From Polytrichum commune (lineage: Eukaryota; Streptophyta; Polytrichopsida; Polytrichales; Polytrichaceae): 64,000 nt of DNA. The stretch covers positions 24,386,527 to 24,450,526 of the forward strand of contig OX485808.1 in the NCBI GenBank assembly GCA_950295325.1. Reading direction: 5' to 3'. The notes under the pieces were generated by a model. The model was not told where the DNA came from, did not search any database, and saw only the letters and a list, made by a program, of their open reading frames with translations. The number at the start of each line of letters is the position of its first letter. Within the stretch, counting starts at the first letter, position 1. A program made the position numbers and the translations under genes. This document shows positions 1 through 64,000 of this stretch, one piece after another.

Positions 1-982
1 AATTCCTATTATTGTGACACTTTTTCCAAAAATATTTTCATTTATTTTAGTGCATGACGGTGTTACTTGAATGTTACGATTCTGAATTTATGTCAAATCA
101 ACACATTCACACAATATAAGCATAAAGTATCACTATGATTAATTTGTATTTATAGTTATCTACAATACACCATGATCCAATGTGGTTTCATCATAATTTT
201 TATTACAAGTAACTTGAATTTCTTGCTTATTGAGAGAGTCAACAACAACAAAATGAGCGACTTGCCAATTGTCACACATGAAATGAAATTTCTTTCATTG
301 ATCAAAATAGGTACTTGGAATCCAATGGCGCCACCATATGGTCTTGGTGACCTATGAACGGGGAGATGCGGTTGTTAGTTACGGATTGGTTTGTTGTCCT
401 CTTTATACTACCTACATAGGTGTTCGTCTTTTCCCTCCTTCATTGCGTGAAATTTGTAAGTAAGGATGGGTTTACATAAAAGTTTGAGTCCCAAAAACAC
501 GTGGTTTGAGACACCCGTTAAACTAGGAGATGTATTTTTCTTGAGTGACGGTTGCGCATATTTAGTTGAAAAGTCAGCCATATTGACACCACTTCATTTT
601 CTTCGTATATTGGACCCTCATTGGAGTTGGACCTTAGTGTAAATTGTATAGGTTCAAGTTTCTGCTCTCTACCAATAGAATTGTTTGATATTGGAGTTTC
701 TTTGCTTTTGGATCCTATTATTCATACACCTTAAGAGTTGGTTTACATTAGGGTTTGCGTCCAAGAAACTTATGGTCCAAAACATGTCTTAGTGGACCTT
801 GCTTTCGGACTCAAGATCGTACCCAAGCTCGAAGATTAGTTTCTCATAAGTAAGAGTTATATTTTTCTTGACCGAGGATCACCAAGATTTGGCATGAAAG
901 TGTCGATGCCATATTATCGCCAATTAGAGTTTCTAGGGGTGCTTTGATCTTGGACCCCAATGTAAACATACCCTATGAGTAT
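1..982. repeat. Segmental duplication, copy A of the SF3B3-upstream segment
   Basis: This stretch aligns by eye with 26479-27489 and with about 60751-61724, with scattered substitutions and small indels. For example, copy A lacks about 56 bp that B has around 27000-27050. It is the leading edge of a tandem array whose third member lies directly upstream of the intact SF3B3 gene. Short open frames occur in all three copies but carry changes and stops between copies, so I see no gene. Copy A leaves the shared sequence just after the words GGTCTAAGAAGCTTGTG; copy C shares those words, whereas B has lost them. Confidence 0.85.
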
Positions 983-2703
983 GGTCTAAGAAGCTTGTGG
1001 CCCAAAACACCCCTTAACGGACCACACTTTCAGACTCACTATTGGACCCTTGAACCTTGAAGATTGGAATTTAAAAATAGGAAGAACGTTTTCTTTGGGG
1101 CACAATTGACTATATTAGGCAGAAAAATGACACCACATAAGCTCCACTCCATTTTTCATGCCTTGGACTTGGGGGGACCCTGCATCCAAATTCTAATTGT
1201 GTCGCAACCCTTGCTAGCCCCCCTTGACAATCTTGCCAATTTTCAATTCTAGCAAAGGTTACGAGCGCTAACCATTCGCATTCCGCCATGCTAATGGTTA
1301 GCTCCTCCTACCCCGGACCATATAGTTCATAGGAGGGGAACCAACCCTCCTACTTTACTTTCGGGACTCAGCCCTTAATCGGTAACCAATTCCCAAATGT
1401 GGACTTCCATCCATGGAAGTCCAATCCTATGTTGATCATCGCATTGCCGAAGCAACACTACAACAACCCGAACCATACTAGGCAACTATGGCCTCACATT
1501 GGGCCAATGCCCATGGAGGCCATGCCGTTCGGCCTCGGGTGGGTGAGGCCACACCACCTCACCCATATAAGCCTCTAGGACTTCACGCGGGGCCCCTACC
1601 CCACCGTCAACCAACCTCTTGTCTCTCTACCAAGAGTTGGGGCCAAGTGGACATTTTCCTTGAGCTGCTGGGCCTAGAACCCCCCAGCAGCTTCAGATCA
1701 TCATAACTTCCTTGTATGATGTCTGATCATAACAACCAACCACTCCATCCTCATCTACGCTTCATTTGCCCCATTTGAGCAAGTCTTGAGAGGAAGTTAT
1801 GCATGTTTGAACCTTGGCAGTCCCGGGAATCACTCCCAGGCACTGCTGTACCAGGGCGTTGTCCCGGGACAGCGCCCCACTCAAATGGCCATAACCTATG
1901 TTCGGGGAAAACCGACGGCTAGTTCATTATCAGCCGATGGATTTCCCCTCATGGCCGGTCCAAATTTCCAACCATCGGATGGCAATCCGACTGTAATTTC
2001 AATCCTCCGGCAATTAGCCGATGGACCAGAAAATGTCCCGGAAATGTAGCCGATTCTTCTTGTGAGTTACTGGATTTCAGCCGGAAGCATCCAGAGCGCT
2101 ATTTTTTTGGGGCATCTGATGATGCACTTGAGGAAGTACCCTAAACCTTAAACTTTTTGAATTATGCAACCTTTCCATGACCAAATCCAATTGCTTCTAT
2201 GAAGAATCGGGGGACCCTTGGCCTTCAAGCGGTGAAGGCATTGCTAGGTTCAATTCCTGCCAAGGATATTAATTCTTCAAATTTAAAGTTTTGAACATGC
2301 CTTTCTTTTCACTTATTCAAGATTTTGTACTAAGAAATGATTTCTAATAACTTTTCATACATTTTTTAAACAATTAGTGCCGATATGAATTAATTTCCAT
2401 TTAATCGGATATTGGCCAATGAAAATATGAAAATATAGGCAATTGGCCGATTGATTTTACAAAAGACCGGCTCTTGCCGATGTAAATTGGGAAAAATCCG
2501 ACCCTTCGTAGCAACTACCGGCAATTAGCCACTAAGGCTTCAAAAACTTCCCAAACTATGGCCATAACTCCTAGCTCACACCTCCGATTGAGGTGTTCTT
2601 GAGCATTCTAGAATCACCACGCCATGAGCTACACATAACTCATGGCCTTCCCCTTGTGCCTCCTAGTCTTCGTGGGTGGGAGGCGTTCCCAACGCCCGGG
2701 GCC
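983..2703. other. Copy-A-specific GC-richer segment of unknown origin
   Basis: Copies B and C have SF3B3 upstream sequence at this place, but copy A has about 1.7 kb unrelated to either. It is visibly richer in G and C than its surroundings. It contains two similar motifs in which CTCACCC is followed shortly by a TATATA-like word (near 1558-1570 and 2689-2702), and repeated GGCAATTAGCCGATGG-type words around 1920-2500. An 87-codon open frame at 1786-2049 has no recognisable domain. The composition and TATA-like motifs could fit an LTR or a captured low-copy fragment. I found no matching LTR partner, primer-binding site or coding domain, so the origin is left open. Confidence 0.4.
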
Positions 2704-2991
2704 CTCACCCACGTATATAGGTGCCTAATTGTTGTGTTCGGTCTAGGCACGTGTCTATCTTGATATGAATTCGTCATATGTTGAAGTTGACAATGATATC
2801 ATCTTAGTATGCGCGGGACGTTCCATATTATGCCCTACTATAATACTGACATACCAAGATAATTTTGATCCATGTAACTTGTTTTGATGCACATTAGTTT
2901 TCAAGCCCACAATATCATATGTTCAAAACAAAGAACATGGATTTCTTTTGACAACGTGAATTATGGTAGGTTCAAAAATATAACATCACTA

Positions 2992-3331
2992 CTCGGGGGG
3001 GGGGGGGGCAGTGTGTTAAAAAGTTAAGGATATAGGTGCGAACAACCACTATTTTATAGGGGGTATTACTTTCAATTTTTTTTTTTCACATGCTATCATT
3101 ATGTAAACTTCTACTTTGGGTCAATAGAAAAATGGCTTGCATTACTTATAATTTCAAATTACCTATTATTCCATACCCTATAGTACTTTAAAGATGTCCA
3201 GTGCCATTTTTGATACCCTATATTACTCTTAAGCCCAATTATAATTTTTTGCTCCCATGTTTTTAAAATACCCTATCATTTGTTCGCACGTATATTGCTA
3301 CTCCAGCCAATGACTACCCCCCCCCCCCAAG
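2992..3331 (+). mobile_element. G-tract MITE, copy 1 (8-bp TSD CATCACTA)
   Basis: A 340-bp non-coding element begins CTCGGGGG and ends CCCCCAAG. It is flanked by the direct repeat CATCACTA at 2984-2991 and 3332-3339. Copy B at about 29770 shows the uninterrupted site with a single CATCACTA, which proves insertion. Inner ends share an imperfect inverted word around GTGCGAACAA. The same element occurs at 15065-15399 (reversed) and 37571-37910. Short terminal inverted repeats with 8-bp duplications fit a non-autonomous hAT-type element; that assignment is inferred. Confidence 0.9.
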
Positions 3332-3339
3332 CATCACTA

Positions 3340-5839
3340 TTATACCAAAATTGCTACTCATGGAGAGAAAGTTGTCTGATGGATTCTTTGCAACATCATG
3401 TTCTATCTCCTTATCTAAATTGAAATGTGCCATGAGTTACACTTTAATTCATCTATTAAAAAAACAAAAGGACATGACGGGAAGTGACAGACCTAGACGT
3501 GAAATTCATGCCTAAGGCTCTACAATAATATGAGATGTAGTTGGGCAAATCATTACTTACTATGTGGAAAACCGTACAATATGGAATGTATGTGTAGTGG
3601 TCTAATCATTATTTGAAGTATCGTACAACAAATGCAGCATTGAATAAATCACTTACTTCCACAAGAAATATGAACTTTCTACTAGACTCCAACAATCAAC
3701 CAATGTAGGGCCCTTGTAGTTTTCCAATGGCGATGAGAAGATTGTCCACAATGATTTTATCTACACTGCAAAATTCTTATTTCAAAATTCTACAATGTCC
3801 AAGTGCTCGACTGACTAATTATGTTGCATGTTGGCTTTGTGTGTTCGAAAACAATTGTCCATAACAATTGTAGTGTACCAATTTTTGAAAATATGAACTT
3901 ACAAATTAAATTTGAGATTTTGTGCAATATGATGTCAAATCATTGATTAACATGTGTTTATAGAGCATCGGGTTAACCGCATTTATAGGGGTGGTAAACA
4001 CACACACACAACAATGTGAGCACATAAACCTTGGGGAGGTCAAGAAAATTGGGTAATATGGGACTCTATATTTTGATCACTACTATCAAATATGTATACA
4101 TTTATACTTTCTCCTTGACATAAGAGAATGTAAAAAATAAAGTTCCAAACTCATAAATATATAACACATGATTTTTGAAATTGAGGAGGCATGTGTAAAT
4201 TGTGTATTTAGCCGTATACGTTCTTTAGGGGTTAACCCATTCGTACATGACAGGTGGAGGGGGGGAATGAAGGAAACAAGGGGTAGTAACAAAGCTTCTA
4301 TTGGCGATGCCGAGTAGTCCTCTACATTAAGTGTGCTCATTATTGATTAGTTGCAGCCATGTTTTGATTTCTACTTCTATTTCAAACAACCACAATCGAT
4401 GGACATTGTTTTGTGTATGCAATTGCATCTTTTCTTATAACATGCATTTATGTGTCTTCCTTGCCCAATGTCCTTGATCCGATAATTGGAATGTGTTTGC
4501 ATTTGTTTTGAAATTATAATCCAACAACCATGGTCATATGCAATGCTAGGCCTTCATTTCATGCTTGTGGTATTGATTTCCACAGTGGATTTAGGCATTA
4601 TTTTTGCCCGATTGCACTTTGTTTGAACTCCTTGTTCATATGGTGCTATAGAAATTTGATCATTTTTATGCTAAATTACCACGGTCATAGGACACTACAT
4701 TGATTATCCCAATTAGGTAGTGTGGTACTAATTCCCTAAACACACACTATTTTGCCAAGTCTCAAAATAAGTTAGGGCTAAACTTCTTACTGAATGATAT
4801 TAAATTCATGACTCCTTGCTCACTTATCATACACTTCAAGAACATTAGTGCGTGCTCTACGGTATTTGTAGAGTGAATGAAAATAGATTATATGCAAGAG
4901 TGAATAGTGTCAAGATGAAAAGCACCGGCGCTTCCAATGAATAATGACATGATCAATAGTGCATCCTACATCTTTTGGTGGCATTAATTTCCTAGCATAA
5001 GTATATTTAGTAACATATTCACTAATCTCTCACACTTACTATTAGCCCTCCTCCACTAATTGGGATGCTCAATGCACTACATGTATTTCCAAATATTTTG
5101 ACAACCTCGTTGCTCACAAGTTATTGGATGCCACTCAAATGATAGCATTCCCTGTCACAATTAATTCCCCATTTGTTCACCTCCTTGCTACAAGTTTGAT
5201 AAACTCTCATTACAAAAAGTTGTAGCCATGGGACCCCTCCTTATCCACCCCACACCCAATTTTCACATTTTTTAAGGTGTGTAAACAAACCTTTAGGACT
5301 TATTTCTTGGGATGATATTACAAAACATTTGTGGTTTGATGTGATGTCAATGTGTAATAACTTGTCATGTATGTGACCCCATATAGGACATAAACAATAA
5401 TGGTACAATTTGAGCTCATATAGAACGTAAACCAATAAAAAAATCCAATACCAACTAGAGCCACTCAAAGATTGATTCGATAACACAAATTCAATGTTTC
5501 AAAATATGATTCAATTCAAAAAGAAAAATATTGTCAAGGAACCTATTCATGTTCTCTATATATTTGACCAAAATAAGATCAAATCTTGGAAGACTATCAT
5601 TATTTAAAAATATGCAATGACTCACTCTTCCTACCTTGTGGGAGGTTTGTCCCCTTTGTTTATTTATATGTCTTTGATTCTTCAATGCGCCCTCTTTCAG
5701 TTGTCCTCCTACTTGATTTCCTCACACCCTTGAGCTTTCCAACAATCAATTCTCATGGCCTTAGCTACATTCTTGTACCCCAATCTCAATCTTTATTCCA
5801 ATTTCATGGGGGTGGAAAATAAAACACCTTACACATTCC
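3340..5839. other. Non-coding flank 3' of the receptor, copy A
   Basis: This is ordinary AT-rich sequence shared with about 29780-32194 of copy B. A short CA microsatellite lies near 4000-4013. No RNA gene, terminal repeat or protein domain was recognised on either strand. Confidence 0.6.
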
Positions 5840-6277
5840 CTTTCTTTGCACTTTATGTACAATGTCCTTGGCTTATCACCTCGACCAATCCCAAATCTAG
5901 AGATAGTTGAACAATTTTTGATGCAAAGATATATTGCCATCCATATGTGGCCTCATCACTTCAATGATTATAGTCAATGCGGTTAGCTTGAAAATGTGAA
6001 AAACAAATCACTACTATTGTCCACATCATCAAGTTCACATACGGTAATCTCCATTGATTTTCTTCACCTTTTAAGACATTAATTGTTGTGCTTGTGAAGA
6101 TCGAGTTTGTCCAACATGCCTTTGTAGATGCATGTATTTTATCATGTTCTTTCCATAAACCTTTGTTAACCTCATGTAGGATTACCTTAACCTTTAACAA
6201 CTTCACACATCTTAAAGGCACCTCCTGCAATTTGCAATATCAACGTATGACCAGAAATGCCAAAAAAGACAATGCAT
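5840..6277 (-). pseudogene. Out-of-frame remnant of a terminal LRR and 3' end, copy A
   Basis: Just downstream of the LRR exon, another minus-strand frame reads NALSFLAFLVIR, then a stop, then CKLQEVPLRCVKLL. The same words with changes recur at 32195-32656 (CKLQEVSLRCVKSF) and in a third fragment at 43960-44440 (NALSSLAFLVIS, CKLKDVALTCVKLF). Conservation of leucine-rich spacing in three copies suggests this was once the last LRR unit and C-terminus of the receptor, now separated by a frame change from the main LRR frame. A 3' untranslated role is the alternative. Confidence 0.45.
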
Positions 6278-7720
6278 TCAAAGTCTTTGTAACCTCCAAG
6301 AACTCATATCCAACGTAACCACCGAGGTCAAGTTGCCCAATGTCTCCGGTAATTCCTTCAAGTTCTCGCAACAACTCAAATCCAACGTAACCAACGAAGT
6401 CAAGTTGCCCAATGTCTCTGGTAATTCCTTCAAGTTCTCGCAATAAGTCTAATCCAACGTAACCAACGAAGTCAAGTTGCACAATGTCTTTGGTTATTCC
6501 TTCAAGTTCCAACATTCACTCAAGTTCAACGTAACCAACGACGTCAAATTGCCCAATGTCTCTGGTAATTCCTGCAACTCCCAGCATTCAATCAAGTTCA
6601 ACGTAACCAACGAAATCAAGTTGCCCAATGTCTCTGGTAATTTTTTCAAGTTCGAGCAATGCCTCAAGTTCAATGTAACCAACGAAGTCAAGTTGCCCAA
6701 TGTCTTTGGTAATTCCTTCAAGTTCGAGCAATACCTCAAATCCAACATAACCAACGAAGTCAAGTTGCCCAATGTCTCTGGTAATTTCTTCAAGTTCTCG
6801 CAATAAGTCAAATCCAATGTAAGCAACGAAGTCAAGTTGCCCAATGTGTCCGGTAATTCCTTCAAGTCCCAACAACGACTCAAATCCAACGTAACCAACG
6901 AAGTCAAGTTGCCCAATGTCTCTGGTAATTCGTTCAAGTTCCAACAACAACTCGAGCTCAACGTAACCAACAAAGACAAGTTGCCCAAAGTCTCCGGTAT
7001 TTCCTTCAAGTTCAAGCAGTCACTCAAGTTCAACGTAATTAACGAAGTCACGTTGCCCAATGTCTCTGGTAATTCCTTCAACTCCTCACAATGTCTCAAA
7101 TCCAACGTAACCAACAAAGTCAAGTTGCCCAATGTCTTCGGTAATTCCTTCAAGTCCAAGCAACCACTCAAATCCAACGTAACCAACGAAGTCAAGTTGC
7201 CCAATGTCTCCGGTAATTCCTTCAACCCATTGCAATCGTGTAAGTTCAATGTAACCAACGAAGTCATATCGCCCAATGTCTCCGGTAATTCCTTCAAGTT
7301 TTCGCAATAACTCAAATCCAACGTAACCAACGAAGTCAAGTTGCCCAATGTCACTGGTATGCATTCCAATTGCCAAAAGTTTCTCAAGCTAAGATATTCT
7401 AACATCTTAAGTGTACCAATTTCACATGGAAGGTGTTTCAAATGCATAAACATTTCCATGTCCAACACACGCAATTGTTTGAATGGAATGAAAATTGATG
7501 GTTGCAGTTCATCAATTCTCGCAATGCTATTTTCTCCAAAGCTCATGCTTATACGCATCCACCTCAATTTCCTCGCATTCTCCATTGTTTTGTAAAAATA
7601 ATCAACATCCTCAAATTTTTTTATATGCAAAAGCCTAATGTTCTCTAAATCCTTGTTTGTAAGCATGTTGTAATTGCAATGAGATCCATCTATATGAGCA
7701 CCTTCCACATTTTGTATCAT
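6278..7720 (-). CDS. Receptor copy A exon: LRR array with premature stop
   Basis: The exon starts MIQNVEGAHIDGSH and reaches a nearly perfect 24-residue (72-bp) LRR repeat built on LKELPETLGNLTSLVTLDLS. About 12 LPxTLGN units occur before TAA at 6494-6496, where the usual codon in other units is TTA. The frame continues for about three more units, with a TAG at 6449-6451, and ends at TGA 6278-6280. The lesion removes only the last units, so a shortened receptor could still be made. The near identity of units at DNA level implies recent expansion or homogenisation. Confidence 0.85.
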
Positions 7721-10700
7721 CTGCATCAATTACAACACAAAACATCATTCATGTCATTCCATTAAGTGCATTGATATTGTCATTCTATGAATAGATTAGG
7801 AAAACTCAAATCAAATACACTTTCTTCCCTTATACTCTTCCCTACAACATATCTTATAAATGGACGCTCAATTCAACTAAACTTGGACGCTTTATGATTA
7901 CGAAACTACACAAAGATGATGAATATTCATTTACCATGCACGCATCATATTTTGTGGCCTCAAACTCATCAAAATTCCAAATTCTTTGCCCTCCAATATG
8001 CTCTTTGCATGCTATCATACGTCCCATGTCACGTAAATGATCATGCATTGTCAACATCCCATCCGAATCCATTCGCACAAGACTTCGGTCCATGAGATTC
8101 AAAAGTGCAAGATCTGTGTTACCATCTTCACAATTCCATATTCTCAACGCCTTCTCTTCTTGCATCCCCTCCTCCAAAACATCGCGACAAAAAAAGCAAG
8201 CAATGTCCAAAAACATGTTCTTCTCCTCTTCATCCAAATTATCGTAGCTTATCCTCAACGTTCTCCATATCCTTTCATTGTTCCAACTACCACCAAGGCA
8301 TTGTGCCCTTTGTAATCTTCGCAATGCTTGTTGCCATACCCTAGGCCTTTCAACTCCACACAAATAACTTCCCAATACTTCTAAGCTCAAAGGTAGTCCA
8401 CCACATGCTTCGATGACTTTATTGACAACTTCTTCAAATTGCGGCCCTTGAGGTCGGTGTTGCAAAAATGCATGCTTGTAGAATAGCTCCTTTGCTTGAC
8501 CTTCGTCCAATAACTCCATGTCCATCTTTGCGGTGTTTGAAATACAAGTTGTTTTTAAGTCCTGCCAATTTCGACTTGTGGCAATGATCTTGCTACCGTT
8601 AGCAAACACCCACGTAGATGAAACTAGCCCATGGAGTTGTTCTTGAGAGGCAACATCATCAAAGACAACAAAGACCTTTTTGTTCTCAAATATGTTTTGT
8701 AAGCACTTGAACCCCTTTTCTGTGCTCGATATGGACTTCTCGTCCTTGAGATCCTTCAACAATTGTCTTTGTCTATCCAAAACATTTTTGGAGTCTCTCA
8801 TATTTGCCACAAAGCTTGTTGCTCCAAAGCCTTGATGCACACGATGAAGAATGGCCTTTGTCAAAGTGGTTTTTCCACTTCCACCCATCCCGACGATGCC
8901 TAGAATTTGATTGGATTCTAGTTGAAATAACACGTTTGAGATTATTTTATCAATATTGACAAAATGAATCGGGAGTGACGGTAATGAGTGTGTGGACCGC
9001 ACTTGTGATGGAAGTATTCGGTTCGCCCATGAAAACGGTGTGGAAAGCTGAAACCTCTATAGATACAAAATTTGATATTAGATATTGGTTCAAAACAAAA
9101 GTTGTAATAAATGCACAAGAGTATGATTTCTATGAATGCTATCACAATACCTTAATTATCTCATTTAAAAGAATACAATACTTTTAATAAGGTTGTAATT
9201 TTGCATTTGGATCCAATATTTGACAAGAATGGATACAACATGATAAATTGATTATATTTGAACCCATTCAAAAGCTAATTTAAACTTAATATCTAAACCA
9301 TTCAATGTATAGTTAGGATTAGTACCATGGCATGAATTTGACTTGTATGTTGGGCCTCATAAGCTTCTCTCCCTTCCAAATCGGGTTTCTTCCAAAAGCA
9401 TTTGAACATGTACATGACATTATGAGGTAAATTTAAAATCCTTTGAGACACAGTTGTTTGTTGTTCCACCTCTTGCTTTCTAAATGCAACATTTCCCCTT
9501 AAAATGGAGCTCCTCAAATCTTCCAATGTTGCGCAAATCTCTTTGAATCTGGGTCTCTTTGTTCGGTCTAATGACCAACATTCCTTGATCAAGGAGACCA
9601 AAGCCTCAGGACAATCATCAGGCACCCATGGCCTCTCACCTGACCTTAGCCTCGTAGGAAGATCATCACCATTGCCTTCAAATGGTTGTTTTCCTGAGAG
9701 TATTGTTGCACACATCACACCAAAACTGTATACATCGGCTTCATGTGCATTCACTTTCTTCACTAAAGAGTACGTCATGTTCTCTCTCTTTGGTTTGTTG
9801 TTTTGGAATAGCTCTGGTGCTTTGTATAGCCTTGTCCCAATACCTTGGCTTAATTTCTCAGAAATGTTACTATCCACATCCGTTTTTGAAAGTCCGAAGT
9901 CGGCCAACTTCACATTCACATAGTTGTCCTTGTGCAATTCGTCAACCATGATTCTATGCACCAATACATTGGCAGGTTTTAAATCCCGGTGGGCAATTTT
10001 CTTCTCATGTAGATAGCTCATGCCCTTTGCAATTTGCAAAACAATGTCCATAGCTACTTGAATTGGGAAGGATGTCCTTGTTCCGCTATTTGATACCTCT
10101 TTGATCAATTCCTCCAGGTTTGTGTCTAGAAGCTCCATAGCAATGAAACACTTGAGTTTCTTTGGTTTTCGGCCACAACATATGAACTTCACGACATTTG
10201 GATGATTGACACTTGCAAGTATGGCAACCTCTTTCTTAAAGAGTTTGTCCCCATCTTCCATGTCACCCAAAATTTGCACCTTCCTCGCACATGGCAAACC
10301 AAACCAAGTTGTTTTCTCTACATTGCCATAGGCACCTCCTCCAAGTGGGATTGAGCCTCCCCAACCCATACGTGCATCAACCTCCACATGGTGTCCACCA
10401 TTAACATAGTTTCTTTGATTGTGAAATCTTTCCAACAAGTATGCCGCAATTGTTAACTCTTCATCAAGGTCCTTGTTCTTCGAGGATGAATGGGTGGATT
10501 CAATTGTTGTTTGGCAATGCCTCATCAACACATGATGATCTTTAACTCCCAATTCACTCATGGTGCTTAGTGAAAAACTCACATCATTCCTATATTGGTC
10601 CAGTTGTCCAACCCATTGGCCTTTGAAGTGTTCATAAATATCATCATAACAAGATTTGAGATTCATGAACAAGTCTCGGAACACCTCTTCATTGTGGATT

Positions 10701-10996
10701 TGGAGCAATGTTGCACGCCACCATTTCTCACCATAGCATTCTTGTACCAACAACTTGGCCCTTTCAATAATTCGCAACAACTCTTTCAAGAGCAAGTCAA
10801 AGTTGTTAAGAAACTCATCGGAATGGGAGAGAATACTAGCTACGCTTTTGGTGGAGTTTTGAAGCGTTCGTGCAAGACATATGCATTGACTTTGATTCAA
10901 TGCAAACCTGGCACCACCCTCACACACAAGTTGTTGTATGTAGTCGGTATTGAGTATACAAAGCCCCAAGATATTGGATTGATTAGCCATCATATC
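6278..10996 (-). CDS. Kinase-NB-ARC-LRR immune receptor, copy A
   Basis: Three adjoining minus-strand open regions form one gene. Exon 10996-9326 (557 codons) encodes a helical N-terminus and a protein kinase. Exon 9056-7935 (374 codons) encodes NB-ARC. Exon 7720-6278 encodes LRRs. Each junction has AG before and GT after, and every exon is a multiple of three, so all introns are phase 0. Approximate positions are glycine loop 219, HRDLKP 335, DFG 366, P-loop GMGGSGKTT 614, VVFDDV 689, GLPL 776 and MHD 893. The family senses pathogen effectors in the cytoplasm; the nucleotide-binding domain acts as a switch. Kinase-fused NLRs are known from mosses. A TAA at 6494-6496 ends the LRR region early, giving about 1339 residues; a second in-frame stop lies at 6449-6451. 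The start is uncertain: an acceptor precedes GATATGATG at 10996, so either the ATG at 10993-10991 begins translation or an unseen upstream exon exists. Confidence 0.88.
7935..9056 (-). CDS. Receptor copy A exon: NB-ARC nucleotide-binding domain
   Basis: The exon begins RFQLSTPFSWANRILPSQ and continues to the P-loop GIVGMGGSGKTTLTKAI. It then shows kinase-2 KVFVVFDDVAS, RNBS-B NGSKIIATSRNW, CGGLPLSLEVLGSYL and the MHD motif in LTMHDHLRDMGR. All ATP-binding and switch motifs are present, so the domain looks functional. Exon length is identical to copy B (1122 nt). I count about 15 amino-acid differences over roughly 360 residues, pointing to a fairly recent duplication. The donor site follows DACM at 7935. 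Confidence 0.9.
9326..10996 (-). CDS. Receptor copy A exon: N-terminal helical region plus protein kinase
   Basis: Residues 1 to about 205 are helical-looking with no membrane segment, and include ICLARTLQNSTKSVASIL and a WW pair. They recall the four-helix N-termini (HeLo/DUF1221 type) found before plant kinases, but that match is from memory and weak. The kinase follows: GGGAYGNV loop, ARKV lysine, HRDLKPANV catalytic loop, ADFGLSK, APE and DVYSFGV. All catalytic residues are present, so it should be active rather than a pseudokinase. Compared with copy B, the frame is intact and there are five extra codons (AFRKQ) near the 3' end. The donor after CATGCCATG is weaker than B's CCCAAG, which may matter for splicing. 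Confidence 0.88.
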
Positions 10997-11480
10997 CTGC
11001 ATACAAAAACAACAAAGAAGGAAAGAATCAGAGCCACATGCCATCCACAAATTGAATGCCACGTCACACAAAGAACAAAAAACAATAACATTTGGCATAA
11101 TTTGTATATGCAATGCATGGCAAGACTTCTTCTATGCTTGATGCCCACTTGGTGTCATTGTTGTGTTGTTTTCAAACAACTCTTCATATGGAACACACCT
11201 TGTCTAAAGGCAAACCAACATAGCAATGCAATTGATGTCGATCAAAATTGGACTTTTGATGGTCTAGTCATCTCGGTTGTCAGAACAAACAACATATGTG
11301 TGGGTAGAATGGAAAAGTTTCTAAGAAATGACATGCCCAACTTGACTTGATACATTCATTTTATGCATTATAGTTCGGTCATTGGGGCGATTCCAATTGG
11401 ATATTATTAAATCCACCAAATTATTTTGCACTCCAAACATACCAACATTATAAATTAACACATAATTTTATTATATAGTA
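10997..11480 (-). promoter_or_regulatory. Conserved receptor 5' flank, copy A
   Basis: This stretch lies upstream of the receptor acceptor site and is almost the same in copy B (37053-37465). It should contain the first intron, the leader and perhaps the promoter. I cannot place a TATA box or donor site with confidence. Open frames on the plus strand (10595-11350) are antisense shadows. Confidence 0.4.
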
Positions 11481-11889
11481 CATTAAACTAGTAGAAGTTG
11501 CATGGAGATTGATTAACTTACTTTCCTTTAATTGCAACCTGCCAAGTCCAAGTATCTATATCACGAGTAATTGGATATAATGTATCTCACTCCACCATTT
11601 TCAACATGGAGGAGGAAGAACCCATGCAATGATAGCAGACCACCTCAAGCTACTCCACACCTATTATAATTGCGGTAAGTAAATGGCATGCGACCACATC
11701 ATTATCACTCGTCTAAATTTCGTTCATGGTTGACATAGTGCAAACCGGGCACCGTGATTGAGTAAAGTTCACGGACATCATCGTCTAATGCTTGCATCGA
11801 TGCATCTCCTACCCCTGCAAACGAGCCTCTATTGCGGCCCTCACCAACGAAAAAACAATCAATGCGTCTTAATACAAGGGAGACAATAC

Positions 11890-12054
11890 CTAGATGAAGC
11901 AAATGGCAAACTCTATACCAATCGTCGACTTGGACTCCATGCCAAACTTGTTGCACGTGATTCTAGATAGAATTCAATCGAACTTCCCAACTCCGCATGC
12001 TCCCATCAACACCCCCCTGTGCAGATCTTCGTGCTCATCACCCGCTTGTGCGCC
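11890..12054 (-). pseudogene. Rab11/RabA small GTPase fragment, copy A
   Basis: The minus strand reads a degraded N-terminal part of a Rab GTPase. It runs from DEHEDLHRGVLMG through a P-loop-like GACGVGKF, an in-frame TGA, ILSRITCNKFGMESK and then STIGIEFAI before a TAG. The block SKSTIGVEFA is typical of the switch I region of Rab11/RabA proteins, which direct vesicle traffic at the trans-Golgi and recycling endosome. The P-loop serine that binds magnesium is lost (S to F), stops interrupt the frame, and the rest of the GTPase is absent. It is a dead exon fragment. Confidence 0.7.
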
Positions 12055-12227
12055 AATCTCTCTATGCACTCATCTTGCTTGCAAAAGAATACTCCCCACT
12101 TTCAAAAACCCACTACAAACCACCCACCCACTCACACACCTTCACCAAAACGCACAACCCACCCTCCCATGCAGGAAAGAAGTCGATACCTATAACAGAT
12201 CCACAAATGGTGGTGCATGTCTTATAG

Positions 12228-12560
12228 GGTGGTGGCTATGGCCCAATTACCTCCAACTTGCCGAGTGCGTGGGCTCCAGTATTGTGATAATCCCCGCCTC
12301 GGCTTTCTCGAGGATTCCGCCCGACTGAACTTTAACTTTAAATTACAAGCCTACAGAAGCGTTGGATTGAGTCTCCCATGACTTTCGCAATATGTTCTGT
12401 TTTCCCACACAGAATAGATTATTACACCGTTTATGGTATTTAAATGTCACATACCCTATTTGGAAAGGGTTTAAACTAGATGCCTAGAGACCGCCTAGAG
12501 GTCTCAAAGTGTCACGTCCACTAATTGACAATATGATTCTATTCATCAACATAAGTAACT
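12228..12560. repeat. Internal direct repeat, first member in copy A
   Basis: About 290 bp starting near CTTTCTCGAGGATTCCGCCC recur at 13770-14065. The shared order is the motif CGAGGATTCCGCCCGACTG, the words TGTTCTGTTTT and TATTTAAATGTCACATA, and then AAAGTGTCACGTCCACTAATTG. Copy B has both members (about 41040-41345 and 42590-42865). The left part GGCTATGGCCCAATTACC also recurs at 12606. There is no coding content and the origin is unknown. Confidence 0.7.
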
Positions 12561-13137
12561 TCTTTAGGTGAAAAAGAATCTACATTATGACATCTTAGAG
12601 GGTGGTGGCTATGGCCCAATTACCTCCAACTTGCCGAGTGCGTGGGCTCCAGTATTCGAATACCCTAATGGTGGCATCCGGAATTGTGGGCGGTGGTCCC
12701 TCCCAGGCTTGAGTTCTTCAAGGGAATTGGCCCAACACAAGTTTCAACTTCGGCAATATAATATTTTACATTTTACACAATTCAAGCTGCCATGATTGTT
12801 GCATCACAATCTATGGCGCTTGAATAGTCTATGAGTTTGGGATGGAACTTAAGTCATGTTGGAATTCATTAACGTGGATTTGGCATACTACCCCACATGA
12901 GCTGGCTAGGGCTCGATGACTAATTGCAATTTGGCAAGTCCAAGTTCAAGGTCACGTGCACATCAATACACTCTAAACTCCGTAATATTAACCTCTTTAA
13001 TGTCACACCTTCTCTTATATCCCAAAACCCTAGGGAACGGATGTTCTCAATAGAAATTTCACTCCTTGTTATCACGTGTTTCCACTCCCACATGTATCAC
13101 GGGTTTTGACATTAACATAAACCACCAAAGAATTGAA

Positions 13138-14265
13138 ACCACATGCTCACACGCAAGATACTTTTGAGCGTACTAATGACAAGTGTCATGTGTTTACATT
13201 TTAGTATACAAGAGGAAAATATTCTTGAGCATACTAATGGCAAGTGTCATTTGTGTACACTTTAGTCAAGATGTAGACCATTGAGTTTAGGCATCCACGT
13301 CATAACACTATTGAACATGCTTATGCTAAGATATTAGTAAGCACACTTGAATGCCAAGTGTCATAAGACAACAATAATGATAACATTGTTAATCATCAAT
13401 GTAACCTAGCATATGCTTCAAAATAGGGCAAGTGACACTATTACACATGTGACACTAAATACCCTAAATTGTGTGGAGCTCTAACGTGGGTTGAAACATG
13501 ACTTCGTCAACATCAATTCTCACTGCATGAGTTTGAGTGGGTTCAACACTAATATCCACATTACTTTAGGCATTCACTATCATTGTTACAAAAATACATA
13601 AATTGTTTTCTTTTAAACCGTGGTTGCAACATGGATGAATAAACAAAGCTTACAGTAGGTTTTTGTGATCTGATTTTGACCCAGTGTATGCACTTATTAT
13701 AAGGGGATTGTTTAAGTTGCCAAGTCCAAGTGGGACACGGAATGTTGGGCATTGGTCCCTCCCGGCTTCGGCTTTCTCGAGGATTCCGCCCGACTGAACT
13801 TTAACTTACATGCCGACAAAAGCGTCGACTGATTGAGTCTCCCATAACTTTCGCAACATGTTCTGTTTTCAAGCCATTGTCACATCACCACACAGAGTAG
13901 ATTTTTTGCATCGTTTATGATATTTAAATGTCACATACACTATCCGCAAAGGATCTAAACTGGATGCCTAGAGGCTCTCTACAGGTTTCAAAGTGTCACG
14001 TCCACTAATTGTCAATATGATTGCATTCGTCAACGTAAGTAACTTCTTTAAGTGAAGAAGGAATGTACATTATGACATTTAGTGCAACACATTGGGATAA
14101 GTTAGATGATAGTCTTGTGTTTAAGTATGCAAGGGGAATATATTTTTGAACGTACTAATGGCAAGTGTCATGTCTTTACATTTTAGTATACATGAGGAAG
14201 ATATTCTTAAACATATGAATGGCAAGTGTCATTTTGTGTACACTTTAGTGAAGTTAAAGACCATC
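13138..14265. repeat. Degenerate short repeats with GGCAAGTGTCAT, plus second direct-repeat member
   Basis: Units of about 65-70 bp carry the words GAGCGTACTAATG, GGCAAGTGTCAT and TTTACATTTTAGTATACA. They occur near 13160-13270 and again near 14130-14250, flanking the second copy of the 290-bp repeat (13770-14065). Copy B shows the same arrangement (41940-42060, 42960-43010). I see no coding sequence here. Confidence 0.55.
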
Positions 14266-14761
14266 GTGTAACATAGGCATGCGCCTATTAAAATATTGGC
14301 AATTTATAATTGAAAATATGCAATTAATTTGTCAAAATTTTGGTTGTGTACCCTAAACCCGTGTGTCTTTACTAAATTTGGATTCATTGCTCATATGTTA
14401 CTGCTCATTGCTCGTGTTACTGCTCACCGCTCACAACTCACTGCTCATCGCTCATAAGATAGCTTCCCTCGTTTGTGAAGGGCTCTCGAGAAAGTTAAAA
14501 GTTCGAGTGAAGTGCATTTGTTTTGGTGCCCTCCAATCATAAACGCATGTGAGGACTTCAACCTAGTACACTTACCCCTGGAAGGTCACGAAGATGCATA
14601 TATTATAACTATATTAAATTAATGATAGCATGGGTTTAACTCATGAAAGCTTAATATTACGATATGCATAGAAAACGGGGAAAGATGGAAATGAAAAGAA
14701 AAAATCATTTAAATATTATAGGGTACCATGAAAAGTGGTCCATATCTTTATTATTAGTAAG

Positions 14762-14963
14762 AACACCATATTCGAAATTTTGGGAAAATTCCATGATTTT
14801 GGGAAAATTCCATGATTTTGGGAAAATTCCATGATTTTGGGAAAATACAGTTTAGGTTGAGTCGACCTAAAATGTACCCATTGGGTACATTTTAGGTCGA
14901 CTCCACCTAAACTGTCATCAAATTGGGAGACTGGAAATCTCCCAAAATTTCGAATATGGTGTT
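14762..14963. mobile_element. 202-bp foldback element with 4-bp TSD TAAG
   Basis: Outer arms begin AACACCATATTCGAAATTTT and end with its complement. The element is flanked by TAAG at 14758-14761 and 14964-14967. Inside are three and a half tandem 19-bp units (GGGAAAATTCCATGATTTT, 14782-14850) and a long hairpin (14847-14915). The terminus AACACC(N)3TTCG and the 4-bp duplication match those of the large transposon at 50610-59764, so it may be a small relative. It has no coding capacity. Confidence 0.75.
14847..14915. repeat. Near-perfect 34-bp inverted repeat (hairpin)
   Basis: The left arm ACAGTTTAGGTTGAGTCGAC continues to ATGTACCCA and pairs with the right arm, with one mismatch over 34 bp and almost no loop. 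It forms the core of the foldback element. Transcribed RNA would fold into a long stem that small-RNA machinery could use; that is inference only. Confidence 0.85.
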
Positions 14964-15064
14964 TAAGTTCCCCATGGCTTTGACCACACCTTCCCAAAAC
15001 AAGAATTTTACAATGTTTTTGTTTCACTTTTAAAACCAACAATTTAAAGAGTGTACACCATTGC

Positions 15065-15399
15065 CCCAGGGGGGGTACTCATTGGTTGGAGTAGCAATAT
15101 ACGTGCGAACAAATGATAGGGTATTTTAAAAACATGGGGGCAAAAAATTATAATTGGACTTAAGAGTAATATAGGGTATCAAAAATGGCACTGGACATCT
15201 TTAAAGTACTATAGGGTATGGCATAATAGGGAATTTGGAATTATAAGTAATGCAAGCCATTTTTCTATTAACCCAAAGAAGAAAATTATATAATGATAGC
15301 ATGTGAAGAAAAGAAGAGAATTGAAAGTAATACCCCCCTATAAAATAGTGGTTGTTCGCACCTATATCCTTAACTTTTTAACACACTGCCCTCCCCAGG
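15065..15399 (-). mobile_element. G-tract MITE, copy 2 (8-bp TSD ACCATTGC)
   Basis: This is the reverse orientation of the element at 2992-3331, 335 bp long. Its ends are CCCAGGGG and CTCCCCAGG, flanked by ACCATTGC at 15057-15064 and 15400-15407. It carries the same internal words, including GTGCGAACAA and AACTTTTTAACACACTGCC. The locus lies in a part of copy A that B lacks, so there is no empty site to compare. Confidence 0.88.
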
Positions 15400-15588
15400 A
15401 CCATTGCTAGCCTAGAAGTAGAGCTTCAACGGAATAACTACTTTGTTTGCCAAAACTTTCATCTCCATAATGCAGGAAAAAAAAACAAAAAAGAAGGAAA
15501 AGAACAATGACACTTTTTGTTCCCCTTTACTTTGGTTAAAGCCAAAGTGTCCATTTACTTTTATGGAACCAAAAGTCAAATACATATG

Positions 15589-15596
15589 TATAAATA
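15589..15596 (+). promoter_or_regulatory. TATA box of the glycine-rich protein gene
   Basis: TATAAATA lies 155 bp upstream of the ATG at 15751. A start about 30 bp downstream gives a leader of about 130 bp, normal for a plant gene. Confidence 0.65.
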
Positions 15597-15750
15597 GGCC
15601 ACACACATCCAATACTTGTCTATTTCTTCGTTTGTCTCTTTCACAACTTTGTTGAAATCCAAGTTTGTCCAAGTGCAATTCTTGTCTAAACCCAAAGGTT
15701 GTCTAAATCACAAGTTTGGCAACCTTTTGGAGCATCAACGTATCTTCATC

Positions 15751-16106
15751 ATGGCAAACGCCACACAATTATTGGTTAAGATGTCTTGGTTCATATTCCT
15801 AATGTTGGTCATTGCCAACCTCATATCAATCGTCGAAGGTAATAGGTTTGGCCCTTTCCCTTTCAGCAGCGGTCTTGGAGGCTGTCTCGGAGGACTCGGG
15901 CCCTTCAGCGGTGGCGGCCCGGAGGACTTGGACCCTTTGGCGGCGGTGGTCTTGGAGGATTAGGACCTTTTGGAGGCAGCGGTTTTGGAGGAGTGGGACC
16001 TTTTGGAGGCAGTGGTTTGGGTTTCCCAGTTAATGGTACTTTCCCTGGCTTAAACATTACCTTGCCTGCAATCAACGGTTCCTTTCCTGGGTTCCCCTTC
16101 CCTTAG
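15751..16106 (+). pseudogene. Small glycine-rich secreted protein, frameshifted
   Basis: The ATG at 15751 opens a signal peptide: MANATQLLVK followed by a hydrophobic core WFIFLMLVIANLI and a likely cleavage near VEG. The mature part is rich in glycine with repeats of GGLGPFGG, and a second frame ends in the proline- and glycine-containing tail INGSFPGFPFP at TAG 16104-16106. The first frame breaks at GGCGGCCCGGAGG near 15917-15921. One extra C would join the two frames into about 118 residues, so this is either a one-base deletion or a sequencing error in a C run. Such proteins are usually cell-wall or secreted structural proteins. The gene is absent from copy B. Type is set to pseudogene because of the break. 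Confidence 0.65.
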
Positions 16107-19100
16107 TCAACAAACCAACCACGCCAACAACATATTGGCGTCAAGGCTCTCCACTGGCTATTTTCATTTTGTAAAGATTTTGCATAGCTTCATAGAGTTG
16201 GGCATCGGTTTATAGTGCCAAGTGCCGACTATTGGGTTTGAAGGATGTTTGGGCGTGCTTCTTTGGGGGCTTCTTTCCAATAGCGATTCATGATAGATTC
16301 TTAGCGGAGTTGACCAAAATCGCATTCCCTTCCTTTCCTTTATTATGAAGTGTGATTTGCTTGATCAATCATGTGTGCGAATTGGTTGGGGTGTCTTGAA
16401 TGTTTGAGTGATTGTGATTCTCCTCGGGGGGGGTGCACTCTTTGTTGGGTGTGACCTTGAATACACCCTTATGCACAAAGGATTTTGCAACAAAACAACA
16501 ACACACTCACATATGCAAAGGTCACACATACCCTCAAGTATACATTTTGCATGTCCAATCTTCTTTTGGTGAAATCTATGCCTCGCATACATATACAACA
16601 TAAATAGGGTGTACAATAATAAGGCATTCATACACAAGATAACCCCCATTCGCCTTTCACAAAATCACTGAACACATCACCCTATGTATGCCCAACATAG
16701 CGTTGGTCTAAATTTACATTTTCTAGGCCTAACACAATGCCCCTCCTATACATACAACCCGTACTTTGACAAACATCCCTCCCCATGTGCACAATGAACG
16801 GGAGACATCCAAATAATACCCCTTTTATGCACCCACATGCGTACTTACGGAATCGCAAAGTGCATTCCCCGGGTAATTCTCCAAATGTTGGAGCAGACTA
16901 ATGTGTGAGTGTTTGTGTGAGAGCTTCGAGTGCTTGCGAGTGCATTGCTTGCATTCTGATTGGCAAAATATGTGGGAAATCAAGCAGATGGGGGTCCAAG
17001 CATTTTTCACATCATGTAGAAGCGCCCATGACAAACACTTTGAGCACAAAGATGTCCCTTACCTAACCCGGAAGACTTATCAAAATGTGCTATTTGGATT
17101 AGCGATTATGTTACCGGCATTCAACATTGATTACAATGGGAGGACCTATGTACTCAGTTTTAGAATCAACGAACATGCACTTCCAATAACCGTTTATTAA
17201 ATTAGCCCGAGATTCAGATTTCAACCCGAGCTTTGTTGATGCTTCATTATAGATTCACTAATGCAACACAATTTTCATTGTGTAAACCTAATCGGTAGAA
17301 GATGGAGAACATGATAAAAGAGTAACCAAATAATGGCCACAAACCTTACATTGTGTTATGTGGTTCTTACAGATTTCTTGCGTAATCGACATTATCGAAA
17401 ACCGATTTGCTCTGCAAAACTACAAATCCTAACCTCGCAACATTGATTTTCATGAACAATGTGAAAGACCAAGAAAACCTTCATAGCGTGTAGTACTTTG
17501 ATGACATCTCGATGAAATGTCCAGTACTGGCACCCTTCAAGTGACTTACTTAGTCGTTGCGCATGCTTCTTCCTGATTCCCTGAAGTCTACAGAAGTCAA
17601 CAACATAACCTTACATACAGTTTGCATACCCTTTCACTTTGTAATGACGAATTGATGAGTCTGGAGCAGTTTGGCCATTCAAGGGTGTGGAGTTCAAGAT
17701 CGTGGGGCCACAATGTTTTATTAAATTCACAATCCTGGACAGGAGTCACAAATTACAATCTTCTCTTCCAATCATCCATCCTTCCTCGATGAGGAAGTCG
17801 AAACCATAGTTTTGACTATTGTGAAACACAGGACCTCTGAACATCACTTAGATAGAGTGCCGCAGAGGGAACCGATCTCTCTTTGTCCATAACCTATCGC
17901 TCATGCAATAGGAGAAGAGTTATCATAACTCATCACACTTATTCAACCACGGAGGTGCCATATCGTTCATAATTTCACTGCAAGAGTTGGGTTCCTTGTC
18001 ACTGGTTCTCTTTCATTAGGGGGTTTCAAAATCTACGAATGTGGATTGGAAACCTTCTATTGGAGAATATCACAAAAGCATCTAGTGGAAGAGAAACAGT
18101 GGTAAGGAGCCGCGATCCCCGTAGTATTCTCATATTATATCCATTAGTTGATTGGTTCTGATAATCACCTCGAGCAAGGTGGATGACTCGCCACTTCTAC
18201 GGCTCATCATCCACACTTCTCATGTTCGCTGTCTAATCCTTAGTTTCTTGAGATGGGTCGCTTGTGACTTACCGTGCATGCAAAACTCTACGGAATGGTA
18301 CGAGTAGGGTTTGCGAAGGTTGAACGTCCGGTCCCCATCACTCATCGTAATTCGCATCTTGGTTCACCCTTGTAGATTCTTGTCTAAAGCGAACATGGAA
18401 CCTTTGAACATGTTCACCAATAATTAATCAAGAATACAAACACTTGCAATACCTTGGAGCCATGAGGGCGAATTCGTGGACAATCAAAGCTTTGGTTCTA
18501 GACCAACAAAGTGAATGCAATGTCGTGTCATCTCTGTCTGGTTTATAAGCAACACTTGTTTTCAAGTCACTTTTGAACTTGTGATGAAATCCTCACAATC
18601 TCTTTGGTTAGTCTTACGAAATGCTTTCATCCGAAAAAAAATTAGAAAAATCGTTACTCCAGTGGTAAACCAGCCTCACTCCTACCTACAGTACTTCTCA
18701 ATCGTCACAACTCCGTATTATCGTATGGTGTTGTCTGATTCAACACATGATGATAATAAACAAAATCAAAGAATCCTGCCACATGTTGTATCCACAATGG
18801 TCAAGACCATGCTCAATCGAACGTGGATATTAGCTTTCGGCACTCAAAAGTGTTGAACCAGACAGCACCCTACGGTATGCATGTCTCTGCAACTTTGAAA
18901 TCTCTCGACATCAATACTTGAGTTCAGAAGCTGATATCTGCAAATTATCAAAACCAACTAACACGAATTCACCTCAAGAGGCATGGACATGGGCCGGGTT
19001 TATAAGCCAGCATGAGGTCCGTAGTGTTATTGATGCCTGCCTCCATGGCCTGCTTGCAACCCCATCACCAACCGTTCTTCCCCGCGATCCAATTCACCTT

Positions 19101-19246
19101 ATGAATTGGATCCAGAACACCCAGGCCTGCTGTTTCTCGTAGCTGTCCAACTGGGCTCTAAACCAGCTATGGTACCAAACCCACCGTATTGGCGGCAGCG
19201 ATGTTGAAATCTCTCGACTAACTGCAATCGGGCATCGAGCTCCACT
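16107..19246. other. Copy-A-specific intergenic stretch
   Basis: About 3.1 kb has no counterpart in copy B. Open frames such as 16901-17200 and 18515-18856 have no domain I recognise. Near 19140-19200 the minus strand carries TTTGGTACCATAGCTGG, a weak look-alike of a tRNA-Met primer-binding site. I report no gene here. Confidence 0.5.
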
Positions 19247-19525
19247 CTAGAAAACATTGCGAAAAAGGACCGCGGTTGTTTTCCCATTGCTCGGACTGCA
19301 GATTTTTTTCTTTTCTTTTTTCTTTTGCGACTGTAATTTCAAGAATTATGTGGCGTGTAATACACCGTTGGAAAGGTATTGTCAAGACCTTTCCAACGGT
19401 ATATTACAAGGCCCCATATCCCTAAAAGTTTAGTTGGTAAACCAAAAAACAAAATCGCAAATCGTTTACAACTGCACCACAATAGGAAAACGACTGCGGT
19501 TCTTTTTCGCAATGTTTTTTACTAG
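19247..19525. mobile_element. 279-bp foldback MITE with CTAG ends
   Basis: Imperfect terminal inverted repeats begin CTAGAAAACATTGCGAAAAA on the left and end with the complement (TTTTTCGCAATGTTTTTTACTAG) on the right. The centre is another inverted repeat at 19356-19408 (TGTAATACACCGTTGGAAAG pairing with its complement). Target duplications are not clear, so the superfamily is undecided; CACTA-like ends are possible. Confidence 0.65.
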
Positions 19526-20600
19526 TGTCCCCGACCGGTGGATCAAATGATCGCAGATAAGGTTCACCTGCTTTGGTTACAACATCCTTTCCTATTGCAC
19601 CTAAAATATCTATCCTTGTCAATATGGTACGTGTTGTTACTTATAGATTCTATGTTCCAACATGGCAACGACTTCTTCTTTTGCACCATTGCTTCTATGG
19701 TTTTAGGAGCATTGGCCACCATGGCTCTAAACAAAGTCAAAAGGGTGAACCAATTCATTTTGGGTTGATCGAATTGGTATAGAAGTTGTACCACTGGAAA
19801 AGTACAGAAAACGCGATCCCCCGACGTTCACGTAGCACGAGCATTACAAGGAATCCCGCCGCGTGGGAGGCACATAACAATCAAGTTCACATTCGGTCCC
19901 GTAGAAAGCCCAGTCGTTGTGGTCATCATGAAGTGCGAAGCTCAAATCGCTCAAGGCCAGCCAAGCGCCTTGAGTCGGGTCCTGGCTTCCTCGTGACCAG
20001 CGTTTGTCCGTCATTTGGATGTGGGAGCCTCGTGCTTGACGACACCTGCTGCTAAAAAATGTTAAAATGTGGATTAATTGTTTGTACATCGATGGAGGTA
20101 ACCACTAACATAGGAGACCAGCCTAAGTGAATCGGCTTCAATCATAGAATAGCATGCATGGTGCTTAGCAACTAACGATCTGTATGATATATTCCTCTCA
20201 CTTCAAAATGTAATTGAATATCATCAATTGATCACACAGTCACTCTTCTCACATGGAGGTGGACCTCCACTCCACGGATCCCGATCCAAGCCGTGGGGTG
20301 GTAGTCGTAAAGCAAGCTATGGACCTCGGAATCGCCCATTGGGCACAGCCTCATCAACGTGTTCAACGGCACCCACATTTCTTAAAATCTTCCGTTCGTG
20401 TGAACAACTTGGGTCATCCACTTCAACCACTGATACATCCTCTCGTAATTCGAAGTTTGGAAGAAGCCACCGACTGGATCGACCAACTTCCCCGTGAACC
20501 GTTGGCTTGGGGACACCCCCCCCCCCCCCCCGGGCGCACAGGTGACGATGAAGATTACCTATAAATTTACGTCTCTTGTCATCTGGCACAAAGCTCTCCC
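19526..20600. other. Possible decayed coding stretch, unrecognised
   Basis: This part is richer in G and C than its neighbours. Plausible but short frames occur on both strands: plus GRHITIKFTFGPVESP near 19870, minus RIDILGAIGKDVVTKAGEP near 19600, and a plus 103-codon frame at 20253-20564. None extends far or matches a family I know. A C14-15 run sits near 20517-20531. It may be remains of a transposon or gene. Confidence 0.25.
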
Positions 20601-20624
20601 ACACTTATGGTGATGAAGTTGTTA

Positions 20625-20720
20625 ATCGTCAGTGTAACTTACCATGCGCCTCAAAATAGGGTAAATGGCGCATTTATGCATGTGACATGAAATACCATAA
20701 ACCGTGTAGTATCTCGAGTA
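20625..20720. repeat. Dispersed repeat related to 13380-13480 and 43290-43385
   Basis: The words GTTGTTAATCGTCAGTGTAAC, ATGCGCCTCAAAATAGGGTAA and TGACATGAAATACCATAAA recur with changes at the other two places and at 42175-42255. No coding potential is seen. Confidence 0.55.
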
Positions 20721-20769
20721 GCAACATTAGTGTTACAACTCCAAGTATTGCGCTTAACAACCACTGTGA

Positions 20770-20905
20770 CGCCTACTCTCTCCTTGTGGAAGGTATAAAT
20801 TGGTTGGCAAGCGTCCTCTCTCCTATACAACTAGTTATAATGGGTACGTAAAGTTCGGGTTTGTATACATGGTCTCTAACATGTTATCAGAGTAGGTTTG
20901 CTAGA
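20770..20905 (+). mobile_element. Copia-like LTR end with primer-binding site, remnant (copy A)
   Basis: A run containing TATAAATTGGTTGGCAAGCG leads to GGTCTCTAACATGTTATCAGAGTAGG. In plant Copia elements the LTR often ends in an ACA-like word followed by TGGTATCAGAGC, complementary to initiator tRNA-Met; here it is TGTTATCAGAGTAGG. The same sequence is at 46040-46165. No gag-pol frame follows, so it is a remnant at best. Confidence 0.35.
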
Positions 20906-23900
20906 ATATAAACTTGATTAAGCTTAGTGTTCATCATCATCCACAAAAGCTTGCATAGAGAGCATATTCACTTAGCGAAAGTCACGTGTCAGAACGCTTA
21001 CCAAGATGCACTACGAGCATATGAGACTTGGGCAACACATCATGCGTCAATGAAAAGTATGCAAATCTACCGCATGCCAATAGCACCATGGTTGACAAAC
21101 TAATTATCCCAAGTAGTGCGTGTTACTCTTCGGAGTTACACAATGGTGTAACTCATTAATGAGAGTGTAATGTTAAACCTGGCAAAGTCATTTATGTTCT
21201 ATAATGTCCGAACAACATATTGAACCTTCATTAGTAAAGAAGTGAACAACCTATTGAACTTTCGTCACCGTAGGTTGATAGTAGGATGAGCGGAAAATGT
21301 TTTTAAATATTCAAGCTTAATGTTTTTGGACCTAATGAGTCAGATTGCCTAAATGGTCAACAAAATAATCATAAGAATGTGTCATGTTAGGAAATTCGGT
21401 GTATTATGGAATGAGGCCAAAGTCAAATACTCACATGCAACGACTACACTATTATACCTATCACGCAAATTCACTTTAACAATCACACAAAGTGAAGTTG
21501 ACATTCATGCGTGAGAAATTGAACATCTCAAAATCAAGAGTTCTAAAAGCTTGAGAGAAGCGAAGTTTGCTAGAAAAAGTGTGGGGAAAGTCTAGATAAG
21601 ATATGTCATGTGCCTCAATATATACATATTTGCCTCTATTTTTCATAAACGTTTTTACAAACTGCCTAAACCTATTTTTCTGAATTAAATTAGTTATCAC
21701 GCAATTTTTCCCCATCTTGCTATCAACCTACGATAGTGAAAATTGAACTCATGAGTAAGACTTTATAGCATTGTGTAACTCCGAATTATAGTATCATGCA
21801 CTAATTGGGATAATCAATGTAGTTCTAAACACCACGTCTGCTGAATTACAATGTCTGGAACAAGGCTCGGGGAGAACCGGCGGTTAGTTACAGATGATGA
21901 ACTGGTTGAGGTTGAGAAATAACCAATTGAAGTTGGAGACTTCAGGAGAAATACCGATCATTCTAGAGGAATCTATAAAAGAATATACCTCCTCAAATGA
22001 ATGAAAGCAAAACCGGAAGATGTCAACATGTAACCGGCTGGATTTAGAATCACTCGGATCTTGACCAACTATGCCCAAAAACGCAAATGAAACCATGACA
22101 TACAAGTTCCATGTTTAGTTCCATGTGTTCTTATTGCATTTTTAGGAAGATCAATGATGAGAATGAGGGGGAACGACCCAAGGGAAAGAAGCATGCATAT
22201 TTCCCTCTCACAATTCATCAATTAGAAGATCCGGATTTCACATGATGGTAATTTCACACTAGGTTTCATCCTACATTTTTTTTTTGCACAAGCAGAATGT
22301 ATTTTAGCGTTCAAGTCCTACCCCCCCCCCCCCCCATTTGACAACATCAATCATATGTTACTTGTTTTGTAGGGAGATCGTGACTCAACAACCTCAACTA
22401 TACGAGTATGATTGCTTTGTTTATCAAAGATATTATAAAGTATGAACTAGGAACTTTATTTGGGAGTTGGCATAAAATAGAAAGTACCATACATATTGAA
22501 TTGAAGACCACGTATGTATTGTTGGCTTAACTCCAATCTTGGAATGGAAAATCGTTGTTTGGTAGCTTAGGACTACTTAAGAGTATGGCCAAAGGCCATG
22601 ACCATGAAATTATATGGATTCTTGACGGTGAGGCCTAACCTTGTTGTCTTTCGCCCAGGTAACAAATGGGCTAGAATGTCCCAAAATTTGTTTGGCTAAT
22701 CCACAAGATCACAATACCCTATTGATGGAAAGAAGACCGCTTGTTATTCAAAATTTATTCCAAATATGTTTTTTTGAGGCTTAATGTGCAACGAGGAAAT
22801 ACTCATTGACAAAAACATCTATGTTGCAACTACCATTTATAATTAAGATATTTTATTTTATAGTTTTTTAATTCGAACTATATTGGTCAAGCCATCTACA
22901 TAAAAAAGAAATAAATCAAAAAATATATTTCATCACATTTATATAGATGCTTAATTGTTTAGCAGATTAATCATTACAAAAAATTTAAGAATTAAAATCA
23001 AATGTCGCTAATGAATAACATTCAACTATTCTACGTCGAAGAAATGAAACCAACATCCAACTCCAAAATTAATTTTCAAGCTTAGAATCTCTTAACAATG
23101 ATTACATTGTTTTTAGAACTTAGTCCAAAAAACATTTTATTTATCATAGGATAAATCCATATTATTACAGGAATTCTATGTTCATATGTAAACACATGAA
23201 TCCTCACTTTGATCAAAAAAAGAAATTAAAAAAAAGAATCTTCTAGCTCTATAAATAATGACAAAAGTAGTTGTGGCCTCAATTTGGATATACTAACCCT
23301 CTCGTGCTAATCACATGTTTCATATCCTAGGCAAAGTGGGCTAGTAAAACAAAACAAATTCGAAAAATTGAAGTTTCCTTCCGTTATCATTTGTAATCCA
23401 TGTGAAACAAAACACTACATCGGGAATTGTGTCATCTATTTAGCAATTGTAGGTTATAGGGATTGTTACTTCTAGTTCCAAATTGAGGTTGAGATGCAAG
23501 AGTCATCAAAGTTGAAGTTGAAGATCATTCTCCTTAAATGATCAGACATGTCTTCCAAATGTCTTAACTTTTTTATCCTTTAATGGTGCCTCTATTTTAA
23601 GCACATATTACAATTTTAGATGAAGTAATGTCCATTGCAAGAATCAACCATCTAAAATAAGATAAACATACCTTATTGGACAAGTAAGTTTACGTAGTCA
23701 CTTATTTAAAGGTCTTACAGGGTGTGTAGTCATCATTAAGGGAACGTTGATGGTGAGCTAAGTCAAGGGATTCCAAATTGCTCGATTTGGGACCAAAGTG
23801 AGCCACCTCCCACAAAGGTCTTGCCTTCCCATTGTGCACAACCAAATTGTCTTGGCAGAGATTTCTCAACATCTCATTGCCGTCGTTGCTGATTCTAGGG

Positions 23901-26478
23901 GCCATATTAAGCTTGCATGCAGGTTAGATGACGATTGCCATCGTATTCCACTTCTCCACAATCATAGCCACATTGTATACAAAGGTAGGCCACAACGCTA
24001 GGCTTAAGCATTACATAACCAATTGTCGAACTCTCAAGTTCATATCCTCGAACACCCATCCTTTGGTTGTGGTAGCATCACCATCTTTCAATTGAAAGTG
24101 CGATTATGGGTATTGGCTACCGTGATTTAGAGACGTGGCGACAAAATCTTGACTCTCAATGAATTCACAATGAGGAGGTGGATTCGGGGGATGGGGTTGA
24201 AGGTTTGGAGTTTGCTTGGAGGCACATATGCCAAACTACTACTATAAATCGGTGGTGGAGTGTACACAAGCTTGTAAGGCTTGAAGGGTCGCAACTTCCA
24301 AGCCAATTCGTTACAAAGGCCAATTTCCACACACACACGTATGTATCTTACTCCATAAACAACTCCTCAATTGTATATTTTTGTACTCTTTGACATCAAC
24401 ATATGGCCTCATGTGATTGCAAAATTACTCTAAGTTTGAGTTTAAGTTGCCATTAGAATGTCTACCAATTTAGTGTGGCCCACGTTATTCATCAACCACA
24501 GTATATGTTCTGCAAGCACTGGGTAGAAACTTGTTGAGAAGGTGTTGTCACTTGGTGGTACATGGCAAGTTGTGAAGCCCACTCTACTTAGAATGGCACA
24601 TTTGTTTTCACATATCACACTAAATCATATGTTTGGGATGTAGCCGCAAACTTGTATGTGAACATGAGGCGGGTTTATTGAGCAAGGCTTTGATACAATT
24701 GGTTATTGTTGAAGGTGATCCCTAAGAGTAATTGCACATGTCATCTTTGTTGATAGAGGCATGAGACCTCGGGTTTCATGTTTGACATTGTAAGTTGCAC
24801 GTCCCATTATCATTGTCACACAAGTGGATTTCTTGAGCTTTATGCATCAAATTTTCCTTAAAATAACATGCCCCCCCAAAACCATTTTGGGGGAGGAAAG
24901 TTCAAATAATAGGAATGTGTTGGCCCCTGGGGGATGCACTCCATTGTCAAGTTGAACACCACATGCTATAAAAAATATATATACGTTGTACATAAAGCAT
25001 CACCAAAAAGGGTCAAAATTTTATCAATTGTTTTTCATGAGTAGATGACATACACAGTATCTATTACATAGTAAAAAATGGTAACCATATTTGACAAAAA
25101 AAAATTCCCATAAAACATACCGTTTCTAACTAGAATGATGCATAATTGAACTATAACAATTACTAAAAAAAATGAAGATGACTAAAAATTTCAAAATTAT
25201 TTACAAAAGATATTATCAATGGTTATGTGTATGTAGAGGACAAATCATAATTCTTGAAATTATCTATGGCACATAATGTATAATACCAAACTTTTATCAC
25301 ACATGGTTATGAAACGTAAGGGGGTGTGATCGCCCTGAGTGTTAGCCTAAAAAAAGATTAGTGTGAAATGCCACACTTCATAACTCATATCAATAGGCTT
25401 ATGCAAACTTATTAAATTTTCCCCATGATTCACAGTATATTCTAGTTCATAATTTACTGTTGGTCAACTCTCCTTCCTTGAACTTCATTTATCCCTTTCA
25501 ATTTGTCGGCCATCAATGTGAAATGTTATTTGGGTAAAAGTGAATCACATTTTAATATGGAAAGGGGTGGGAAGGGAGGTCAAACTTTTGGTGTTTACAG
25601 ACCGTTTTCTACAATTTGGCTAACACATGGAAGTGTGCCCTTAATCTTCCATATAAGCTCTAGAAAGGTAATGTCACATATATATATATTACATGTTCCT
25701 CACATTCATCACCTTGCAACATGCCACTTAACTTATTATAAACATCTTATTGAGTAGCTGAAATAAAAACATCTAAAAAAATAGGTATGTTAGATTGACC
25801 ATACACTAGTTAAAACGGCCATAAAGATGCATACAAAAATGTTGGCCAAATTTATCAATTCTAATTTAGAGTTGATACCTTGCTCCTCTGCATGTGGGTG
25901 ATGAAAATCATATTTTAACAGGTCATGTGACTGCACGATGCGTCGATGTGATTGAATTTAACAACCCCCTAGGAAAAACACAACTTGTTTTAGGTTTTTA
26001 GGATGTCCTAGATTTTAAATAAGACCTTAGAGAGAGACTGCATTTGATATCATGTGTTAACATCATTTTTAGAATTTATATAATCCAATGTCATTATGGC
26101 CATTTTGAATATAGTAAATAGATAAGTATAAGATAGACAAGTTAATTAAGCATAATTTGTGCAATTTGTGCAATTTAAAAAAAAAAGGTTTCGTTTGTCA
26201 TAGGATATGATTCATACATAAGATGGGAAATAACATAGGGAATAAGCTCATAATAGTAAGAATGTGCACATGGTTGTGTGATTGATTAATAGAAACCACA
26301 TATTAAATATATATTACAAGTATTTGAGGTGTAAAATATAGAAATTAAAATAATTTGATTTACAATCCATGTCAAATGAAGGTATAATTCAAACATATAA
26401 GATGAAAAATAAATAAAATTGGACGACGATAAGATGTACGTTATATTCATGAAATTCACAAAGTTTATGACTATAACA
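20906..26478. repeat. Segmental duplication block shared with 46166-50609 and 59765-60750
   Basis: This long stretch matches copy B closely, but in B it is split by the 9155-bp transposon. Minus frame 21884-22105 (73 codons) is kept at the same length in B (47157-47378) with a few replacements, and its words SNFNWLFLNLNQF look faintly LRR-like, too little to call. Other shared frames (21476-21715, 24127-24336) are unrecognised. A C15 run is at 22321-22335. I report no gene. Confidence 0.8.
25357..25360. other. Empty target site of the 9155-bp transposon
   Basis: Copy A reads GATTAGTGTGAAATGCC here with a single ATTA. Copy B has ATTA on both sides of the element. This gives the pre-insertion state directly. 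Confidence 0.88.
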
Positions 26479-27489
26479 ATTCCTATTATTGTGACACTTT
26501 TTCCAAAAATATTTTCATTTATTTTGGTGCATGACGATGTTACTTTAATGTTACGAAACTGAATTTATGTCAAATCAACACATTCACACAATATAAGCAT
26601 AAATTATCACTCTGATTAATTTCTATTTATAGTTATATACAATACACCATGATCCAATGTGGTTTCATCTTAATTTTTAATACAAGTAACTTGAATTTCT
26701 TGCTTATTGAGAGAGTCAACAACAACAAAATGAGCGACTTCCCAATTGTCACACATGAAATGAAATTTCTTTCATTGATCAAAATAGGTACTAGGATTCC
26801 AATGGCGCCATCGTATGGTCTTGGTGACTTATGAACGGGGAGATGCGGTTTGTTAGTTACGGATTGGTTTGTTGTCCTCTTTATACTACCCACATAGGTG
26901 TTCGTCTTTCCACTCCTTCATTACGTGGAATTTCTAAGTAAGGATAGGTTTACATAAAAGTTTGAGTCCCAAAAACATGTGGTTTGAAGCACCCGTTAAT
27001 GAGTCTTATTTTCAAACTCAAGATTGAGCCCAAGCTTCACGCATGGATTCTTAAACTAGGAGGTGTATTTTTCTTGAGTGAGGGTTGCCCATATTCAGTT
27101 GAAAAGCGAGCTATATTGACACCACTTCATTTTCTTCGTATATTGGACGCTCATTGGATCTGGACCTAAGTGTAAATTGCATAGGTTGGATATTGGAGTT
27201 TCTTTGGTTTTGGATCCTATTATTCATACACCTTTAGAGTTGGCTTACATTAGGGTTTGCGTCCAAGAAACTTATGGTCCAAAACACGTCTTAGTGGACC
27301 TTGCTTTCGGACTCAAGATCGTACCCAAGCTCGAAGATGAGTTTCTCATAAGTAAGAGGAATATTTTTCTTGACCGAGGATCACCAAGATTTGGCATGAA
27401 AGTGTTGATGCCATATTATTGCCAATTAGAGTTTCTAGGGGTGCTATGATCTTGGACCCCGATGTAAACATACCCTATAAGCATGGTCT
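26479..27489. repeat. Segmental duplication, copy B start
   Basis: The sequence repeats window positions 1-982 and matches about 60751-61724. It marks the A/B junction of the tandem array. Compared with copy C, B lacks about 290 bp (C 61728-62010) just after GGTCTAAG. Confidence 0.88.
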
Positions 27490-28718
27490 AAGTTAAAAGG
27501 ACACGGATTTGGGTTCCTTGAAATGGGCACTAATTGTACTCAAGTTTTCATCCCCCATGTTTTGGAAATAAGTCCACCTATGTTGTGAATATGGGTTGGG
27601 AGATAATCTTGCCTTTGATAATATGCAATTTCAAAACTTGAAAAAAATAAGTTGTGATTTTTTTTTGTTAAACGTTGTGGTATCAATTTTCAGACTTGTG
27701 ACAATCCCCTCCAAGATCACACACTTGTACTACACGTATTTGAGATTGCTTATGGGTGTCATAAACATATATGGTTACTCTACCTATACTACATTTTTTT
27801 GACACAAAGATGTACTATAGTGTATGAATTAGAAACTTTCTATTGTGAAGGCCTACAAAAGAAAGTTCTAGGGAGTTCATTTTAAATCCCATTTGTGCGG
27901 CTGGAATATGGATCTTTATCCTTGGTCTCCACCAAATCATTTTACAAACATATTCCTTCAGAAAACAATACAAGTTCCAAAATGTATCAAAATTACTTGG
28001 CCTTTGATACAATTGGCTAAGAATTTGAGCTACATAATTTGGTGAGAAAAACAAAAAACCATTCATGTCACCGACATTGTTCCTTTCCCAAAATAATCAA
28101 TTTTGTAACCACAAAATTAAAAATTTAATCATTTCAAAGTTCATATCTTAGAGTCATTGATATAAAAATTTCGATTCATTTTCTTTAGACGATGCAAAAA
28201 TTTATTATGTCAAAGTGCAAAGAAAAAAAAGTTAAAAAAGAGAAAAGTTTTCCTTGAGAGATACATGTTTGAAAAATACTCGCCATCACTTTTTGGCTTC
28301 TTGGGCATTTAGGGGTTAAGTAATCGGAAATGGGTCTGTCTTCTCGACCAAAGCCAAGACTCAAGAAAGCGAAGAGAAACCGAACGTTGTTTTCGCGGGC
28401 TCAGTGCAGACCGGGCAAGGGTTTTGCCAGGGTTTTGCACTCGTCGTCGTCGTCGTCTTCTCCTTTCCCCTTGCTTATATTTCTCCATATTCTTCTATTT
28501 CGCTTTCTTGTTGTTGAGCAAAGACGCATACGAAGTGAGGAGGAAAGCGGCTGCGGTGGCTCCGGTGCAATTTTTTTTCTTGCCATTCAAGCTATGGTGT
28601 GCCCCCCTGCAACAGGGATGGTTAGGGTTTAGGGCACGGGGGTGAGGGTTTTACGGCAATCTGTTTGGGGAAGCATTTCAGGAGGAATCGACAGGGAGGA
28701 AACTCAAGGTAGGGAACA
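27490..28718 (+). repeat. Duplicated SF3B3 upstream and leader region (copy B)
   Basis: This stretch aligns with 62011-63242 immediately upstream of the intact SF3B3 gene, including a CGTCGTCGTCGTC run and the telo-box-like TTAGGGTTTA. A 100-codon frame at 28330-28632 corresponds to 62847-63149. Its differences between copies are mostly amino-acid replacements, so it looks like leader sequence and not a protein gene. If the promoter is included, this copy could drive transcription of sequence downstream of 28739. Confidence 0.8.
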
Positions 28719-28738
28719 ATGTTTTTGTACAGTTTAAC
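28719..28738 (+). pseudogene. SF3B3 5' fragment, first seven codons
   Basis: ATG at 28719 begins MFLYSLT exactly as in the intact gene at 63243. Homology ends at about 28738, after which the frame runs into unrelated sequence and a stop within 12 codons. The break is a duplication endpoint inside the first coding exon. The fragment has no function as protein. Confidence 0.85.
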
Positions 28739-29503
28739 GTTGATTCTTCATCTAGATCTTGATCATCCATGACAATATTCTATCACAAAAATGTCAAGAT
28801 GCAAAATATATGCGAAAATGAACTAAAACTAAGTTGGGATAACAATATTTGTAAGATGTTACTTATTCATAGGAAGTGTCATTAGAAAGCTACCACAGTG
28901 ACATAAAATACTATATGACACTAAATACAAATCATATCCAGTGTAGTGAAGTAAGTATTGCACTCCAGAACTGGAACATTCATGTATAATTTCTTAATTT
29001 CCTGCTTGTATCCACGGGGATCGATGGATGCATTAATGGTGAAATTCGAGTCTCCGAACTTTATTTCGTATCTTGTAGTGTGGTGTTTTAAAGACTCCAA
29101 CAATTGATTCTATCTATTTTGACACCTTTGCGATGCTGCACAAGTGATCATGTTGTGAGAAGTCTAAAGTAGACACACCGAGTTTTATATGCTTTCCTCT
29201 CCGCACCTACTTCTAGTAAGATTTGGGACACACAATTGGTTGGTGTGAGATCATTGGCAAGTCCAAATCGTGCCCGTAGCCATTTGCCTCTTGATTTTGG
29301 GAGTTATATGGATATCTTATTCATTATGAACATGAACTTTTCCATGCTCATTAAGTGGTTGTATAGTGATGCCCCCAAACGTGTTGATCATTGAATCTTG
29401 AAGGTTTAGCATGTTTTTTGAGCACGTAATACATTTTCTTTTAAACATATGTCTTTCTTGATGCCAGTTTTTAGATCCATATCTAACTACACATCTCTCA
29501 AAT
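28739..29503. other. Copy-B-specific spacer after the SF3B3 break
   Basis: This part has no counterpart in copy A. About 28750-28930 resembles 43720-43910 (words CCATGACAATATT, CTTATTCATAGGAAGTGTCAT), so it contains a dispersed repeat. No gene is visible. Confidence 0.5.
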
Positions 29504-32194
29504 ATAGGTGCCCAATTGTTGTGTTCAGTCTAGGCATGTGTCTATCTTGATATGAATTCGTTGTATGTTGAAGTTGACGATGATATCATCTAAATCTGAG
29601 CGGGACGTCCATATTATGGCCTACTATAATAGTGACATACCAAGATAACTTTGTTCCATGTAACTTGTTTTGATTCACGTTAATCTTCAAGCCCACAATA
29701 TCATATGTTCAAAACAAAGAACATGGACTTTTTTTGGCAACGTGAATTATTGTGGGTTCAAAAATATAACATCACTATTATACCAAAATTGCTACTCATG
29801 GAGAGAAAGTTGTCTGATGGATTCTTCACAACATCATGTTCTATCTCCTTATCTAAATTGAAATGTGCCATGAGTTACACTTTACTTCATCTATTAAAAA
29901 AACAAAAGGACGTGACGGGAAGTGACAGACCTAGACATGAAATTCATGCCTAAGGCTCTACAACGATATGAGATGTAGTTGGGCAAATCATTACTTACTA
30001 TGTGGAAAACCGTACAATATGGAATGTATGTGTAGTGGTCTATTCATTATTTGAAGTATCGTACAACAAATGCAACATTGAATAGATCACTTACTTCCAC
30101 AAGAAATATGAACTTTCTACTAGACTCCAACAATCAACCAATGTAGGGGCCTTGTAGTTTTCCAATGGCGATGAGAAGATTGTCCACAATGATTTTATCT
30201 ACACTGCAAAATTCTTATTTCAAAATTCTACAATGTCCAAGTGCTCGATTGACTAATTATGTTGCATGTTGGCTTTGTGTGTTCGAAAACAATTGTCCAT
30301 AACAATTGTAGTGTACCAATTTTTGAAAATATGAACTTACAAATTAAATTTGAGATTTTGTGCAATATGATGTCAAATCATTGATTGACATGTGTTTATA
30401 GACCATCGGGTTAACCGCATTTCACGGGGAGGTCACTTCATTGTCAAGTTGACACCACGTGGCCTTGACATAAGAGAATGTGGACAATAAAGTTCCAATC
30501 TCATAAATATATAACACATGATTTTTGAAATTGAGGAGACATGTTTAAATTGTGTATTTAGCCGTATACGTTCTTTAGGGGTTAACCCATTCGTACATGA
30601 CAGGGTGGAGGGGGGGAATGAAGGAAACAAGGGGTAGTAACAAAGCTTCTATTGGCGATGCCGAGTGGTCATGTACATTAAGTGTGCTCAATATTGATTA
30701 GTTGCAGCCATGTTTTGATTTCTACTTCTATTTCAAACAACCACAATCGATGGACATTGTTTTGTGTATGCAATTGCATCTTTTCTTATAACATGCATTT
30801 ATGTGTCTTCCTTGCCCAATGTCCTTGATCCGATAATTGGAATGTGTTCGCATTTGTTTTGAAATTGTAATCCAACAACCATGGTCATATGCAATGCTAG
30901 GCCTTCGTTTCATGCTTGTGGTATTGATTTCCAAAGTGGATTTAGGCATTATTTATGCCCGATTGCACTTTGTTTGAACTCCTTGTTCATATGATGCTAT
31001 AGAAATTTGATCATTTTTATGCTAAATTACCACGGTCATAGGATACTACATTGATTATCCCAATTAGGTAGTGTGGTACTAATTCTCTCAAAACACACTA
31101 TTTTGCCAAGTCTCAAAATTAGTTAGGGCTAAACTTCATACTGAATGATATTAAATTCATGACTCCCTGCTCACTTATCAAACACTTCAAGAAGATTAGT
31201 GCGTGCTCTATGGTATTTGTAGAGTGATAAAATCAAGTTATACGCAAGAGTGAATAGTGTCAAGATGAAAAGCACCGGTGCTTCCAATGAATAATGACAG
31301 GATCAATAGTGCTTCCTACATCTTTTGGTGGCATTCATTTCCTAGCATAAATAAATTTAGTAACATATTCACTAATTTCTCACACTTACTATTAGCCCTC
31401 CTCCACTAATTGGGATGCTCAATGTACTACATGTATTTCCAAATATTTTGACTACCTCATTGCTCACAAGTTACTAGATGCCACTCAAATGATAGCATTC
31501 CTTGTCACAATTAATTCCCCATTTGTTCACCTCCTTGCTACAAGATTGATAAAACCTCATTACAAAAAATTGTAGCCATGGGGCCCCTCCTTATCCACCC
31601 CACACCCAATTTTCACATTTTTTAAAGTGTGTAAACAAACCTTTAGGACTTATTTCTTGGGATGATATTACAAAACATTTGTGGTTTGATGTGACGTCAA
31701 TGTGAAATAACTTGTCATGTATGTGACCCCATATAGGACATAAACAATAATGGTACAATTTGAGCTCATATAGAACATACACCAATAAAAAAATCCAATA
31801 CCAACTAGAGCCACTCAAAGATTGATTCAATAACACAAATTTAATGTTTCAAAATATGATTCAATTAAAAAAAATATTGTCAAGGAACCTATTCATGTTC
31901 TCTATATATTTGACCAAAATAAGATCAAATCTTGGAAGACTATCATTATTTAAAAATATGCAATGACTCACTCTTCCTACCTTGTGGGAGGTTTGTCCCC
32001 TTTGTTTATTTATATGTCTTTGATTCTTCAATCCGCTTTGGGAGGGTAGCCCTCTTTCAGTTGTCCTCCTACTTGATTTCCTCACACCCTTGAGCTTTCC
32101 GACAATCAATTCTCATGGCCTTAGCTACATTCTTGTACCCCAATCTCAATCTTTATTTCAATTTCATGGGGGTAGAAAATAAAATACCTTACAC
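29504..32194. repeat. Segmental duplication block, copy B 3' flank of receptor
   Basis: This flank matches 2704-5839 without the MITE; its site near 29770 is the empty site for that insertion. No gene or RNA was recognised. Confidence 0.85.
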
Positions 32195-32656
32195 ATTCCC
32201 TTTCTTTGCACTTTATGTACAATGTCCTTGGCTTATCAACTCGACCAATCCCAAATCTAGAGATGATTGAACAATTTTGGATGCAAAGATATATTGTCAT
32301 CCATATGTGGCCTCATCACTTCAATGATTGTAGTCAATGCGGTTAGCTTGAAAATGTGAAAACCAAATCACTACTATTGTCCACATCATCAAGTTCACAT
32401 ACCGTAATCTCCATTGATTTTCTTCACTTTTTAAGACATTAATTGTTGTGCTTGTGAAGATCGAGTTTGTCCAACATGCCTTTGCAGATGCATGTATTTT
32501 ATCATGTTCTTTCCATAAACCTTTGTTAAACTCATGTAGGATTATCTCAACCTTGAACGACTTCACACATCTTAAAGACACCTCCTGCAATTTGCAATAT
32601 CAACGTATGACCAGAAATGCCAAAAAAAACAATGCATTCAAAGGTCTTTGTAACCT
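32195..32656 (-). pseudogene. Out-of-frame terminal LRR remnant, copy B
   Basis: This is the counterpart of 5840-6277. The minus strand reads CKLQEVSLRCVKSF and onward, separated from the LRR exon by a stop (TAG at 32657-32659) and a frame change. It supports an older, longer receptor C-terminus. Confidence 0.4.
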
Positions 32657-33792
32657 CTAAGAACTCATATCCAACCTAACCACCGACGTCAAGTTGCCCA
32701 ATGTCTCTGGTAATTCCTTCAAGTTCGAGCAATATCTCAAATCCAACGTAACCAACGAAGTCAAGTTGCCCAATGTCTCCGATAATCCCTTCAACTTGGA
32801 GCAACTCCTCAAACCAACGTAACCAACGAAGTCAAGTTGCCCAATGTCTTGGGTAATTCCTCCAACTTCGAGCAACACCCCAAATCCAACGTAACTAAGG
32901 AAGTCAAGTTGCCTAATGTCTCCGGTAATCTCTTCAAGTTCGAGCACTGCCTCAAATCCAACCCAACCAATGAAGTCAAGTTGCCCAATGTCTTTGATAA
33001 ATATTTCAAGTTCGAGCAATACCTCAAATCCAACGTAACCAACGAAGTCAAGTTGCCCAATGTCTCCAGTAATTCCTTCAACTTCGAGCAATGCCTCAAC
33101 TCCAACGTAACCAACGAAGTCAAGTTGCCCAATGTCTCCGGTAATTCCTTCAAGTTCCAACACCAACTCAAGCTCAACGTAACCAACGAAGTCAAGTTGC
33201 CCAATGTCTCCGGTAATTCCTTCAAGTTGCAACAAATACTCAAATCCAACGTAACCAACGAAGTCAAGTTGCCCAATGTCTCCGGTAATTGCTTCAACTT
33301 CAAGCAATACCTCAAATCCAACGTAACCAACGAAGTCAAGTTGCCCAATGTCTCCGGTAATTCCATCAACTTGCAGCAGTCACTCAAATCCAACGTAATC
33401 AACGAAGTCAAGTTGCCCAATGTCTCTGGTATGCATTCCAATCGCAGAAAATTTCTCAAGCTAAGATATTCTAACATCTTAAGTGTACCAATTTCACATG
33501 GAAGGTGTTTCAAATGCACAAACCTTTCCATCTCCAACACACGCAACTGTTTGAATGGAATGAAAATTGATGGTTGCAATTCTTCAATTTCCGCAATGCT
33601 ATATTCTCCAAAGCTCATGCTTATACGCATCCACCTCAATTTCCTCGCATTCTCCATTGTTTTGTAAAAATAATTGACATCCTTAATTTCTTTGATATGC
33701 AAAAGCCTAATGTTCCCTAAATCCTTGTTTGTAAGCATGTCGTAATTCCAATGAGATCCATCTATATGAGCACCTTCCACATTTTGTATCAT
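32657..33792 (-). pseudogene. Receptor copy B exon: LRR array with frameshift
   Basis: About nine LPxTLGN units are read in frame before the missing base near 32813; about two more follow in the shifted frame, ending at TAG 32657-32659 after TSVVRLDMSS. Copy A has about 12 units before its stop and three after it, so the arrays differ by several 72-bp units. Such change is expected from unequal crossing-over between near-identical repeats. Confidence 0.82.
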
Positions 33793-34005
33793 CTGCATCA
33801 ATTACAACACAAAACATCATTCATGTCATTCCACTAAGTGCATCGATATTGTCATTCTATGAATAGATTAGAAAACTCAAATCAAATACATTTTCTTCCC
33901 TTATATTCTTCCCTACAACATATCTTATAAATGCACACTCAATTTAACTGAACTTGGACGCTTTATGATTACGAGACTAGACAAAGATGATGAATATTCA
34001 TTTAC

Positions 34006-35127
34006 CATGCACGCATCATATTTTGTGGCCTCAAACTCATCCCAATTCCAAATTCTTTGCCCTCCAATATGCTCTTTGCATGCTATCATACGCCCCATGT
34101 CACGTAAATGATCATGCATTGTCAACATCCCATCCGAATCGATTCGCACAAGACTTCGGTCCATAAGATTCAAAAGTGCAAGATCTGCGTTACCATCCTC
34201 ACAATTCCATATTCTCAACGCCTTCTCTTCTTGCATCCCCTCCTCCAGAACATCGCGACAAAAAAAACAAGCAATGTCCAAAAACATGTTCTTCTCCTCT
34301 TCATCCAAATTATCGTAGCTTATCCTCAACGTTCTCCATATCCTTTCATTGTTCCAACTACCACCAAGGCATTGTCCCCTTTGTAATCTTCGCAATGCTT
34401 GTTGCCATACCCTAGGCCTTTCAACTCCACACAAATAACTTCCCAATACTTCCAAGCTCAAAGGTAGTCCACCACATGCTTCGATGACTTTGTTGACAAC
34501 TTCTTCAAATTGCGGCCTTTGAGGTCGTTGTTGCAAAAATGCATGCTTGTAGAATAGCTCCTTTGCTTGACCTTCGTCCAATAACTCCATGTCCATCTTG
34601 GCGGTGTTTGAAATACAAGTTGGTTTTAAGTCGTGCCAATTTCGACTTGTGGCAATGATCTTGCTACCATTAGCAAACACCCACGTAGATGAAACTAGCC
34701 CATGGAGTTGTTCTTGAGAGGCAACATCATCAAAGACAACAAAGACCTTTTTGTTCTCAAATATGTATTGTAAGCACTTGAACCCCTCTTCTGTGCTCGA
34801 TATGGACTTCTCGTCCTTGAGATCCTTCAACAATTGTCTTTGTATATCCAAAACATTTTTGAAGTCTCTCGTATTTGCCACAAAGCTTGTTGCTCCAAAG
34901 CCTTGATGCACACGATGAAGAATGGCCTTTGTCAAAGTGGTTTTTCCGCTTCCACCCATACCGACGATGCCTAGAATTTGATTGGATTCTAGTTGAAATA
35001 ACACGTTTGAGATTATTTTATCAATATTGACAAAATGCATCGGGAGTGAGGGTAATGAACGTGTAGACCGCACTTGTGATGGAAGTATTCGGTTCGACCA
35101 TGAAAATGGTGTGGAAAGTTGAAACCT
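34006..35127 (-). pseudogene. Receptor copy B exon: NB-ARC domain (frame intact)
   Basis: The exon opens RFQLSTPFSW like copy A and contains GMGGSGKTT, VVFDDVAS, GLPLSLEVL and LTMHDHLRDMG. No stop or frame change occurs within the exon. Differences from A include R/H after VRST, NTRDF for NMRDS, and NWDEF for NFDEF. Confidence 0.85.
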
Positions 35128-35397
35128 CTATAGATACAAAATTTGATATTAGATATTGGTTTAAAACAAAAGTTGCAAAAAAATGCAAAAGAGTATTATT
35201 TTTGTGAATGATATCTAAGTACCTTGATTATCTCATTTAAAAGAATACACTACTTCTCATAAGATTGTACTTTTGTATTTGGATCCAATATTCCACGAGC
35301 ATGGATACAACAAGATAAACTGATTATATTTTGAACCCATTCAAAAGTTAATATAAAGTAATCTCTAAACCATTCCATGTATAGTTAGGACTAGTAC

Positions 35398-37052
35398 CTT
35401 GGGATGAATTTGAGTTGTATGTTGGGGCTCATTAGCTTCTCTCCCCTCCAAATTTGATTTCTCCCAAAAGCGTTTGAACATGTACATGACATTGCGAGCT
35501 AAATTTGAAATCATGTGAGACACAGTTGTTTGTTGTTCCACCTCAACATTTCCCCTTAAGATGGAGCTCCTCAAATCTTCCAATGTTGCGCAAATCTCTT
35601 TGAATTTGGGTCTCTTTGTTCGGTCTAATGACCAACATTCGTTGATCAAGGAGACCAAAGCCTTGGGACAATCATCAGGCACCCATGGCCTCTCACCTAA
35701 CCTTAGCCTTGTAGGAAGATCATCACCATTGCCTTCAAATGGTTGTTTTCCTGATAGTATTGTTGCACACATCACACCAAAACTGTATACATCGGCTTCA
35801 TGTGCATTCACCTTTTCCACTAAAGAGTACGTCATGTTCTCTTTCTTTTGTTGGTTGTATTGGAATACCTCTGGTGCTTTGTACAACCACGTCCCAATAC
35901 CTTGGCTTAATTTCTCAGAATTGTTGCTATCCACATCCATTTTTGAAAGTCCGAAGTCGGCCAACTTCACATTCACATAGTTGTCCTTATGCAATACGTC
36001 AACCATGATTCTCTGCACCAATACATTCACAGGTTTTAAATCACGGTGGGCAATTTTCTTCTCATGTAGATAGCTCATGCCCTTTGCAATTTGCAAGACA
36101 ATGTCCATAGCTACTTGAATTGGGAAGGATGTCCTTGTTCCGCCATTTGATACCTCTTTGATCAATTCCTCTAGGTTTGTGTCTAGAAGCTCCATAGCAA
36201 TGAAACACTTGAGTTTCTTTGGTTTTCGGCCACAACATATGAACTTCACGACATTTGGATGATCGACACTTGCAAGTATGGCAACCTCTTTCTTAAAGGT
36301 TTTGTCCCCATCTTCCATTTCACCCAAAGCTTGCACCTTCTTTGCACATGGCATACCAAACCAAGTTGTTTTCTCTACATTGCCATAGGCACCTCCTCCA
36401 AGTGGGATTGAGCCTCCCCAACCCATACGTGCATCAACCTCCACATGGTGTCCACCATTTACATAGTTTCTTTGATTGTCAAATCTTTCCAACAAGTATG
36501 CCGCAATTGTTAACTCTTCATCAAGATCCTTGTTCGTAGAGGATGAATGGGTGGATTCAACGGTTGCTTGGCAACGCCTCATCAACACATGATAATCTTC
36601 AACTCCCAAATCACTCATGGTGCTTAGTGAAAAACTCACATCATTCCTATATTGGTCGAGTTGTCCAACCCATCGGCCTTTGAAGTGTTCATAAATATCA
36701 TCATAACAAGATTTGAGATCCATGAACAAGTCTCGGAACGCCTCTTCATTGTGGATTTGGAGCAATGCTGCACGCCACCATTTCTCACCATAGCATTCTT
36801 GTACCAACAACTTGGCCCTTTCAATAATTCGAAACAACTCCTTCAAGAGCAAGTCAAACTTGTTAAGAACTCATCGGAATGGGAGAGAATACTAGCTACG
36901 CTTTTGGTGGATTTTTCAAGCGTTCGTGCAAGACATATGCATTGACTTTGATTCAATGCAAACTTGGCACCACCCTCACGCACAAGTTGTTGTATGTAGT
37001 TGGTATTGAGTATACAAAGACCCAAGATATTGGATTGATTAGCCATCATATC
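35398..37052 (-). pseudogene. Receptor copy B exon: N-terminal region and kinase, one-base deletion
   Basis: The first segment MMANQSNILGLC to HSDEF is in one frame (37047 to about 36868). The remaining region from LLKELFRIIERAKLLVQEC onward, including GGGAYGNV, AKKV, HRDLKPVNV, ADFGLSK and APE, is in another. The donor CCCAAG/GTACTAG at 35398/35397 is a good match to consensus, better than in copy A. All kinase residues needed for activity remain. Confidence 0.82.
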
Positions 37053-37511
37053 CTACATACAAAAACAAAAAAGAAGGAAAGAATTAGAGCCACGTGCCAT
37101 CCACAAATTGAATGCCACGTCACAAAAAGAAGAAAAGAAAACAATAACATTTGGCATAATTTGTATATGCAATGCATGGCAAGACTTCTTCTATGCTTGA
37201 TGCCCACTTGGTGTCATTGTTGTGTTGTTTTCAAACAACTTTTGATATGGAACACACCTTGTCTAAAGGCAAACCAACATAGCAATGCAATTGATGTCGA
37301 TCAAAATTGAACTCTTGATGTTCTGGTCATCTCGGTTGTTAGAACAAACAACATATGTGTGGGTAGAATGGAAAAGTTTCTAAGAAATGACATGCCCAAC
37401 TTGACTTGATACATTCATTTTATGCATTATAGTTTGGTCATTGGGGCGATTCCAATTGGATATACGAACATCATAAATTAACACATAATTATATTATATT
37501 GTACATTGAAC
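37053..37511 (-). promoter_or_regulatory. Conserved receptor 5' flank, copy B
   Basis: This is nearly the same as 10997-11500 of copy A, consistent with shared leader, first intron or promoter. No specific elements could be placed. Homology ends near GAACTAGTATG at about 37510. Confidence 0.4.
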
Positions 37512-37570
37512 TAGTATGTCAACTATGGATTTCAATATAACTCATCACATGCCACTTATTGACATATTTG

Positions 37571-37910
37571 CTCGGGGGGGGGGGCAGTGTGTTAAAAAGT
37601 TAAGGATATAGGTGCAAACAACCACTATTTTATAGGGGGGTATTACTTTCAATTTTTTTTTTCACATGCTATCATTATGTAAAATTCTACTTTGGGTTAA
37701 TAGAAAAATGGCTTGCATTACTTATAATTCCAAATTACTTATTATTCCATACCCTATAGTACTTTAAAGATGTCCAATGCCATTTTTGATACCCTATATT
37801 ACTCTTAAGTCCATTTATAATTTTTAGCCCCCATGTTTCTAAAATACCCTATCATTTGTTCGCACGTATATTGCTACTCCAACCAATGACTACCCCCCCC
37901 CCCCCCCGAG
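37571..37910 (+). mobile_element. G-tract MITE, copy 3 (8-bp TSD CATATTTG)
   Basis: This 340-bp element begins CTCGGGGG and ends CCCCCGAG, flanked by CATATTTG at 37563-37570 and 37911-37918. It is closely similar to copy 1 along its length. The ends are perfect complements over CTCGGGGGGG, the cleanest of the three copies. Confidence 0.9.
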
Positions 37911-39242
37911 CATATTTGGTTCGCAATATACAATACATAACATTGCATTATCAAACTTTGATGTTTGCAACATAAAAATGAACCCAAGATGAATATAACA
38001 TGCTTAATCCCTTAAAGATATAGGTGTATTATGTACTACAAATTAATTATAAACTTCATATGAAGTCCAACATGAGATAAATACCAACTTATTATGCACA
38101 CCCCATATGCTCGGAGTACCATGAGGTGCGTATAACCTCTTCCTAAGTGGACATAATATAAAACTCCTCACCCATCCAAATTATGACACCAAATTTTATA
38201 GAAAATTGTTTAAGTCTACTTGTTATGTCTTGTAGACCTAAAACGTATAAGAAAACACATAAATTTTTGTGTCACACATAAATTATAGGACAGCACGTGG
38301 TGAAATTTGGGTGGAATTTTAACAATGATGCACAATCCATCACAACCATAACACACTCTTATCCCCTGACCCATTGAGAATTATAGAACACAAGCAAATT
38401 TGAGCATCAATCTTGTTATCCACAATGTGATTGACAACTTGAAAGAGGATAAAGGTCAGATTCCTTTATTTAACCATTCCGAACAACTCCGGGAGAATTA
38501 ACATCAATTGCACTTTTAATATAGTGGGTGATAAACGAAGCATGTGAGGTCATCAACAACACAATGGGAAGTTTCAAAAACTGCAATTGCAAAAAAACCA
38601 CAACATTTTTTTACGAATTAGTTGAGCACGTGAGACATGTGTATGGGGACGTGAATACTTGACTCTACGGGGCATAACTATCAGTTTCTTCTTGCATGGT
38701 GGTGTCTTTGAGACACCTCGGTGTGTTCTTCATTTCATTGTCAAATGCAACTTCATAGTTCCACAACTTGAAACATTCATTTTTCCAAAGTGGGGTATTA
38801 TTACTTCATATCATCTCATCCACCTCCAACTGCAATACATACAACTATCTATTCCAATTTATTTTTAGTCCAACTTTCATTTTTGTCAAATCGGTGATCC
38901 ACACCAACCACACCTTGCTTTCTAGCATGCTTTGATATTGGCACATGCACTCTACCATACTTTGGCATAGTGGTATTTTGTTCTCAGTTCAATTGATAAT
39001 TAAAACTTATTTCTAAACACACCACCTTATTTCAATTTTCGTCCAGAGTGAACCAAAGTGCCATTACAATCCCGATTCTTAACAAGACCAATCTCCATTG
39101 GACATGGTTAGAAACAAGTTTATGGGTGTTTCATTCACAATGATGGCATCAACTCTCCAAAGCCAAAAAGATGAAATGGATAAACAAATATCTCCACATA
39201 AACTCAGGCTCACCTCACCCAATTGTATTGAACGTTTTTTTA

Positions 39243-39680
39243 CTAGGAACGACAATCAAGATATATGATTTTTGAATAACCCAACTTTTGCACCGAATTT
39301 TTAGCTTCCTCCTGCAAGGCATCAACAACATGGTCAATCATTCTTAATGTTGGAAGTCCGGGATGGAATACTCTCACAACTACTTTTATTGTTGAGATCA
39401 CATTCTCTTCCATCAATACTCCTTCAACCCAACACAAAGATGAGTCTAACATTGGATTACAAATATTATCTCCAACTTGATGTCAACCGATGCCCACGAT
39501 TTTATGTAAATGGTCTTCCTCAACATGCAGTACCTTACAAGGAACAAGAGTAACCGTGGATGTATTTAATAGCACCTTGTTTGATTTTCCTTCACAACTA
39601 CCTTGTCTATTTGAAACTTGTCCACCTAAAAGACATTGTAGAACAAAATAACCATCAAAATAGATTACCATGCATGGCAA
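39243..39680 (-). pseudogene. Unrecognised decayed open frame
   Basis: One frame runs about 145 codons on the minus strand, interrupted only by a TGA between VGIG and HQVGDN (near 39481). It includes LVPCKVLHVEEDHLHKIVG and VVVRVFHPGLPTLRMIDHVV. The composition looks protein-like, but I cannot name a family. The TGA is one C-to-T step from CGA. No start or intron context supports a current gene. Confidence 0.3.
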
Positions 39681-40276
39681 TCAAATTCAGCAGAAACTTA
39701 GTCGACCTACTTCATGACCTGCATCTATGCAATCTAATGAATGACCGCTTCTATGTGATATAGAGTGATCAAGTTTGTATACATGGAGATCCTATATTTG
39801 TAGACATGTGACCGCTCTTCTATAAAATTTCAGGCGTCTTCAATCGAAGATCATTATGTGAAGGCTAGGGATAAGTTGACATGTATGCCTCAGTGCCGTC
39901 CAAATTTTACAGAAGTATGATATTAGCCCGTTCTCCGAATCACTTCTCTCCATAAGGTATGCAGCCTATAATGCTTCCAAAGCACTTTGGAGAACAAAGA
40001 TGATGCCAAGACTTGCTTACCAATTGCTCTCCAGATCTGCGAAGAAACCGAGCAACCCAAAACTTACCTTTGTCGTTGCTCGAGGCTACACAATCTCCTA
40101 ATGTGAAACTTAATCAAGAGTTGTGAACCACCGTCTACACCAACAGTCAAATTTGCTTCTTGCTCATAGCTAGAGGAGAAAAAAAGGACGAGCCACAAGC
40201 AAGCAGAACAAGCCATGGCTATGGAGGAGAAGAAGGGTATGGATGGCTATGGCTGGGGACTTGTACTTACAGAACT

Positions 40277-43010
40277 TGCATGGAGATTTAATTGCAACTT
40301 GCCAAGTCCAAGTATCTATATCACGAGTAATTGGAGATAATGTATCTCACTCCCCCATTTTCATCATGGAGGAGGAAGAACCCGTGCAATGATAGCAGAC
40401 CGCCTCAAGCTACTCCACACCTACTATAATCGCGGTAAGTAAATGGCATGCGACCACATCATTATCACTCGTCTAAATTTCGTTTATGGTTGACATAGTG
40501 CAACCCGGGCACCGTGATTGAGTAATGTTCACGGACATCATCGTCTAATGCTAGCATCGATGCATCTCCTACCCCTGCAAACGAGCCTCCATTGCGACCC
40601 TCACCAACGAAAAAGCAATCAATGCATCTTAATACAAGGGAGACAGTACCTAGATGGAGCAAATGGCAAACTCTACACCAATCGTCGACTTGGAGTCCAT
40701 GCCAAACTCGTTGCGCGTGATTCTAGATAGAATTCAATCGACCTTCCCAACTCCACAGGCTCCCATCAACACTCCCCTGAGCAAATCTTCGTGCTCATCA
40801 CTCGCTTGTGCGCCAATCTCTCTACGCACTCATCTTGCTTGCAAAAGATTGCTCCCCACTTTCAAAATCCCACTACAAACCACCCACCCATCCTCACACC
40901 TTCACCAAAACGCACAACCCACCCTCCCATGCAAGAAAGAACTCGGCACCTATAACAGATCCACAAATGGTGGTGCATCTGTTAGAGGCCCAATTACGTC
41001 CAACTTGCCGAGTGCGTGGGCTCCAGTATTTTGGGAATCCCGGCCTCGGCTTTCTCGAGGATTCCGCCCGACTGAGCTTTCACTTAAACTTACAAGCCGA
41101 CAGAAGCGTCGGATTGAGTCTCCCATAACTTTTCGCAACATGTTCTGTTTTTCCCACACTTCAAGCCACTGTTACATCACCACACAGAATAGATTATTAC
41201 ACCGTTTAGGGTATTACACCGTCACATACCCTATTTGCAAAGGGCTTAAACTAGATGCTTGGAGACCGCCTAGAGGTCTCAAAGCGTCACGTCCACTAAT
41301 TGACAATATGATTCCATTCGTTAACATAAGTAACTTCTTTAAGTGAAAAAATAATCTACATTATGACATCTTATAGGGTGGTGGCTATGGCCCAATTACC
41401 TCCAACTTGCCGAGTGTGCGGGCCCCAATATTCGAATGCCCTAATGGTGGCCGGTGGAATTGTGGGCGGCGGTCCCTCCCAGGCTTAAGTTCTTCAAGGG
41501 ATTTGGCCCAACACAACTTTCAACTTCGGCAAAATAATATTTTACATTTTACACAATTCAAGCTTCCATGATTGTTGCATCACAATCTATGGCGCTTGAA
41601 TAGTCTATGAGTTTGGGATGGAACTTAAGTCATGTTGGAAGAGGTTGGAATAATCCATGCGGACTTGGCATACTACCCCACATGAGTTGCCTAGGGCTCG
41701 GTGACTAATTGCAATTTGCCAAGTCCAAGTTCAAGGCGACCTGCACATCGATACACTCTAAATTCCGTAATATCAACTTCCTTAATGTCACACCTTCACT
41801 TATATCCCGAAACCCTAGGGAACGGATGTTCTCAATAGAAATTTCACTCCTTGTTATCACGTGTTTCCACTCCCATATATATCACGAGTTTTGACAATAA
41901 AAGAAACACCCAAGGAATTCAAACCACACGCTCGCACGCAAGATACTTTTGAGCGTACTAATGACAAATGTCATGTGTTTACATTTTAGTATACAAGAGG
42001 AAAATATTCTTGAGCATACTAATGGCAAGTGTCATTTGTGTACACTTTAGTCAAGATGTAGACCATTGAGTTTAGGCATCCACCTCATAATACTATTGAA
42101 CATGCTTATGCTAAGATATTAGTAAGCACACTTGAACGCCAAGTGTCATAAGACGACAATAATGGTGACATTGTTAATCATCAATGTAACCTAGCATATG
42201 CTTCAAAATAGGGCAAGTGACACTATAACACATGTGACACTAAACACCCTAAATTGTGTGGAGCTCTAACGTGGGTTGAAACATAACTTCGTCGACATCA
42301 ATTCTCAGTGCAAGAGTTTGTGTGGGTTCAACACTACTATGTACAATGAGGTTGCCCTGCACTAACTTATCGATATTCCACATTACTTTAGGCATTCACT
42401 ATCATAGTTACAAAAATACATAAATTGTTTTCTTTTAAACCGTGGTTGCAACATGGATGAATAAACAAAGCTTACAGTAGGTTTTTGTGATCTGATTTTG
42501 ACCCAGTGTATGCACTTATTATAAGGGGATTGTTTAAGTTGCCAAGTCCAAGTGGGACACGGAATGTTGGGCATTGGTCCCTCCCGGCCTCGACTTTCTC
42601 GAGGATTCCGCCCGACTGAACTTTAACTTACATGCCAACAGAAGCTTCGACTGATTTGAGTCTCCCATAACTTTCGCAACATGTTCTGTTTTCAAGCCAT
42701 TGTCCATCACCACACAGAATAGATTTTTTACATCGTTTATGGTATTTAAATGTCACATACACTATCTGCAAAGGATCTTAACTAGATGCCTAGAGGCCGC
42801 TTAGAGGTTTCAAAGTGTCACGTCTACTAATTGTCAATATGATTCCATTCGTCAACATAAGTAATTTCTTTAAGTGAAGAAGGAATGTATATTATCACAT
42901 TTAGAGCAACACATTGGGATAAGTTAGATGATAGTCTTGCGTTTTAGTATGCACGGGGAAGATGTTTTTGAACGTACTAATGGCAAGTGTCATGTCTTTA
43001 CATTTTTGTA
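40277..43010. repeat. Segmental duplication block shared with 11501-14260
   Basis: Homology with copy A resumes at TTGCATGGAGATT. It contains the copy-B Rab fragment and both members of the 290-bp direct repeat (about 41040-41345 and 42590-42865). A 230-codon plus-strand frame at 40654-41346 is broken in copy A and crosses unrelated repeats, so I do not call it a gene. Confidence 0.85.
40650..40814 (-). pseudogene. Rab11/RabA small GTPase fragment, copy B
   Basis: This copy is better preserved than A. It reads AQASDEHEDLLRGVLMG, the P-loop-like GACGVGKV, a TGA, ILSRITRNEFGMDS, then KSTIGVEFAI and a stop TAG in place of the usual glutamine after SI. The core NEFGMDSKSTIGVEFA closely matches Rab11/RabA switch I sequence. 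The magnesium-binding serine of the P-loop is lost and the remaining GTP-binding motifs (WDTAGQE, NKxD) are not found nearby. Confidence 0.75.
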
Positions 43011-46000
43011 GAAGTAAGGCAAAAAGGGTAATAAGAGTAAACTAAGAGTAAAAAAGAGAGATAAGATTAAAAAGGGTAAACTAAAAGACACTAAGAATAA
43101 ACAAAAAGGTAATCTATTTCTACTCCCTTTTACTTTCCTCCAAATCAAAGAATCGTAATGCAACACAAAATAAGCTCACATGTAAATAATGTATGCATTT
43201 ACACTACGACAGCGCCTCACAACATTATTGAACGTACTCATGCCAAGACATTAGTAAACCCACTTGTATGCCAAGTGTCATGAGGTAACACTTATGGTGA
43301 AGTTGTTAATCATCGGTGTAACCTAGCATATGCCACAAAAATAGGATAAGTGATACTATTACAAATGTCACACTAAATACCATAAATGATATCATATGGG
43401 TGGAAAAGTAGTGTGGAAGTCATTCATGTCGACCACACTAATAGTCTAGTCAATGTAGAGATAATGAGAGCTGCAGACCATGGGTCTTCTTCTATGTCTT
43501 CTTGGAGACTTCCTACCAACTTCTCAAAACAATGAAGTAAACACACTGAATATGATATTTAGTGTCACCAATTCTAATTGTCTTGCTCAATACCAATTAT
43601 AAACTGCGGTACAGTGTCACCGAGACCATATGTTAACCCAACATTATTTGTCAATCCTTGTAATTTTTTTGGGGGATTATAGATTTATAGTGTTGCAATT
43701 ACTGTCACTTACCAAGTGGATTTTCATCCATGACAATATTTCATCACGCGTTGCTAACAAGAGAAGGTAGGGTTTTGGCCAATGGATGAATTCATCCATC
43801 ATCCATGACAATATTTGTTCACTTATTCATAGGAAGTGTCATCCAAAAAGTTACCATGATGATATTAAATACCATATCACCCTCAATATCATATTAAGTG
43901 TGCTAGCATGCGAATCCTATCGTCCCACATCAATGGAAGAACAATGCAAATCCACCTCCACCTCTTTGATAGATTCCCTTTCTTTGCCCTTTATGCACAA
44001 TGTCCTTGGCTTAACAACTTGACCAATCTCAAACCTCGCAATTCATTGAACAATTTTGGATGCAAAGATATATTGTCATCCACATGGGGCTCCATCACTC
44101 CAATGATTGTAGCCAATACAATTAGCTTGAAAATGTGAAAAACAAACTACTACTATTGTCCACCTCATCGAGTTCACATATAATATTCTACATTGATTTC
44201 CTTCCCCTTTCAAGACATTAGTTGTTGTGCTTGTGAAGATCGAGTTTGTCCAACATCCCCTTGCAAATGCATCCTTTTTATCCAATCTTGTTGTTTTCAC
44301 AAATTTTTGTGCACCTCATCTGGGTTTATCTCAACATTGAACAACTTCACACATGTTAGAGCCACATCCTTCAACTTGCAACATCAGCTTATGACCAAAA
44401 ATGCCAAAGAAGACAATGCGTTCAAGTCAAGAGCTCCGTTAACTCAAGTACCCTAAACTTCTTTGGTTGAATCGATCAACTTAAGGTGGAAATCCTAGAA
44501 AATAGAAGTCTACTTATTGCATGTTCCATTATGTTCACCACATTGGAGTTTGGCGTCGCGAAAAATGGGCTTGATTTGTTGAAAAATAATGAATGCAAGT
44601 TCAAACACATCCACCTTGTTTGCATATGTTGTGTGCGTGCAATGATGTTGAATTAAATAAACAATATAGTGTTATTTCTCTTTGACCTAAAATTAAGTTC
44701 CTTATCCATCAACAAAAGGTCCAGCGTTGGATAGGTGATAGAGTTCTCCAACGATGTGCAAAATCTCTATACAATGGAAGTTGCTAGTTAATGATCACAA
44801 TGTCCTACCAATGGCCTACTCAATGGCCATAATCTAATATATACTCCCGGATTGCATGCCGATTTTGGGCTAGTGTTGTTAAAGCTTATTAAGTTATACA
44901 TAGAGAAGGGGAGTGTAACCAATGCATAGGACTGACACTCCCCAAAAATTAAAAAACTAGTAAGGACCACCGTATAAAGTATAGGCACCCATGACCGATC
45001 ACTTAAGAATTCATGCGTTAGATCTGGAGTAGCATTAGGCCATGTAAACATCACCTGTGTAGGAAGATAGAACCCGAGATAGAAATAAGGAGGATGGCAA
45101 AATTTGCACTTAGTTTATTCCTTGAATTGAAATTATTTAAAAATTTTGAAGCCAAAAGTCGGTCCAAACATATTGCCAATGTCTAGAGTCTACCTAACCA
45201 CTCATTTCAATCACTCAATCATCCTCACTTATTATCAAAACCAAGGACATGTGTCATGACATTGTTGGTTCCTCCCTAATCGACATTGAGTCTCAACTTC
45301 ATTGGAATTGGGTCCTAGCCTTATTGAAATTATGAGACCCTATAGGTTCCCAATGGGATCTTGATCGGGAATAGGTGCTTCAACTAGCGTAGAGCTTGAA
45401 GGCCCTTGGCCTGTGATATATACCATTCTTTTCTACTTCTAAAAAACATGAATACAAAATGGCTAAATGTCCCTTTCACATTCTCAAGGCTTGCTAAAAG
45501 AAAAAAGAAAAAGAAGTCATTTCTAGCATTTTCAACATTCCTAGCATCAAAGTAACTTGGGGTCTTCATATCTAAATCCAATATCAAATTTGATATAATG
45601 CAAGACAAATTGAAACTCAAGTCAATTTATTGATTGCAATCTTCAATTTGAACCACAAGCCTGTTAGAATATTCAAACAAATTGTCACTATGCTTCTCCT
45701 CGTATAATCTATCATAATCTAGCATAGAGCTGCTCATATTTCCACATAATCCAATGAATATAGTTCGTTGAAAAAATCACATTTTTTTTAAAAAAATGTC
45801 TTATTGAAATGTGACATTGGTCCCGAGGCCAAAAATTGACCCCCCATATTGGGTGCACCCAATTCAACGAGCTCGGGCCGTGTCATACCATGCATTTTTT
45901 TATTAAAAATTTTATACCACCAAATCGCCCCGGCCTCTAGATGCAAAGACGTTGGGACCGATTTCAACCTTTTGACCAATCACAAGTGAAGATTTCAAGC

Positions 46001-46034
46001 CTCTTACACAACAAATTGGCCCGGCCTCTAGGTG
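43011..46034. other. Copy-B-specific interval with dispersed repeats
   Basis: It begins with a purine-rich AAAGGGTAA/AAGAGTAAAC region (43015-43125). It also includes a repeat shared with 20625-20720 (43280-43385), one shared with 28750-28930 (43720-43910), and a third decayed receptor 3' fragment (43960-44440). The rest, 44441-46034, has only short unrecognised frames such as minus 44788-45054 and 45384-45620. Confidence 0.5.
43960..44440 (-). pseudogene. Third receptor 3'-end fragment
   Basis: On the minus strand, words corresponding to the terminal LRR remnant of A and B are visible: NALSSLAFLVIS, CKLKDVALTCVKLF, WTNSIFTSTTTNVLKGE and VVCFSHFQAN. It is more diverged than A and B are from each other, so it derives from an older duplication of the receptor. 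No LRR array, NB-ARC or kinase sequence accompanies it. Confidence 0.6.
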
Positions 46035-46170
46035 TAAAGCAACCTTTACTCTGTCCTTGTGGAAGGTATAAATTGGTTGGCAAGCGTCCTCTCCCCTATA
46101 CAACTAGTTTTAATGGGTACGTAAAGTTTGGGTTTGTATATATGGTCTCAACATGTTATCAGAGTATATT
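46035..46170 (+). mobile_element. Copia-like LTR end with primer-binding site, remnant (copy B)
   Basis: This is the counterpart of 20770-20905: TATAAATTGGTTGGCAAGCG leads to CAACATGTTATCAGAGTATA. No internal retrotransposon domains follow. The remnant was present before the A/B duplication. Confidence 0.35.
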
Positions 46171-49100
46171 TACTAGAATAGAAACTTAATTAAGTTTAGT
46201 GTTCATCAACATCCACAAAAGCTTGCATAGAGAGCATATTCACTTAGCGAAAGTCACGTGTCAGAACGCTTACCAAGATGCACTACGAGCATCTGAAACT
46301 TGGGCAACACATCATGTGTCAGTGAAAAGTATGCAAATCTATCACATGCCAATAGCACCATGGTTGACAAACTAATTATTCCATGTAGTGCGTGTTAGTC
46401 TTCGGAGTTACGTAATGGTGTAACTCATTAATGAGAGTGCAATGTTTTACCAGGCACAGTCATTTATGTTCATAATGTCCGAACAACATATTGAACTTTC
46501 ATTAGTAAAAAAGTGAACAACCTATTGAACTTTTCTCACCGCATGGTGATAGTAGGATGGGCGGAAAATGGTTTTAAATAATCAAGCTTAATGTTTTCGG
46601 ACCTAATGAGTCAGATTTCCTAAATGGTCGGCAAAATAATCATAAGAATGTGTAATGTTAGGAAATATGGTGTATTTTGGAATGAGGCCAATGTCAAATA
46701 CTCACATGCAATGACTACGCTATTATACCTATCACGCACATTCACTTTGACAATCACACAAAGTGAAGTTGACATTCATGCGTGACAAATTGAACATCTC
46801 AAAATCAAGAGTTTTAAAAGCTTGAGAGAAGCCAAGTTTGCTAAAAAAAAAGTGAGGAGAAAGTCTAGATAAGATATGTCATGTGCCTCAATACATACAT
46901 ATTTGCCTCTATTTTTCATAAACGTTTTTACAGACCGCCTGAACCTATTTTCTTGAATTAAATTAGTTATCACTCAATTTTTGCCCATCATGCTATCACC
47001 TTACGATAGTGAAAATTGAGCTCCTGAGTAAGACTTTATAGCATTGCGTAACTCCGAATTATAGTATCATGCGCTAATTGGGATAATCAATGTAGTTCTA
47101 AACACCACGTCTGCTGAATTACAATGTCTGGAACAAGGCTCGGGGAGAACCGGCGGTTAGTTACAAATGATGAACTCGTTGAGGTTGAGAAATAACCCGT
47201 TGAAGTTGGAGACTTCACGAGAAATACCGATCATTTTAGAGGAATCTATAAAAGAATATACCTCCTCAAATGAATGAAAGCAAAACCGGAAGATGTCAAC
47301 ATGTAACCGGCTGGATTTAGAATCACTCGGATCTTGACCGACTATGCCCAAAAACGCAAATGAAACCATGACATACAAGTTCCATGTGTTCTTATTGTAT
47401 TTTTAGGAAGATCAATGATGAGAATAAGGGGGAACGACCCAAGGGAAAGAAGCATGCATATTTCCCTCTCACAATTCATCAATTAGAAGATCCGGATTTC
47501 ACATGATGGTAATTTCACACTAGATTTCATCCTACATTTTTTTTTTGCACAAGCAGAATGCATTTTAGCGTTCAAGTCCTACCCCCCCCCCCCCCCCCCC
47601 ATTTGACAACATCAATCATATGTTACTTGTTTTGTAGGGAGATCGTGACTCAACAACCTCAACTATACGAGTATGATTGCTTCGTTTATCAAAGATATTA
47701 TAAAGTATGAACTAGGGACCTTATTTGGGAGTTGGCATAAAATAGAAAGTACCTTACATATTGAATTGAAGACCACGTATGTATTGTTGGCTTAACTCCA
47801 ATCTTGGAATGGAAAATCGTTGTTTGGTAGCTTAGGACTACTTAAGAGTATGGCCAAAGGCCATGACCATGAAATTGTATGGATTCTTGACGGTGAGGCC
47901 TAACCTTGTTGTCTTTGGCCCAGGTAACAAATGGGCTAGAATGTCCCAAAATTTGTTTGGCTAATCCACAAGATCACAATACCCTATTGATGGGAAGAAG
48001 ACCGCTTTTTATTCAAAATTTATTCCAAATATGTTTTTTTGAGGCTTAATGTGCAATGAGGAAATACTCATTGACAAAAACATCTATGTTGCAACTACCA
48101 TTTATAATTAAAATATTTTATTTTATAGGTTTTTAAATTCAAACTATATTGGTCAAGCCATCTATATAAAAAATAAATAAATATATATATATATTTCATC
48201 ACATTTATATAGATGCTTAATTGTTTAGCAGATTAATTATTACAAAAAAATTAAGAATTAAAATCAAATGTCGCTAATGAATAACATTCAACTATTCTAC
48301 GTCGAAGAAATGAAACCAACATCCAACTCCAAAAATAATTTTCAAGCTTAGAATCTCTTAACAATGATTACATTGTTTTTAGAACTTAGTCACAAAAACA
48401 TTTTATTTATCATAGGATAAATCCATATTATTAGAGGAATTCTATGTTCATATGTAAACACATGAATCCTCACTTTGATCAAAAAAAGAAATTAAAAAAA
48501 GAAGAATCTTCTAGCTCTATAAATAATGACAAAAGTAGTTGTGGCCTCAATTTGGATATACTAACCCTCTCGTGCTAATCACATGTTTCATATCCTAGGC
48601 AAAGTGGGCTAGTAAAACAAAACAAATTCGAAAAACTAAAGTTTCCTTCTATTATCATTTGTAGTCCATGTGAAACAAAACACTACATTGGGAATTGTGT
48701 CATCTATTTAGCAATTGTAGGTTATAGAGATTGTTACTTCTAGTTCCAAATTGAGGTTGAGATGCAAGAGTCATCAAAGTTCAAGTTGAAGATCATTCTC
48801 CTTAAAAGATCATACATGTCTTCCAAATGTCTTAACTTTTTGACCCTATAATGGTGCCTCTATTTTAAGCACACATTATTATTTTTGATGAAGTAATGTC
48901 CCTTGCAAGAATCAACCACCTATAATAAGATAAACATACCTTATTGGATAAGTAAGTTTACGTAGTCACTTATTTCAAGGTCTTACAGGGTGTGTAGTAA
49001 TCATCAAGGGAACGTTGATGGTGAGTTAAGTCAAGGGATTCCAAATTGCTCGATTTGGGACCAAAGTGAGCCACCTCCCACAAAGGTCTTGCCTTCCCAC

Positions 49101-50605
49101 TGTGCACAACCAAATTCTCTTAGCAGAGATTTCTCAACATCTCATTGCCGTCGTTGCTGATTCTAGGGGCCATATTAAGCTTGCATGCAAGTGAGATGAC
49201 GATTGCCATCGTATTCCACTTCTCCACAATCATAGCCATATTGTATACAGAGGTAGGCCACAACGCTAGGCTTAAGCATTACATAACCAATTGTCGAACT
49301 CTCAAGTTCATATCCTCGAACACCCATCCTTTGGTTGCGGTAGCATCACCATCTTTCAATTGAAAGTGCGATTATGGGTATTGGCTACCGTGATTTAGAG
49401 ACGTGGCGACAAAATCTTGACTCTCAATGAATTCACAATGAGGTGGATTCGGGGGATGGGGTTGAAGGTTTGGAGTTTGCTTGGAGGCACATATGCCAAA
49501 CTACTACTATAAACTGGTGGTGGAGTGTACACAAGCTTGTAAGGCTTGAAGGGTCGCAACTTCCAAGCCAATTCGTTACAAAGGCCAATTTCCCCACACA
49601 CGTATGTATCTTACTTCATAAATAACTCCCCAATTGTATATTTTTGTACTCTTTGACATCAACATATGGCCTCATGTGATTGCAAAATTACTCTATTTTG
49701 AGTTTAAGTTTCTATCAAATGTCTACCAGTTTAGTGTGGCCCACAATATTCATTGACCACAAAATATGTTCTGCAACCATTGGGTAGAAACTTGTTGAAA
49801 GGGTGTTATCACTTGGTGCTACATTGCAAGTTGTGTGAAGCCCACTCTACTTAGAATGGCACATCAGTTTTCATATATCACACTAATTCATATGTTTGGG
49901 ACGTAGCCGCAAACTTATATGTGAACATGAGGCGGGTTTATTGAGCAGGGTATGATACAATTGCTATTGGTTATTGTTAGAGGTGATCCCTAAGAGTAAT
50001 TGCATATATCATCTTTGTTGACAGAGGCATGAGACCTCGGGTTTCATGTTTGACATTGTAGGTTGCACGTCCCATTATCATTGTCACACAAGTGGATATC
50101 TTGAGATTTATGCATCAAATTTTCCTTAAAATAACATGCCCCCCCCAAAAACCATTTTAAGGGAGGAAAGTTCAAATAATAGGAATGTGTTGGCCCCTGG
50201 GGGATGCACCCATTGTCAAGTTGAACACCACATGCGATAAATATATACGTTGTACATAAAGCATCACCAAAATGGGTCAACATTTTATCATTTGTTTTTC
50301 ATGAGTAGATGATATACACGGTATCTATTGCATAGTAAAAAATGGTAACCATATTTGACAAAAAAATTTTCCGTTTGTAACTAGAATCACGCATAATTGA
50401 ACTATAACAATTACTAAAAAAATGAAGATGACAAAATATTCCAAAAATATTTACAAAAGATATTATCAATGGTTGTGTATATGTAGGGAAAAATCATAAT
50501 TCTTGAAATTATCTATGGCACATAATGTATGGTACCAAACTTTTATCACACATGGTTATGAAACGTAAGGGGATGTGATCGCCACGAGTGTTAGCCTAAA
50601 AACTG
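46171..50605. repeat. Segmental duplication block left of the transposon
   Basis: The block matches 20906-25356 in copy A. A C19 run at 47582-47600 corresponds to C15 in copy A, showing tract-length change since duplication. A short AT microsatellite lies near 48182-48194. No gene was recognised. Confidence 0.85.
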
Positions 50606-50609
50606 ATTA

Positions 50610-50633
50610 AACACCGGTTTCGTTAAAAGTGCA
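50610..50633 (+). repeat. Left terminal inverted repeat of the transposon
   Basis: This 24-bp sequence starts AACACCGGTTTCG and ends AAGTGCA, and is perfectly complementary to 59741-59764. Just inside is CATAAGCATGTGCA, giving a small GTGCA-based subterminal inverted repeat. Confidence 0.95.
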
Positions 50634-51146
50634 CATAAGCATGTGCATTTTTTTGGGGGATTATTTTTTAATATTTTATTCTCAACTTTTGGAATGATTG
50701 CATAATAAATTCGTATTTTAACACAAATACTTTCAAATATTATTAGTTTCAAATATTTCCAAGATAAGGCTAATACACTATATGACCATTATATATATAT
50801 ATAGTGTTTAACTTTTTTAGTAAAAAAATTTACGTTATGAAATAAATCACGGGAATAAAACACATTTGTTTGTGTATAGCTTAAAATACATTATTTATGA
50901 ACCTAATGAAAAGTGCGACACATACACCTCACCCTTGGACCAAACACATGAAAATAAATTGAAACTAAGTGACACAACACTTGCTTCATCATAGAAGTAA
51001 TAATATTGAAATTGATGGTTCCAAAGAAAATAACGACATACTTGTGTCATTTTATATTGAAATATCAATATATAATATAACAAATATTTTTCTTTCCAAA
51101 CTATATATATCTATATAATAAAATACGAATATGAACTAAAATAGTT

Positions 51147-53857
51147 TTAACCATCCAAAAAGTCTAAACCTAAACCTAGAGAAAACATATTTTTGCGTAC
51201 ATCTGGATGTACCAATGCATATTCTCCAAACTCTGTTGCTCCAAGTATACTAGCATTTACTTCAAGTTCTTCATCATGATTGAGTCCAAAACTTTGTTCA
51301 ACATATTTGTATTTAACATGATCTTCTGCATTTACAGAAGGAAACGCCTCACGGCTAAAAAACTTCATATTTCCATTAGTCCACAATTCTACACCTTCAT
51401 TCCAAAAATATTCATCTTCGTTTGTTTGAGCTGCTGCAATATTAGATTTTTGTTTTTTTGTGAAGTGTCACCTTTAAAAGTAGAAGCATGTTCTTTACGC
51501 TTCTTTACTAAAGATTCACCTCTTCCCACCTCATATCCATTGTAATCATCACTATCAACATCATTGTCATCATCTTCATCATCACTATCGTTGTCATCAT
51601 CATCATCAGAAGTATTTTGAAATTTTTCTTTATCCAACCACAATGGATTTTTGTCATTTAGAACTTGTCTAATTTTTTCCACATAACGTTCTTTCCATTT
51701 CTCAAGCCAAACTTCCATGTCCAAATTTGATTCCATCAAAACGAGTTGCTCAATTCTACCACAAATGTTTTCAATCAAATGTGAAAACCCTTCCATCATC
51801 AACATCCAATCTCAGGAAAAAAAATGACTTATCAACTCGTCAACAACTGTTGGACAACGAGCCATTCGATTTTTTGAACACATACTCCAACCACTGGATG
51901 GCTCAATATAGTATGACTGAATACTTTGCGGTGTTCCCTTGTCATTGGCAAAATTATTTTCCAAATAAGTATTAAGGGGGTGTCGTAAACCACAATGGAT
52001 TGCCCAATAGGAGAAAATTTAGCAATACATTTTGGTCCATCTTTCACTACAAAGCATGTAGTCTCTGATTGGGGACCAAAACTATATGTCCCAACGTGTA
52101 CAAAAAACTCAGGAATATTGTTCAAACCAATCAAATTTTGAATATGTTTCACATTTTCTCCAACGGAAAGCATAAAAATAACATTCCAACGTTGTACATC
52201 TCCCGTCCACGATTCAATTTTTTTCATAATTGATGCATATTCTGTTTATGTCCAATAACCATTTGTAGGTCCATTTCGACAATCAAAAATCCATAATGCA
52301 CTTCTTCAAAAAATACCACTATCATTCTTGAAAACAAAACCGCCAATCTTAATTTCTGTTGAGAATCCCAAAGAATTTGTTCCTTCATAATTGAAACTCA
52401 TTTTCTAATTTCCAACATCAATTCGAGGAATAACTTTTCCATTGCAAAAAAGACCCAAACCACCTTCTATAATAAGTTGATGATGATCAATTACATTACG
52501 AGGTATAAAATCAACATGCTTATGTTGTTTAATATAATTTGTTTGATAATTGATGTGGCTCCATCGTTTCAAAAATTCATTACCTTTTGGAATGTCTTTG
52601 GCGAAATAGTCTAGTCCTTTCCACCAAATCTTTCCACATCTGTCTGTAACCAATTTTTTTTCTCACCAAATGGATCAAAACGTCCAGATTCCAACCACTT
52701 GAATGTATTCTGAATACCTGCTCGAGGTTTCGCAACATCACACCAATGGGCCAATTCAGGTTCACTTTTTTTTCTATCAAACCACAATACTTGCTTCTTA
52801 TCCACAGAGTCTGAAGTTAGCTGCTTACAAAGTAATATGTGTTCATTTGTTGTAAGACCTTGTAAAGGGCGAAGGCAACCAATGAACATACGTGGACGCT
52901 CTGACATTGAATATTTGATCTTCTTCCCTTTGTTTGATATTGATGATCCAAGCTTCACACTTCTATGTTTTTTTTATTTGAATATTAATCCATTGTCATA
53001 TGCATCGCACATATCTTTTAACGCCTGCCAACAAGTATTTGGAAGTGTAGCCATGGATGTATAATCACAAAAAAATTCTCTCATTTGCAAAATTGAAATT
53101 TTGCCATCCCCCAACCTTGTGCTTGTAATGCTTGGCATGGAACGTAAGAATTTTTTACGGTTCTCATCTTCAGCATTAGGTTGACCAAAATTTTTCCACA
53201 ATATTCTAGCTTTTTCTAACATTTCTCCCGTTGTACTATGGTACTTCCTTTCTGTTGTAATGTCATTCAATCTTGTTGATGAAAAAAGATATGTAATTTC
53301 ATTGTCATACAACACAATTGTTGCGGGTCGACACAAAAATATCTTATCATAATCTGCTTGAGAAAGCGATCCACATAAAAGATTATTCTTGGCCAAAATA
53401 TTGCACGCATGTTCCACATGTTGTCCATCAACAGGTTCCCAAATAATACCGTTGAAAAAACATTGTTTTTTCTCTTCTATAGAATCTCCAGGCATACTCT
53501 CCAAGCATTGGAAAAAAAAGTCCTTTGACCCCACACCCTTGAAGCATTTCAAAACATAAGAAAAAATTGCATTTGAGGCTTTTGAAACAACGAATATCTC
53601 GCAAGAATCCATATCATGTGTATAGGCAGGAGTAACAATTTTTTGAACAATTTCTCCTTTGGCCCATGCTTTAGAACACCATACTTTGTTTTCCATCCAG
53701 GGATAAGTAGAAATCTTTAGGACCACATGCTTGTCGTCGCGTGTCAGAAACCATCCATAATCCTTAAAAGCATTCGAAGGCTTCAAACATTTATTCGGGG
53801 GGGCCCTGGAAGGCCCACCCCCCTTGTCCCGCATAATCACACCTCCAACCTCACTTC
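51147..53857 (-). pseudogene. Transposon companion gene, unrecognised family
   Basis: A run of minus-strand frames spans about 2.7 kb. 53857-52977 begins after a possible acceptor (GCTTGTAG/GAAGTG) and includes MRDKGGGPSRAPPNKC and IVLYDNEITYLFSSTRLND. The same frame continues past a TAA (52974-52976) with ERPRMFIGCLRPLQGL. A frame change at an A8 run near 52660 leads to GKIWWKGLDYFAKDIPKG. Later parts are QRWNVIFMLSVGENVKHI, a frame change at a C5 run near 51983, IEPSSGWSMCSKNRMARC, an acidic aspartate/asparagine tract (51530-51610), and a C-terminal frame ending at 51147. I recognise no domain. It may bind DNA or assist transposition; that is a guess from position alone. Confidence 0.6.
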
Positions 53858-53944
53858 CTACAAGCACACATAAACCATTTTAAAGACATAAAAATATCCT
53901 CTAAACACATTACATTTTATACAATCACAACAACATTCGATTTT

Positions 53945-54225
53945 CTCAGTAAGGGTGATACATGTGGCCTCACCTCTAAGCACAAGCATAAGGAAAAATT
54001 GAAATTTCTTAAGGTGAGGCATGTGCCTCACCCCAAAAACACAAATTCACAACATAGAACTTTGTTTGATAAGGGTGATGAGGCATGTGCCTCACCTCTA
54101 AGTACAAGCCTAAGGAAAAATTGAAATTGCATTTAAGGAGGGTGAGGCATGTGCCTCACCCCTAAAACACAAATTCACAACATAGAACTTTGTTAGATAA
54201 GTGTGAGGCATGTGCCTCAACCCTA
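53945..54225. repeat. Palindrome array 1 (TGAGGCA-TG-TGCCTCA)
   Basis: At least four close copies of GTGAGGCATGTGCCTCAC lie at about 54014, 54079, 54142 and 54203, with a weaker one near 53957. They are embedded in alternating longer repeats (CACAAATTCACAACATAGAAC and AAGGAAAAATTGAAATT). Each arm pair TGAGGCA/TGCCTCA is separated by two bases. The array lies just upstream of the companion gene start. Confidence 0.85.
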
Positions 54226-54749
54226 AACACGTGGAGAAGAGTGGCGGTGGAGAAGAGCGGCGGCTGAAAAACTTGACCTAACCCTAAGCATTCTAGGTTA
54301 GTTCAAATGTTTGTTTTTTAATCTTATATGTGTGAAGAAACTTTGTATTGGTCTATCATGCATAGATTTAAGAATTTACACCTGAATTTTTTTAGGTGGG
54401 CCGGTGGCACTATTCTACTCATACCTAGCACACATACCTAGCACACATACTCATATGTTTTTAGTTTCTTGGAAATAAAATAGAATTTCTATAAATATTC
54501 AATTTCATCTACATAAATATTATAAATACAACTTTAAAATATAAAATATAAAATAATATATTATACAAACATATTTAATCAATATCCATATTTTCTCATA
54601 TTCAATTCAAGTATTGCTCATTTTAACGTAGGGATAACGGGAGGTTGTTGATCTTATATTCTCCCGTATTTGGTATTTACCCTTACATATTTTAGAGCGA
54701 TGAAGCACATACCACACCTTGTGGAGCCTTAATTGGTTATTTTAAGATT

Positions 54750-55010
54750 TAAAGGGGTGAGGCATATGTCACACCTTGTGGAGCCGTAATTAGTTTTTCT
54801 TCAAATTTTAAGGGGGTGGGGCATATGCCTCATCTTGTGAAGCAGTACTTAGTTTTTTTTCAAATTTTAAGGGGGTGGGGCATATGCCTCATCTTGTGAA
54901 GCAATATTTAGTTTATTTTCAAATTTTAAGGGGGTGGGGCATATGCCTCATCTTGTGAAGCAGTACTTAGTTTATTTTCAAATTTTAAGGGGGTGGGGCA
55001 TATGCCACAC
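54750..55010. repeat. Palindrome array 2, about 59-bp tandem units
   Basis: Units contain GGGGGTGGGGCATATGCCTC followed by ATCTTGTGAAGCAGTACTTAG and TTTTCAAATTTTAAG. Three nearly identical full units plus divergent ones at both edges are seen. The GGCATATGCC core is a true palindrome and resembles that of array 1. It lies upstream of the transposase-like gene. Confidence 0.88.
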
Positions 55011-55348
55011 CTTTCATATTCATAATTAGCTTTGTTCGAGTTTAAGGGGTGGAAAGGAAAGGTTGAGGCACATACTCCGAAGTAGTAAGTAACTTTATCT
55101 AAAGTCTAAAGAAGTGAGGTACATTTCATACCTCCAATTACACACCATAACTTCATCTAATAGATTGTCAATCGAGTCTTACCTATATATTTTACGGTTC
55201 AACAAAAGAAGCCTAGTCTATGTTTTATTTCTTTCATTACATAATTTGTTACTTAAGTTATATAACTTCTCAAACATTTTTAATATGTACTTATCAATGT
55301 TTATTTCTTCTTTTTCATCAGACTTTGATATATCATGAAATAAGTTAC

Positions 55349-58300
55349 ATGGATCCTTATTTGGATTCAATGGAACGTGAAGATGAAGGTAGATCTCCTT
55401 CATTCATTCGACATCGTGCAAATAGAAGTTTTGAGAGGCAAAATGAATATCTTCTTAATTACGAAGAATTATTGGAGGACCAAAGGTTTGTTTATCTTTA
55501 CGACATTCATGGCAAAGAAGTTGGAAAATGACTCTTACAAGATATGGTTGTCGGTGATATATTACATGATAAACCAATATCTCCAGATGATGCAGTGGTT
55601 TTTATACAAGGTATTACAGTCCCGGAAACTCGGGTTCATGAATTGAATTTGACATTTATGAGTGATTGCCTTCACAAGTTTATTTGATGGCCTAGAAGTC
55701 AAATCAAACAGTTTTAACTACCAACAACTCCTAATTTGCATTTACCTCATATACATTGTACTCCATCACCTCTTATGAGCCAAATGTCAAATACTTCTAT
55801 TTATGATCGTTCATCTTTTGAACACACTATGGAAGGGTTACCCGAATCTCATGCTCGTCGTCCATATGTTCATAAAACTCGAGCAAACAAAAAATCTAAG
55901 GGTCCTCGCATCCTAGGAATTTCCAGAGCTGATAAATTACTTTAATTGATGTACGTGAAGCAAAAATTAAAAGGCCTTGTAAAAAATAATGCCTCCAAAA
56001 TATAGATGAACATGATATTTTATCTTTGCGATATCAAACATTGGGTATGACAAAGTATAAAGATAGAGCATGTTGGATCTTAACAACTCTTCGAGGATTC
56101 TGAGTTTCGTGTCCAACTGCACCAATGGAGATGAAATTCGAAGCAAGAATAGTTGGACAAAAAGTTTGCATTGTATGTTTTGCAAATGCAGTGGGATATT
56201 CACTTCGAAGGTTGAATTCTATTTTATCATAAATACGAAAAATTAATGTGATAGATGTTTTTCATGGAAATTGCGGAAAGAGAAAAGAAACTATTCATAT
56301 TAGTATGGCCCGAGCACATTTTGAGTCATATATTAAGTTTTTTGGAGAATCTCAACCTCATCGCCAGGTTCGTCGAAAATGCGATGGACAAAATGTTGAA
56401 GTGATTTGTCTACCTATGAATTACGTCAATCTGAAGTATGAACTGCTATAAATAATGCATTGGAACGTATGGGTGAAGCTAAAGTTGGATTGTCAACTTT
56501 TAAGAAAATGTGGAAACAAGAATATACCAATGTACATGTTCCCACAGAATCAAGATTTTCAAAATGCCAGATTTGTTGAGAATACAAAGGGAGTATTAAG
56601 GCAATGCCTAATGAACGTATGAAGCAGGCTATTCAACAATCTTATAATCTCCATATTGATTTGACCATGGAAGAAAGAAAAGATTATAGTCGAGCACGAC
56701 AAGCAGCAATTGAAAGCCCTGATGATATCATGATTCTCATTATTGATGGTATGGACCAAAATACTACAATTGTGCCTAGATTCAAACAAACGGTAAAAGG
56801 CATCGAGTCTCAATTTATAAAGACTCATTTATGTGGAGTCCTTGTTCATGGCATTGGTTTATATTGTCATATATGGGTGGATTCTCATCACAAGCATGAT
56901 AGTAATCAAGTGGTTACATCTATTATGAAAGTGTTATGTGATGTAAAACACCGAAAATGACGACTACCACCTGTACTCCGCATCCAAGCAGATAATTGTG
57001 GAGAGAAAACAATAATGTATATATTCTTGGTCTTTATGCAACTCTAGTAGCCCTTGGATTCTTTAAAGAGATTCAATTATCATTTCTGATAGTAGGTCAT
57101 ACTCATGAGGATATTGATCAACGTTTTAGCTATATATCTTCAGCTTTGAAGCGACAATATATTGACTCCTTAGAAGAAATGTTGCAAATTATTCGTGAAC
57201 GTCCTATCTTTATTGAACCATTTATTCATGCAGAGCATCTTGAATATATAAGAGATTGGAAGAGTTTCATTACACCGTATTTGTGAGAAGATGCATTTGT
57301 TGGGATTAATAAACCCCATCATTTTAGATTTTATATGCAAGATAATAAGCCACATGTTCAATACAAAGACTATGCAAAGTCTCTATTATGGATTCCTGAA
57401 AATTGACATATTTGTCTTTCTGAAATTCCAAATGTTCGCCTTCAAATTCGGGGCCATTCACGGTTGGGGTACTACTTTTGGGCGTCTAACGGAAAACGGA
57501 CTTTTTTGGATAACTTCACATACTTGGTATGCTTAGATTTGTATTGTGAAGCATATTTTGGATCATACCTACATTTCATACTCCATATCGAGTACACTGA
57601 CAAAGTTAATTTAGAAGGAATAGGGTCATCTAAGATATCCTTTTAATTCCTTAAAGGACATTCAGGAGTGTTGTCTTAATTGTTCACCTTAGGATCAAGG
57701 AATGAAAATGACAACAAGAATCAATCGAAACGATCCCAAATTTTTTTCCTCACACTCATCGTTCAAGTGTGTACCAATAGAACCAAATGTGTATTGAATA
57801 GCAATTGCCCAACTTTACATGTGGCACCAAACATGTCTAAATATACATATACTCACGACCACACGTAAAAATAACGTCTAGTATTAGAATTGGACAAAAA
57901 AATTTATATGAATGGACACATGACACTTTTACCAAGGTACCAATATACATAACAGGAAATAATTGACCACCAATGCACACCTAAATAGCAAAAAAATGCC
58001 ACTGATGTGGCCTAGGGTTTAGGGTTTAGGGTTTAGGGTGATTATTAAATAATAATAAAAATATTTCTTGATAAAGCTTATGAACTATCTACTTATTTAT
58101 GTAAAATTTATTGATCAAATAATAATAAATCATGATAAAAACCAAGATCAATGCGACATAGTCCTTAAGTCCTTTGTCCTGAAAGTAGTACCCTGATCGT
58201 GAATGGCCCCATTCCCTTAGCACCCATTGCTGAGCCAGAAGATAGGGAATTAAGGGCTTTGAATGATTTCATTTTACTAAAAGAACGACATATTGCACGC

Positions 58301-59205
58301 TACATGGACATTGAGAAAAATCTTCTTGCTATTGAAGCAACTGATAGGTTCGTTTCTTATTTGAAAGATTTTCGCTTGCAAAGTCACTTTGAGGCCACTT
58401 CTGCACCATTTTGGCCTCTTTTGGAAAATTTTCCAACCATACATTGTCCAGTACCACAAGAAGTGCAACCACTAGATTATCGAGTAATGGATATTTTGCA
58501 ATCACTTCCTCCTGTGATGAAGACATCTTATTTTGGACCTCGTTCCCAAATGCCAAGAGGACATCGTATTCGTGGTTCTTCAAATAATGTACGAGGGCAA
58601 GGTAGAAGAAGAGAAGGAAATGTAGAAGAAGTTGATGAACAAATAAATAGCGGGCAAACAAATGAGCGACAAGGAAGTCAAGGCCGTGAACAAGGAGGAC
58701 GAGTTAGAGGGGGACGTGGAAGGGGACGAAGTGAACGCCAAGGCAATGCACCCAATTTATTCATATCCAATGATAATGCAATTGACCGGTTTTCTACATT
58801 TGATCCGCATCAAGATGTGAAGGTGGGAATGGTTGTAGCAATGGAAACCGATGATATTGATCGACACTTGGGAATTCTTTTTTTTGTGGCAAAGGTGCTT
58901 TCTTTAAGTCAACAAGCTTGTGAAAATGGTGTTGCAAACGTTTTATGGTATCAACCTAAAATGCCAAGAAGATTACAAGATGAAGAAGGGAAGTTTCACA
59001 ATCGGTATACAAATTGTATACAACGTGCTTGGGAACCCTCTTGAGAAGCACATGATTGTATTCCGATTGGTTCAGTTTTCACTTCTTGGCATAACACTGT
59101 TGGGACCCAAAATTTGATTACCGTTTTGGGCATAAGAACTAAGAAAGAGTTAAAATTTCCCAATGGTGAAAATTTTCATTTTGAATATCACCTAAACCTT
59201 TTATA
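55349..59205 (+). pseudogene. Transposase-like gene (DUF7869-type), many stops
   Basis: The ATG at 55349 begins MDPYLDSMEREDEG. Reading through interruptions, recognisable blocks are a Cys-containing KCQIC near 56565, IIDGMDQ near 56740, HLCGVLVHG near 56830, QADNC near 56988 and SFLIVGHTHEDIDQ near 57082-57120. The last three resemble the RNase H-like core of DUF7869-type proteins, with aspartates and glutamate in DDE-like spacing. That family name is from memory. A third part (58199-59044) carries an Arg/Gly-rich tract and continues past TGA to TAA near 59205. Eight TGA and three TAA stops interrupt it, and one base is missing in DNCGREN near 57000. Introns may also be present, for example around 57640-58198. 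Confidence 0.72.
58013..58038 (+). repeat. Interstitial telomere-type repeat (TTTAGGG)
   Basis: Nearly four units of TTTAGGG occur inside the transposon, between parts of the transposase-like gene. The plant telomere motif at an interior site may mark break repair or may serve as a telo-box. Confidence 0.85.
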
Positions 59206-59740
59206 ATAGATTTGTAATATTAGCTTCAACTTTGTACTTTCCACATCTTTAAATGTGATGTATTTTTTTAATAAAATATAATGTTGAAGTTGAAACTTGT
59301 CAATGGATTGATGTGAATGGGATTCATTCTATCTTATTGATGACCTATTATTTATTGGTGTTCTTTGTGTAATTAGAAATTCAAACTTGTTCATATGCAA
59401 TGATGTTTGCCCACAGTATAGGATGGAGAAAATACCTGAATTTCTTATCTTGACCATAGAATATGTATTTAATGTTCTTGGCTTTATAACCATATTCAAA
59501 TAAATAAAATATAATTATACATAACTCCCATAAAATGAATTCCTCATCTTATTGTAGGATGAAGTCTTTTTACAAAAATCATCAAATTGTAATTTGATTA
59601 ATGACCAATAACATTGATCTAAATGTACCCATATTTATAATTTTTTAATTTATAGCCAATAAAATTATAATATGGTCATATTTTCATTGAAATCTACGCG
59701 TTTCCAATAATTTGTTCATGTGCACTTTTACATATTGAAT

Positions 59741-59764
59741 TGCACTTTTAACGAAACCGGTGTT
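59741..59764 (-). repeat. Right terminal inverted repeat of the transposon
   Basis: This is the perfect complement of 50610-50633. Immediately inside is a second TGCACTTTTA (59721-59730), so the right end carries the subterminal motif twice. Confidence 0.95.
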
Positions 59765-59768
59765 ATTA

Positions 59769-60750
59769 GTGTAAAACGCCACACTTCATAACTCATATCA
59801 ATAGGCTTATGCAAACTTATTAAATTTTCCCCATGATTCACAGTATATTCTAGTTCATAATTTATTGTCGGTCAACTCTCCTTCCTTGAACCTCATTTAT
59901 CCCTTTCAATTTGTCGGCCATCAATGTGAAATGTTATTTGGGTAAAAGTAAATCATATTTTAATATGGAAAGGGGTGGGAAGGGGGGTCAAACTTTTGGT
60001 GTTTACAAACCATTTTCTACAATTTGGCTAACACGTGGAAGTGTGCCCTTAATCTTCCATATAAGCTCTGGAAAGGTAATGTCACATATATATTACATGT
60101 TCATCACATTCATCACCTTGCAACATGTCACTGAACTTATTATAAACATCTTATTGAGTAGCTAGAATAAAAACATATAAAAAAAAATAGGTATGTTAGA
60201 TTGACCACACACTAGTTAAAACGGTCACAAAGATGCATACAAAAATGTTGGTCAAATTTATTAATTTTAATATAGAGTTGATACCTTGCTCCTCTGCATG
60301 TGGGTGATGAAAATCATATTCTAACAGGTCATGTGACTGCACGATGCGTCGATGTGATTGAATTTAACAGCCCCCTAGAAAAAACACAACTTGTTTTAGG
60401 TTTTCAGGATGTCCTAGATTTTAAATAAGACCTTAGAGAGACTGCGTTTGATATCATGTGTTAACATCATTTTTAGAATTTATATAATCCAATGTCATTA
60501 TGGCCATTTTGAATATAGTAAATAGATAAGTATAAGGTATACAAGTTAATAAAACATAATTTGTGCAATTTTTTAAGGGTTTCACTTGTCAAGGATATGA
60601 TTTATACATAAGATGAGAAATAAAATAGGGAATAAGTTCATAGTAGTAAAGATGTGCACATGTTTGTTTAATTGATTAATAGAAATCGGATACTAAATAC
60701 AGATTACAAGTATTTTAGGTATAAAATATATAAAATTAAAAATCTTCACT
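59769..60750. repeat. Segmental duplication block right of the transposon
   Basis: This resumes the copy-A order from 25361 onward and runs to the B/C junction. Compared with A, about 100 bp before the junction are missing. No gene is seen. Confidence 0.85.
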
Positions 60751-62819
60751 TATTTCGGTGCATGACAAATGTTACTTTAATGTTACGAATCTAAATTTAT
60801 GTCAAATCAACACATGCACACAATATAAGCATAAATGTTTACTATGATAAATTTGTATTAATAGTTATCTACATTGCACCATGATCCAATGTGGTTTCAT
60901 CTTGATTTTTATTACAAGTATCTTGAATTTCTTGCTTATTGAGAGAGTCAAAAAGAACAAAATGAGCGACTTGCCAATCGTCACACATGAAATGAAATTT
61001 CTTTCATTGATCAGAATAGGTACTTGGATTCCAATGGCACCACCATATGGTCTTGGTGACCTGTGAACGGGGAGATGCGGTTTGTTAGTTACGGATTGGT
61101 TTATTGTCCTCTTTATACTACCTACATAGGTGTTTTTCTTTCCCCTCCTTCATTGCGTGGAATTTGTAAGTAAGGATATGTTTACATAAAAGTTTGAGTC
61201 CCAAAAACATGTGGTTTGAAACACCCGTTAATGAGTCTTATTTTTAAACTCAAGATTGGGCCCAAGCTTCACGCATGAATTCTTAAACTAGGAGATGTAC
61301 TTTTCTTGAGTGAGGGTTGCGCATATTTAGTTGAAAAGTGAGCTATATTGACATCACTTCATTTTCTTCGTATATTGGACCCTCATTGGATCTGGACTTT
61401 AGTGTAAATTGCATAGGTTGGATATTGGAGTTTCCTTGGTTTTGGATCCTATTATTCATACACCTTTAGAGTTGGTTTAAATTAGGGTTTGCGTCCAAGA
61501 AACTTATGGTCCAAAACATGTCTTAGTGGACCTTGCTTTCGGACTCAAGATCAGACCCAAGCTCGAAGACTGGTTTCTCATAACTAAGAGGCGTATTTTT
61601 CTTGATTGAGGATCACCAAGATTTGGCATGAAAGTGTCGATGCCATATTATCACCAATTAGAGTTTCTAGGGGTGTTTTGATCTTGGACCCCAATGTAAA
61701 CATATACCTATAGGTATGGTCTAAGAAACTTGTGTTATCAAATTTTATCGATTTTATCGATAAAAATTATCGATTTTTGAGTGTCTTTGATCTAGGACCA
61801 TAGTGTAGGCCCTCATGTTAGTTAATTGGTGATAGAGTAGGCATACCCATTTCTAACGCCCCCCCCCCCCCCAACCACCACCGATCTTAATACATAGAGT
61901 CCCCTAAAGTTGTGAAGTTCCACACATGTAACCATCATTTTCTTACGTGATGAAGACAATCATGTAGTATCGCACTTGTGGTTGTCACATTCGGCGTGAT
62001 GGAAAAATTAAGTTAAAAGGGCAAGGATTTGGGTTCCTTGAAATGGGCACTAATTGTACTCAAGTTTTCATCCCCCAGGTTTTGGAAATAAGTCCACTTA
62101 AGTTGTGAATATGGGTTGGGAGATAATCTTGCCTTTGATAATATACAATTTCGTAACTTGAAAATAAGTTGTGATCTTTTTTTGTTAAACGTTGTGGTAT
62201 CAATTTTCAGACTTGTGAAAATCCCCTCCAAGATCACACGCTTGTACTACACATATGTGAGATTGCTTATGGGTAACATAAACATATACGTTTACTCTAC
62301 CTATACTACATTTTTTTGACTCAAAGATGTACTATAGTGTATGAATTAGAAACTTTATATTGTGAAGGCATACAAAAGAAAGTTCTAGGGAGTTAATTTT
62401 TAAATCCCATTCGTGCGGCTGGAATATGGATCTTTATCCTTGGTCTCCACCAAATCATTTTACAAACATATTCCTTCAAAAAAAAATACAAATTCCAAAA
62501 TGTATAAAAAATACTTGGCTTTTGATACGATTGGCTAAAATTTTGAGCTACATAATTGAGTGGGAAAAACAGAAAAATATTCATGTCACCGACATTGTTC
62601 CTTTCCCAAAATAATCAACTTTGTAACAAAAAAATTAAAAATTTAATCACTTCAAAGTTCATATCTTAGAGTCATTGATATAAAAATTTGATTCATTTTC
62701 TTTAGACGATGCAAAAATTTATTATGTCAAAGTGCAAAGAAAAGAAAGTTAAAAAAGAGAAAAGTTTTCCTTGAGAGATACATGTTTGAAAAATACTCGC
62801 CATCACTTTTTGGCTTCTT
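60751..62819. repeat. Segmental duplication, copy C upstream of SF3B3
   Basis: The first kilobase matches 1-982 and 26479-27489. 61728-62010 is present only here; it includes ATCGATTTTATCGAT-type words and a C14 run (61859-61872). From 62011 it matches copy B up to the SF3B3 break. It is likely the ancestral context, since it leads into the intact gene. Confidence 0.85.
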
Positions 62820-63242
62820 GGGCATTTAGGGGTTAAGTAATCGGAAATGGGTCTGTCTTCTCGACCAAAGCCAAGACTCAAGAAAGCGAAGAGAAACCGA
62901 ACGTTGTTTTCGCGGGCTCAGTGCAGACCGGGCAAGGGTTTTGCCAGGGTTTTGCACTCGTCGTCGTCGTCGTCTTCTCCTTTCCCCTTGCTTATATTTC
63001 TCCATATTCTTCTATTTCGCTTTCTTGTTGTTGAGCAAAGACACATACGAAGTGAGGAGGAAAGCGGCTGCGGTGGTTCCGGTGCAATTTTTTTTCTTGC
63101 CATTCGAGCTATGGTGTGCCCCTCTGCAACAGGGATGGTTAGGGTTTAGGGCACAGGGCACGGGGGGTAGGGTTTTACGGCAATCTGTTTGGGGAAGCAT
63201 TTCAGGAGGAATCGACAGGGAGGAAACTCGAGGTAGGGAACA
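62820..63242 (+). promoter_or_regulatory. SF3B3 promoter and leader with telo-box motifs
   Basis: This stretch lies directly before the SF3B3 ATG and contains TTAGGGTTTA (63139-63148) and TAGGGTTTTA (63168-63177). These are telo-box-like motifs often found in plant housekeeping promoters and leaders. A 100-codon upstream frame (62847-63149) lies in the likely leader; its changes relative to copy B are mostly replacements, so coding is doubtful. No clear TATA box is present. Confidence 0.6.
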
Positions 63243-64000
63243 ATGTTTTTGTACAGTTTAACGTTGCAGCAGGCGACGGGGATAGTGTGTGCGACGTATG
63301 GGAACTTCACGGGAGGGAAGACACAGGAGATAGTGGTAGCTCGAGGGAAGGTGCTGGACTTGCTAAGGCCCGATGACAATGGCAAGCTGCAAACAATGCT
63401 CTCCGTGGAGATTTTTGGAGCGATACGATCACTCGCACAGTTCCGTCTCACAGGCTCCCAGAAGGATTACATCGTGGTAGGCTCGGACTCCGGCCGCATA
63501 GTCATCCTGGAGTATAACAAGGAGAAGAACATATTCGAGAAGATTCATCAGGAGACATTCGGGAAGTCAGGGTGTCGAAGGATTGTTCCTGGGCAGTACT
63601 TAGCCGTTGATCCTAAGGGACGAGCGGTGATGATCGGAGCATGTGAGAAGCAAAAGCTGGTTTATGTGTTAAATCGAGACAATGCTGCAAGGCTGACCAT
63701 CTCATCACCATTGGAAGCACATAAGTCACATACCATAGTGTATTCTATTACGGGTGTTGATTGTGGTTTTGATAACCCTATTTTTGCAGCTATTGAGTTG
63801 GATTACTCTGAAGCAGACCAAGATTCCACTGGACAAGCTGCGAACGAAGCCCAGAAGCATTTGACATTCTATGAGCTCGATTTGGGCCTTAACCATGTGG
63901 TTAGGAAGTGGACGGAGCCTATTGATAATGGTGCTAATATGTTGGTAACGGTTCCTGGTGGAGGTGATGGACCCAGTGGGGTTCTTGTATGTGCAGAGAA
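63243..64000 (+). CDS. SF3B3: Splicing factor 3B subunit 3 (SAP130), 5' part
   Basis: The frame is open from ATG 63243 to the window end (252 codons), with no intron. It starts [20 protein letters not shown] and contains [55 protein letters not shown] and [20 protein letters not shown]. These are hallmark N-terminal blocks of SF3B3/SAP130. The protein is part of the SF3b complex of U2 snRNP, which recognises the branch point during pre-mRNA splicing in the nucleus. The full protein is about 1200 residues built from WD-like beta-propellers, so about four fifths lies beyond the window. The codons are richer in G and C than the surroundings, as expected for a conserved gene. The start is confirmed by the conserved N-terminal residues. 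Confidence 0.97.

Follow-up and report, generated by a model that had tools for sequence, protein, structure and literature searches.

The window analysed here, the whole stretch of 64,000 nucleotides from Polytrichum commune, contains adjacent reading frames for kinase, NB-ARC and LRR proteins, a combination that is a bryophyte trait and gives the host the look of a moss, not of a flowering plant. It also contains a 9,155-bp element, with its left end at position 50610 and its right end at 59764, the features of which are collected in Table 1. The element is bounded by perfect 24-bp terminal inverted repeats (TIRs) and flanked on both sides by ATTA, while a paralogous stretch of the same window retains the empty site with a single ATTA. 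When the two flanks were joined with one ATTA taken out and compared with window positions 25149-25592, 420 of 444 columns were identical and the junction was free of gaps. An earlier sequence-only reading of this DNA had reported perfect 24-bp inverted repeats at the element ends, ATTA at both flanks and a clean empty site; the repeats and the flanking ATTA are exact in the letters, and the flank alignment bears out the empty site.

Table 1. Features of the element and its empty site (positions are those of the window).
Feature	Position	Strand	Basis
Left target duplication, ATTA	50606-50609	.	Sequence letters
Left TIR, 24 bp, perfect, AACACCGGTTTCGTTAAAAGTGCA	50610-50633	+	Sequence letters
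Partner-gene remnants	51147-53879	-	Open reading frames; relatives; alignment with F2
Partner pieces	53879-52974, 52973-52611, 52662-52405, 52245-51832, 51811-51389, 51467-51147	-	Open reading frames
Inter-gene region with tandem arrays at 53950-54230 and 54748-55013	53950-55013	.	Motif count
Broken transposase gene	55349-59044	+	Open reading frames and DUF7869 match; the end given is where the last detected reading frame stops
Transposase reading frames	55217-55531, 56580-56960, 56996-57286, 58169-59044	+	Open reading frame list
Candidate D1 codon (IIDGMDQ)	56745-56747	+	Alignments, letters
Candidate D2 codon (IQADN), between stop codon and frame shift	56991-56993	+	Alignments, letters; hand-counted position
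VGHTHEDID motif, candidate third aspartate	57092-57118	+	Alignments, letters
Nested insertion, 761 bp, 29-nt inverted ends starting GGGGCCATTCACG, duplication ATTC	57450-58210	.	Sequence and copy comparison
Right TIR, 24 bp, perfect	59741-59764	-	Sequence letters
Right target duplication, ATTA	59765-59768	.	Sequence letters
Empty site with one ATTA, paralogous part of the window	25357-25360	.	Sequence and alignment

The window element is one copy of a repeated family with the same ends, here called F1. Across the genome searched (407.8 Mb in 64 contigs, seven of them of 42–78 Mb) we found at least 40 matches to the left end (40 of 85 candidates scored) and at least 40 to the right end (40 of 79), and the 22-bp terminus had 64 exact matches against none for the reversed control pattern. 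From the 40 left and 40 right end matches listed, 28 end pairs could be assembled. An exact 4-bp duplication flanked 24 of these, namely the window copy, 17 of 20 other pairs and six of seven further pairs, and in no pair was the duplication longer than 4 bp. The duplicated sequences vary (e.g. CTTC, GGGA, AGTG, TTAA, CCAT). The four pairs lacking a 4-bp match are C3:37896863, C1:59036433, C2:47352143 and C2:46388339, of which the first two differ between flanks by a single base (ATTC/GTTC and CTTC/GTTC). When ends from 20 of the pairs were deliberately mismatched, chance agreement was seen in 5 of 380 combinations. The sequence-only reading had proposed a large TIR transposon with a 4-bp duplication and had named the same ends and a constant duplication length in other copies as its checks, and both were found. 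That an assembly artefact or a chance inverted repeat accounts for the element is extremely improbable in the face of the 64 exact ends, the 24 duplicated pairs and the empty site in the window itself. More than half of the pairs (16 of 28) enclose short copies of less than 4.5 kb, many of which retain part of the partner gene about 0.7 kb inside their left end. This is what internally deleted copies would show, and the short copies would then have been moved in trans by proteins made elsewhere.

The plus-strand gene of the element is a broken transposase gene. A Pfam search placed the domain of unknown function DUF7869 (PF25273) in two adjoining reading frames of the window, with E values of 7e-07 and 6e-27, the latter in the frame at 56996-57286, in agreement with the DUF7869-like transposase of the sequence-only reading. 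A stop and a frame shift separate the two DUF7869 pieces of the window gene, close to the second aspartate motif. The stop at this place is common to the window, C6, C7 and C2 copies, while in the C3 and C4 copies the frame stays open there; in the 11-kb copy C6:41938811 the transposase consists of 581 and 393 codons with a single TGA between them. The F1 transposase frame is interrupted in all six copies inspected (window, C2, C3, C4, C6 and C7), and perhaps these interruptions are due in part to introns. The protein of the copy C7:2065544 extends beyond the end of the last reading frame in the window. The window gene also harbours a nested insertion, the empty site of which was found in C6:41938811, with its 4-bp duplication ATTC.

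Alignment of DUF7869 transposases gave the pattern D / D / GHxHxDxD. The GHxHxDxD motif is kept in 9 of 9 rows of one alignment (A1) and in all eight rows of another (A3) that reach it; the first aspartate (D1) is kept in seven of the eight A3 rows that reach it, and the second (D2) in every row reaching it except one decayed copy. The distance from D2 to the first D of DxD is 39 residues in five of six proteins and 38 in the sixth. The residue preceding that D is E or D, depending on the protein, and because the E before DxD is replaced by D in other proteins, the candidate triad is of the DDD rather than the DDE type. The transposase chemistry and an RNase-H-like fold are likewise predictions from sequence conservation. 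Two AlphaFold models reached mean pLDDT values of 37 and 34, too low for either to be usable, and when the transposase profile was searched against PDB sequences the best hit was an unrelated protein (E 0.16).

DUF7869 extends well beyond F1 in this genome. A genome-wide search gave at least 150 matches (150 of 1491 candidates scored, all 150 above the cut-off), and the same search gave no matches in 14 control genomes. Among viral contigs 86 stretches matched the search pattern and none was confirmed; among prokaryote genomes three of 82 stretches were confirmed, all on short contigs of metagenome bins, and these three are taken to be eukaryotic contamination. Three further families were characterized. 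The first, F2, has the terminus AACACAGTATTGAGG, measures 8.6 kb in C6 and encodes a transposase 43% identical to that of F1; of the four copies for which both ends were located, one has an exact duplication (GATG), and three of four bases are equal in another. The second, with a 692-aa protein, forms elements of 22-28 kb with the terminus ATGGGGATATTAAC and a 4-bp duplication in 11 of 13 pairs. A 2-bp duplication considered for this family was rejected when a mismatch search showed that the last base of the pattern varies and belongs to the target, so that the real length is 4 bp. The third, with a 502-aa protein, is 16-18 kb long in ten paired copies, has the terminus AACACTATATTCGTTAAA and is represented by 695 exact ends against none for the control; its duplication is exactly 4 bp in 10 of 10 pairs, compared with 0 of 90 mismatched pairs. 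The termini of the four families read AACACCGGTTTCGTTAAAA, AACACAGTATTGAGGAAAA, AACACTATATTCGTTAAAT and ATGGGGATATTAACTAAAA, opening with AACAC in F1, F2 and the 502-aa family and with ATGGGG in the 692-aa family.

The second gene of F1, which we call the partner, is transcribed away from the transposase. In the window a middle stretch of this gene has been deleted that is present in longer F1 copies. The sequence-only reading had noted a divergent partner gene; the opposite-strand reading frames confirm it, and the same divergent two-gene layout recurs in F2. The partners of the two families are 33-36% identical in their middle part and 24-31% further on, and the motif WEPVDGQHVEHA is conserved in both. 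Because F2 repeats the layout with a related partner, the gene is part of the element rather than one captured from the host. No family match to the partner was found in Pfam (to E 10), NCBIfam or PHROGs, and none in PDB. A ParB or methyltransferase identity, which a DGQH motif and WEPVDGQHVEHA had suggested by eye, found no support, these searches and the profile comparisons being all negative: against bacterial ParB and N6/N4 methyltransferase sequences the partner profile gave probabilities of at most 0.1%, and with trimmed domains the score observed against ParB was reached by 46 of 100 shuffles. Between the two genes a 20-bp palindrome-like motif, GGTGAGGCATGTGCCTCACC or a variant of it, occurs at nine sites, which account for 17 strand-wise matches, as against none in each of 100 shuffles. 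The partner, a conserved component of the element, probably serves as an accessory DNA-binding protein, and the palindromic inter-gene repeats are the most likely candidates for its binding sites.

CACTA elements make a 3-bp duplication and carry a CACTA terminus. F1 differs from these in its 4-bp duplication and in its terminus, AACACCGG, and profile searches with E cut-offs of 5 or 10 found no CACTA-type transposase (Transposase_21). A relationship to Chapaev and CACTA (EnSpm) would account for both the two-gene plan, known from En/Spm, and the 4-bp duplication, which is found in Chapaev: duplications of 3-4 bp are given for Chapaev in PMC4079192, Repbase has folded Chapaev into EnSpm according to the account in PMC4455052, and CAC occupies positions 3-5 of the terminus in F1, F2 and the 502-aa family. 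PMC4079192 also describes Chapaev termini as invariably CAC...GTG, a rule from which the DUF7869 families depart, with AACAC... in three and ATGGGG... in the fourth. The transposase motif, DxD rather than a kept E, also argues against Chapaev/CACTA, as does a direct profile comparison by hhalign, in which Transposase_21 from this genome scored a probability of 0.2% at E 0.27; the test is a weak one, with a shallow profile of three sequences, 89-92% identical to the first. On the terminus rule and this negative comparison we disfavour Chapaev/CACTA and regard such a relationship as rather improbable.

The Sola superfamily offers a closer fit. As outlined in PMC10741241, Sola elements have a DDD transposase, a 4-bp duplication and varied termini, occur in Physcomitrella, and measure 2-9 kb, some exceeding 15 kb, with TIRs from 11 to 1124 bp; the 9,155 bp and 24-bp TIR of the window element fall within these limits. 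The 4-bp duplication is seen in 24 of 28 F1 pairs and, in the other DUF7869 families, in 1 of 4, 11 of 13 and 10 of 10. Sola2 shares this duplication length, and Sola2 examples shown in PMC3627910 have AT-rich duplications (AWWT); Sola2 was set aside for F1, the duplications of which are not AT-rich and include GGGA, AGTG, CCAT and CTTC. Sola1 is listed for Physcomitrella in a table of PMC9033089. In the brown alga described in PMC12477816, the giant 21.5-kb Sola1-1_Ec32 carries, by that description, a gene on the strand opposite the transposase that encodes ParB-like and DNA methyltransferase domains, and proteins similar to this partner are mentioned there from green and red algal transposons. 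F1 resembles the Sola1 elements so described in its 4-bp duplication, DDD-compatible transposase, large size and type of host. It also shares with Sola1-1_Ec32 the opposite-strand gene, a match in layout and in a trait of one described family rather than a rule of Sola1, while the F1 partner, unlike the one reported for that element, gives no detectable ParB or methyltransferase match.

It is also conceivable that DUF7869, AACAC... termini and a 4-bp duplication together define a superfamily of their own outside Sola. The term DUF7869 goes without mention in the literature searched, AACAC is common to the termini of three divergent families, and the transposase profile has no significant sequence match in PDB. 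Against this, every Sola trait that could be tested was found, and the table of PMC9033089 has a moss entry for Sola1; we therefore hold a separate superfamily to be unlikely. A stronger version, in which giant elements of such a superfamily, 16-28 kb long, have filled the genome and the partner is self-binding and possibly DNA-modifying on the inter-gene palindromes, we judge quite unlikely as well.

We conclude that the decayed F1 copy in the window is, with good probability, a cut-and-paste transposon that belongs to Sola and comes closest to Sola1, with a DDD-type DUF7869 transposase and an accessory partner. Membership in Sola is the most likely assignment on shared traits, the Sola transposases having been compared by description rather than by sequence, and F1 is most likely a new, Sola1-like family of a known kind. 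The sequence-only reading had left a choice between an undescribed family and an unusual Sola- or Chapaev-like one. Its remark that no plant superfamily it could name matched has to be weighed with a moss-like host in mind. Its Sola-like option stands, since each testable published trait fits, and its Chapaev-like option fails on the CAC...GTG rule; "undescribed" is likely at the level of the family, DUF7869 being unmentioned in the literature searched, and a new superfamily is not needed. In the proposed mechanism, the DUF7869 protein would act as an RNase-H-like DDD transposase and cut at the AACACCGG... ends, and joining of the cut ends to the target with a 4-base stagger would yield the 4-bp duplication. 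The partner gene, which starts from the common central region and runs the other way, would supply the accessory DNA-binding protein, which may bind the inter-gene palindromes.

Within the literature searched, what is new is the tie of DUF7869 to TIR elements with 4-bp duplications, seen in four families that share one genome and include two giant ones. DUF7869, which Pfam lists without a function, thereby gains a role in transposition across these families. F1 and F2 provide a second case of the divergent transposase and partner layout after the algal Sola1, and with it the role of the partner becomes testable. Finally, the 695 exact ends of a single family of about 16-18 kb suggest that Sola-like elements make up a sizeable part of a bryophyte-type genome.

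The two clusters of LRR, NB-ARC and kinase frames in the window are paralogous to each other, as are the 25-kb and 50-kb regions used in the empty-site comparison for the F1 element, the window's Sola-like transposon. A smaller element is nested within this F1 copy, and its empty site is present in a different F1 copy. Elsewhere in the same genome, three evenly spaced F1 left ends have identical flanks; judged from sequence, this interval is a tandem duplication taking in an F1 element.

Features of the window, of the genome containing it (G000; C, contigs; L, loci) and of contigs from bacterial bins
Feature	Location	Details
LRR, NB-ARC and kinase frames, two clusters	window 6494-11131 and 32809-36870	minus strand
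Nested 761-bp element	window 57450-58210	inverted ends GGGGCCATTCACG; duplication ATTC
Three F1 left ends	G000 C3:17877971-17894103	spacing exactly 5,544 bp
F2 partner gene	L054, G000 C2:44396000-44405500	open frame, 882 codons
692-aa family, example copy	G000 C1:71777633-71799643 (L060-L062)	12 more end pairs besides
502-aa family	G000; L050, L115-L137	exact ends: 352 forward, 343 reverse
DUF7869 protein L069	contig filed as cyanobacterium	frame of 963 codons; 48% identity to 502-aa family
DUF7869 proteins L070, L071	contigs from Bacteroidetes bins	

In F2, a second DUF7869 transposon family, the partner gene at L054 has an F2 terminus on one side, and no match to DUF7869 was found in the 26.5 kb around it. 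Elements of a third family, with terminus ATGGGGATATTAAC and a DUF7869 frame of 692 aa, reach 22-28 kb, and 11 of the 13 end pairs carry a 4-bp duplication. One of the copies further carries coding sequence for an NLI-interacting-factor-like phosphatase domain (PF03031, E 5e-11).

DUF7869 proteins were also found in bacterial genome bins, on short contigs (L069, L070 and L071) that are probably eukaryotic contamination.

The 502-aa family comprises elements of 16-18 kb with terminus AACACTATATTCG. Because the ends of its copies are near-identical and the duplications exact in all 10 of 10 pairs, their sequences suggest that this family has been heavily and recently active.
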